Shown piece by piece: positions 1-46,265 of a stretch of DNA of 46,265 nucleotides. The translations under genes and the position numbers were made by a program. Position 1 is the stretch's first letter. Each line of letters begins with the position of its first letter. The stretch is from Hylemonella gracilis ATCC 19624 (GTDB taxonomy: Bacteria; Pseudomonadota; Gammaproteobacteria; Burkholderiales; Burkholderiaceae_C). The stretch lies in assembly GCF_000211835.1 (NCBI RefSeq), contig NZ_AEGR01000054.1, positions 1 to 46,265 of the forward strand. Direction: 5' to 3'. The notes beneath the pieces are model-generated. The model was not told the origin of the DNA and searched no databases. It saw only the letters and a program-made list of their open reading frames with translations.

Positions 1-3000
1 CCGCCATAGGGGCTTGTGTGGCGGCTGCCACGGCCATGTTGCGGTTGGTTTCGTAGTCCTTCAGCGCTGCCTTAGCCAGTTCACCACTGTCCACCCGCTT
101 CTTGGCTTCGTCGTAGGCTTCTTCAGCTTTCGCGGCGGCCTCCACGGCCTCCTTGGCCGCCTTCACCGCCATGGCCGTGTCCATGTAAGCGTTACGCACC
201 CCCACCGTGGTGGTGGTGGTCTCCACCTCCTTGCGCGTCTCCGTGCTGGTCGTGTCTTGCTTGCCCGTGATGTTGACGCTTCCACCGGCCTGCACGATGG
301 CTTGGCCATCCACATCGACCTTGCTCGCCACGATGTTCACGTCCTGCGTGGCCAGCACCGCCAGGTTGCCCACGTTCAGCGTCGTGCCCTTGTGCGTGGT
401 GCTGGTGGTGGTCGTGGTCTCGGTGGTCTTGACCTCCTTCATGCCGCCCAGCGACACCTCGTCCTTGTTGAGCTTGCCGCCCACGCCACCGATCGTGTGC
501 TCGCTGTGGCTGGTTTCGCTGGTGCTCGTTTCCGCCGCTGCCTCCAGCGTCACGTTGGCCGCCGAGAGGATGGCCGTGCCCTCGGTGCTCACCTCCGCAC
601 CGATCAGCATGACGTTGTTCTGGGCCGCCAGCACCAGCTGCTCACCCGCGTTCAGGGTGCTGCTCTGCTGCGTGACTGTCGTGGTTTTCTGGCTGCTGCT
701 CTCGCCCAGCTTGATCTCTGGCGCCTTCATGTCCAGGGTCTGCGCCAGCGCGCCCGCCGCCACCGCGAAGCCCTTCATCAGGTCCGCCGCCACGCCCCGG
801 TAGCCTTCCGATTTCTCGTTCCAGCTCTCGCTCTTGAGCGCCAGCGTGTCCACGATCAGGTTCTCGGGCGTGCCCTCCCCGTTCACCGCCACGAAGCTGC
901 CGTCGGCCTGCTGCTGCACGGCCACGTCGCCGATGGCCAGGGTCTCCTCGGCGTTCAGGTTGGAGGCCGTGATCTGCACATTGCCCGTGGCCAGCACCTT
1001 GATGTTGGCGGCGTTCAGCTCGGTCGCCACCGCCGTCTGTTCCATCGAACCCTTGTCCTGGCTCTTGACTTTGAAGGTGCTCTTCGTCACCTTGGTATCG
1101 CGCTCGTACTCCTGGTCGATGCCCGCCGTCAGCGCGATGTTCTCGGCCTGCAGGGTGATGTCTTGCTCGGCGTCCAGCGTGGAGGCGTGGATGTGCAGCA
1201 GCCCGCCCGACTGGATCTGGATGTTCTCGCCGCTGAGGGTGTTGCCCACGTTGGAGAGGGTTTCCTCGGTGCTCGTCTTGGTGGTCTTCTTCTTGTTGAA
1301 CGTACCGCCAGAAGTGCTAGTGGTCTTCTCGTAGCTGTAGTCGCGCTCGGTGGCGGCGAGCAGCAGCACGTCGCCGTCGGCGGCCAGGGACAGGGTGTCG
1401 CCCGCTTGCACCGTGGAGGCCGTGGACACCAGGTCTCCGCCGCTGCGGATGCTCAGGTTGCCCCCGGCATCCAGCTCATTGCCCACCACGGTGGTGCTGG
1501 ATTGCTCGTAACGACGACCCAGCGTCTGCGACTCGTTCGTGACGGCAGCCAAGGTCACATTCCCCCTCGCGGACAGCGCCATGTCGCCATCGGCCTGGAA
1601 GCTCGTGCCTTCGCTGAGCAGATTGCCACCGGCTTTGATGGTCAGGTTGCCACCGGCTTGCAGCTGGTTGGTGAGATGCTCGGTTTCGGTGGTGGTCCGC
1701 CCCCCACTGGAGGTTTGCGTGGTTTGCGCCACAGCAACCAGCATCACGTTACCCTGCGCGGCGAGGGTCATGTCGCCGCCGGCATTGAAGGATGTGTTTT
1801 CGCTGCGCAGGTCACCTCCAACCTGAACGCTCAGACCCTCCTCGGCCTCCAGGCTCGCGCCAGTGAAACGCGCATCCCCGGCGACGTCCATGCTGACCGA
1901 GCCGCCACTGATGGTGGCCTGCTGCCCCACCAGCAACGCGTCCACCACGGTTTCGACCACCAGGTCACCGCCCACCTTCAGGCCCAGGCCACCCTGGGCC
2001 GTGATGGCGCCGCTCAGGTTGTAGAGGTCGCCACCCGTTTCGATGGACAGTGCGTCACCCGACTGGATGGTGCCGCTGTTGCTCAGCCCCCCCGCCACGT
2101 TCAGCGACATGCTTCCGCCCGAGGCCAGCAAGGAGCCGTCCGAGCGCAACACGATGTTGTCGTTGTGGCCCAGATAGACCTTGGGCACCAGGGCGGTCTG
2201 CACGCCAAACGCCGTCTCGAAGCTTTCCAGCACCATCCAGACGATGGGTTCCTGCAACTGGGCAATCTGCTGAGGCGTCAGGGCCACGCCGGGTGACAAG
2301 CTGAGCGCCTGGGTCTGCTCCAGCGCGTTCTCCATCAGGCCAACGTACTGCTTTTCCAGGTTGTCGTAACCGTCCAGGTACTGGAAGCCGGTCTGGCTCA
2401 GCAACTGGTCACGCACCAGGCGCTGCTCCACGAAACCATCGCCCAGGCGCTTGGGGGTCTCGGCGAAGTCATAGTCCAGCTTGTCCAGGATGTAGTCGGA
2501 CGAGATGAAGGTCTTGTAGCTGGTCAGGCGCGGGTCGGTCTCGACCAGGTAGGGATGGTTGGGCGAGTTGGAGGGTTTGACCAAGGCCGAACTGGGCAGT
2601 TGGTAGCCGTCCTGGCCCAGGATCAAATCGGGTAGCGTGGCGTCCCGGTCGGGGCCTTGATGGGCTGCTGCCTGGCTTTGGGCCAAGGCATCCACTGGAC
2701 TGCCATTCTTCAGTTCAACGAACTCACCCGTGAGGTTCCTGTTGGCTGAGAAGGTTGAGCTGGCAAGCCTGACCGTCGTTTTGCTCGTCTTGTCGTAGTC
2801 AAAAGTGTATTGCGGGGTGCACCAAAAAAAATTATCGTTGGCACCGTCACGCCCACAAACCCGTAAAAAGCCCGTCAAAATATCTTGCCCGTCGTGAACC
2901 GTGGTGTTGTCAACCGTATAGTCTTGATTGCGCGGCGACTTTGCCTTCACGAACAGGTCATTCCCTGCGCTGATCGTTGAGTAGACGTTGTCCAGTGTGT

Positions 3001-5581
3001 CATGCACATTAAGTGTCATATCCCCACCAGACAAGATTCGACCTTGAGGGCTGTCGACCGCCACGACGTGATTGGTAACAGTCTCTGTATAACTACGTAA
3101 ACCGCTGCGATAGTCATCCGTCACATCAAGCTCAATATCGTTGTACTGTCTCACCGTAACAACTGCGCTAACCTCAAACACCTCCCGCTCGTTGCGCAGC
3201 GTCCCCGCCTCAATCCGCAAATTCCCCTCCGCCTCGATCGTGGCTGAGGCATTGCGCAAGGTCTCCGTCACCCGGATGTCCGCATCCCCCAAAGCCAGCA
3301 GCACCGCGCCCGAGGTGTTGTTCAGGTTGCGCGCCTGCAGCGTCATGTCCTGCGCGACCAGCGCGCCCTTGTTCTCCAGGGTGCCGCCCGTGGTGAGCTG
3401 CAACGCACCTTCCGCGAACATCAGGCCGTCCTTGGTATTGCTGACGGAGCCCGCCGTGACCGTGATGTCCGTCGCCTGAACGCCGCCTGCGTTCGTGAGC
3501 AGGCCCGTGGCCGTGAGGTTCAGTTGCTCATCGGCCAGCAGCACGGCGTTCGCGCTGTTGGTGAGGGTCACGGCGCTCAGGCTGGCGTTGCGCCCGCCGA
3601 TCAGGCCGGTGTTGTTCAGTGCCTGATGGCCCTGCACGGTGAGTTGGCCGTCGATGGCCTGCATCAACCCGTTCTGGTTGATGTCGCCTTGCGCCGTCAG
3701 GCTCAGGTTCTGGCTGGCCGTGACGGCGCCTTGGTTGCTGACCGCACCGGCGCTGTTGATTTGCAAGTCCCTGTCCGCATAGACCAGGGCATTGGCAGCG
3801 TTGCTGATTGAGCCCGCCGTGATGTTGGCGTTGTTGGCCTGCACATTGCCTTCGTTGTTGAGCGCACCGGCGGTGGTGAGGCTCAGCGTGTCCTCGGCCA
3901 GCAAGGTGGCTGCGCTGCTGTTGTGCACGCTGGCGGCCGTCGCAACGACATTGCGGCCGCCGGTCGTGCCGGTGTTGTCCAGCGCAGCGTCGGTGTGCAG
4001 CGTCAGCGTTCCTTCGTTGGCCTGCGTCGTACCGGCCAAGGTGAGTGCGCCTGTCGCGCTCAGGCTCAGGTTCTGCACGGCCGCGATCTGGCCTTCGTTG
4101 ACCAGGGTGCCCGCGCTGCTGATGCTCAGCGCCTGATCCCCCGCCACGGTGCCGCTGGCCGCGTTGTTGAATTGGCCCGCCGTCACCGTGGCACTGCCCG
4201 CTTGCACCCGGCCCGCGTTCGCGAACTGCTGGGCCGTGGTGATGGCCAACGCCTGCTGTGCCAGCAGCACGGCGTTCGCCGCGTTGTCGACGGAGGCTGC
4301 ATTGATGTTGGCATTTCCCGCCTGCACGCGGCCTGCGTTGCTCAGGGCCTGCGAGCTTGTGATGTCCAGTTGCTGGCTGGTAGCGATCAGACCGGTCTGG
4401 GCATTGCGCAGGGTCTCGGCCTGGATGCGCGCGTTCGCGGCTTGCACCTGCCCCGCGTTGTCCAACTGCCGCGCGGCGCTGAGGTCCAAGCGCTGTTCGG
4501 CCGCAAGCACGGCGCTGGCGGCGTTTTGAATGGCATCGGCGGAGACGTTGACGTTCTTGCCGCTGACCGTGCCGGTGTTGTCCAGCACATCGCGGGTCTG
4601 GATCGTCAGTTGCCCTTGCGTGGCCTGCACCAGACCGGAATGGGTGATGCGCCCATCCGCCGCGAGCGTGAAGTCTTTGTCCGCGATCATCTGGCCCTGG
4701 CTGTTGACACCAAAGCCTTTTTCCGTGCCCACGATGCGGATCACATTGGCGTACATGCCGCCGATGGCCGCCACGTCCAGCGCCACGCCCGTGGTGTTGG
4801 AGTCTCCCCCCGCCAAGGGGGTCGCCGCCAGCGTGGCGTGGTCCACCACATTGCGTCCCGTCACCAGGTTGAGCTGCTGAGCCCAGAGCTGCCCGTTGAT
4901 GCGGATGGTGCGGGAGAGCAGGTCCAGCTGGTCCACGTTGGAGGCATTCAGGCCCTGGCCTTCGATGGCGATCTGCCCGCCATCGACCCGGAACCCCGTG
5001 AGGCCGCCGTTGGCACCGAACTGCGCCGTGCCCGTGGTCAGCGTGCTGCGCGAGGTGTTGATGAAACCGCAGCCATTGCAGCTGATGCCGTTGGGGTTGG
5101 CCAGGATGAACTCGGCACGCTGGCCCGCGATCTCGGTGTAGCCGCGCAAGGCGCTGGGGTTGGCGCTGGTGACTTCGTTGAGGATGATGCGCGCGGCCTG
5201 GCCCTTGAGCGCCGCGTTGCCGTCGATGTAGCCCGCCAACTGCGTCTGGGTGATGGCCGTGCTGTTGTTCAGGATCAAGCCCTTGGGGCCGACGTTGAAC
5301 TGGTTGTACTGGTTGCGCGACACCCCATCCTTGCTGGCCTGGTTGATGTTGACCACCGTGGTGTTGTTCTGGCTCTGGGTGATCTGCGGCGCGTGCGGGC
5401 TGTTCGCGGCAGCCTCCACGCCCGCCGCCTGCGCCAGCACCACACCCGGATAGCACAGGTAGGACAGCAGCACGCCCGCCGCGATGCGCTTGCGCTGCGC
5501 CGCGGTGAAGCCGAGGCGGCGGTCCTGCCCCGCCTCATTGCGACGATCCATGTGCCGGTCTTGCTTCAACCCTTGCTGCAT
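1..5581 (-). CDS. TpsA: FHA/CdiA-like two-partner-secretion exoprotein (C-terminus outside window)
   Basis: The minus strand stays open from 5581 to the window edge, about 1860 residues without a stop. Order seen: an extended, basic signal region ending VVLA/QA near residue 50; a TPS domain with NPNGI at about 162-166 followed by the CNGC and GFINTSR motifs, which the transporter recognises; many ~20-residue beta-helix repeats; an AT-richer stretch (about 2740-3170); a conserved block with YLVETDPR and KRLGDG (residues ~1000-1050); then a second repeat array (LNVAGGL, AGGNLTIKAGGNLL) and an Ala/Lys/Glu-rich helical segment at the edge. This layout is that of contact-dependent inhibition or adhesion proteins; whether a toxin tip exists cannot be seen. 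ATG 5581 is preferred because AAGGGGA precedes it; an in-frame ATG at 5599 has no such site. It follows its transporter by 26 bp. Confidence 0.93.
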   Translation of the reverse strand, partial: MQQGLKQDRHMDRRNEAGQDRRLGFTAAQRKRIAAGVLLSYLCYPGVVLAQAAGVEAAANSPHAPQITQSQNNTTVVNINQASKDGVSRNQYNQFNVGPKGLILNNSTAITQTQLAGYIDGNAALKGQAARIILNEVTSANPSALRGYTEIAGQRAEFILANPNGISCNGCGFINTSRSTLTTGTAQFGANGGLTGFRVDGGQIAIEGQGLNASNVDQLDLLSRTIRINGQLWAQQLNLVTGRNVVDHATLAATPLAGGDSNTTGVALDVAAIGGMYANVIRIVGTEKGFGVNSQGQMIADKDFTLAADGRITHSGLVQATQGQLTIQTRDVLDNTGTVSGKNVNVSADAIQNAASAVLAAEQRLDLSAARQLDNAGQVQAANARIQAETLRNAQTGLIATSQQLDITSSQALSNAGRVQAGNANINAASVDNAANAVLLAQQALAITTAQQFANAGRVQAGSATVTAGQFNNAASGTVAGDQALSISSAGTLVNEGQIAAVQNLSLSATGALTLAGTTQANEGTLTLHTDAALDNTGTTGGRNVVATAASVHNSSAATLLAEDTLSLTTAGALNNEGNVQANNANITAGSISNAANALVYADRDLQINSAGAVSNQGAVTASQNLSLTAQGDINQNGLMQAIDGQLTVQGHQALNNTGLIGGRNASLSAVTLTNSANAVLLADEQLNLTATGLLTNAGGVQATDITVTAGSVSNTKDGLMFAEGALQLTTGGTLENKGALVAQDMTLQARNLNNTSGAVLLALGDADIRVTETLRNASATIEAEGNLRIEAGTLRNEREVFEVSAVVTVRQYNDIELDVTDDYRSGLRSYTETVTNHVVAVDSPQGRILSGGDMTLNVHDTLDNVYSTISAGNDLFVKAKSPRNQDYTVDNTTVHDGQDILTGFLRVCGRDGANDNFFWCTPQYTFDYDKTSKTTVRLASSTFSANRNLTGEFVELKNGSPVDALAQSQAAAHQGPDRDATLPDLILGQDGYQLPSSALVKPSNSPNHPYLVETDPRLTSYKTFISSDYILDKLDYDFAETPKRLGDGFVEQRLVRDQLLSQTGFQYLDGYDNLEKQYVGLMENALEQTQALSLSPGVALTPQQIAQLQEPIVWMVLESFETAFGVQTALVPKVYLGHNDNIVLRSDGSLLASGGSMSLNVAGGLSNSGTIQSGDALSIETGGDLYNLSGAITAQGGLGLKVGGDLVVETVVDALLVGQQATISGGSVSMDVAGDARFTGASLEAEEGLSVQVGGDLRSENTSFNAGGDMTLAAQGNVMLVAVAQTTQTSSGGRTTTETEHLTNQLQAGGNLTIKAGGNLLSEGTSFQADGDMALSARGNVTLAAVTNESQTLGRRYEQSSTTVVGNELDAGGNLSIRSGGDLVSTASTVQAGDTLSLAADGDVLLLAATERDYSYEKTTSTSGGTFNKKKTTKTSTEETLSNVGNTLSGENIQIQSGGLLHIHASTLDAEQDITLQAENIALTAGIDQEYERDTKVTKSTFKVKSQDKGSMEQTAVATELNAANIKVLATGNVQITASNLNAEETLAIGDVAVQQQADGSFVAVNGEGTPENLIVDTLALKSESWNEKSEGYRGVAADLMKGFAVAAGALAQTLDMKAPEIKLGESSSQKTTTVTQQSSTLNAGEQLVLAAQNNVMLIGAEVSTEGTAILSAANVTLEAAAETSTSETSHSEHTIGGVGGKLNKDEVSLGGMKEVKTTETTTTTSTTHKGTTLNVGNLAVLATQDVNIVASKVDVDGQAIVQAGGSVNITGKQDTTSTETRKEVETTTTTVGVRNAYMDTAMAVKAAKEAVEAAAKAEEAYDEAKKRVDSGELAKAALKDYETNRNMAVAAATQAPMA

Positions 5582-5607
5582 GATCTTCCCCTTGTGCATG
5601 TTCAGAT

Positions 5608-7272
5608 TCAGATGTGCCATGTCAGTGCGAAGCCTCCCGTCAGGCCTTCGTCCTTGAATGAATCCGGCGCGTGCAAGCCATGCGCCACGAAAGCTTCGTA
5701 TTGAATCGGTCCCTGCCGACCGCGCCACCCCACGGCGCCACCGGCCAGCCAGCGGCCGTCGTAAGACTCGGTGCCCAGGCCGGAGACGCCGCCCACATCG
5801 ATGGCCACGAAGACGTCCTGCCCGCGCCACCAGGTGTGGCCCAGCTCATTGCGGCTGAGCCAGCCGCGTTGCCCGCCCAGGCTGTTTTCCCCGCCATAGC
5901 CCCGCACCGTTTGCCGCCCCCCCACACTGAACCAATCCAGGCTGTAGAGCGGTGTGTTGCTCCACTGCACCCGGTTCTGCGACGACAGCCAGACCGGCTG
6001 GCGCATCGAGGGAAAAGACTGATTGAGGCCAACGGACGCCTGCACCAGGCTGTACGTGGGGCCCGGCGCATCGGGGCCGTCCAGGCCGGACTCGGCGTCG
6101 AAGATGCGCAGGCCCTGCTTGCCGGTGAGCGACAGGTTCAGGCTGCCGGTATCCAGGTAGTGGCGATGGCGCACGCCCAACTGCAGCTGCGAGAGACGCC
6201 GCTGCTGCACCATGATCTCCGAGTCTTCGATGTAGCTGTGGCGGCGGCGCACGCCCAGGCCCGCGAACAGATCGGTCTTGAGCCGGTTGTCGCGCTGCAC
6301 GGTGCGGGTGGCGTCGAGCTGAACGTCATGGCCATCCCCGCTGCTCATGAATTCGAGCACGTCGCCTTCCACCTGCTGGTGGTAGCTGAACTTGTTGTAG
6401 CTGGCCTCGATCAGCCAGTAGCCCCAGGGCAGGCCGTAGTAGACGTTGTGGCTGCGGGTGCCTTGCTGGGCGTCGTAGTCGGAAGAGCGGTTCAAACCGA
6501 TCTGGATCTGGTCCTGCAGACCCAGCGGGTTGTCCCAGCCCGCCTGGGCGGACCACTGGTTCTTGCCCGTGGCATCACCGCCGCTGTCGTCCAGCGTCAC
6601 GCTCAAGCTCCAGGGCCGCGTGGTGGTGACGGACACCTCCACGTCGCTGTAGCCCTCGTTCTCCGAGGGCTTGATTTGCATCTGCACGTCCTGCGAGGCC
6701 AGACGCTTCATTTGCTCCAGACCTTGCTCCAGGTCACGCAGGTTGAGCACATCCCCCTTGCGCGCGGGAAAGGCGGTGCGCCAACTGCCCCGGTAGTCCT
6801 GGGGCAGACGGATCTGGTTCAGATAGCCGGGAAAGAAATGCAGTACCAAGGTGCCGCTCTTGAGGTCTTGCTCGGGAAAGGCCAGGCGGGAGGTGACGTA
6901 ACCGCGCGCGAGCAGGCTGCCATTGAGGCTCTTCAGCAGCTGCGCCAGGCCTTGCTGGCCCAGGCAACGGCCTTGCCATGCACTCACTTCGTCTTGCAGC
7001 CAGCCAAAACCCGAGGGCATGTCACCTTCCAAGCGGATGTGGTCAAGCTGAAAGCAGAAGTCTTCGGCCGGTGCCGTCGCGTCGGGCGAAGCCTCGGGCG
7101 AGGGCAGCTCAAAACGGAAATCCGGCCGCTGCTCGCGGCGCTGCTGTTCCTGCGTCTCGCGCTGCTGGCGGCGCAGCCATTCGTCTTGAATGACCGCATC
7201 CACCGGCTGAGCCATCACGCCCCCGCATCCCCATGCGAATGCAACGGTCAGTGCCAAACGTCCTTTTTTCAC
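5608..7272 (-). CDS. TpsB/ShlB-type outer-membrane transporter (FhaC/CdiB family)
   Basis: Predicted 554 residues, the usual size for the family. It secretes the adjacent TpsA across the outer membrane. A signal peptide (MKKGRLALTVAF... ending VMA/QPV) is followed by a Gln/Arg-rich N-terminal helix region, two POTRA domains (about residues 60-210, with the segment FCFQLDHIRLEG opening the first) and a 16-strand-type barrel carrying the family hallmark VRGYGGENSLGGQRG near residue 450. The C-terminus is Trp-His-Ile rather than the usual terminal Phe. The start is GTG 7272 with GGTGAGG just upstream; the reading frame continues upstream to 7470 but that part is cysteine-rich and unlike any TpsB N-terminus. 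Order transporter then exoprotein, same strand, argues for one transcript. Confidence 0.93.
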   Translation of the reverse strand: MKKGRLALTVAFAWGCGGVMAQPVDAVIQDEWLRRQQRETQEQQRREQRPDFRFELPSPEASPDATAPAEDFCFQLDHIRLEGDMPSGFGWLQDEVSAWQGRCLGQQGLAQLLKSLNGSLLARGYVTSRLAFPEQDLKSGTLVLHFFPGYLNQIRLPQDYRGSWRTAFPARKGDVLNLRDLEQGLEQMKRLASQDVQMQIKPSENEGYSDVEVSVTTTRPWSLSVTLDDSGGDATGKNQWSAQAGWDNPLGLQDQIQIGLNRSSDYDAQQGTRSHNVYYGLPWGYWLIEASYNKFSYHQQVEGDVLEFMSSGDGHDVQLDATRTVQRDNRLKTDLFAGLGVRRRHSYIEDSEIMVQQRRLSQLQLGVRHRHYLDTGSLNLSLTGKQGLRIFDAESGLDGPDAPGPTYSLVQASVGLNQSFPSMRQPVWLSSQNRVQWSNTPLYSLDWFSVGGRQTVRGYGGENSLGGQRGWLSRNELGHTWWRGQDVFVAIDVGGVSGLGTESYDGRWLAGGAVGWRGRQGPIQYEAFVAHGLHAPDSFKDEGLTGGFALTWHI

Positions 7273-7636
7273 GCGCCTCACCACGCCTTCCGCTGTTCCC
7301 GACTCTTGGCACGGCCTGCAAGTCCTCAGTCGGAGATTGCAAACGCACGCGCCAAGGCTGACCTTTTTGTTGGCGCAAGGAACACCGCAGACAGGGAAGG
7401 AGGTTTTGGGCGCGCAAGTCGCGCACCCCATGCAGACAGAGGATGGCGCCAGCACCGGCGCTTTCATCACTGTCTGGCAACCCCGCTGTCGTGTCGTCTG
7501 GACGTAGACCGGTAGCTTTGCGACCCTGGCTTTCGCGCAGGTGTGCCTTGCCTCATGAATGAGAACTGATCTTAACTAGCTCTGATCAGCAAACGCGGGA
7601 GTGCAGATTTTGAAAGGTAACGAGCCGTTTCCAACG
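7273..7636. other. Non-coding gap upstream of tpsB
   Basis: A 364-bp stretch between the stop of the metallopeptidase gene and the tpsB start, presumably holding the tpsBA promoter. I see no clear -35/-10 pair. The sequence CTGATCAG at 7582-7589, itself palindromic, together with CTGATC at 7566-7571 forms a spaced repeat and could be a regulator site. An open frame (to 7470) in front of tpsB is rich in cysteine and is judged non-coding. Confidence 0.4.
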
Positions 7637-10624
7637 TTAGAACGCCCTTCCCACCGTCAGGTAGCCATGCGTCTCCTGCGGCCCATCCAATCCCTTGGCA
7701 ATGCCCAAGCGCATCTGCAGCCCCATCACGTAGAGCAGCTTGACCTCCCCCAGCAGTTCTACGCCCACCCCGCGCCAGTAGCGTGAGGGCGCGTCCTCGT
7801 CCCTACCCCAGGCACCCCCGACGTCGTAGAACACGCTGGCCGACAGGCGGTTGATGCCCACGGGCGGCACCATGAAGTGGCGGTCGATGTCGGCCAGGGG
7901 CGTGCGCCATTCGAGGCTGGCGACGCGCGCGTTGACGCCTTGCAGCTCGGGTTCGTCACCGCTGTAGCCGCGCAGTGCGAGGGTGCGGTTGCCGAGCTGG
8001 GTGCCGAGTTGCAGGTGCTCGTCGGTCGCGCCGCCGAGTTGGAAGGCTTCGGTCCGTCCCTGGGCGCGCGCCTCCGTGTAGCGCAGCCCGAGCACGGTGC
8101 GCCCCAGGGGCACGAAGCCGCGCAGGTCGGCACGCAGCACAGCGCCGTCGTAGTCCTGGTCCGGGGGCAGGTCGTCGCCGTCCTCGCCCTTGAAAGGGGC
8201 GTAGCTTTCGTAGAGGAGCCGGGCATTCAGGCCGCGGTTCGTTCCCTCGCTGTTCCAGTTGGCGCCCCGGCTGTCGTAGTCGACCAAGGCGGCGGCCAGG
8301 CGGGTGTCTTCCAGTCGGCGCGTGCTCTCGCTGGCCACGTCCACCCATTCGCTGCGCTCCAGCGCCGCGCCCAGGCCCAGGGTGAAGCGCTGATCAAGAC
8401 GGGGCCACAGGGCCGTGCTCAGCCATTGCCCCTGGGTGTCGCGCTTGTAGGCGGTGGTTTCTGGGTCATTGCGTTGGCCCGTCCAAGCGCGTGCATCGAC
8501 ACTGCGGCTGAGCGACAGGTGGTGCTGGCCGCGGTACAGGTATTCCAGGCTGCCCACCGCCTCGTTCTGCGTGGTTTCCGCCGCCAGCAGGGCGGCGTAC
8601 TGGTGCCAGCCCAGGGCGTCGGCACCGCTGGTCTGCACGCCCACGGTGAAGAGGCCGTGGTCAGACCAAAGGGCGGGCCACCACCAGCGCGGGACCATGG
8701 AGCGCCAGGCGGCATAGGGTTGATCCAGGCCCAGAGGAGCCTGGGTCTCCCTGGGTTCCTGGGGCTCGGGAATCGGGGACGGCACCCTTTGCGGCACCGC
8801 TTGCGGCTCCACGGGCAGGTCCACGCGCGCTGGTGCGAAGGTGTCACCGGACATGCGGCTCAAGGCGTAGCCCCCAGGAACGATCGTCACCAGCCCGAAG
8901 CTGCCGTCGGCGGCAAGTCCTGATTGGGCCGTCACGCCGGTGTAGGCATGGCTCAGGCGCTGCAAGCTCGCTCCCTTCAGCCGCCACACGTTGGGCACCC
9001 CGTCCTCGGCCAACACCATCGTGAGACCTTCGCGGTCCTGGCTCAGACCATGGATGGGCCGGTCACGGCGCAACACGGTCCGCGGCGGGTCTTGGGGACG
9101 CGCCAGATCGAACTGCACGATGCGCCAATCTGGGCCAGGATGCGCACCCCGGCGCTGCACGTCATCAGCGCCTTGGTGGGCGACCACGCTGACGAGGTCT
9201 TGGTCTGCGGCCAGGTCGCTCAAGTCCACGCCCCCGGGCGGCGTGTAGATCACGCGCTCGTGCCCGCCTTGGGCGTCCAGCCACACCAGGCGCGTGGCGC
9301 CCGCCTCCTGCTTGAGGGCCACGATGCCCGCCTGCGCGCCCTGCCCCGCGTACACGGCACGGCGCAGGCGCGCGCAATGGGTCAGTCTCTTTAGGCCCCC
9401 CTCGTGCACGGCGTAGAGGTCGTAAGCCAGCGTCCAGGCATCGCACAGATCAGGCTGGGCAACGAGCACGCGGCCATCCGGCGCGGCCGTCACGCGCGCC
9501 ATGGCCTGGACCTCGGCCAGTTCACTGTGGTGGCCATCGGCCGCGAAGCGCAACAACCGAGGTTTCAGCAGACCGTCATCAAGCACGGCCAGCAAAGATC
9601 CATCCGCCTGCATGGCGACCGAGGGGATGCGAAACAACGGCGCGGCCAGAACCGCGCCCACCGCTTCGGGCTGGCGCTGGATGGCGAGGGCGCGCACGTC
9701 CACACGGGCACTCAGGTCCGCCAGGAACTCCTCCCACAAGACGTCCAGCGTCTTGCCCGTGATGGCCTGTGGATTGCTGTGCAAGCGCGGCCACAGGGGC
9801 GGATTGCCGCTGTACCGCGTGACCCAGTGCCGGGGCGCGTCGGCGCCATAACGGCGGGCCAGGAAGTCGTAGAAATAGGCGCCATAGAGGTACTGCTTGG
9901 ACAGCGGCAGTGCGCGCCCGTCGGCGTTGAGCTCGGACAGACCGATGAAACCCCGCGCCCGTTCGGCACGCAGCCAGGCCTCATAGCCGGGGGAATGCAG
10001 GCGGCCCCAACCGGACCACGCGCCATCCACCGGCCCTAGCCCGTCCCCTGGCTGCCCCGGCCCGCCTGCGGGGCTGAGGCGTTCACTCTCCACCTGCACG
10101 GCCAAGCCTTCCAGCGCCCACGACGGGTTGAACAGGTTGGGAATGAAGTAGGGCACGTTGCCGAAAATCTGCTGGGCTTGCGCGGGCAAGGCCCGCACCT
10201 GGTCCAGGTGCACGGCGTGGGTCAACTCATGCACCAGCAGCAAATCCAGCCAAGCGCTGTTCTCCAACAACTCACCGTCGTCCGGCGGCGGGAGCATGAC
10301 GCCCAACAGGCTGTACGGCAAGGGCGTGGCGTAGCCATTGGCCAGGTCGGTCTCGCTGATCACCACGATCTCGGTGCGTCCGCGCAAGCGCCACTGCAAG
10401 GCCTCAACCACCCTCGTGTAGGCGCGCTCGGCCGCGCGGGCAACGGCCTCGGCCTGGGTGCGCTGGCTGGCCCGGTAATGGATGCGGAAGTTCGCGCTGT
10501 CGGCGGTGCGCCATTCGACCCGGGGGTCCGGGCTCTGCGCCAGAGCCAGGCCCGTGACGCAACAACACAGCACAACCAGGCGCAGTACGCCCAGGCGGCC
10601 CAGGCGGGGCAGAACATCCCTCAT
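7637..10624 (-). CDS. Secreted zinc metallopeptidase with beta-propeller and C-terminal outer-membrane barrel
   Basis: 995 residues. A signal peptide (residues 1-30, ending ALAQ) is followed by a peptidase-MA-like domain with the zinc motif HELTH at 132-136 and a downstream Glu in WALEGLAVQVES (residues 169-180), as in gluzincins. A TolB/WD40-like propeller region follows (roughly 290-610), then a Pro/Glu-rich linker (VPSPIPEPQEPRE) and a C-terminal region of alternating aromatic strands ending YLTVGRAF, which resembles a surface-antigen (BamA-like) barrel terminating in Phe. I infer an outer-membrane protein exposing or tethering a peptidase; substrate unknown. ATG 10624 is chosen because AGGGAG lies 8 bases upstream and the signal peptide begins there. 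It starts 25 bp after the IclR gene on the same strand, so co-transcription is possible. Confidence 0.75.
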   Translation of the reverse strand: MRDVLPRLGRLGVLRLVVLCCCVTGLALAQSPDPRVEWRTADSANFRIHYRASQRTQAEAVARAAERAYTRVVEALQWRLRGRTEIVVISETDLANGYATPLPYSLLGVMLPPPDDGELLENSAWLDLLLVHELTHAVHLDQVRALPAQAQQIFGNVPYFIPNLFNPSWALEGLAVQVESERLSPAGGPGQPGDGLGPVDGAWSGWGRLHSPGYEAWLRAERARGFIGLSELNADGRALPLSKQYLYGAYFYDFLARRYGADAPRHWVTRYSGNPPLWPRLHSNPQAITGKTLDVLWEEFLADLSARVDVRALAIQRQPEAVGAVLAAPLFRIPSVAMQADGSLLAVLDDGLLKPRLLRFAADGHHSELAEVQAMARVTAAPDGRVLVAQPDLCDAWTLAYDLYAVHEGGLKRLTHCARLRRAVYAGQGAQAGIVALKQEAGATRLVWLDAQGGHERVIYTPPGGVDLSDLAADQDLVSVVAHQGADDVQRRGAHPGPDWRIVQFDLARPQDPPRTVLRRDRPIHGLSQDREGLTMVLAEDGVPNVWRLKGASLQRLSHAYTGVTAQSGLAADGSFGLVTIVPGGYALSRMSGDTFAPARVDLPVEPQAVPQRVPSPIPEPQEPRETQAPLGLDQPYAAWRSMVPRWWWPALWSDHGLFTVGVQTSGADALGWHQYAALLAAETTQNEAVGSLEYLYRGQHHLSLSRSVDARAWTGQRNDPETTAYKRDTQGQWLSTALWPRLDQRFTLGLGAALERSEWVDVASESTRRLEDTRLAAALVDYDSRGANWNSEGTNRGLNARLLYESYAPFKGEDGDDLPPDQDYDGAVLRADLRGFVPLGRTVLGLRYTEARAQGRTEAFQLGGATDEHLQLGTQLGNRTLALRGYSGDEPELQGVNARVASLEWRTPLADIDRHFMVPPVGINRLSASVFYDVGGAWGRDEDAPSRYWRGVGVELLGEVKLLYVMGLQMRLGIAKGLDGPQETHGYLTVGRAF

Positions 10625-10649
10625 GCACACGCTCCCTTGCACACACACC

Positions 10650-11423
10650 TCACAACAGCGGACGCACCGCCGCCGCCGTTTCCCAGAGCAAGGGTAGCAA
10701 ATCACGCTTCAGTTCATCGGTCGACAGGCGCGAGGTCTCGGCCACGACGTTCAAGGCTGCCACGGTGCGTCCCTGGTTGTCGCGCAGGGGCACGGCCAGG
10801 GCGTGCACGCCGAGTTCGTGTTCCTCGCTGCTGAGGCAGTAGTCCTGCTTGCGCGCCTGCTCGATCACGGCGCGCAGAGCGCGCGGTTCGGTCAAGGTGT
10901 GGGCAGTCAGCCGTGCCAGTTGCCGGCCCTTGAGCCAGTCGCCGAACTCCGGCTTGGGCAAGGCCGCCAGCAACACCTTGCCGGTCGACGTGGCGTGGGC
11001 CGGCAGACGCGCGCCGAGGTGCAGGCCATAAGGCAACACGGTGGACGGCGCGCCCGCGTGCACCGGGCTGCTGCGCGCCACGATGACCACCTCGTCACCG
11101 CCCAGCACCACGGCCGAAAACGACTCCCCGGTGCGCAGGGCCAGGCGCTCCAGCGGTGCCTGCAGCACGCGCGGCAGGCGTGATGAAGCGAGATAACTGC
11201 CTGAGAACCGCAACACCTTGCTGGCCAGCCAGAACCAGGAACCGTCGCTCTCCAGATACCCCAGGTGCGCCAGCGTGAGCAGGTGCCGCCGCGCCGCAGC
11301 GCGGGTGATGCCCGCGCGCTGCGCGGCCAGCGTGGCGTTCAGGCGCTGGCGCTCGGTGTCGAAACTCTCCAGCACGGCCAGGCCCTTGGCCACGCCCTCG
11401 ATCAAATCGGCCTTGGCGATCAT
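10650..11423 (-). CDS. IclR-family regulator, PobR/PcaR-like, probable regulator of pobA
   Basis: 257 residues. N-terminal winged helix-turn-helix (about 10-70, containing GLAVLESF, ITRAAARRHLLTL and LGYLES) and a C-terminal IclR effector domain with the typical segments HATSTGKVLLA and SSEEHELGVHALAVPL. In the PobR/PcaR branch the effector is 4-hydroxybenzoate or an aromatic intermediate and the regulator usually activates. Divergence from pobA supports PobR as the role, by inference. The start is ATG 11423, which follows a strong GGAGGAGGT; an ATG 15 bases further upstream would put that site inside the gene. Confidence 0.88.
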   Translation of the reverse strand: MIAKADLIEGVAKGLAVLESFDTERQRLNATLAAQRAGITRAAARRHLLTLAHLGYLESDGSWFWLASKVLRFSGSYLASSRLPRVLQAPLERLALRTGESFSAVVLGGDEVVIVARSSPVHAGAPSTVLPYGLHLGARLPAHATSTGKVLLAALPKPEFGDWLKGRQLARLTAHTLTEPRALRAVIEQARKQDYCLSSEEHELGVHALAVPLRDNQGRTVAALNVVAETSRLSTDELKRDLLPLLWETAAAVRPLL

Positions 11424-11536
11424 CGGTACCTCCTCCATGCATTCCTTGCGCGATCATCGCGCAGTGGTGGCGATTGTCGCGCAAAGCTCTCCACCCCAGC
11501 GTGTTTCCTCGCTCGCGGGCCGCTACGCTGCACGGA

Positions 11537-11637
11537 GCTTGAGGCTGTGGGGCAAAGGCGCAGCGAAATAAAGGAGGAGCCAAGGCGTAAGCCTTGGCGG
11601 GGGACATTCGCGGAGCCTTTACCCCACAGCCTCAAGC
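11537..11637. repeat. 101-bp imperfect palindrome between the IclR gene and pobA
   Basis: The outer arms 11537-11559 (starting GCTTGAGGCTGTGGGG) and 11615-11637 (ending CCCCACAGCCTCAAGC) are inverted copies matching at 22 of 23 positions. Inside them are a shared GCGAA and a perfect central hairpin CCAAGGC-GTAA-GCCTTGG. The whole could extrude or be transcribed as one long stem. It looks like a small interspersed palindromic (REP/MITE-like) element, but may serve as an insulator or terminator between the divergent genes. No transposase is present, and I see no convincing target duplication. Confidence 0.7.
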
Positions 11638-11642
11638 GATGA

Positions 11643-12881
<1,239 letters not shown>

Positions 12882-13079
12882 GTCGCCACAACCTGCGTCC
12901 AGGCTGGGGCACGCGACCGGATTCCTCCGGGGCACGCCCCACTGGGGGTATGCCAGACACGCCGAGCCCGTTGTCGGGGCCCGGCCCGGGTTTGATCTGC
13001 ATCAAAAGGCTGCGTGGCAGGCCACGGCAGCGTGCTCTGGGGCACCCGGAAGAGAGGCAATCCATCCCATAATTTGTCG

Positions 13080-13553
13080 ATGAGCAAGAAACTGGACGCC
13101 ATCGACCGGCGACTGCTGGCCCTGCTGCAGGAGAACGCGGAAACCCCGCTGGCCACGCTGGCGGAAGCCGTGAACCTCTCCACCTCCCCTTGCTGGCGGC
13201 GGGTGCAGGCCCTGCGCGAACGCGGCTACATCACGCGCCACGTCGCCCTGGCGGACCGTGGCAAGCTCAATCTGGGCGTGACGGTGTTCGTCTCGGTCAA
13301 GACCAGCCAGCACAACCCGGCTTGGCTTGAACAGTTCCGCGAGGCGGTGCGCCAGATCCCGGAAGTGCTGGAACTCTACCGCATGAGCGGCGAGGTGGAC
13401 TACCTGCTGCGTGTCGTGGTGCCGGACATCGCGGCCTACGACGGGGTGTACCAGCGTCTGATCCGCTCGGTGGCACTGAGCGACGTGAGCAGCAGTTTCG
13501 CGATGGAAGAACTGAAGTTCACCACCGCCCTGCCCTTGGACTACGCAAGTTGA
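13080..13553 (+). CDS. Lrp/AsnC-family transcriptional regulator
   Basis: 157 residues. N-terminal AsnC-type helix-turn-helix (LDAIDRRLLALLQENAE, then LSTSPCWRRVQALRERGYI) and a C-terminal RAM effector domain (about 65-145, with VLELYRMSGEVDYLLRV). Such proteins bind amino acids or related acids as octamers and control nearby or global metabolic genes. ATG 13080 is the natural family start; the frame extends to 13014 without homology. No target gene is obvious: pobA lies upstream on the same strand with a 198-bp gap, and the gene downstream is convergent. Confidence 0.9.
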   Translation: MSKKLDAIDRRLLALLQENAETPLATLAEAVNLSTSPCWRRVQALRERGYITRHVALADRGKLNLGVTVFVSVKTSQHNPAWLEQFREAVRQIPEVLELYRMSGEVDYLLRVVVPDIAAYDGVYQRLIRSVALSDVSSSFAMEELKFTTALPLDYAS

Positions 13554-13661
13554 ACTGAGCTGGGCGACTGGCCCCGCAGCCGCTTCTAGATCTCCGAATC
13601 CTCAAGCGCCCACTGGCCTGTCGGCCCCTGCATGGCACACGGCACGGCATGGCGAAAAGCG

Positions 13662-16106
<2,445 letters not shown>

Positions 16107-16254
16107 GGGATCGTGGCAGGCCGCCCGGGCTAGGGCGGACCAAACCGCCGATTGTCCCGGATTTGCGCGGATCATGTGCCCAAGGCCCTGCGCACGACCC
16201 GGCCTAATGCTTGGCACAGGCCCCCATGATGGCGCACCCATTGACATGCTGGAT

Positions 16255-16270
16255 GCCCCCTCTTTGGGGC
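16255..16270 (-). terminator. Hairpin after the GGDEF-EAL gene
   Basis: GCCCC (16255-16259) and GGGGC (16266-16270) can pair around a 6-base loop, 18 bases past the stop codon of the c-di-GMP gene on the minus strand. No T-run follows, so termination by it is only a possibility. Confidence 0.3.
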
Positions 16271-16287
16271 GGTGGCGCCCCCGGGTC

Positions 16288-19200
16288 TCAGACGGGGTCG
16301 GAGGCAGGATGTGACTGCGGCACCCGCGCCAGCGCCGGATGGTCGGCTCGCGGGCAGTCCAGGTGGTAGCCCTGAACCAGGTCGACGCCCAGGGCGCGCA
16401 CCATGTCCAGCGTCTGCTGGTCCTCCACGAACTCCGCCACCGTGCGCTTGCCCAGTGCTCGGGCCACGTCCACGATGGCGCGCACGAAGATCTGGTTGTC
16501 GCCGTCCTTGGGCAGGTCCCGTATGAAGAGGCCGTCGATCTTGAGCAGATCGACTTTGAGGTGTTTGAGGTAGGCGAAGGACGCGAAGCCCGCGCCGAAG
16601 TCGTCCAGGCAGGTCTGGCACCCCGTCTGGCGCAAGGCCTCGATGAAGCATTCGGCGTCCTGGAGGTCGGACACGGCGGAGGTTTCCGTCAGCTCGACGA
16701 GCAGGCGCGAGGGCTGCACGCCGTGGATGCGCAGCATCTCGGCGATGTAGTTCGGAAAGCTGTTCTGGTCAAAGGAGCGGCCGGAGATGTTGACCGCCAG
16801 CGGCGGCATGTCCGGATTCGCCGCCAGTTGCTCGATGCTGGCGCGGACCACCCAGCGGTCAATGTCCAAGATCTTGCCGCTCTTCTCCGCATGGGGTATG
16901 AACTGCCCCGGCATGATGAGCTGCAACGGATCGTCCACGTCCACCATGCGGATCAACACCTCCAAGTGGGATACTGTGCCGTCGCCAGCGTGGTACACGC
17001 CCTGGTAATGCAGGCGGAACAGCCCCTGTTCCAGCGCCCTGGCGATGCGGTCGTTCCAGCCCAGGCGGGTGATCATCTTGCGGGAACTGTCACGGCCGGG
17101 CTCGTACAGCCTCCACGCGTTCTTGCCGCTTTCCTTGGCCTGGTACATGGCGGTGTCCGCATGCGCCACCAGCTCTTCCGCGCTCACCGAGCCATGGGGA
17201 TACAGCGCGATGCCCAGGCTCGACGTCAGGCGCAGGTTTTGTCCGTCGAGGCGGAACGGGATCAGCGCGATGGCGCGCACGATGCGTTCGGCGAGTTGCT
17301 CGGCTTCCTCCTGCCGCGCGTCGGGCATCAGCACGGCGAACTCGTCACCGCCCAGACGGCACAACAACTCGTTGCGCCGCGTGAGGGCACCGACCTCCGA
17401 GGCCACGCGGATCAGCACGGCGTCTCCGGCGCGATGGCCGAAGGTGTCGTTGATGTGCTTGAACTCGTCCAGGTCAAAAAACAGCAGCGCGCCATGCCGA
17501 TGCCGCCGTTGCGATTCCTGGATGAAGCGCGCCAGCTCGTCCTCGAAGCGGCGTCGGTTGAACAGGCCCGTCAAGGCGTCGCGTTCGGCCAGGTACACCA
17601 GTTGCTCGGCGGTCTGCCGTTCCCGCGTCACGTCCTCGTGGATCCAAAGCTGGCCGATGAAGCGCCCCTCGGCGTCGCGCACCGGGTAGGCGGTCTGAAC
17701 AATCACTCGGCCATCGGCCGTGGCGATTTCGTGGGTGGTCGTGGTTTCGTGGGTGCCCAGCACCTCGCGCAGATGGCTGGCGAAATGCTCGGGCTGCACG
17801 ATCTCCACACCTGAATCGGCCAGCACCTCCCCCACGGCACGACCCACCAGGTTGACGTGTTCGTCCATCCGCCAGATGCGCAGGAAGGTGCGATTGCAGT
17901 ATTGGACCTGCCGGTCCGCCGTCACGAACAGAATGCCCAGGTCCATCGCGCCCAGCAGCGCCAGCAGGCGCGCGTGTTCTTCCTCGAGCCCGGTCAGGTA
18001 GCGGCGGCGCGCGGCCTCCCCCGCGCGCAGCTCGAGCACCATGCCATCGAAAGCACGGGCCAAGCGGCCCAGTTCGTCCGAACCGTTCAGGGCGATGGGC
18101 GCGGGCATGCGGCCCTGCCCCAACTCGTCGACCGCCACCGTCAGGCGCTGCAGCGGTTGGGTCACGATGCGGCGGATCAGCACGCGCATGAACCCAAGGG
18201 CGGGCAGCAAGCCCAACAGCCCGATGAGGAAGACCAAGGCCGCACCCCAGCGCAGCACCTGGTCCACCTGGGACTGGGGCAAGAGCTGCACCCAACGCCA
18301 GTCCGGCCCCTTGATGCGGGACCAGGCCACCCAATAGGCTTCGTGACCGTTCTCACCCCGCGTCGCCCCGATGCGCCGCGCGCCGCCGGTCGCACGACCC
18401 AGCGCTTCCTCGGCGGAGATCAAGGCGTGCACCTCGGCCAGCAGCGGATCGCCCAGGCTGGCGATGGCGAGTTGACCATCGGCCTGCACGATGTGGTTCT
18501 GCAGATCGGGGTGGGCGATGAGGTGGCCATCGGCGCTCAGGATCATTTGCAGGCCACCCTCGGCGCTGCGCCCGCGCACGGCATCGATCAGGGTCTGGAC
18601 CACGATGTCGTGCCCGACGGTGCCAACCCAGGCGCCGCGCCAGTCCAGGGGTTGTATGACCGAGACCATCCAGGCCTGGGCCTGCTCGTCGAAATAGACC
18701 GGCGTCCAGAACAGCTTGCGCTGAGGATTGTTCTCGGGGCGCGAGCCCGTCATCGTCGGGTAGTTGGCATTGGTGGCGTCGGCGTGCGCGGCGCCGCCCC
18801 AATCCCGGCCCCGGGCATAGACCATCAGGCCGTTCTCCACGAAATCCATGTAGGCGGAAAAAAACGGCGGGGCCAGCGCGGGCCCCCGCTCACGCAGCAA
18901 TTGATAACTGGCGACGGCGCGCAGGCGCATGGAATCGCTCGGGCCGCGCGGGCCGGGGTTCAGGTACAGCGTGGGCGCGCTTTCCGTGTCCACCCGCTCG
19001 GCACGCAGGCGCCATACACCGTCCCAGTCACGGGCGAACAAGGCGTCAAAACGCCGGCGGGCCTCGGCCGGGTCCTGTTGCTCCAGTCGCAGGAGCAACT
19101 CTTCCTGCAAGCGCAACACGCTGTTCTGGGCCTGCAAGAAGACCGCCGCACCGGCCTCGGCGCGCAACTCCGCCGTCTGCCGCGCCAGGATGGGCGCCAA

Positions 19201-19344
19201 ACGCGACGCCGCCCAGCTCATCGCTGCGTAGCCCAGCACCGCCAGCAAAAGCAGCAAGGCGACGATCAACCCGCCCATGGTCCAGGACAGCTGACGCGTG
19301 ACGGAAACCCGGCGCGACACGGGTCGAGAAGCGATGCGGAACAT
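16288..19344 (-). CDS. Membrane-bound GGDEF-EAL c-di-GMP protein with periplasmic sensor, HAMP and PAS
   Basis: 1018 residues. A transmembrane helix (about 22-45) leads to a large periplasmic dCache-like sensor, a second transmembrane helix (about 365-390), a HAMP linker, a PAS domain (about 450-570, [16 protein letters not shown]), a GGDEF domain with intact RLGGDEF near residue 664, and an EAL domain. The first EAL signature reads EVL in HLEVLIRMV, but the other catalytic positions look present: Asn in LAVNISGRS, Glu in LVELTET, Asp-Asp in LDDFGAG, Lys in LLKIDGLFI and Gln in [10 protein letters not shown]. Both synthesis and hydrolysis of c-di-GMP are therefore possible. It diverges from a second EAL gene across 111 bp. 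Confidence 0.92.
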
Positions 19345-19455
19345 GGGTTTTCATTACAACATAGCGGGTCACTTTCGAGGGTCCTCGACGCCCCAGACGT
19401 TGCCTCCATGCGTCACCGCGCGGGTAAGATCGATCACCCTATTGCCGCCGACCTT

Positions 19456-21045
19456 ATGCGCAAATCGCTGATCCTCGCCAGTGTGCTGGGTTTCACCGCC
19501 TTGACGGCGCCCATTGCCGCGTCCTTGTACTGGGCATCGCACGAGGCGCTGCGCGCGGAATTGGACTACGCGGGCTCGCTGGCGGATGAAATGCTGCGTC
19601 GCTCCGCCGCCGCGCGGCAGCAGATTTACCTCGCCCTGGACACTTTGCGCGGGGCTGCGCGCGCTGATTGTTCGCAGGCCACGCTGGCGCTGATGCGCGA
19701 GCTGAGCATGGGACTGAGTTACCTCAAGGACGTCGGGGCGGTGCGGGAGGGGCGCTTGGTCTGCTCCTCCATGGGCCAGTACAAGAACGGCATCGCCTTG
19801 GGACCGAGCGATGTTCAAGTGTCCAGCGGCGTCAAGGTCTGGCGTGACGTGGTGCTGCCCTATGCGCCCGGGCTGCACCTCAATGTCTTCGAGCGTGATG
19901 GCTGGATGGTGGCGGTGCACCCCGATTTCGTCTTTGACCTGGCCTTGCACGACCAGGAAACAACGGTGGCGGTCTTGATCGGTTCTCCTGCGCTGATTCT
20001 TCAGTCGCGCGGCCCCATCGACCCGGCCCAGCTGATGAGCGACCCGGCCCTGGCCGCTGGCCACGCTGAGCTGCCGGATCACCTGCTGGTGCGACGCCAC
20101 TCCGCCCAGAACAACCTGACCGCGCTGGTGGCGATCTCGCGCGCGGGCTTGCGCGAGCGCGTGCAGCGCCAGGCCTTGATCCTTCTACCGCTGGGTGCGG
20201 TGGCGGGCCTGTTGCTGGTGGCTGCCGTTGCCCTCGCCACGCACCGCCGCCTGAGCCTGCCCGGCGAGATCCGCCTGGGCCTCAAACGACGGGAGTTTCA
20301 CCTGCACTATCAGCCGGTGGTCGATTTGCGAACCGGCCGTTGCATCGGCGCCGAGGCCCTGCTGCGCTGGCGCCGACCCGAGGGCCTGCCCATGTCACCG
20401 GATCTGTTCATTCCCGCGGCCGAACGCAGCGGAATGATCCGCGCCATCACGGCCCACGTCATCGACAACGCGCTGCGAGACCTACCCGCCCTGCTGGCCC
20501 TGCAACCCGATTTTCATCTCGGCATCAATTTCTCAGCCCAGGATCTCGAAGCCGATGGCTCGATCACCCAATTGCTGCGGGGCCTGCGCGCGATGAAGGC
20601 CCCCGCGGGCAGCCTGGTGGTGGAGATCACCGAGCGCAACGTCACCGACGCCAAGGCGGCGGCCAAGCAAATCGCCCGCCTGCACGATCACGGCGTGCAA
20701 GTGGCGGTGGACGATTTCGGCACTGGGCATTCCAGCCTGTCGGTCCTGGCGGGCCTGGAACTGGACATCCTGAAGATCGACAAGTCCTTCGTCGACGCGA
20801 TCGACGCGCAGGCGGCGGCCAGCATGGTGCTGCCGCACATCATCGACATGGCCAAGGCCCTGAGCCTGTTCATGATCGCCGAAGGGGTCGAAACCGAAAC
20901 CCAGGCGGATTACCTGCGCGAGCGCGGCGTTCAGCTCGCGCAAGGCTGGCTCTACGGCAAGCCCATGCCGCTGGAGGATCTGCTGGATTTGCTGCGCACC
21001 CAAGGCCGGGCCTGGGCGACCCGTGGCCGGAGCATGCCCGTCTGA
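19456..21045 (+). CDS. CSS-motif EAL phosphodiesterase (c-di-GMP hydrolase)
   Basis: 529 residues. Transmembrane helix 1 (about 5-25), a periplasmic CSS domain with CSS in RLVCSSMGQY near residue 102, transmembrane helix 2 (about 238-262), and a cytoplasmic EAL domain starting LHYQPVVDL and containing GAEALLRWR, GINFSAQDL, VVEITERN, VDDFGTGHSSLS, LDILKIDKSF and AEGVETETQ, so all usual metal and catalytic residues are present. In known PdeC/YjcC-type proteins the periplasmic cysteine forms disulfides that restrain activity; here only the CSS motif itself is seen. The reading frame is open much further upstream, opposite the divergent gene, but ATG 19456 begins the natural basic-hydrophobic N-terminus. 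The chromate transporter gene follows after 4 bp. Confidence 0.9.
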   Translation: MRKSLILASVLGFTALTAPIAASLYWASHEALRAELDYAGSLADEMLRRSAAARQQIYLALDTLRGAARADCSQATLALMRELSMGLSYLKDVGAVREGRLVCSSMGQYKNGIALGPSDVQVSSGVKVWRDVVLPYAPGLHLNVFERDGWMVAVHPDFVFDLALHDQETTVAVLIGSPALILQSRGPIDPAQLMSDPALAAGHAELPDHLLVRRHSAQNNLTALVAISRAGLRERVQRQALILLPLGAVAGLLLVAAVALATHRRLSLPGEIRLGLKRREFHLHYQPVVDLRTGRCIGAEALLRWRRPEGLPMSPDLFIPAAERSGMIRAITAHVIDNALRDLPALLALQPDFHLGINFSAQDLEADGSITQLLRGLRAMKAPAGSLVVEITERNVTDAKAAAKQIARLHDHGVQVAVDDFGTGHSSLSVLAGLELDILKIDKSFVDAIDAQAAASMVLPHIIDMAKALSLFMIAEGVETETQADYLRERGVQLAQGWLYGKPMPLEDLLDLLRTQGRAWATRGRSMPV

Positions 21046-21049
21046 CCCC

Positions 21050-21685
21050 ATGACCGCACCGCACGACTCCGTGTCCGCCAGCCCGGACACCACCGCCCTC
21101 CTGGCGCCACGTTCATGCGCGGATCTTTTCGTGTCCTTCACCGTGTTGGCCCTGCAGGGCTTTGGCGGGGTGGCGGCCGTCGCGCAACGCGAACTGGTGG
21201 AGCGCAAGCGTTGGATGACCAACCCGCAATTCGTTGAAGAATGGGCCGTGGCACAGATCATGCCCGGGCCCAACATCGTGAACCTCGCGCTGATGCTGGG
21301 CGCGCGTCACTTCGGCCTGCGTGGCGCGCTGTCGGCGCTGGCCGGCATGCTGAGCGCGCCACTGCTGGTGCTGCTGGTTCTGGCGTGGCTGCACGCCCAG
21401 TACGCAAGCCACCCCGCGGTGGCGGGCGCACTGCGGGGCATGGGCGCGGTGGCGGCCGGCCTGGTCATGGGCACGGGCCTGAAACTGCTGGCTTCGCTCA
21501 AGGGCAATCCGCTGCATCCAGCGCAGCGCCTGCTGCTGGGCGCGGCCTGCTTTGTCGCCATCGCCTGGCTGAGGTGGCCCCTGGTGTGGGTGCTGCTGGG
21601 GCTGGGCGGCCTGGGCTGGGCGCTGGCCTGGTCAGGTCTGGCCCGGCGCGAGTTGTCGGCCGCAAGCGCCAAGAGAGCACGGTGA
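21050..21685 (+). CDS. Chromate transporter family protein, first half (CHR domain)
   Basis: 211 residues with one CHR domain: FGGVAAVAQRELVERKRW, then MPGPNIVNLALMLG, and several hydrophobic helices. Short-chain CHR proteins work as a pair of two single-domain subunits that together equal one long ChrA, exporting chromate (or a related oxyanion). The start ATG is 4 bases after the EAL gene stop and the stop overlaps the next gene by one base, so translation is coupled. Substrate not proven; many such pairs lack a resistance context. Confidence 0.85.
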   Translation: MTAPHDSVSASPDTTALLAPRSCADLFVSFTVLALQGFGGVAAVAQRELVERKRWMTNPQFVEEWAVAQIMPGPNIVNLALMLGARHFGLRGALSALAGMLSAPLLVLLVLAWLHAQYASHPAVAGALRGMGAVAAGLVMGTGLKLLASLKGNPLHPAQRLLLGAACFVAIAWLRWPLVWVLLGLGGLGWALAWSGLARRELSAASAKRAR

Positions 21686-22308
21686 TGAACACCCTGGCCA
21701 CGCCCCTGCTTTCGCTCGCCCTCATGGACTGGCTGCAGCTCGTGCTGCATTTCGCCCTGCTCTCGCTGCTGGCCGTGGGCGGCGCCATCACCACCACGCC
21801 AGACATGCACCGCTTTCTGGTCACCGAGCAGGGTTGGCTGAGCGAAACACAGTTCAACGCGTCCATTGCGATCGCCCAGGCGGCGCCCGGTCCGAACGTG
21901 CTCTTCATTGCCCTGCTGGGCTGGAATGTCGGGCTCAACCACGGCGCGGGAGGTGGCGCGATGGCATGGGGACTGCTCGGTGCCCTCGCGTGCCTGGTCA
22001 GCGTGCTGCTGCCGAGTTCCACCCTGGTCTACCTGACCGCACGCTGGAGCCATGCTCACCGAGAGCGACGCGCCGTGCGCGCCTTCAAACAAGGACTGGC
22101 GCCCGTGGTCGTGGCCTTGCTGATCTCCACGGGCTGGATTCTGGCCGGCTCTCAGGCCGGAGAACTCACCGACGTGGGATCAACCGTGCACGAGGCCGGA
22201 CCGTTCTGGCTGCTGACGGCAAGCACCGCCGTGCTGGTGTGGCGCACGCGGCTGCACCTGCTGTGGCTGCTGGGCGCGGGCGCACTGGTGGGCGTTTGGC
22301 TGGCCTGA
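21685..22308 (+). CDS. Chromate transporter family protein, second half (CHR domain)
   Basis: 207 residues, the partner half: LLAVGGAITTTPDMHRFLV, IAIAQAAPGPNVLFIALLGW and further membrane helices up to the C-terminus. It overlaps the first half by one base (TGATG), typical for subunits made in equal amounts. With the preceding gene it makes an antiparallel heterodimer by analogy with known CHR pairs. Confidence 0.85.
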   Translation: MNTLATPLLSLALMDWLQLVLHFALLSLLAVGGAITTTPDMHRFLVTEQGWLSETQFNASIAIAQAAPGPNVLFIALLGWNVGLNHGAGGGAMAWGLLGALACLVSVLLPSSTLVYLTARWSHAHRERRAVRAFKQGLAPVVVALLISTGWILAGSQAGELTDVGSTVHEAGPFWLLTASTAVLVWRTRLHLLWLLGAGALVGVWLA

Positions 22309-22344
22309 GGCCGGGCCGCTGCCACGGACGGCGACAATCCAGTG

Positions 22345-24456
22345 ATGACCGAGAACGCCAACAAACCCCTCCCGCCGGCCGCCTCTTCAAGCCGAGGCGG
22401 GTCGCGCGTGCTGCGCAAGCTGCTCGGCGCCCTGTTGATGCTGGGCTTGGCCCTGGTGCTGGTGCTGATGGCGGGCCTGGCCTGGATCGCCGCGCGCTTC
22501 GACCCGCAAACTCAGGCGCGTCAACTGGCCGAGCAGATCCGCGGCCAAACCGGTTACCAGCTCACGGCCGCCGTCCCCAAGCTCACTGTCGCACCTCGCC
22601 TCGGACTGGCCTGGGGGCCTCTGTCGCTGCAGTCCGCGGGGGAGGAACTGAGCGCTGGAGCGCCCGCGCGTTCCGTGGCCACCGCCCAGGGCATGCACCT
22701 GTCACTGGACCTGCTCGACCTGCTGCGAGGGGAGGTGCAGGTGCGACGGGCGCGCATCGACGGGCTGCACTTGTGGCCGGCACCGGATCGGCATTACGTC
22801 GTTCCGACGCTGGAACTCAAGCTCGCCCAACTCGCGGCGACTGGGCTGGCATCCGCGGTGGGCCCCAACGGACTCGCCACGCCCTCTTCGCCCTCTGCAC
22901 CTTCTTCGCCTTCTTCGCCCGTCACGGCGTCCCTGACCCGCGCTGCCACGCTGCCGACGCAAGCGGTTCAAGCCACCGGCACCGCGGTCGCCGACCCGCG
23001 CCTGGCTCCGCCGCTCACGCACGCCCTGGAGTTGCACGCCACCGTGCTGGATGCCGCAGGTCAGTCCCGGCCGCTGAAGCTACAAGGACAAGTCGGGCTA
23101 GAAACGCCCGAGGCCTCGGCCCATGGCGCCGCGTCCCGTCAGCCGCGCGCCTTCCACGTGCTGCTGCAAGGCGCGTTGGATCAGACCACGTTCGCCCTTG
23201 AAGCCAGCCGCACCGATGCGTCAGCGGTGCTGCGCTTTGACCTGAACCTGGGCACCTTGGACCTGGACCACTACCAAGCACACCCCCTCGCGCAACCGCT
23301 GCCGCTGACCGTGGCGAGTCCTGCGGACAAGTCCACGCCCACGGCGAGCCACCCGCCTGACACCTCGATGCCGCACACCACGGGCATGCCTGCGGCAGAC
23401 CGTGTCGTCGCTCCTAACACCAACCTAGGCGCACCCGCCCGGGCCTCTGGCACCGCCCCCCTGCTGCGCTGGGTGCATGACCTGGGACTGGACGAGCTGG
23501 ATTTGCAAGGCACGCTGCGGGTGGCCTCACTGCGGTTCATGAATCTGCAAATCAACCATTTGCGCCTGCAGGCGCAGGCACAAGACCTCCCCTTGCAGGA
23601 GAGCCAAGGCCGCAAGCGCCGACGCATCGAGCTGAATCCGCTGACCGCCTCGCTGTACGACGGTGGCGTGCATGGCTCACTGCGCATTCACCTCGACGAC
23701 GAGGCCGCCGAGACACCTCGAGCCTTGCCCGCAACCACGTTCATCGCCACGAAGCTGGACCTGCGGGACGTGCGCATCGGGCCGCTGCTGCGCGACGGCT
23801 TGGGCATCCACTGGCTGGAAGGCCGGGGCAACATCGCGCTCGATCTGCGCAGCGGCGGCACCTCACCCGGGGCTTACACGCGCCACCTCAATGGCAGCGT
23901 GGGCCTGCAACTGCAAAACGGGTCCATCGGATTGAACATCGCGGATGTGCTGCGCGCCGGTCTGGGGCAACTGGGGGCGATGAGCAGCGCGCGTCGCGCG
24001 GCCACCTCAACGCTGCCGGCCGCGCCGCGCAACGAAGCAGCAAGTTCCGAAGCAGCAAGCTCGCCCTGGCGCACCCCGTTTGAACGGCTGCGTGTGAGCT
24101 TTCAGATCGAAGACGGCATCGCGCGCAGCCAGGACTTGAACCTCCAGGCGCCGCCCTTGCGCGCCGGGGGCGCGGGCACGGCCTGGCTGGCCGAGCAGCG
24201 GCTGGACTACACCTTGCGCGTCACCCTCGCACCGGCCGCCCTGCAATCCGATCAAGACACGACCCTGCAGTCGCTGGACAGCCTGCGGGGCTTGACGGTG
24301 CCGGTGACATTGCAAGGCCCGTATGACGGCCTGCAGTGGCGCATCGCCTACGCGGACATCGCGCCGACGCGGCAAATGCGACTACAGCTGCGTGGCTGGG
24401 CCCAGGACACCCTGGACACGCTGCGCGGACTGTTGCCCCCGGCCAAGAAGGACTGA
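22345..24456 (+). CDS. AsmA-family inner-membrane protein
   Basis: 703 residues. One N-terminal transmembrane anchor (about 23-48, LLMLGLALVLVLMAGLAWI) followed by a large periplasmic AsmA domain; the C-terminal AsmA-like signature appears as LNGSVGLQLQNGSIGLNIAD and VPVTLQGPYDGLQWRI. AsmA-like proteins are thought to span or bridge the periplasm and move phospholipids to the outer membrane. Pro/Ser/Thr-rich linkers interrupt the domain, one encoded by four 9-bp repeats at 22885-22920. A GTG directly upstream (22342) is an alternative start that adds one residue. Confidence 0.85.
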   Translation: MTENANKPLPPAASSSRGGSRVLRKLLGALLMLGLALVLVLMAGLAWIAARFDPQTQARQLAEQIRGQTGYQLTAAVPKLTVAPRLGLAWGPLSLQSAGEELSAGAPARSVATAQGMHLSLDLLDLLRGEVQVRRARIDGLHLWPAPDRHYVVPTLELKLAQLAATGLASAVGPNGLATPSSPSAPSSPSSPVTASLTRAATLPTQAVQATGTAVADPRLAPPLTHALELHATVLDAAGQSRPLKLQGQVGLETPEASAHGAASRQPRAFHVLLQGALDQTTFALEASRTDASAVLRFDLNLGTLDLDHYQAHPLAQPLPLTVASPADKSTPTASHPPDTSMPHTTGMPAADRVVAPNTNLGAPARASGTAPLLRWVHDLGLDELDLQGTLRVASLRFMNLQINHLRLQAQAQDLPLQESQGRKRRRIELNPLTASLYDGGVHGSLRIHLDDEAAETPRALPATTFIATKLDLRDVRIGPLLRDGLGIHWLEGRGNIALDLRSGGTSPGAYTRHLNGSVGLQLQNGSIGLNIADVLRAGLGQLGAMSSARRAATSTLPAAPRNEAASSEAASSPWRTPFERLRVSFQIEDGIARSQDLNLQAPPLRAGGAGTAWLAEQRLDYTLRVTLAPAALQSDQDTTLQSLDSLRGLTVPVTLQGPYDGLQWRIAYADIAPTRQMRLQLRGWAQDTLDTLRGLLPPAKKD
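22885..22920 (+). repeat. Four 9-bp tandem repeats inside the AsmA-like gene
   Basis: Units TCTTCGCCC, TCTGCACCT, TCTTCGCCT and TCTTCGCCC lie head to tail and in frame, encoding Ser-Ser/Ala-Pro triplets of a linker. Length change by slippage would keep the frame. Confidence 0.8.
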
Positions 24457-24468
24457 TGAGCACCGGCA

Positions 24469-24489
24469 GGCCGGGCACAGCGACCGGCC
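24469..24489. terminator. Hairpin between convergent genes (AsmA-like / DUF2721)
   Basis: GGCCGG (24469-24474) pairs with CCGGCC (24484-24489) around a 9-base loop, 13 bases after the AsmA-like stop and before the convergent DUF2721 stop. No T-run, so at most a weak two-way terminator. Confidence 0.35.
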
Positions 24490-24515
24490 AGGCTGACGTG
24501 TGACGTGCGCGCGGT

Positions 24516-24968
24516 TCAGTCGTCGCCAAGCTGGCGGAACTTCAGCACCCGGGCCGCCAGCAAGGTCTCGGCGAAAAAGCAGCCCAGCGCCGCCATGAAG
24601 CACAGCACCCCGGCCAGGAAGCCATAGATCGCGTAGTGGTCGATCTTGAACTCCGTGGTCTCGCCCAGGAAGAGCAGCACGATGGTCAGACCGATCACGA
24701 AGGCGCACAGCGTGAGCAAGCCGATGGTGGTGTTGGCCAGCAGGCCACGCCGCCGCAGCGCGGCCAGTTCCATGATCCAGTGCTGGGCCAAGGCCGGTTC
24801 GGCGTTGATGCGCAACTTCTCATCGAGCGTGCGGCCGCGGTCGATGATGCGCGCCAGCCGTCCGGCCACCGCGCCAATCATGCCGGCCACGGCGGTGAGC
24901 AGGAACACCGGCGCCACGGCGAGCTGGATGCCATGGGTGACGGTGGAAGTGTCGGTGAAGAGAGCCAT
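24516..24968 (-). CDS. DUF2721-family small membrane protein
   Basis: 150 residues. Three hydrophobic segments: residues ~13-33 (VAPVFLLTAVAGMIGAVAG), ~75-100 and ~112-135, with a charged loop between (ARIIDRGRTLDEKLR) that is typical of DUF2721. Function unknown. ATG 24968 begins MALFTDTS; the frame upstream to 25097 contains no family sequence. Convergent with the AsmA-like gene. Confidence 0.8.
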   Translation of the reverse strand: MALFTDTSTVTHGIQLAVAPVFLLTAVAGMIGAVAGRLARIIDRGRTLDEKLRINAEPALAQHWIMELAALRRRGLLANTTIGLLTLCAFVIGLTIVLLFLGETTEFKIDHYAIYGFLAGVLCFMAALGCFFAETLLAARVLKFRQLGDD

Positions 24969-25038
24969 GGCCGGATTATCCGATGTGCTCGGGGCGTGAT
25001 CCAGTGGGATACCCCCCAGTTGCCCGCACAAGCCTTCT

Positions 25039-25380
25039 TCATCCATCCACGGGCCAGAGGTCGTAGCTGCCATCCCCCATGCCACGCAGAGGCCCAAAGA
25101 CGGCGTCCAAGGCCGCCCGCTCGGCGGTCAGCCAGGCCTGGGCGATCTCGAGCTCAGAGTCGGTGAGCGCCGCCAAGTCCGGCGGATCGCCATAGGCCTG
25201 CGCGATGCGCTGGTAGGCCTGGTACACCGGCAACACCAGGGCGGCATCACCCAAACTGTCGCGCAAAACCAGCGCGAAGCGGCGCTGCGCGCCCTCGCGG
25301 GCCATGTCCAGACCCGGTGCGTCGCTGTCACCATGGGTGTTGTACAGACGCACGGCGTACGGCAGTTCGATGTCCTTCAT
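25039..25380 (-). CDS. Conserved-looking hypothetical protein, 113 aa
   Basis: I do not recognise the family. The product is soluble, acidic and mostly helical (MKDIELPYAVRLYNTHGDS at the N-terminus, ending DGSYDLWPVDG), with neither a signal peptide nor membrane segments. It diverges from the DUF4389 gene and lies 70 bp upstream of the DUF2721 gene on the same strand. Coding is supported by codon usage like its neighbours and by lack of a better frame. Confidence 0.6.
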   Translation of the reverse strand: MKDIELPYAVRLYNTHGDSDAPGLDMAREGAQRRFALVLRDSLGDAALVLPVYQAYQRIAQAYGDPPDLAALTDSELEIAQAWLTAERAALDAVFGPLRGMGDGSYDLWPVDG

Positions 25381-25453
25381 GGCGTGAGCTTAAGGCACAA
25401 ACTCGACGCGGCTTAGGTACAGTGCGCAAGCCCAACCGATAGGAGCATGGACC

Positions 25454-25759
25454 GTGAGCGACTCCCCCATCCCGCCTGACCAGAACCATGCCGCCGCCGT
25501 TCCTGGCAAGAAACGCCGCTTGATCCCGCGCGTCATCTACATGGTGCTGATGGGGCTGGCCCTGCATCTGGCCCTCACGCTGCTTTTCGCCGTCGCCCTG
25601 GTGCAGCTGCTGCTGAGCATCGCCAGCAATGAAACCAACGCGCGCCTGCGCCGCTTTGGCCGGGGACTGGGCCGGTACCTGCGACAGATCGCGGACTACC
25701 TGAGCTTCGCCCGTGAGGACGTGCCCTTTCCCTTCCAAGAATGGACTGACGCCGACTGA
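25454..25759 (+). CDS. DUF4389-family membrane protein
   Basis: 101 residues with a basic N-terminal stretch (GKKRRLIPR), one or two hydrophobic segments (about 28-57, VIYMVLMGLALHLALTLLF), then RLRRFGRGLGRYLRQIADYLS and FPFQEW near the end, which is the DUF4389 pattern. Function unknown. The start is GTG 25454 with AGGAG eight bases upstream; an ATG at 25447 is out of frame. Confidence 0.8.
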   Translation: MSDSPIPPDQNHAAAVPGKKRRLIPRVIYMVLMGLALHLALTLLFAVALVQLLLSIASNETNARLRRFGRGLGRYLRQIADYLSFAREDVPFPFQEWTDAD

Positions 25760-25769
25760 CATGACGTGG

Positions 25770-25787
25770 CGACGGCGCGGCCCGTCG
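25770..25787. terminator. Hairpin between convergent DUF4389 and MFS genes
   Basis: CGACGG (25770-25775) pairs with CCGTCG (25782-25787) around a 6-base loop in the 44-bp gap between two facing stop codons. No T-run; a two-way terminator is possible. Confidence 0.4.
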
Positions 25788-25803
25788 AGGGACATGAGCG
25801 TCG

Positions 25804-27099
25804 CTAGGGCTTGAGCAGCGGGCGGAACATCCACAGGCCGATCAGGGGTCCGATGCCCAGCCAGGGCAGCAACCAATCCAGCGCCAGATGCGGCAAGGCC
25901 ATCGTGAAGAGCTCGATGCTGAGCACCGAAATCACGAAGCCGATGCAATTGACGAGGGTCAAGACGCTGCCCACCGCCGCCTGGGGTGCATTGCGCGCGG
26001 TCAAGGCCGAAAACTGCGGGGAGTCGCCCGATACGGTCACGCCCCACACCAGCAGCCAGGCCAGGAACAAGGCGTCGGGCGCGTGCAGCATCAGAGGCGC
26101 AACGAGGCAGCACAGCGCGCTGAGCGCCAACTGCATCTGGGCAACACGAGCACTGCCGTGCCGCCGCGCCAGCCATCCCCCTCCCGCGCAGCCGATGAAG
26201 CCCGCGCCGATGATGGCGAAGGACCAAGCACTCTGCGTCGCGCCCGCGAAACGCAGACCCACCACGATTGGCACCAGCACGAAGCAGGTGTAGATCTCCC
26301 ACATGTGGCCGAAGTAGCCAAAGACCGAGGCTCGCAACTTGCGGTCGCGCCAGATGAAGGCCAGCGCGCCCAACTTCAATCCTGACGAAGCACCGCCGCT
26401 GGCGCCCGCGCCTTGCCTGGCGCGTTGCACCCAGGGGCTGTCGGGCACCTGCCAAGCCGTGAGCAGGCCACCCAAGGCCGCGAGAAGCGACACCCCCAGA
26501 ACCACCGCCTGCCAGGGTGCCAGGCCCCAGGCCGCGATCACACTCGCCCACCCCGCGTCGGCCCCGTGGGCGGCGCTCGGCACCACGGTCGCCAATGCAC
26601 GCAGTCCATGCGGCAAGGCGGTGCCCAAGATCAACGCGCCAATCAGCACGCCCATGGCGGGCCCCAGACCCTCGCGGTACCAGCTGGCGGCGATTTTCAT
26701 GCCCACGGGATAGACGCCCGCGAGCAGGAAGCCCACGGCGAAGCGCAGAACCAGCAAGCGCGTGAGATCGCCGTCCACCCCCAGCGTGGCGGCGTTCACC
26801 AAGGCCCCCAGCACGGCGCAGACCATGAACACCCGCGACGGCGAAAAGCGGTCGGCCACCATCAGCAAGGCAAACACCAGGGTGCCCGCGACGAAGCCCA
26901 ACTGCACGGCCGACGTCAGACGCCCTATGGCGGCGGCGGGCCAGTCCCAGGCCTGCTGCAAATCGGGCATGACCGCGTTGACGGCGAACCACAGCGTGGT
27001 GGCGGCGAACTGCGACAGCACGATCACCGGCAAGATGCGACGGGGTACGGCGGTCGACGCGCGCTGTTGTGTTGAATCTTGGAGTACCTGCTGCGTCAT
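25804..27099 (-). CDS. MFS transporter
   Basis: 431 residues with 12 predicted membrane helices and the MFS pattern: VLSQFAATTLWFAVNAVMP in helix 1, a loop-2 motif variant after helix 2 (VADRFSPSRVF), the central cytoplasmic loop at about 205-235 (VPDSPWVQRARQ) and a second half beginning GYFGHMWEIYTCF. Substrate not identifiable. It diverges from the TetR gene across 98 bp, so it could be a target of that regulator as well as the catabolic block on the other side. Confidence 0.85.
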   Translation of the reverse strand: MTQQVLQDSTQQRASTAVPRRILPVIVLSQFAATTLWFAVNAVMPDLQQAWDWPAAAIGRLTSAVQLGFVAGTLVFALLMVADRFSPSRVFMVCAVLGALVNAATLGVDGDLTRLLVLRFAVGFLLAGVYPVGMKIAASWYREGLGPAMGVLIGALILGTALPHGLRALATVVPSAAHGADAGWASVIAAWGLAPWQAVVLGVSLLAALGGLLTAWQVPDSPWVQRARQGAGASGGASSGLKLGALAFIWRDRKLRASVFGYFGHMWEIYTCFVLVPIVVGLRFAGATQSAWSFAIIGAGFIGCAGGGWLARRHGSARVAQMQLALSALCCLVAPLMLHAPDALFLAWLLVWGVTVSGDSPQFSALTARNAPQAAVGSVLTLVNCIGFVISVLSIELFTMALPHLALDWLLPWLGIGPLIGLWMFRPLLKP

Positions 27100-27171
27100 C
27101 GGTCGAGCTTACCCGTCGTGCCATTTGTGTAAAGTCGGCGCGACCCCAAGCTTGCCCTCTACCAGCCCAAC

Positions 27172-27191
27172 AATTAACCATTTGGTGATTT
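27172..27191. promoter_or_regulatory. Candidate TetR operator (MFS/TetR divergent promoter)
   Basis: An AT-rich segment just upstream of the TetR start reads AATTAAC then CATTTGGTGATT. The half AATTAAC recurs inverted as GTTAATT at 28102-28108 in front of the first catabolic gene. Shared sites at the regulator and at the presumed target are typical of TetR autoregulation; this is inference from two sites only. Confidence 0.4.
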
Positions 27192-27197
27192 AAAGTC

Positions 27198-27848
27198 ATG
27201 CCACGCCCGCCAAAAACTGCTCCCGAGGAACGTCTGCGCGACGCGGACCGCTCTCAGAGCACCATCCTGATGGCGGCGCGCGATGAATTCGCCGAATACG
27301 GCCTGGGGGGCGCGCGCATGGACCGCATCGCCGAGCGGGCAGGCCTGAACAAACGGCTCATTTATTACTACTTCGAGGACAAGGAGAAGCTGTTCCAGGC
27401 CGTGCTCGAGCAGGCCTACGGCAACATCCGCGAAGAAGAGCGCAAGCTGCACTTGCAAGACCTCACGCCGGCCGAGGCCGTGCGCACACTGATCGAGTTC
27501 ACCTGGAACTACTACCTGGCGCATCCGGAATTCCTCACGCTGCTCAACAGCGCAAACCTGCACAAGGCGCGGCACCTGCAAGACTCCCGGCAAGCGCGTG
27601 CACTCAACTCGCCCTTGTTGGACTTGCTCGCCGAGATCCTGGAGCGAGGACGGCGCGACGGCAGTTTCCGGGGCGGCGTGGACCCGATGCAGCTCTACAT
27701 CTCCATCGCTGGCATCGCCTATTTCTACCTCTCCAACAACCACACCCTCTCGGCCATCTTCGGCCGCGACCTGATGTCGGCCAAGGCCCGCAACGAGCGC
27801 CTGTCGCACATGACCGACCTGATTTTGGGCGGCTTGCTGCGCGGCTGA
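27198..27848 (+). CDS. TetR/AcrR-family transcriptional regulator
   Basis: 216 residues. N-terminal TetR helix-turn-helix (about 20-65: ILMAARDEFAEYGLGGARMD and LNKRLIYYYFEDKEKLF) and a C-terminal TetR domain (about 85-205) with WNYYLAHPEFLTLLN. Probably a repressor released by a substrate or intermediate of the downstream block. It lies 286 bp upstream of that block on the same strand and diverges from the MFS gene. Confidence 0.9.
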   Translation: MPRPPKTAPEERLRDADRSQSTILMAARDEFAEYGLGGARMDRIAERAGLNKRLIYYYFEDKEKLFQAVLEQAYGNIREEERKLHLQDLTPAEAVRTLIEFTWNYYLAHPEFLTLLNSANLHKARHLQDSRQARALNSPLLDLLAEILERGRRDGSFRGGVDPMQLYISIAGIAYFYLSNNHTLSAIFGRDLMSAKARNERLSHMTDLILGGLLRG

Positions 27849-27853
27849 CCCCG

Positions 27854-27893
27854 AAACGGCTTTCGGCTCCGCAGAGCCGACTTCATGCCGTTT
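27854..27893 (+). terminator. Nested hairpin after the TetR gene
   Basis: An outer pair AAACGGC (27854-27860) with GCCGTTT (27887-27893) encloses an inner pair CGGCTC (27864-27869) with GAGCCG (27874-27879). It begins six bases after the TetR stop; the outer 3' arm ends in TTT but no longer T-run follows. It probably separates the TetR message from the catabolic operon. Confidence 0.55.
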
Positions 27894-27920
27894 GACCCGT
27901 GCCGAAACCTCCGAACCCGG

Positions 27921-27964
27921 TTTTTCGAAGCTTTTCGACGTTTTCCGAGACTTTCCGCGCTTTT
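27921..27964. promoter_or_regulatory. Helically phased T-tracts: predicted DNA bend upstream of the catabolic operon
   Basis: Five T-tracts of 3-5 bases start at 27921, 27932, 27941, 27952 and 27961, spaced 11, 9, 11 and 9 bp, that is about one helical turn each. Phased A/T-tracts bend DNA intrinsically. The bend centre is about 145 bp upstream of the -10 box of the operon. Confidence 0.6.
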
Positions 27965-28085
27965 GCAGCCCTTATCCCGGTTGCGCACCTGTCGCTAGCT
28001 CCGGGGCCAGCTCAGGGTGGTCCGCCCCTTCCCGCACCCTCCCGACTCCGGCGAATCCCTGATTCGCTGCGGACGGGACTCTTCC

Positions 28086-28108
28086 TATAATTCACTGGTC
28101 AGTTAATT
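28086..28108 (+). promoter_or_regulatory. -10 box and overlapping operator-like site before the catabolic operon
   Basis: A perfect TATAAT lies at 28086-28091; no good -35 is found 17 bp upstream (TTCGCT). GTTAATT at 28102-28108 sits where the transcript would start and is the inverted form of the motif before the TetR gene. A repressor bound there would block initiation. The first gene starts at 28135 with GGAG before it. Confidence 0.5.
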
Positions 28109-28134
28109 ATTTCAATCACCCAGGAGACAACACC

Positions 28135-29109
28135 ATGCGCTACACCCGCAGATTCATCGCCGCGGCCATGCTGGCGGCGCTCGCGCCGCTGGCTGCTCAG
28201 GCCCAGGACGCTTACCCGAACAAGCCGATCCGCGTGATCGTGCCTTTCGCGGCCGGCAGCACCACGGACATCATCGCGCGCGCCATCACGGACAAGATGG
28301 CCCAGAGCATGGGCCAGCAGTTCGTGATCGACAACCGTGGCGGCGCCAGCGGCACCATCGGCCAGGCCATGGTGGCCCAGTCAGCGCCGGACGGCTACAC
28401 CCTGATGATCCATTCGTCCTCGCACACGGTGACGCCGCACACTTTCGCCAAGCTGCCCTTTGATCCGCTGAAGGACTTCGTCCCCATCACCCCGATTTCG
28501 GCCACGCCGAACGTGCTGGTGATCGCACCGTCCAAGAACATCAAGTCGGTGCAGGAACTGCTGAGCTATGCCCGCGCCAACCCGGGGCAACTCAACTTCG
28601 CGTCCGCCGGCCAAGGCAGCGCCACGCACCTGAATGCAGAGAAGTTCAAGCTCGCCGCCAAGATCCAGGCGACCAACATCCCCTTCAAGGGTTCGGCCGA
28701 GGCCGTGAACGAGGTGATCGCGGGCCGGGTGGATTACTACTTCTCCCCCATCGCACCCGTGATCGGGCAGATCCGCGGGGGCCAGTTGCTGGCGCTCGCG
28801 GTCGGCTCGGCTCAACGCGCCAGCGCCCTGCCCGACGTGCCCACCACGGCCGAGGCTGGCGTGCCGGGCTCGGAATTCAACTTCTGGATCGGCCTGTTCG
28901 CGCCCGGCAAGACGCCTCGGTCCATCGTGGATCGCCTGAACGCCGAAGTCGTGAAGGCCCTGGCGACGCCTGAAGTCAAGGAACGTTTCCTGACCCTGGG
29001 CGCCGACGCCTGGACGCTGAACCCACGCGAATTCGACACCTACATCCGCAACGAAATCAAGAACAACGCCGCGCTGGTCAAGGCCGCCGGCTTGGAAGTC
29101 CACCCCTGA
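28135..29109 (+). CDS. Bug/TctC-family tripartite-tricarboxylate-type solute-binding protein (1)
   Basis: 324 residues. Signal peptide (about 1-24, ending AQA/QD) followed by the family's N-terminal hallmark YPNKPIRVIVPFAAGSTTDI, then NRGGASGTIG and DGYTLMI. Bug proteins bind carboxylic acids or related small anions in the periplasm, classically for the TctAB permease. No tctA or tctB gene is in this window. First gene of the TetR-headed block; GGAG precedes the start. Confidence 0.93.
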   Translation: MRYTRRFIAAAMLAALAPLAAQAQDAYPNKPIRVIVPFAAGSTTDIIARAITDKMAQSMGQQFVIDNRGGASGTIGQAMVAQSAPDGYTLMIHSSSHTVTPHTFAKLPFDPLKDFVPITPISATPNVLVIAPSKNIKSVQELLSYARANPGQLNFASAGQGSATHLNAEKFKLAAKIQATNIPFKGSAEAVNEVIAGRVDYYFSPIAPVIGQIRGGQLLALAVGSAQRASALPDVPTTAEAGVPGSEFNFWIGLFAPGKTPRSIVDRLNAEVVKALATPEVKERFLTLGADAWTLNPREFDTYIRNEIKNNAALVKAAGLEVHP

Positions 29110-29153
29110 GCGGCATTGCCGTTGACCCCACTACCTCGTAGGAGAACTCATCC

Positions 29154-30329
29154 ATGCCCACCCAACGTCTGGGAATCATCATGCACGGCGTCACTGGACG
29201 CATGGGCATGAACCAGCACCTGATCCGCTCCATCTGCGCCATCCGAGCGCAGGGGGGCGTCACGCTCTCGAATGGCGACAAGGTCATGCCCGACCCGATC
29301 TTGATCGGACGCAACGCCGAAAAGATCGAGGCACTGGCCAAGGCGCACGGCATCGGGCGCTGGGGCACGGACCTGGACCAGGCGCTGGCCAGCCAGGAGG
29401 ACACGGTGTTCTTCGACGCGGGCACGACGCAGATGCGCCCGACACTCTTGGCCCGGGCGCTGCGCGCCGGCAAGCATGTCTATTGCGAAAAACCCATCGC
29501 CACGACGCTGGCCGAGGCGATGGACATCGCCAAGACCGCGCAGGAGGCCACGAAGAAGAGCGGGCTCAAGCACGGCGCGGTGCAAGACAAGCTCTTCCTG
29601 CCCGGCCTGCGCAAGCTGGACATGCTGCGCCGCGCCGATTTCTTCGGCCGCATGCTGTCGCTGCGCCTGGAGTTCGGCTACTGGGTGTTTGAAGGCGACT
29701 TGCAGCCCATCCAACGCCCGAGCTGGAACTACCGCGCCGAGGACGGCGGCGGCATGATCCTGGACATGATGTGCCACTGGCGCTACGTGCTGGACAACCT
29801 GTTCGGCCAAGTCAAGTCCATCAGCTGCCTGGGCGCCACCCACATCCCGCAGCGCTGGGACGAAGCCGGCAAGCCCTACACCTGCACGGCCGACGACGCA
29901 GCCTATGCCATCGCCGAGCTGATCGGCCACAAGGGCGAGCCCGTCGTCGCCCAGCTCAATATGTCCTGGGCCACGCGCGTCAACCGTGACGACCTGGTGA
30001 CCTTCCACGTCGACGGCACGCACGGCTCGGCCGTGGCCACGCTGACCGACTGCAAGGCCCAGAGCCGCGTCAACACGCCGCGCCCCGTCTGGAACCCGGA
30101 CGTGAAGCAGACCATGAACTTCACCGAGCAGTGGCAGGACGTGCCCGACACCCAGGTCTACGACAACGGCTTCAAGATCCAGTGGGAGCACTTCATCCGC
30201 CACGTGGTGGAAGACGCGCCTTACAGTTGGACACTGCCCGAAGGCGCCAAGGGCGTGCAGTTGGTGGAAGCCGCGCTGCAGAGCTGGAAGGAACGCCGCT
30301 TCGTCGACGTGCCGAGCTTGAAGTTCTGA
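29154..30329 (+). CDS. Gfo/Idh/MocA-family oxidoreductase
   Basis: 391 residues. N-terminal Rossmann fold with an unusual glycine loop, IMHGVTGRMGMN, that resembles the DapB type; the family's catalytic EKP motif is present in VYCEKPIATT (about residue 110). The C-terminal alpha/beta dimerisation domain contains DGGGMILDMMCHWRY. Members oxidise or reduce sugars, inositols or their derivatives with NAD(P). A start at ATG 29154 follows AGGAGA. The DUF993 gene begins 10 bp after its stop, so both are surely in one transcript. Confidence 0.9.
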   Translation: MPTQRLGIIMHGVTGRMGMNQHLIRSICAIRAQGGVTLSNGDKVMPDPILIGRNAEKIEALAKAHGIGRWGTDLDQALASQEDTVFFDAGTTQMRPTLLARALRAGKHVYCEKPIATTLAEAMDIAKTAQEATKKSGLKHGAVQDKLFLPGLRKLDMLRRADFFGRMLSLRLEFGYWVFEGDLQPIQRPSWNYRAEDGGGMILDMMCHWRYVLDNLFGQVKSISCLGATHIPQRWDEAGKPYTCTADDAAYAIAELIGHKGEPVVAQLNMSWATRVNRDDLVTFHVDGTHGSAVATLTDCKAQSRVNTPRPVWNPDVKQTMNFTEQWQDVPDTQVYDNGFKIQWEHFIRHVVEDAPYSWTLPEGAKGVQLVEAALQSWKERRFVDVPSLKF

Positions 30330-30339
30330 GGACCGCGTC

Positions 30340-31548
30340 ATGGCTCTGACCCTCAAGTTGCCGACCGCAACCGGCGCGCTCGACACCTACACAGTGCGCG
30401 GCACGGCACCGGCCAAGCCGGCCGCGGGCGTGAAGTTCAACCGCATCGCCTACTCCGCCGCACACGTCGTGGCCGACCCGCGCGCGGCCATCGACCCCTG
30501 GCTGCAATGCGCGGTGGACTGGGAGGCCACCATCGCCTACCGCCGTCGCCTATGGTCGCTGGGCCTGGGTGTGGCCGAAGCCATGGACACGGCCCAACGC
30601 GGCATGGGCCTGGACTGGCCCACCTCGCTGGAACTGATCCGTAGCTCGCTCGACGCGGCGCGTGATTTCGGCCCCAAGGCCCTGGTGGCCTCGGGCTGCG
30701 GCACCGACCACCTGGTGCTGGACGAGGTCCGGAGCGTGGACGACGTGATCCGTGGCTACGAGCAGCAGATGGAAGCCATCGAGAAGCTCGGCGGCAAGCT
30801 CATCGTCATGGCCAGCCGTGCGCTGGCCCGCGTCGCGAAAAGCCCCGCCGACTACGAGCGCGTCTACGACCGCATCCTGCGCCAAGCCCGACAGCCTGTC
30901 GTGCTGCACTGGCTGGGCGAGATGTTCGACCCGGCGCTGTCGGGTTACTGGGGCACGAAGGATTTGGACGCCGCCATGGACACGGCGCTGGGCATCATCG
31001 CCGCGCATCCGGACAAGGTGGACGGCATCAAGATATCCCTGCTCGACAAGGACAAGGAAATCGCCATGCGCCGTCGCCTGCCCACCACGGGTGGCCTGGA
31101 CGGCCAAGGCGTGCGCATGTACACGGGCGACGACTTCAACTACGCCGAGCTGATCGCCGGTGACGGTTTCGGCGCCGCGCGCGTGCACGGCCAGAGCGAC
31201 GCCTTGCTGGGCATCTTCGACGCCATCGCACCCGCCGCCAGCGCGGCGCTGGGCGAGCTGGCCCAAGGCAACACGGAGAAGTTCCACGCCATCCTCGGCC
31301 CCACGGTGCCGCTGTCGCGCCACATCTTCGCGGCGCCCACGCGCTTCTACAAGACCGGCGTGGTCTTCATGGCCTGGCTCAACGGCCATCAGTCGCACTT
31401 CACGATGGTAGGCGGCCAGCAGAGCACGCGTTCGCTCGCGCACTTCGCCGAGCTGTTCCGCTTGGCCGATGCCGCGAACCTGCTCGAACAGCCCGAGCTG
31501 GCCACGCGCCGCATGACGGCCCTGCTCGCCCTGCACGGTGTGGAGTGA
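30340..31548 (+). CDS. DUF993 protein, dihydrodipicolinate-synthase-like TIM-barrel lyase/aldolase
   Basis: 402 residues. The sequence fits DUF993, which is placed near the DapA/class I aldolase superfamily. A likely Schiff-base lysine is in VDGIKISLLDKDKE (about residue 230), and the C-terminus carries HQSHFTMVGGQQSTRS. The reaction is not known to me; the family relation suggests carbon-carbon bond cleavage of a keto-acid-type intermediate. Its Shine-Dalgarno (GAGGA) overlaps the stop of the preceding dehydrogenase gene, so the two steps are linked. Confidence 0.85.
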   Translation: MALTLKLPTATGALDTYTVRGTAPAKPAAGVKFNRIAYSAAHVVADPRAAIDPWLQCAVDWEATIAYRRRLWSLGLGVAEAMDTAQRGMGLDWPTSLELIRSSLDAARDFGPKALVASGCGTDHLVLDEVRSVDDVIRGYEQQMEAIEKLGGKLIVMASRALARVAKSPADYERVYDRILRQARQPVVLHWLGEMFDPALSGYWGTKDLDAAMDTALGIIAAHPDKVDGIKISLLDKDKEIAMRRRLPTTGGLDGQGVRMYTGDDFNYAELIAGDGFGAARVHGQSDALLGIFDAIAPAASAALGELAQGNTEKFHAILGPTVPLSRHIFAAPTRFYKTGVVFMAWLNGHQSHFTMVGGQQSTRSLAHFAELFRLADAANLLEQPELATRRMTALLALHGVE

Positions 31549-31552
31549 CGTG

Positions 31553-32569
31553 ATGCGCAAGATCGACAGCTACGCCCACATCCTGCCGCGCAGGTACTTC
31601 GAGCGCATGGCGGAGCTGGCCAAGGATAAGGGCGCCATCAAGCGCTGGCTGACCATCCCGGTCCTCTACGACCTGGACGCACGGCTCAAGATGATGGAGT
31701 CCTTCCCCGACTATCAGCAAATCCTGACACTCTCCAATCCGCCGATCGAGATGATCGCGGGGCCCGACGTGTCGCCCGCGCTGGCTCGCCTGGCCAACGA
31801 AGAGATGGCTGCCATACGCGACCAGCACCCCGACAAGTTCCCGGCTTTCGTGGCGTCGCTTCCCATGAACAATCCCGCGGCCTGCCTGGAAGAGATGGAC
31901 TACGCCATCAGCACCCTCGGCGCCCGAGGCATCCAGGTCTTCACCAACGTCAACGGCCGCCCGCTTGATGAGCCCGATTTCTGGCCGATCTTCGATGCAG
32001 CGGTCAAGACCTATGACGTCCCAGTATGGATGCACCCGGCCCGGGGCGCAAATATGACGGACTACGCGTCGGAGAAGAAATCGAAGTTCGAGATCTGGTG
32101 GACCTTCGGCTGGCCTTATGAGACCAGCGCGGCCATGACCCGCATGGTGTTCTCGGGTTTCTTCGACAAGCTGCCCAATCTGCGTGTCATCACCCACCAC
32201 ATGGGCGCCATGATCCCCTTCTTCGACGGGCGTGTCGGCCCCGGCCTGGACCAGTTCGGCAGCCGCACCTCGGACGAGGACTACGAAGGCTTGCTCAAGA
32301 GCATGCCCAAGCGACCCATCGACTACTTCCGCATGTTCTATGCCGACACGGCCCTGGCCGGTGGACGCTCGGGCCTGCGTTGTGGGCTGGATTTCTTCGG
32401 TGCCAAACAGGTGCTGTTCGCGTCGGACTGCCCCTTCGACCCCGAGGGAGGACCCATGTTCATCCGAACGATTCCGGAAGCCATCGACTCACTCAATCTT
32501 CCTGAGGAAGATCGCGAAGGCATCTATTTCCGCAATGCCTTGAGGCTTTTGAAGATGCCCTGCTGCTGA
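31553..32569 (+). CDS. Amidohydrolase-2-family metalloenzyme (ACMSD-like), atypical first metal motif
   Basis: 338 residues. Amidohydrolase-2 fold: N-terminal MRKIDSYAHILP, WMHP near residue 163, THHMG near 210 and FASDCPFDP near 286 supply the usual His, His and Asp ligands. The first ligand motif, normally HxH (as in ACMSD), reads YAH here, so one metal ligand is replaced by Tyr. The superfamily contains decarboxylases and hydrolases of unsaturated or aromatic acids. ATG 31553 is 4 bases after the DUF993 stop. The two Cys at the very end (MPCC) are odd but I have no explanation. Confidence 0.85.
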   Translation: MRKIDSYAHILPRRYFERMAELAKDKGAIKRWLTIPVLYDLDARLKMMESFPDYQQILTLSNPPIEMIAGPDVSPALARLANEEMAAIRDQHPDKFPAFVASLPMNNPAACLEEMDYAISTLGARGIQVFTNVNGRPLDEPDFWPIFDAAVKTYDVPVWMHPARGANMTDYASEKKSKFEIWWTFGWPYETSAAMTRMVFSGFFDKLPNLRVITHHMGAMIPFFDGRVGPGLDQFGSRTSDEDYEGLLKSMPKRPIDYFRMFYADTALAGGRSGLRCGLDFFGAKQVLFASDCPFDPEGGPMFIRTIPEAIDSLNLPEEDREGIYFRNALRLLKMPCC

Positions 32570-32595
32570 TCAGAACAAACACCCGAGGAGACAAC

Positions 32596-33561
32596 ATGGA
32601 CCAGTGGATTCGATTACTGACGGTCACCCTGCTTGCGCTGTCGAGCATCGCGGCGCATGCGCAAAGTTATCCGGACCGGCCTGTCCGTATCGTCGTGCCT
32701 TACGTGCCGGGAGGAACCGTGGACCTCGTGGCACGGGTGCTGGCGCAGCGACTGAGCGAACAGATGGGGCAACCCTTTGTGGTTGAAAATCGTGCGGGCG
32801 CCAGCGGTTCGATCGGCAGCGATGCTGTGGCCAAGGCTACCGCCGATGGCTACACCCTGCTGGTGCAGTCGCCCACTCTGATCGCCCACCCCTTGATGGT
32901 CAAGAAAGTGCCTTATGACGTGATCAAGGACTTCACCCCGATCTCGCTTCTGGGCTCCGTCCCCATGGTCGTGGCAGCGTACCCTGGTGTTCCGGCCGAC
33001 AACCTGAAGCAGTTCCTGGACCTGGCACGCACGAAACCGAAAGAAATCAGCTTCGGCACCTCTGCTATCGGATCTCCTATGCACGTGGCCCAGGAAGCCA
33101 TCAAGCACGGCGCCAAGCTGGACATCCCCATCATCGCCTACCGTGGCACTGGTGCAGCTCTCAACGATGTGCTCGGCGGACAGGTCAGCGCCATCATCGA
33201 CGCCATTCCTTCCTCGGCAGCCCACATCAACAGCGGAAAACTCAAGGCACTCGCTGTCACGACCAAGACGCGCATCCCCAGCCTGCCGAACGTGCCTACC
33301 GTCGCAGAGTCCGGTTTCCCCGGCTTCGAGCTGGTGTCCTGGTACGGGCTCTGGGGCCCGGGCAAGCTGCCTGAGGCCATCACGAAACGCCTGGCCGAAG
33401 AGACGGCAAGGGCCATGCGATCACCCCTGGTCGCGGAACGACTCGGGGCGCAGGCCTTTATCCCCTCGGGCGCCGGCCCGACCGAATTCTCCAACTACAT
33501 CACGAAAGAGATCGCTGTCTATGCACGCATTGTTCGTGACGCCAACATCCAGATCGATTAA
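32596..33561 (+). CDS. Bug/TctC-family solute-binding protein (2)
   Basis: 321 residues. Signal peptide (about 1-22, ending AHA/QS), then YPDRPVRIVVPYVPGGTVDL and NRAGASGSIG and DGYTLLVQSP as in the family. GAGGAGA precedes the start by five bases. It follows the amidohydrolase by 26 bp. The DNA around it and the preceding gene uses somewhat more A/T than the first genes of the block, which may mean separate acquisition; that is only an impression. Confidence 0.93.
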   Translation: MDQWIRLLTVTLLALSSIAAHAQSYPDRPVRIVVPYVPGGTVDLVARVLAQRLSEQMGQPFVVENRAGASGSIGSDAVAKATADGYTLLVQSPTLIAHPLMVKKVPYDVIKDFTPISLLGSVPMVVAAYPGVPADNLKQFLDLARTKPKEISFGTSAIGSPMHVAQEAIKHGAKLDIPIIAYRGTGAALNDVLGGQVSAIIDAIPSSAAHINSGKLKALAVTTKTRIPSLPNVPTVAESGFPGFELVSWYGLWGPGKLPEAITKRLAEETARAMRSPLVAERLGAQAFIPSGAGPTEFSNYITKEIAVYARIVRDANIQID

Positions 33562-33632
33562 GAGACAGCAATCCAGGTTTCACGTCAACGAAACATGCTC
33601 ACAGGCGCAAGCCCACTAAACATGGAGACATC

Positions 33633-34598
33633 ATGAACCACAGCTTCCTGAAAATTGCCATCGCCTTAATGCTGGCTTTCTGTGGCGCCGCCACCTACGC
33701 CCAGTCCGCCTACCCCAACCGCCCGGTCAAGGTCATCATCCCCTTTCCACCCGGGGGCACGCTGGACGCGGTGGGCCGCCAGCTGGCTCAGAAACTCTCG
33801 GACCAGCTGGGGCAACCCTTCGTGGTCGAGAACCGCCCCGGCGGTAACGGCACCATCGGGGGCGCGGTCGTGGCGCAAGCCCAGGCAGATGGCTACACCC
33901 TGCTGTTCAATGCCTCCACCTTCACCACGGCGCCCATGACCATGAAGTCTGTGCCGTATGGCGTGGTGAAGGATTTCACCCCCATCGCCCTGGTCGCCAA
34001 GGCCCCCTTGTCGATCGCCATCAACAAGAATCTGCCGATCACCGACGTCAAGTCGCTGCTCGCGCATGCCAAGGCCAACCCCGGCAAGATGACCTTCGCC
34101 GTGGGATCCATCGGCTCGGCGGGCCACTTGTCCACCGAATTGCTCAAGCGCGCCGGCGGCATCGACTACACCGTGGTTCCCTACAAGGGCACGGCACCCG
34201 CGTTTCAGGATCTGATCGGCGGTCAAATTGATGGCTTCATTGACCCGATCCTGGGCTCGCTCCAGTACCACAAGAATGGTCTGCTGCGCGTGGTCGCCAC
34301 CACCGGCGACAAGCGCACGCCCAATCTGCCTGACGTGCCCACCGTGTCCGAGACCCTTCCCGGCTACGAGTTCTACAGCTGGTATGGCCTGTGGGGCCCC
34401 GCCAAGCTGTCGGCTGACATCACGCAGAAGCTGAACGTCGAAACCAACAAGGCCTTGGAATCAGATTTGCGCGACAAGCTGATGCAACAAGGGCTGGTAT
34501 TGACGCCTGGCACGCCGGAAGACTTCGCGAAGTTCCAGAACGCCGACATGGTGCGTTCGCAGAAGATCATCACGGATGGCAACATCCGTCTTGAATAA
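33633..34598 (+). CDS. Bug/TctC-family solute-binding protein (3)
   Basis: 321 residues. Signal peptide (about 1-23, ending TYA/QS), YPNRPVKVIIPFPPGGTLDA, NRPGGNGTIGG and DGYTLLFNAS. GGAG precedes ATG 33633. The third Bug gene of the block; it differs clearly in sequence from the second, so it is not a recent duplicate. The ligand is unknown. Confidence 0.93.
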   Translation: MNHSFLKIAIALMLAFCGAATYAQSAYPNRPVKVIIPFPPGGTLDAVGRQLAQKLSDQLGQPFVVENRPGGNGTIGGAVVAQAQADGYTLLFNASTFTTAPMTMKSVPYGVVKDFTPIALVAKAPLSIAINKNLPITDVKSLLAHAKANPGKMTFAVGSIGSAGHLSTELLKRAGGIDYTVVPYKGTAPAFQDLIGGQIDGFIDPILGSLQYHKNGLLRVVATTGDKRTPNLPDVPTVSETLPGYEFYSWYGLWGPAKLSADITQKLNVETNKALESDLRDKLMQQGLVLTPGTPEDFAKFQNADMVRSQKIITDGNIRLE

Positions 34599-34609
34599 GA
34601 TCGCGCCGC

Positions 34610-35311
34610 ATGAGCCTCTCGCAGCATCCGCGCGCACTTGTCACGGGCAGCAGCTCGGGCATCGGACAGGCCATCGCGCAAGCCTTGCTTGACCAAGGCT
34701 GGCAGGTCGCGGGACTGGACTTGGTCCCCCCCGAGTGGGCGCATGCGGCGTTCTCTCCACATCAAGTTGATCTGCGCGATCCGGCCGCTACGGCCCGCGC
34801 CGTGCAGGCTGCCGGGCCAGTGCAGGCACTGGTGCATGCAGCAGGCGTCTTGCGCGTGGGTCGGCTGGGCTCGCTGACGCAAGAGGATTCCATGCTGATG
34901 TGGCAGCTCCATGTGGACGCGGCGACCCGCTTGGCCAACTTGGTCATCCCGGCCATGACGCAAGCGGGCCTGGGACGCGTGGTGCTGATCGGCAGCCGCG
35001 TCTCGGGCGGCATGCCTGGCCGCAGTCAGTACGCGGCCACCAAGGCAGCGCTGGTCGCCTTGGCCCGCAGTTGGGCCGCGGAAACTGCCGCGCAGGGCGT
35101 GACGGTCAACGTCATCGCGCCGGCCGCGACACAGACTGCGATGCTGACCGACCCCGCGCGCGCTGGCGCCACCCCCAAGCTCCCTCCCCTCGGGCGGCTG
35201 ATCCGACCTGCCGAGATCGCGGCCCTCGCCTGCTTTCTGCTTTCCACCGACGCGGCGGCCATCACGGGCCAAGAGATCCAGATCTGTGGTGGCGCCTCCC
35301 TCGCGATGTGA
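34610..35311 (+). CDS. Short-chain dehydrogenase/reductase (SDR)
   Basis: 233 residues, classical SDR size. The cofactor loop is TGSSSGIGQAIAQ (residues ~11-23), followed by VHAAGVL in place of NNAG, the catalytic Ser in IGSRVSGG and the YxxxK motif in YAATKAAL; the C-terminus reads ITGQEIQICGGASL. Asp in GLDLVPP suggests NAD preference. It starts 11 bp after the third Bug gene and ends 5 bp before the next dehydrogenase. Confidence 0.92.
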   Translation: MSLSQHPRALVTGSSSGIGQAIAQALLDQGWQVAGLDLVPPEWAHAAFSPHQVDLRDPAATARAVQAAGPVQALVHAAGVLRVGRLGSLTQEDSMLMWQLHVDAATRLANLVIPAMTQAGLGRVVLIGSRVSGGMPGRSQYAATKAALVALARSWAAETAAQGVTVNVIAPAATQTAMLTDPARAGATPKLPPLGRLIRPAEIAALACFLLSTDAAAITGQEIQICGGASLAM

Positions 35312-35316
35312 GCGCC

Positions 35317-36198
35317 ATGACACACGCACAGAACACCATCGGCATCGTCGGACTCGGCTTGGTGGGCTCCGCCTTGGCCCAGCGCTTCCTGTCCGCAGGA
35401 TGGCACGTCACCGGGTTTGACCTGAGCGAGCAAGCCCGGGAGGATCTGAGCGCCCTGGGTGGACAAGCCGCCTCCACCGTGGCAGCCGTGGCCGAGGCCG
35501 CGAGCTGCGTGGTGCTGGCCGTCTTCAACACCGACGATGTGCTCAGCGTGGTGGAAGGTGCGCAGGGTCTGCTCAGCGTTCCGGGCGTGCGGCACATCAT
35601 CGACTGCTCCACCGGCGAGCCGCAGGCACTGGAAGCCCTGGCCTCGCGGTTGCGCGGGCGCGGCGTTGGTTTCATTGAAGCTCCTTTGTCTGGCTCCAGT
35701 CAGCAGATTGCCGCGGGCACGGCCACCCTGTTGCTGGGTGGCGAGTCCGAGGCCATCATGCAATGCGCTCCCGTGCTCAGCGCGATGTCGGAACACCAAG
35801 TGCATGTGGGCAGCGCCGGCATGGGCGCACGTGCGAAGCTCGCCACCAATCTGGTCTTGGGCCTGAACCGCGCGGTGCTGGCCGAAGGCATGGTGTTCGC
35901 CGAGCAGCTGGGCATCACCCCCGAGAAATTCCTGGCGCTGGTACTTGCCAGCCCGGCCACGTCTGGCGCGGCACAGGCCAAGGGCCGGATGATGGTGTCG
36001 GGAGACTTCACCCCCCAATCCCGCATCCGGCAGCACCTCAAGGACGTGGACCTCATGCTGGCCCAAGCCGCCGCCCTTGGGCAAAAGCTGCCCCTCTCGG
36101 AAACCCACGCTGCGCTCATGCGAGCGGCCATCGCCGCTGGCGACGGAGAACTCGACAACGCCGCCATCGTCCGCGAACTGCGTCGCCAGAAAACCTGA
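35317..36198 (+). CDS. 3-hydroxyisobutyrate-dehydrogenase-like NAD(P)-dependent beta-hydroxyacid dehydrogenase
   Basis: 293 residues, normal for the family. Rossmann motif GIVGLGLVGSALA at the N-terminus, DCSTGEP, then the substrate-binding signature EAPLSGSSQQIAAGTATLL and the catalytic Lys in GARAKLATNLVLG. Such enzymes oxidise beta-hydroxyacids (3-hydroxyisobutyrate, tartronate semialdehyde, sulfolactaldehyde types). The 5-bp gap to the SDR gene indicates translational coupling and probably successive or parallel oxidation steps. Confidence 0.92.
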   Translation: MTHAQNTIGIVGLGLVGSALAQRFLSAGWHVTGFDLSEQAREDLSALGGQAASTVAAVAEAASCVVLAVFNTDDVLSVVEGAQGLLSVPGVRHIIDCSTGEPQALEALASRLRGRGVGFIEAPLSGSSQQIAAGTATLLLGGESEAIMQCAPVLSAMSEHQVHVGSAGMGARAKLATNLVLGLNRAVLAEGMVFAEQLGITPEKFLALVLASPATSGAAQAKGRMMVSGDFTPQSRIRQHLKDVDLMLAQAAALGQKLPLSETHAALMRAAIAAGDGELDNAAIVRELRRQKT

Positions 36199-36299
36199 GT
36201 CTCCTTCATCGCCCGTTGATCTGCCCGATGGGCCGCCCCGCGTGGGCTCGCCCTTCAAGCGCACCCTGGCCTCCATCACCCCAACACCATCCCATCACC

Positions 36300-37223
36300 A
36301 TGCGCGACTTCTCCACGGACCACCACTGGCTCTCGATCAACACCGCCACGCTGCGCCGTCAGAGCGGCCAGGAAGTTGCACTCGACCTCATCATGGACCA
36401 ATGCGCCGCGCGTGGCGTGCGAGCCATCAGCCCTTGGCGCGATCAAGTGGCCGCGGTGGGCATCGACAAGGTGGCGCGTCAGCTGAAGGCGCTGGACATC
36501 GAACTCTCAGGGTACTGCCGGGGTGGCTTTTATCCCGCCGCCGACGCCGCGGGCCTGCGCGCCGCGCTGGACGACAACCGCCGCGCCATCGACGAAGCCA
36601 AGACCCTGAACGCGCCTTGCCTGGTGCTGGTGGTCGGTGCCTTGCCGGGCGCCTTGCAAGGCAAGCCCGCCTACAAAGACATCACCCGCGCGCGCGGCGA
36701 GGTGCGCGACGGCATCGCGGTCTCGCTGGAGTACGCGCGCTCGGTCGGCATGCCGCTGGCCATTGAGCCTCTGCACCCCATGCAAGCCGCCGAGCGCGCT
36801 TGCATCAACACACTGGAACAGGCGCTGGACCTCTGCGACGAACTGGACCCGCTGCCGACCGGCGAGTACGGCCAAGGGCAGCTTGCCGGTGCACCGGCCT
36901 CCTTGGGCGTCGCGCTCGATGTCTATCACTGTTGGTGGGACCCGAAGCTGCAGCAACAGATCGTGCGTGCGGGCCAGGGTTCGGCCTCCCGCCTGCTGGC
37001 CTACCATGTGTGCGACTGGCTCGCGCCCACGCGCGACCTGCTGAATGACCGGGGCATGATGGGCGATGGCGTGGTCGAGCTGCGCAAGCTGCGCGGCTGG
37101 GTCGAAGATGCTGGGTACGCCGGCTACAGCGAGGTCGAGATTTTTTCGACGCTGGACTGGTGGCAGCGCTCCGGCGAGGACACCTTGGCCACCTGCATTG
37201 AGCGCCACCGCAGCGTGGTCTGA
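36300..37223 (+). CDS. Sugar-phosphate-isomerase/epimerase-like TIM barrel
   Basis: 307 residues of the xylose-isomerase-like (AP endonuclease 2) fold. Expected metal ligands are visible: Glu in LAIEPLHPMQ, Asp and His in VALDVYHCWWDP, His in AYHVCDW and Glu in SEVEIFSTLDWW. Members isomerise or epimerise sugars, inososes or keto-acids. It follows the preceding gene after 101 bp and is probably the last enzyme of the block. ATG 36300 begins MRDFSTDHHWLSINT, a natural start for the group. Confidence 0.88.
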   Translation: MRDFSTDHHWLSINTATLRRQSGQEVALDLIMDQCAARGVRAISPWRDQVAAVGIDKVARQLKALDIELSGYCRGGFYPAADAAGLRAALDDNRRAIDEAKTLNAPCLVLVVGALPGALQGKPAYKDITRARGEVRDGIAVSLEYARSVGMPLAIEPLHPMQAAERACINTLEQALDLCDELDPLPTGEYGQGQLAGAPASLGVALDVYHCWWDPKLQQQIVRAGQGSASRLLAYHVCDWLAPTRDLLNDRGMMGDGVVELRKLRGWVEDAGYAGYSEVEIFSTLDWWQRSGEDTLATCIERHRSVV

Positions 37224-37359
37224 AGGCGCATCCGGCTCTGCTCCGCGCGGATAGGCGCCGCTGTCGCGCCGAAGGTGGTGGGCCGAGGATGCAACGACAG
37301 ATCCGAATGAAATCCGCTCAGGGAAGCGCTACAGTGTGGCCTCTTCCTGAACATCCACC

Positions 37360-37587
37360 ATGGCAAAACAGAGCGAATGGCCCGGCAAGATGCTGGCCGT
37401 GATCAAGACCGGCAACGTGGCGGCGGCTGTCGCACAGATCAAGGTCGCGCCGACCGTGAAAGACCTGCGCCAGTTGCAGTCCGACATGGACAAAGCCGGG
37501 CTGCGAGGCCGCTGGCGTGAACTCGACCTGGCCATCGAGGAAAACATGGCGCTGCTTGCCGCGCCCCGCCTGCACCGTTCTCCCTGA
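37360..37587 (+). CDS. Hypothetical 75-aa protein
   Basis: Not recognised. The sequence is Lys/Ala-rich and amphipathic (MAKQSEWPGKMLAVIKTGN ... LDLAIEENMALLAAPR), soluble, no signal. It lies 136 bp after the isomerase-like gene and only two bases separate its stop from the facing stop of the next Bug gene. A real small gene is likely given its codon use, but not certain. Confidence 0.55.
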   Translation: MAKQSEWPGKMLAVIKTGNVAAAVAQIKVAPTVKDLRQLQSDMDKAGLRGRWRELDLAIEENMALLAAPRLHRSP

Positions 37588-37589
37588 GT

Positions 37590-38564
37590 TCAATCGATCT
37601 TGGCGCCCGAGTCGCGGATGACCTGGGCCCACTTCACCGTTTCACTCTTCATCAAGGCCGCCAGTTCTTCGGGGGTGCTGGGCATGGGCTCCAGACCGGC
37701 GGCCGAGAAGCGCTCGCGGACGTCGGCTGAGCGCAGCACGGTATCAAGCTCCGCGTTCAGCCGTTTCACGATGGCGGGTGGCGTGCCCGCGGGCGCGAGG
37801 ATGGCGAACCAGCCGTTGGACTCATACCCCGGCAATCCGGACTCGGCCAAGGTGGGCAGTTCCGGCGCCAGCGACGACCGTGTCTTGCCCAGCACGCCCA
37901 GCACCTTGAGCCGGCCCGACTGCATCTGAGGCTTGATGGTCGTGATGTCGGCGATGGCCAAGGCGGTCTCGCCGCCCATGATGGCGACCACCGCGGGGCC
38001 ACTGCCCTTGTAAGGCACATGGGTGATGCTGACGCCGGCCATGGCCTTGAGCAGTTCGCCCGACAGGTGCATGGCCGTGCCATTGCCCCCCGAGGCATAG
38101 GTCAGCTTGCCGGGCTCCTTCTTCGCCAGATCAATCACGTCCTTGACCGTCTTCACCGGCAGCGTGGCGCTGGCCGCCAGCACAAAGGGGCTGGTGCCGA
38201 AGCCGGTGATGGGCGCGAAGTCGCGCTGAGGGTCGTACGCAAGACTCTTGTAGAGCGAAGGATTGGCCGTGAGCCCGCCCGCGGAAGCCAGCACCAAGGT
38301 GTAGCCGTCGGGTGCAGCCTTGGCCACCAGACCCAGGCCCAAGCCGCCGCCCGCCCCGGGCTTGTTGTCCACCACCACGGGCTGGCCCAGGCGCTCGGCC
38401 AACTTGGGCGCGACGATGCGCGCGGCGGCGTCGCTGCTGCCACCCGGCGGAAAAGTCACCACCAGCTTGATCGGGCTGGCAGGCCAAGCCTGCGCCAGCG
38501 CCGCGCCCGAAATGCCGAGCAAGACACTCAGCGCCACATGGCGACGTGCTTGGGAAAATGTCAT
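37590..38564 (-). CDS. Bug/TctC-family solute-binding protein (4)
   Basis: 324 residues. Signal peptide (about 1-24, ending ALAQA) followed by PASPIKLVVTFPPGGSSDAA, NKPGAGGGLGLG and DGYTLVLASAGG. AGGAGAAG precedes ATG 38564. It lies 88 bp behind the LigW-like decarboxylase gene on the same strand, suggesting uptake of that enzyme's aromatic acid substrate. No permease genes are seen. Confidence 0.93.
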   Translation of the reverse strand: MTFSQARRHVALSVLLGISGAALAQAWPASPIKLVVTFPPGGSSDAAARIVAPKLAERLGQPVVVDNKPGAGGGLGLGLVAKAAPDGYTLVLASAGGLTANPSLYKSLAYDPQRDFAPITGFGTSPFVLAASATLPVKTVKDVIDLAKKEPGKLTYASGGNGTAMHLSGELLKAMAGVSITHVPYKGSGPAVVAIMGGETALAIADITTIKPQMQSGRLKVLGVLGKTRSSLAPELPTLAESGLPGYESNGWFAILAPAGTPPAIVKRLNAELDTVLRSADVRERFSAAGLEPMPSTPEELAALMKSETVKWAQVIRDSGAKID

Positions 38565-38652
38565 GCGGGTCTTCTCCTGTCCTTGTCGTGGTGATGGCCA
38601 ACACACTCGCCGTGCCGCCGTGTCCCCGTGTCACCGTGTGGCCTAGTTCCGT

Positions 38653-39687
38653 TCAGAGACGGAACAGGCTCACGGCATTCGTTTCGTAAAACATCTTTTT
38701 GTGCTCGGGCGCCAGCGGCAGCGCATCCATGGCCGTGACTTCGCCCAGTTCGTACTGGTAGGGATAGTCCATCGCATACATGACGCGGTCCATGCCCATC
38801 TGCTGCTGCACGAAGCTGATGGCCGGTTCCCAGGCCATGCCACTGGTCGTGTACCAAAAGTTCTCGCGCAGGTAGTCGCTGGGCTTCTTCTTGAGCGGCT
38901 TGACGCCCGGATGACGGTTGGCGCGCACGATGCCAGCGTGCATGAAATCGATGCGGTACAGCCAGAAGGGCAAACCCTCGCCGAGGTGGCCCAGCACGAT
39001 CTTGAGCTTGGGGAAGCGGTCGAACAAGCCCGAGAGAATCAGGCGCAAGGCATGCAAGCCGGTCTCCGCTTGGAAGCCGTAGATCGCGGCGTCCATGCAG
39101 CGCGGCAGAAAGGGCTGGATCATCTGGGGCGACGGCGTGTTGGGGTGGATGTAGAACGGCACGTCCAGCGCCTCGGCCGCCGCGAAGACGTCCCAGTATT
39201 GCTCGTCGTCCAGGTACAAGCCCATGGTGTGCGAATTGATCACCGCGCCCTTGAGGCCCAACTTGCGCACCGCCCGCTCCAGCTCCAGCGCCGCCTGGCG
39301 CGGCGCGTGCGGCGCCACAGCGGCCAGGCCCGCGAACCGATCCGGGTGCTTGCGGATGGTTTCGGCCAACTGGTCGTTGGTGGACACGGCCAGGGCCGCG
39401 GCTTCCTGCGGCGCGAAAACCTGCACGCCCGGCGCGGTCAGCAGCAGCAACTGGACATCCACGCCCGCGGCGTCCATGTCGGCCATGCGGCGCGCCTCCA
39501 TGTCCTGAATGCGGTCACGCAGGTCCTTGGCACGCGGCGCCTCGCTGGTGCCGAAAAATCCCCACAGACTGAAGAAACCGGGATCGTCCAGGCTGTGGGT
39601 CTCGATGATCTGGCGGTATCTCTGCACCAGTTCCGGCGTGGCCCAGGCTTCTTCCGTGGCGATGCGACGCCATGCGCTTTGACTCAT
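38653..39687 (-). CDS. LigW / gamma-resorcylate-decarboxylase-like amidohydrolase
   Basis: 344 residues. The N-terminal IATEEAWATPE carries the Glu-type metal motif of LigW (5-carboxyvanillate decarboxylase) and related non-oxidative aromatic decarboxylases; further ligands are His in YIHPNTPS, His in VLGHLGEGLPFWLYRID and Asp in MYAMDYPYQY. ADMDAAGVDVQLLLLTAPGVQ and KGAVINSHTMG also resemble LigW. The natural substrate is probably a hydroxylated aromatic acid; 5-carboxyvanillate itself is not proven. Start ATG 39687 follows AAAGGAGA. It diverges from a LysR gene and precedes a Bug gene. Confidence 0.82.
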   Translation of the reverse strand: MSQSAWRRIATEEAWATPELVQRYRQIIETHSLDDPGFFSLWGFFGTSEAPRAKDLRDRIQDMEARRMADMDAAGVDVQLLLLTAPGVQVFAPQEAAALAVSTNDQLAETIRKHPDRFAGLAAVAPHAPRQAALELERAVRKLGLKGAVINSHTMGLYLDDEQYWDVFAAAEALDVPFYIHPNTPSPQMIQPFLPRCMDAAIYGFQAETGLHALRLILSGLFDRFPKLKIVLGHLGEGLPFWLYRIDFMHAGIVRANRHPGVKPLKKKPSDYLRENFWYTTSGMAWEPAISFVQQQMGMDRVMYAMDYPYQYELGEVTAMDALPLAPEHKKMFYETNAVSLFRL

Positions 39688-39721
39688 CGTCGTCTCCTTT
39701 GACGCCGCATTAGACGCATCC

Positions 39722-39774
39722 ATGATTCATCTGTAAAACGAAAAATATTGAACCACTCATGAATTTTTTTCAAT
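39722..39774. promoter_or_regulatory. AT-rich divergent operator region (LysR / LigW-like)
   Basis: In the 85-bp gap, the palindrome ATGATTCAT (39722-39730) is followed by ATTGAA (39747-39752) and its inverted copy TTCAAT (39769-39774), which overlaps the LysR start codon, with another TCATGAA between. The arrangement of repeated ATGAA/TTCAT halves suits LysR binding for activation of the decarboxylase-Bug pair and self-repression. Confidence 0.5.
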
Positions 39775-40732
39775 GAATCAATCCTTTGCTCCGACCCTGC
39801 GCCAGCTGCGCGCCTTCAAGGCGGTCTACCAGTTGCGCAAGCTTGGCGCGGCGGCACAGCAGCTGTCGTTGACGCAATCCGCGGTGAGCGTGCTGATCCG
39901 TCAGTTGGAGCAAGGCTTGGGCGCGCGGCTGTTCGACCGCACCACGCGCTCACTGCAAGCCACCCAGGCCGGCCAAGACGCCATTGAGGTGGTCGAACGC
40001 ATCCTGCGCGACGTGGACATGCTGGGCTCCAGCTTCATGGACCTGCGCGCGCACCAGCGCGGTCGGGTCTGCATCGCGATCACGCCCACGCTGGCCGGCA
40101 TGCTGCTGCCCGAGGTCATGCAAACCTTCAGCACCCGTTACCCGCATGTGCAGACCTTGGTGGACGACGTGGCGCCGGATCAATTCCTCAGCCGCGTGGT
40201 GGGCGAGCATGTGGACTTCGGCATCGGCACGCCGGAACGCGCCGGTGGCGAGATCGAGCAGCAGCCGCTGATGCGGGACACGCTCTGCCTGGTCTGCGCG
40301 CACGGCCACCCGCTGGCGGGACTCAAGCAGGTGCGCTGGGCCGACTTGGAAGGCCACGCATTGATCACCGGGCGTCCCGGCTACGGCGTGCGCCACCTGG
40401 TCGAGACCAGCGCGGCCCGCGCGGGCGTGCGATTGAACGTGGTGGGGGAAGTGTCGTTCCAGTCCACGGCGCTGTGGCTGGCGCGCAGCGGCCAGGCCGT
40501 GGCGCTGGTGCCCACCGCCTACGCCCTGTGCCTGGCGCATCCGGACTTGCTGATCAAGCCGCTGTGCCAACCCAGGGTGTCGCGAGACATCTACCTGGTC
40601 AGCAAGCGCGACCGTTCATTCTCGCTGGCCTGCCAAAGCTTCATCCAGGTGTTGCGCGAAGAACTGGCCGCGGGCCGCGCCATGCCCCAAGTCGGCAAAG
40701 TGGCGGTGCCCAAGGCCGAGCGCAAGACTTGA
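39773..40732 (+). CDS. LysR-family transcriptional regulator
   Basis: 319 residues. N-terminal LysR helix-turn-helix (about 8-66: LRQLRAFKAVYQLRKLGAAA, LTQSAVSVLIRQLEQGLGAR and LFDRTTRSLQAT) and a C-terminal substrate-binding domain beginning near 95 (RVCIAITPTLAGMLLPEVM). It diverges from the LigW-like gene, which it probably controls; the inducer would be an aromatic acid. Its stop codon abuts that of fadH with no bases between. Confidence 0.92.
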   Translation: MNQSFAPTLRQLRAFKAVYQLRKLGAAAQQLSLTQSAVSVLIRQLEQGLGARLFDRTTRSLQATQAGQDAIEVVERILRDVDMLGSSFMDLRAHQRGRVCIAITPTLAGMLLPEVMQTFSTRYPHVQTLVDDVAPDQFLSRVVGEHVDFGIGTPERAGGEIEQQPLMRDTLCLVCAHGHPLAGLKQVRWADLEGHALITGRPGYGVRHLVETSAARAGVRLNVVGEVSFQSTALWLARSGQAVALVPTAYALCLAHPDLLIKPLCQPRVSRDIYLVSKRDRSFSLACQSFIQVLREELAAGRAMPQVGKVAVPKAERKT

Positions 40733-43152
<2,420 letters not shown>

Positions 43153-43176
43153 TTCGCGCTTGCGCTTCCCCACGAC

Positions 43177-43198
43177 AAGGCCCTCATCGAGGGCCTTT
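43177..43198 (+). terminator. Rho-independent-type terminator of the 56-aa gene
   Basis: AAGGCCCTC (43177-43185) pairs perfectly with GAGGGCCTT (43189-43197) around a 3-base loop and is followed by a short T stretch. It lies 25 bases after the stop. Confidence 0.75.
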
Positions 43199-43296
43199 CG
43201 CATTTCTGGGCCGTTCGCGTTCACTTGGGGTTCAAGCCGGGCCGGCTGAGCGCCGCCCGTCGACCTCAGGGCTCAATACAGGCCTCAGTGAAGGCC

Positions 43297-44289
43297 TCAA
43301 TACGCCTTGAAGTTCGCCGCGACCCGCTGCTTCAGATAGTCACCCGCGCTGATGGCCGGGTACTTGCGCGCCGGCCCTTCGATCAGGGCCGAGCGGTTGG
43401 CCTGGGCGAAGAAAGCCAGGCTGTAGCGCGGCCCCATGTACTCGCCCGGTTGCGGGTTGCGCACGCGGTGGAAGTTGCTGGGCAGGCGATCATCGCTCCA
43501 GCGCATCAGCATGTCGCCGATGTTGCAGGTGATCGCATCACCGTCGGGCGGGATCGGTGTCCAGGCCTGAGCGTCCATCTCCTTGCCAGGGCAGACTTCC
43601 AGCCCGCCCTGTCCCTGGCGCTGGTAAAGCAAGGTGAGGCAGTCGAAGTCGGTGTGCGCGCCCGCGCGCCACAAGTCCAACTTGTCCTGCACCTCGGGCG
43701 GGATGGCGTAGTAATGCAGCAGGCGCAGTGTGCTCTGGTAGTCCGCGTGCTCGGGATCGTGGGCGCGCGTGAAGAAATCATCGGCAAACCCCAGCTTGTG
43801 CGCGAAGCAGGACAACACCTGCATGCCCACCCCCCAGCTCTTGCGCTCAAAGGCCAGCATGGTCGCCTGGAAGCCCGGCAGCTCGGCCTCGGTCGGCCAG
43901 AGGTCGGCCATGTGCGGTCGGGTGATCTGGTAGCTCTCCTTCTGGTCCGGCGTGCCAGTGGAAGGCCGCACCTGGGCGCGGCTTTCCCAACCGACATTGA
44001 GTGCCTTCTTGTGCGGGTACTGCTGCTTCACCGACTCGGGCAGGGCGAAGAAGCGCTCGGCCATGGCAAAGGCGGCCTGAATCTCTTGCGGGCGGATGCC
44101 GTGGTTGACGAGCTGGAAGAAGCCCACGTCGACCGCCGCGTCCCAGAGCTGGTCGGCGATCTCGGCCTTGCGGGCTTCGAAGTTGGAGAGGTCGATGCGG
44201 CGGATCTCGCGCGCGGTGTCGAGCGTGCCCATCGCGCCCATGCGCGATTCTTTTTGCAGCTCGGTGAGGTCGTAGGCGGGTGCGGTCAT
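43297..44289 (-). CDS. 2-oxoglutarate/Fe(II)-dependent oxygenase, isopenicillin-N-synthase family
   Basis: 330 residues. N-terminal DIOX_N segment (residues ~30-110, with VGFFQLVNHGI) and the C-terminal double-stranded beta-helix with the iron ligands His and Asp in GAHTDFDCLTLLYQ and His in NFHRVRNP, and the 2-oxoglutarate-binding RYS in GPRYSLAFFAQ. It should hydroxylate or demethylate a small molecule. The neighbouring purine-type genes and the shared leader RNA suggest a purine (xanthine-like) substrate, by inference. ATG 44289 follows AGGAGA; the open frame upstream runs through the leader RNA and is not translated. Confidence 0.88.
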   Translation of the reverse strand: MTAPAYDLTELQKESRMGAMGTLDTAREIRRIDLSNFEARKAEIADQLWDAAVDVGFFQLVNHGIRPQEIQAAFAMAERFFALPESVKQQYPHKKALNVGWESRAQVRPSTGTPDQKESYQITRPHMADLWPTEAELPGFQATMLAFERKSWGVGMQVLSCFAHKLGFADDFFTRAHDPEHADYQSTLRLLHYYAIPPEVQDKLDLWRAGAHTDFDCLTLLYQRQGQGGLEVCPGKEMDAQAWTPIPPDGDAITCNIGDMLMRWSDDRLPSNFHRVRNPQPGEYMGPRYSLAFFAQANRSALIEGPARKYPAISAGDYLKQRVAANFKAY

Positions 44290-44315
44290 GCAGATCTCCT
44301 GAAAGTTGAACTTCA

Positions 44316-44364
44316 AGAGCAATTTCCGGGCGCTGGCTGGGCCTGCGCTGAACGCTTCTACTCC
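44316..44364 (-). promoter_or_regulatory. NMT1-motif (xanthine-I) riboswitch candidate, copy upstream of the oxygenase
   Basis: Read on the minus strand, an identical 48-base copy of the plus-strand element. P1 is GGAGU with GCUCU (two wobbles), P2 is GCGC-A-GGC/GCC-A-GCGC with loop CCA, and the junctions are AGAAGCGUUCA and CCGGAAAUU. After the aptamer, CUCUUGAA (44319-44312) can pair with UUCAGGAG (44303-44296), which is the Shine-Dalgarno of the oxygenase gene: 8 bp with one G-U, loop of 8. The P1 3' strand is thus shared between aptamer and SD-blocking hairpin. Confidence 0.72.
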
Positions 44365-44408
44365 TGCCTCACCACAAGCAAGGCGCGGGCCAGAACTGAC
44401 AACCTTGC

Positions 44409-44416
44409 TGTATACA
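44409..44416. promoter_or_regulatory. TGTATACA core palindrome
   Basis: An 8-bp palindrome in the AT-rich centre between the two leader copies, close to the symmetry axis of the larger palindrome (44406.5). It resembles GntR-family operators (GTATAC cores) and could also serve as overlapping divergent -10 boxes. No gene for a GntR regulator lies in the window. Confidence 0.35.
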
Positions 44417-44448
44417 CAATTGGCACATGCCTTGCTTGAAGACCCCCA

Positions 44449-44499
44449 AGAGTAGAAGCGTTCAGCGCAGGCCCAGCCAGCGCCCGGAAATTGCTCTGG
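44449..44499 (+). promoter_or_regulatory. NMT1-motif (xanthine-I) riboswitch candidate, copy upstream of the NMT1-type binding protein
   Basis: Helix P1: AGAGU (44449-44453) with GCUCU (44493-44497). 5' junction AGAAGCGUUCA (44454-44464). P2: GCGC-A-GGC (44465-44472), loop CCA, GCC-A-GCGC (44476-44483). 3' junction CCGGAAAUU (44484-44492). From memory, this two-helix fold of about 46 bases and its conserved junctions match the NMT1 motif, a xanthine/urate riboswitch named for genes of the NMT1 family, and here it precedes just such a gene. No database model was run. Confidence 0.75.
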
Positions 44500-44544
44500 A
44501 AACCCGGTCCCAGCGACCGGGCACTCAACCTCTTCCAGGAGCAA
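44491..44544 (+). promoter_or_regulatory. Expression platform: anti-SD pairing and inner hairpin before the binding-protein gene
   Basis: UUGCUCUGG (44491-44499), which includes the P1 3' strand, is complementary to CCAGGAGCAA (44535-44544) with one bulged G; AGGAG there (44537-44541) is the ribosome site of the gene at 44549. The loop between is closed by a hairpin CCCGGTC (44503-44509) with GACCGGG (44515-44521). Aptamer P1 and this SD-blocking pairing exclude each other, so ligand binding would be expected to open the ribosome site. Confidence 0.6.
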
Positions 44545-44548
44545 TGCC

Positions 44549-45583
44549 ATGCTGCGCCGCCATTTCCTCGGTACGTCCACCGCCCTCGCCGCATCCACCC
44601 TCGCCGCGCCGGCGGTCTGGGCCCAGTCCTCCCCCAAGCTCACGCCCCTGAAGTTCACGCTGGACTTTCGCGTCACCGGACAGACGGCCCCCTTCTTCCT
44701 GGCCCTCGCCCAAGGTTATTACCGTGACGAAGGGCTGGACGTGTCCATCGACGTGGGCGCCGGATCAGTGACCTCCATCACGCGCGTGGCCAGCGGCGTC
44801 TACCAATTGGGCCTGGGGGATATCTCCTCGCTGATCGAGTTCCAGGCCCAGAACCCCGGCACGCCCGTGGTGCAGGCCGTCTACCAGTACTACAACCGCG
44901 CACCATTCGTGATTATCGGACGCAAGGACCGTGGCATCACCAGCGACTTCCAGAGCCTCAAGGGCAAACGCATCGCCGCCGCGGCCGTCGAGTCCACGCG
45001 CCGTGCCTGGCCCATGGTCGCCAACAAGCTCAAGCTGGGCGCCGAGCACTTCCAGTGGGTCACGACCGACTTTAGCGCGCGCGACAACGTGATGGTGCGC
45101 GGCGACGTGGACGGCGCCACCTATTTCCACGACTCGGCCGTGTCGCTCTTCGCGCGCATGAGTCCGCAAGAGCTGTCGGTGCTCAAGTACACCGAGGCCG
45201 GGGTCAACCTCTATGGCAACGCGGTGCTGGCCAGCCGCAAGCTGATCACCGAACAACCCGCCCTGGTCGCGGGCTTTCTGCGCGCGAGCAACCGCGCCCT
45301 GAAGGAGACGCTGGCCAATCCGGCGGCTGCCATCGCCGCCATCAAGCAGCGTGAGCCCATCCTGGAAGAACCGGTGGAGCTTGAACGCTGGCGCCTGACG
45401 GCCCAGTACGTCGCGTCGCCCGACGTGGCAAGCCATGGTCTGGGCGACGTGCGCAAGGCGCTGCTGGAAGAGCAAATTGCCCAGGTGGCGCAGGTCTTCG
45501 GCCTGCAAAACCGCCCAGGCGCCGACAGCGTGTTCGAGCGAGGCCTCTTGCCGGCCAGCGGCGAGCGCAGCTACAAGGCATGA
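44549..45583 (+). CDS. NMT1/SsuA-type ABC transporter substrate-binding protein
   Basis: 344 residues. N-terminal signal with a twin-arginine-like start (MLRRHFLGTSTALAAS, ending VWAQ). The mature protein has the NMT1/THI5-like pattern: FTLDFRVTGQTAPFFLALAQ, YYRDEGLDVSIDVGAGS and VYQLGLGDISSLIEFQ. Such proteins deliver thiamine precursors, sulfonates or purine-like compounds to ABC permeases. No permease or ATPase gene is in the window, so the partner is elsewhere. The gene overlaps the deaminase gene by four bases (ATGA). SD AGGAG at 44537. Confidence 0.9.
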   Translation: MLRRHFLGTSTALAASTLAAPAVWAQSSPKLTPLKFTLDFRVTGQTAPFFLALAQGYYRDEGLDVSIDVGAGSVTSITRVASGVYQLGLGDISSLIEFQAQNPGTPVVQAVYQYYNRAPFVIIGRKDRGITSDFQSLKGKRIAAAAVESTRRAWPMVANKLKLGAEHFQWVTTDFSARDNVMVRGDVDGATYFHDSAVSLFARMSPQELSVLKYTEAGVNLYGNAVLASRKLITEQPALVAGFLRASNRALKETLANPAAAIAAIKQREPILEEPVELERWRLTAQYVASPDVASHGLGDVRKALLEEQIAQVAQVFGLQNRPGADSVFERGLLPASGERSYKA

Positions 45584-46092
45584 GCATGAGCACGGAATTG
45601 CCCAAGGAAGTCACCCTGAACGAACGCGACAGCAGCTACCTGCGCCAGGCGATCACCTGGTCGGCCAACGGCCGTGCACGCGGCAACCGACCCTTTGGAG
45701 CGGTCATCGTGTCAGAGCAGGGCGAGGTCCTGGCCGAGGCCTGGTGCAACACCAGCGAAACCGGGGATTGCACCGGCCATGCCGAGACCAATGCGGTGCG
45801 CTTGGTTTCGCCGCTCGTGGACCGAGACACCCTGGCGCGCGCGACGCTCTACTCCTCGGCCGAGCCCTGCGTCATGTGCGCGGGCGCGATCTTCTGGTCC
45901 AACATCGGGCGCGTGGTCTACGGCATCGACGCGGTGCGGCTGCGGGTGTTTCGCGGTGAGCGTGCCGAGCAGCGCGACGCGGAGCTGTCTTGCCGGGATG
46001 TGTTCGCGTCATCGCCCCACCCCATCGAATGCATCGGACCGGCCTTGATCGAGCAGGCCAGCGCCCCTCATCAGGGCTTCTGGAAACGCTGA
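45580..46092 (+). CDS. Nucleoside/guanine deaminase (CDA superfamily)
   Basis: 170 residues. The zinc site is complete: HAE in CTGHAETNAVR and PCxxC in SAEPCVMCAGAI. Size and the sequence NRPFGAVIVSEQGEVLAE fit the group that contains bacterial guanine deaminase (guanine to xanthine), tRNA adenosine deaminase and cytosine deaminase. Overlap with the binding-protein gene and control by a xanthine-type leader favour guanine deaminase, by inference. A second in-frame ATG at 45586 is an alternative start. Confidence 0.85.
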   Translation: MSMSTELPKEVTLNERDSSYLRQAITWSANGRARGNRPFGAVIVSEQGEVLAEAWCNTSETGDCTGHAETNAVRLVSPLVDRDTLARATLYSSAEPCVMCAGAIFWSNIGRVVYGIDAVRLRVFRGERAEQRDAELSCRDVFASSPHPIECIGPALIEQASAPHQGFWKR

Positions 46093-46117
46093 ACGGGGGG
46101 GCGGCGGGCCGGGCGGT

Positions 46118-46265
46118 TCAGCGCAAAGACAGCAGCGCGGGCTGCGCGCCACCCGCGCGCCCGACAGCGGCATGTCCCGCGCCAGGATGCCCCACGCCAG
46201 CGTGCCCGCCAGCGAGTTTGAACACCGCCACGGTCTGCACCAGTTCCTGCGATTGCGAGCGCAGG
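46118..46265 (-). CDS. Methyl-accepting chemotaxis protein, C-terminal end (partial)
   Basis: Only the last 48 residues are in the window. LRSQSQELVQTVAVFKL is the typical last helix turn of MCP signalling domains (the QxxxLxxxVxxFKL pattern). It is followed by a Gly/Ala/His-rich tail (GGHAGVGHPGAGHAAVG) and ends SLR. Any CheR-binding pentapeptide of the NWETF type is absent. Confidence 0.75.
   Translation of the reverse strand, partial: LRSQSQELVQTVAVFKLAGGHAGVGHPGAGHAAVGRAGGAQPALLSLR

Follow-up and report, generated by a model that had tools for sequence, protein, structure and literature searches.

The closest described relative of the regulatory region studied here is the NMT1 motif (RF03054; PMC7373994), a class of xanthine riboswitches whose linked genes were inferred to act on purines (Yu & Breaker 2020, PMC7373994). 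The legend of Fig. 5 in that work describes adjacent opposing copies in Hydrogenophaga intermedia S1, and our Rfam search of the H. intermedia stretch labelled L122 found both of them, at 3016-3069 (minus strand) and 3173-3232 (plus strand). The window (the whole stretch of Hylemonella gracilis DNA analysed here, 46,265 nucleotides) shares with the published class its sequence, structure, gene types and likely translational control. It differs from the published examples in having identical arms, predicted sigma54 promoters and a predicted ON polarity; in the main text of PMC7373994 the word 'sigma' occurs only as a supplier name. Tandem riboswitches also place two aptamers close together, but both on one mRNA, whereas the window has one aptamer per mRNA, and a table in the review of such arrangements puts Xanthine-I among the classes not found in tandem (PMC9481103). 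In the family to which the window belongs, the divergent layout is ordinary for this class.

The window also resembles the sigma54/NtrC promoters of nitrogen control, with GG at -24, GC at -12 and a 10-bp spacing. It departs from them in that its transcripts are predicted to begin with a metabolite-sensing aptamer, and in that no enhancer-like site lies between its two promoters. The coupling to sigma54 and the conversion of one arm by the other, both described below, did not appear in the literature searched: neither the titles and abstract openings listed nor the passages found by word searches in main texts (PMC7373994, PMC8266621, PMC9481103, PMC12316311, PMC3616915) connect xanthine riboswitches with sigma54 or with conversion between gene copies. 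These are the two points at which our account goes beyond an earlier sequence-only reading of the locus.

A mirror-image pair of xanthine aptamers between putative purine genes

The locus consists of two divergent transcription units, each with an aptamer in its 5' leader, since the end of P1 lies 26 and 51 nt from the start codon in the two leaders.

43297..44289, minus strand: 2OG-Fe(II) dioxygenase gene, isopenicillin N synthase-like (Pfam DIOX_N/2OG-FeII_Oxy)
44312..44368, minus strand: xanthine (NMT1) riboswitch aptamer, dioxygenase side (RF03054, 54.3 bits, E 1.9e-9)
44316..44363, minus strand: left arm of the exact 48-bp inverted repeat, also the largest possible conversion tract (sequence)
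44445..44501, plus strand: xanthine (NMT1) riboswitch aptamer, substrate-binding protein (SBP) side (RF03054, 56.4 bits, E 5.1e-10)
44450..44497, plus strand: right arm of the exact 48-bp inverted repeat (sequence)
44549..45583, plus strand: NMT1/THI5-like SBP gene (PF09084, E 4e-32)
45580..46092, plus strand: deaminase gene, cytidine/deoxycytidylate deaminase family (PF00383, E 1.2e-20; ORF list)

The sequence-only reading had recognised a perfect 48-bp inverted repeat, assigned both copies to the NMT1 motif and placed an NMT1-type gene behind one of them. All of this is confirmed: the arms are exact, both strands match the Rfam covariance model well above its gathering score of 36 bits, and the gene on the right encodes a Pfam NMT1 SBP. 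The conserved core elements GAGUAGAAGCGUUCAGC and GCCCGGAAAUUGCUC are present in both arms and match the crystallised Ideonella RNA construct (PMC8266621). The exact repeat is nested within a longer imperfect repeat, whose 81-nt arms are 85% complementary and stand 28 nt apart. It is the only exact inverted repeat of at least 20 bp in the window, since the 29 20-mers that have an exact inverted copy further along are precisely the yield of a single 48-bp repeat (48-20+1).

The deaminase, of the 'tadA' type in the naming of Yu & Breaker (PMC7373994), overlaps the SBP stop codon by 4 nt. Among solved proteins, the nearest by sequence to the dioxygenase is thymine dioxygenase, which makes a nucleobase substrate plausible.

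The divergent layout is common in the family

The mirror-image arrangement had been regarded as unusual, a view that we reject: a divergent pair occurs in 43 of the 74 RF03054-positive genomes of the family sample, and one example is already in print (PMC7373994). The family sample comprised 399 genomes, 74 with RF03054 matches (73 above the cut-off); adding one extra genus member gives a survey set of 44 pairs and 129 aptamers (5 below the Rfam cut-off) in 76 genomes. Within the genus, 4 of 26 genomes have matches and 3 of these 4 have a divergent pair. The genes facing each other are SBP and 2OG dioxygenase in 35 pairs, SBP and Rieske oxygenase in 8, and deaminase and dioxygenase in 1. These 44 divergent pairs are the only cases in the survey list where two aptamers lie less than 1 kb apart. 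Ten genomes outside the family in an order sample of 399 had matches (6 above the cut-off), none with a close pair of aptamers, and a class sample of 369 genomes added only two positive genomes, both below the cut-off; surveys of more than 40 genomes used stricter filters, by which weak matches can be lost. Among the matches listed, pairs are also found in Parazoarcus, Azoarcus and Pseudomonas dryadis, which we take to lie outside the window's family.

Predicted sigma54 promoters precede the aptamers at a fixed distance

Between the aptamers lie two predicted promoters directed away from each other, which the sequence-only reading had missed, as it had the predicted pairing of P1 with the ribosome binding sites described further on.

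44420..44436, plus strand: predicted sigma54 promoter (-24/-12) of the SBP operon, TTGGCACATGCCTTGCT (GG-N10-GC, 12/13 consensus letters)
44377..44393, minus strand: predicted sigma54 promoter (-24/-12) of the dioxygenase gene, CTGGCCCGCGCCTTGCT (GG-N10-GC, 12/13 consensus letters)
44394..44419, no strand: 26-bp spacer between the two predicted promoters (sequence)

By convention, sigma54 promoters have a C at -12 and a fixed distance from -12 to +1. Applied here, this distance would put the transcription starts near 44447 (SBP) and 44366 (dioxygenase), 2-3 nt before P1, so that each aptamer is predicted to begin where its promoter would start transcription.

The motif and its fixed spacing extend far beyond the window. 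GG-N10-GC lies 11-18 nt before the GAG of P1 in 116 of the 129 family aptamers, as against 8% in shuffles and a background of about 1.5% per offset, and is absent at this spacing from the other 13. With similar upstream regions removed, the count is 98 of 108. Under a looser test, which asked for a promoter score of 9 or more out of 12 at any place within 100 nt upstream, 115 of 129 xanthine aptamers scored positive, compared with 1 of 30 TPP aptamers (the best TPP locus per genome in 30 of the same genomes). The consensus of the 116 family sites, YTGGCACG-N4-YTGCW, is that of textbook sigma54 promoters, with GG at -24, GC at -12 and 10 bp between them. Among the matches listed for named GTDB species, GG-N10-GC occurs at 8-17 nt in 67/69 beta, 8/11 alpha, 5/18 gamma and 0/1 unplaced aptamers, a count made with no score limit and for which about 1.2% per offset, or some 12% over the ten offsets, is expected. 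This tally covers 99 of 100 aptamers (one is cut by a contig end). The matches listed comprise 119 stretches and 80 loci, and some of the species are also represented in the survey. The looser test gives, again among the matches listed, 68/69 beta, 7/10 alpha and 12/18 gamma. The class counts thus make the promoter motif a trait of beta and alpha members, in gamma partly absent or located elsewhere.

Searches of the window's genome gave a single rpoN match and, above the cut-off, an ntrC match of full length; the activator would probably be NtrC under nitrogen limitation. A scan of 43001-46000 for GCAC-N5..9-GTGC revealed no site between the two promoters and a single GCAC-N7-GTGC, at 44859 inside the SBP gene. 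NtrC-like sites lie upstream of 28 of the 229 aptamers studied, a count made without a control. The density of GCAC-N7-GTGC (0.415/kb within 500 bp of aptamers, 0.041/kb beyond 1000 bp) was discarded as an activator signal because many matches fall in P2b hairpins or at one spot in SBP coding sequence, and it therefore allows no inference. In the H. intermedia stretch L122, an NtrC-like GCACCGCGGCGGTGC lies between the aptamers, about 64 nt upstream of the right one. The spacer in the window (44394-44419) contains GTATAC, kept in three aligned genus members, which is possibly an operator common to both promoters.

One arm carries the hairpin of the other

Perfect identity of the arms is peculiar to the window. 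Across the 44 pairs the median identity is 71%, the next most similar pair reaches 87%, and the window is the one pair at 100%. In an alignment to the genus members G002 and G003, the window's flanks, promoters and P1 are orthologous on both sides, and the P2b hairpin of its dioxygenase-side aptamer stands apart. The closing pair of that hairpin is C-G in G002, G003 and G022, and is the SBP-type G-C in the window, whose dioxygenase-side aptamer carries the SBP-side hairpin.

44330..44348, minus strand: dioxygenase-side P2b hairpin, now of SBP-side sequence; the smallest converted stretch (alignment, signature count)

The combined SBP-type signature is present in 44 of 54 SBP-side aptamers and in 1 of 42 on the dioxygenase side, this one being the window; elsewhere it occurs in 1 of 28 Rieske-side aptamers (G092), in the single deaminase-side aptamer and in 0 of 4 others. 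Replacement of one hairpin by the other between flanks that remain orthologous is the mark of gene conversion. As judged from the alignment, the simplest reading would be that the SBP-side aptamer overwrote the dioxygenase-side one along a tract of between 19 bp (P2b) and 48 bp. The identity of the arms had previously been attributed to recent duplication or gene conversion; the window-only identity supports the latter, and recent duplication is ruled out because the divergent pair is present in two more genus members and in 41 other genomes of the family. The palindrome had also been proposed as something to look for in relatives: the divergent pair is indeed widespread there, and the identical arms are confined to 1 of the 44 pairs.

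At locus L046 (G092, Burkholderiaceae), the arms are 87% identical and the Rieske-side aptamer is the only one of 28 with the SBP-type signature; this makes it a candidate second case of conversion.

Folding predicts that ligand binding exposes the ribosome binding sites

In the predicted ligand-free folds of both leaders, the 3' strand of P1 is engaged with the region that the ribosome must bind.

44533..44545, plus strand: segment with the SBP ribosome binding site (44537-44541); pairs with the P1 3' strand in the predicted ligand-free fold (folding)
44296..44300, minus strand: dioxygenase ribosome binding site; pairs with the P1 3' strand region in the predicted ligand-free fold (folding)

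When P1 was enforced, the mean unpaired probability of the ribosome site rose from 0.16 to 0.61 in the left (dioxygenase) leader and from 0.11 to 0.40 in the right (SBP) leader. The right leader is somewhat more stable than its shuffles (z -2.03), and the left one is no more stable than its own (z -0.79).

The same calculation was applied to the 229 aptamers (129 from the survey, 100 from named species), of which 224 had a called start and 128 had leaders that passed the filters (at most 200 nt, a strong ribosome site, an ATG start unless gamma, no duplicates); start calls were automatic and some look wrong. Enforcing P1 raised accessibility by more than 0.1 in 77 leaders, lowered it by more than 0.1 in 2 and left 49 neutral. 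The mean rise was 0.16, against 0.08 with shuffled linkers; as shuffled linkers also rise, part of the effect is built into the likeness of ribosome sites to the P1 5' strand. Direct pairing between the P1 3' strand and the ribosome site exceeded that of the leader's own shuffles in 62 of 128 cases. Moreover, the P1 3' strand prefers its own leader to foreign leaders as a pairing partner (p 1e-7, n=101, after removal of similar leaders from 121); 20 of these cases rank in the top 5%, against an expectation of 5. The stretch beyond P1, taken alone, showed no significant preference for its own leader (p 0.17), and complementarity of this extension was dropped as support for ON switching. Accessibility rose in 25/30 Rieske, 14/25 dioxygenase, 30/60 SBP, 6/7 guanine-deaminase-like amidohydrolase, 2/2 deaminase and 0/4 other leaders. 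None of 8 alpha leaders rose and 1 fell; gamma leaders rose by 0.18, with a nearly equal control of 0.13. The SBP leader of the relative G002 was neutral upon P1 enforcement. On balance, we favour by a small measure the folding-based prediction that xanthine turns both window genes ON, a polarity contrary to the published OFF assignment.

Alternative readings

That assignment supports the most serious competitor, which we consider a substantial if lesser possibility: switches of the same anatomy that work in the OFF direction, with transcription under nitrogen limitation and translation shut by accumulating xanthine or urate, as product feedback. In the published experiment the H. intermedia leader was called OFF since the wild-type reporter lay below the non-binding mutant M4 in both rich and minimal medium (PMC7373994), and feedback would make sense if, as is plausible, the deaminase and the oxygenase produce xanthine or urate. 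However, the reporter compared the wild type with one mutant behind the E. coli thiC promoter, with no xanthine titration in the text consulted (PMC7373994), and closing P1 is predicted to increase accessibility in both window leaders and also in the H. intermedia leader itself (0.28 to 0.47). An unequal pair, with one arm ON and the other OFF or neutral, would fit the lower frequency of rises in SBP than in Rieske leaders and the fact that, of the 17 pairs for which both arms could be scored, 7 do not show a rise in each arm; yet both arms of the window rise, as do both in the remaining 10 of 17 pairs, which makes this arrangement improbable here.

Two further alternatives concern the DNA, and we regard both as very unlikely. 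The perfect palindrome could be an assembly artefact, as the window's genome is a draft in 115 contigs. Nonetheless, the sequences flanking each arm, inside and outside, can be aligned with two relatives in unchanged order, and a switch of assembly path would presumably depend on overlaps of some 15 bp, which is as long as the cores common to diverged arms. The least probable of all is that the conserved GG-N10-GC boxes serve as something other than sigma54 promoters, given that their consensus, YTGGCACG-N4-YTGCW, is the sigma54 one and that their spacing places +1 at the 5' end of the aptamer.

A proposed two-key gate for purine scavenging

Returning to the ON reading, the region between the two genes would control, in both directions, the uptake and oxidation of purines. 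Two sigma54 promoters, 26 bp apart, would fire away from each other, and each mRNA would open with a xanthine aptamer as its first nucleotides. In the ligand-free RNA the P1 3' strand would pair with the ribosome binding site, and xanthine would close P1 and free the site. Transcription would require the sigma54 RNA polymerase and an activator, probably responding to nitrogen limitation via NtrC, and translation would require xanthine; such a combination of promoter and aptamer amounts to an AND gate on both sides, by which we infer that the cell would respond to nitrogen limitation and xanthine together. The mirror identity would result from conversion of the dioxygenase-side aptamer by the SBP-side one. 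To this whole model (divergent sigma54 promoters, ON AND gates on both sides, gene conversion) we give a probability of about 0.55. Of its parts, the aptamers, the promoter motifs with their constant spacing and the conversion signature are visible in the sequence, the ON polarity comes from folding, and the activator, the transcription starts and the cellular response are proposed.

A broader proposal, which we put forward tentatively and hold to be less probable than the model for the window, is that in most betaproteobacteria and many alphaproteobacteria the xanthine riboswitch and the sigma54 promoter form one unit, an ON gate with two keys for purine scavenging, whose divergent copies can exchange sequence by conversion. 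If true, it would overturn the OFF assignment of the class and suggest its purpose. The predicted sigma54 promoter, present in almost every beta member sampled, points to a role in scavenging nitrogen. The fixed spacing of promoter, start site and aptamer would tie one riboswitch class to one sigma factor, and the coupling allows polarity to be tested directly in its native setting. The window itself would clearly illustrate how a regulatory RNA can undergo conversion between two inverted copies.

Other riboswitches

Divergent TPP riboswitch pairs were found in 2 of 30 genomes of relatives (G046:C2:393749-394068 and G156:C1:1667577-1667845, with gaps of about 90 and 51 nt; the minus-strand match of the G156 pair falls short of its cut-off), so the back-to-back arrangement may extend beyond the xanthine class. 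The window also contains a c-di-GMP-I riboswitch at 7473-7557 on the minus strand (60.2 bits), immediately preceding a gene (5608-7470, minus strand) for a two-partner secretion transporter of the ShlB/FhaC type.
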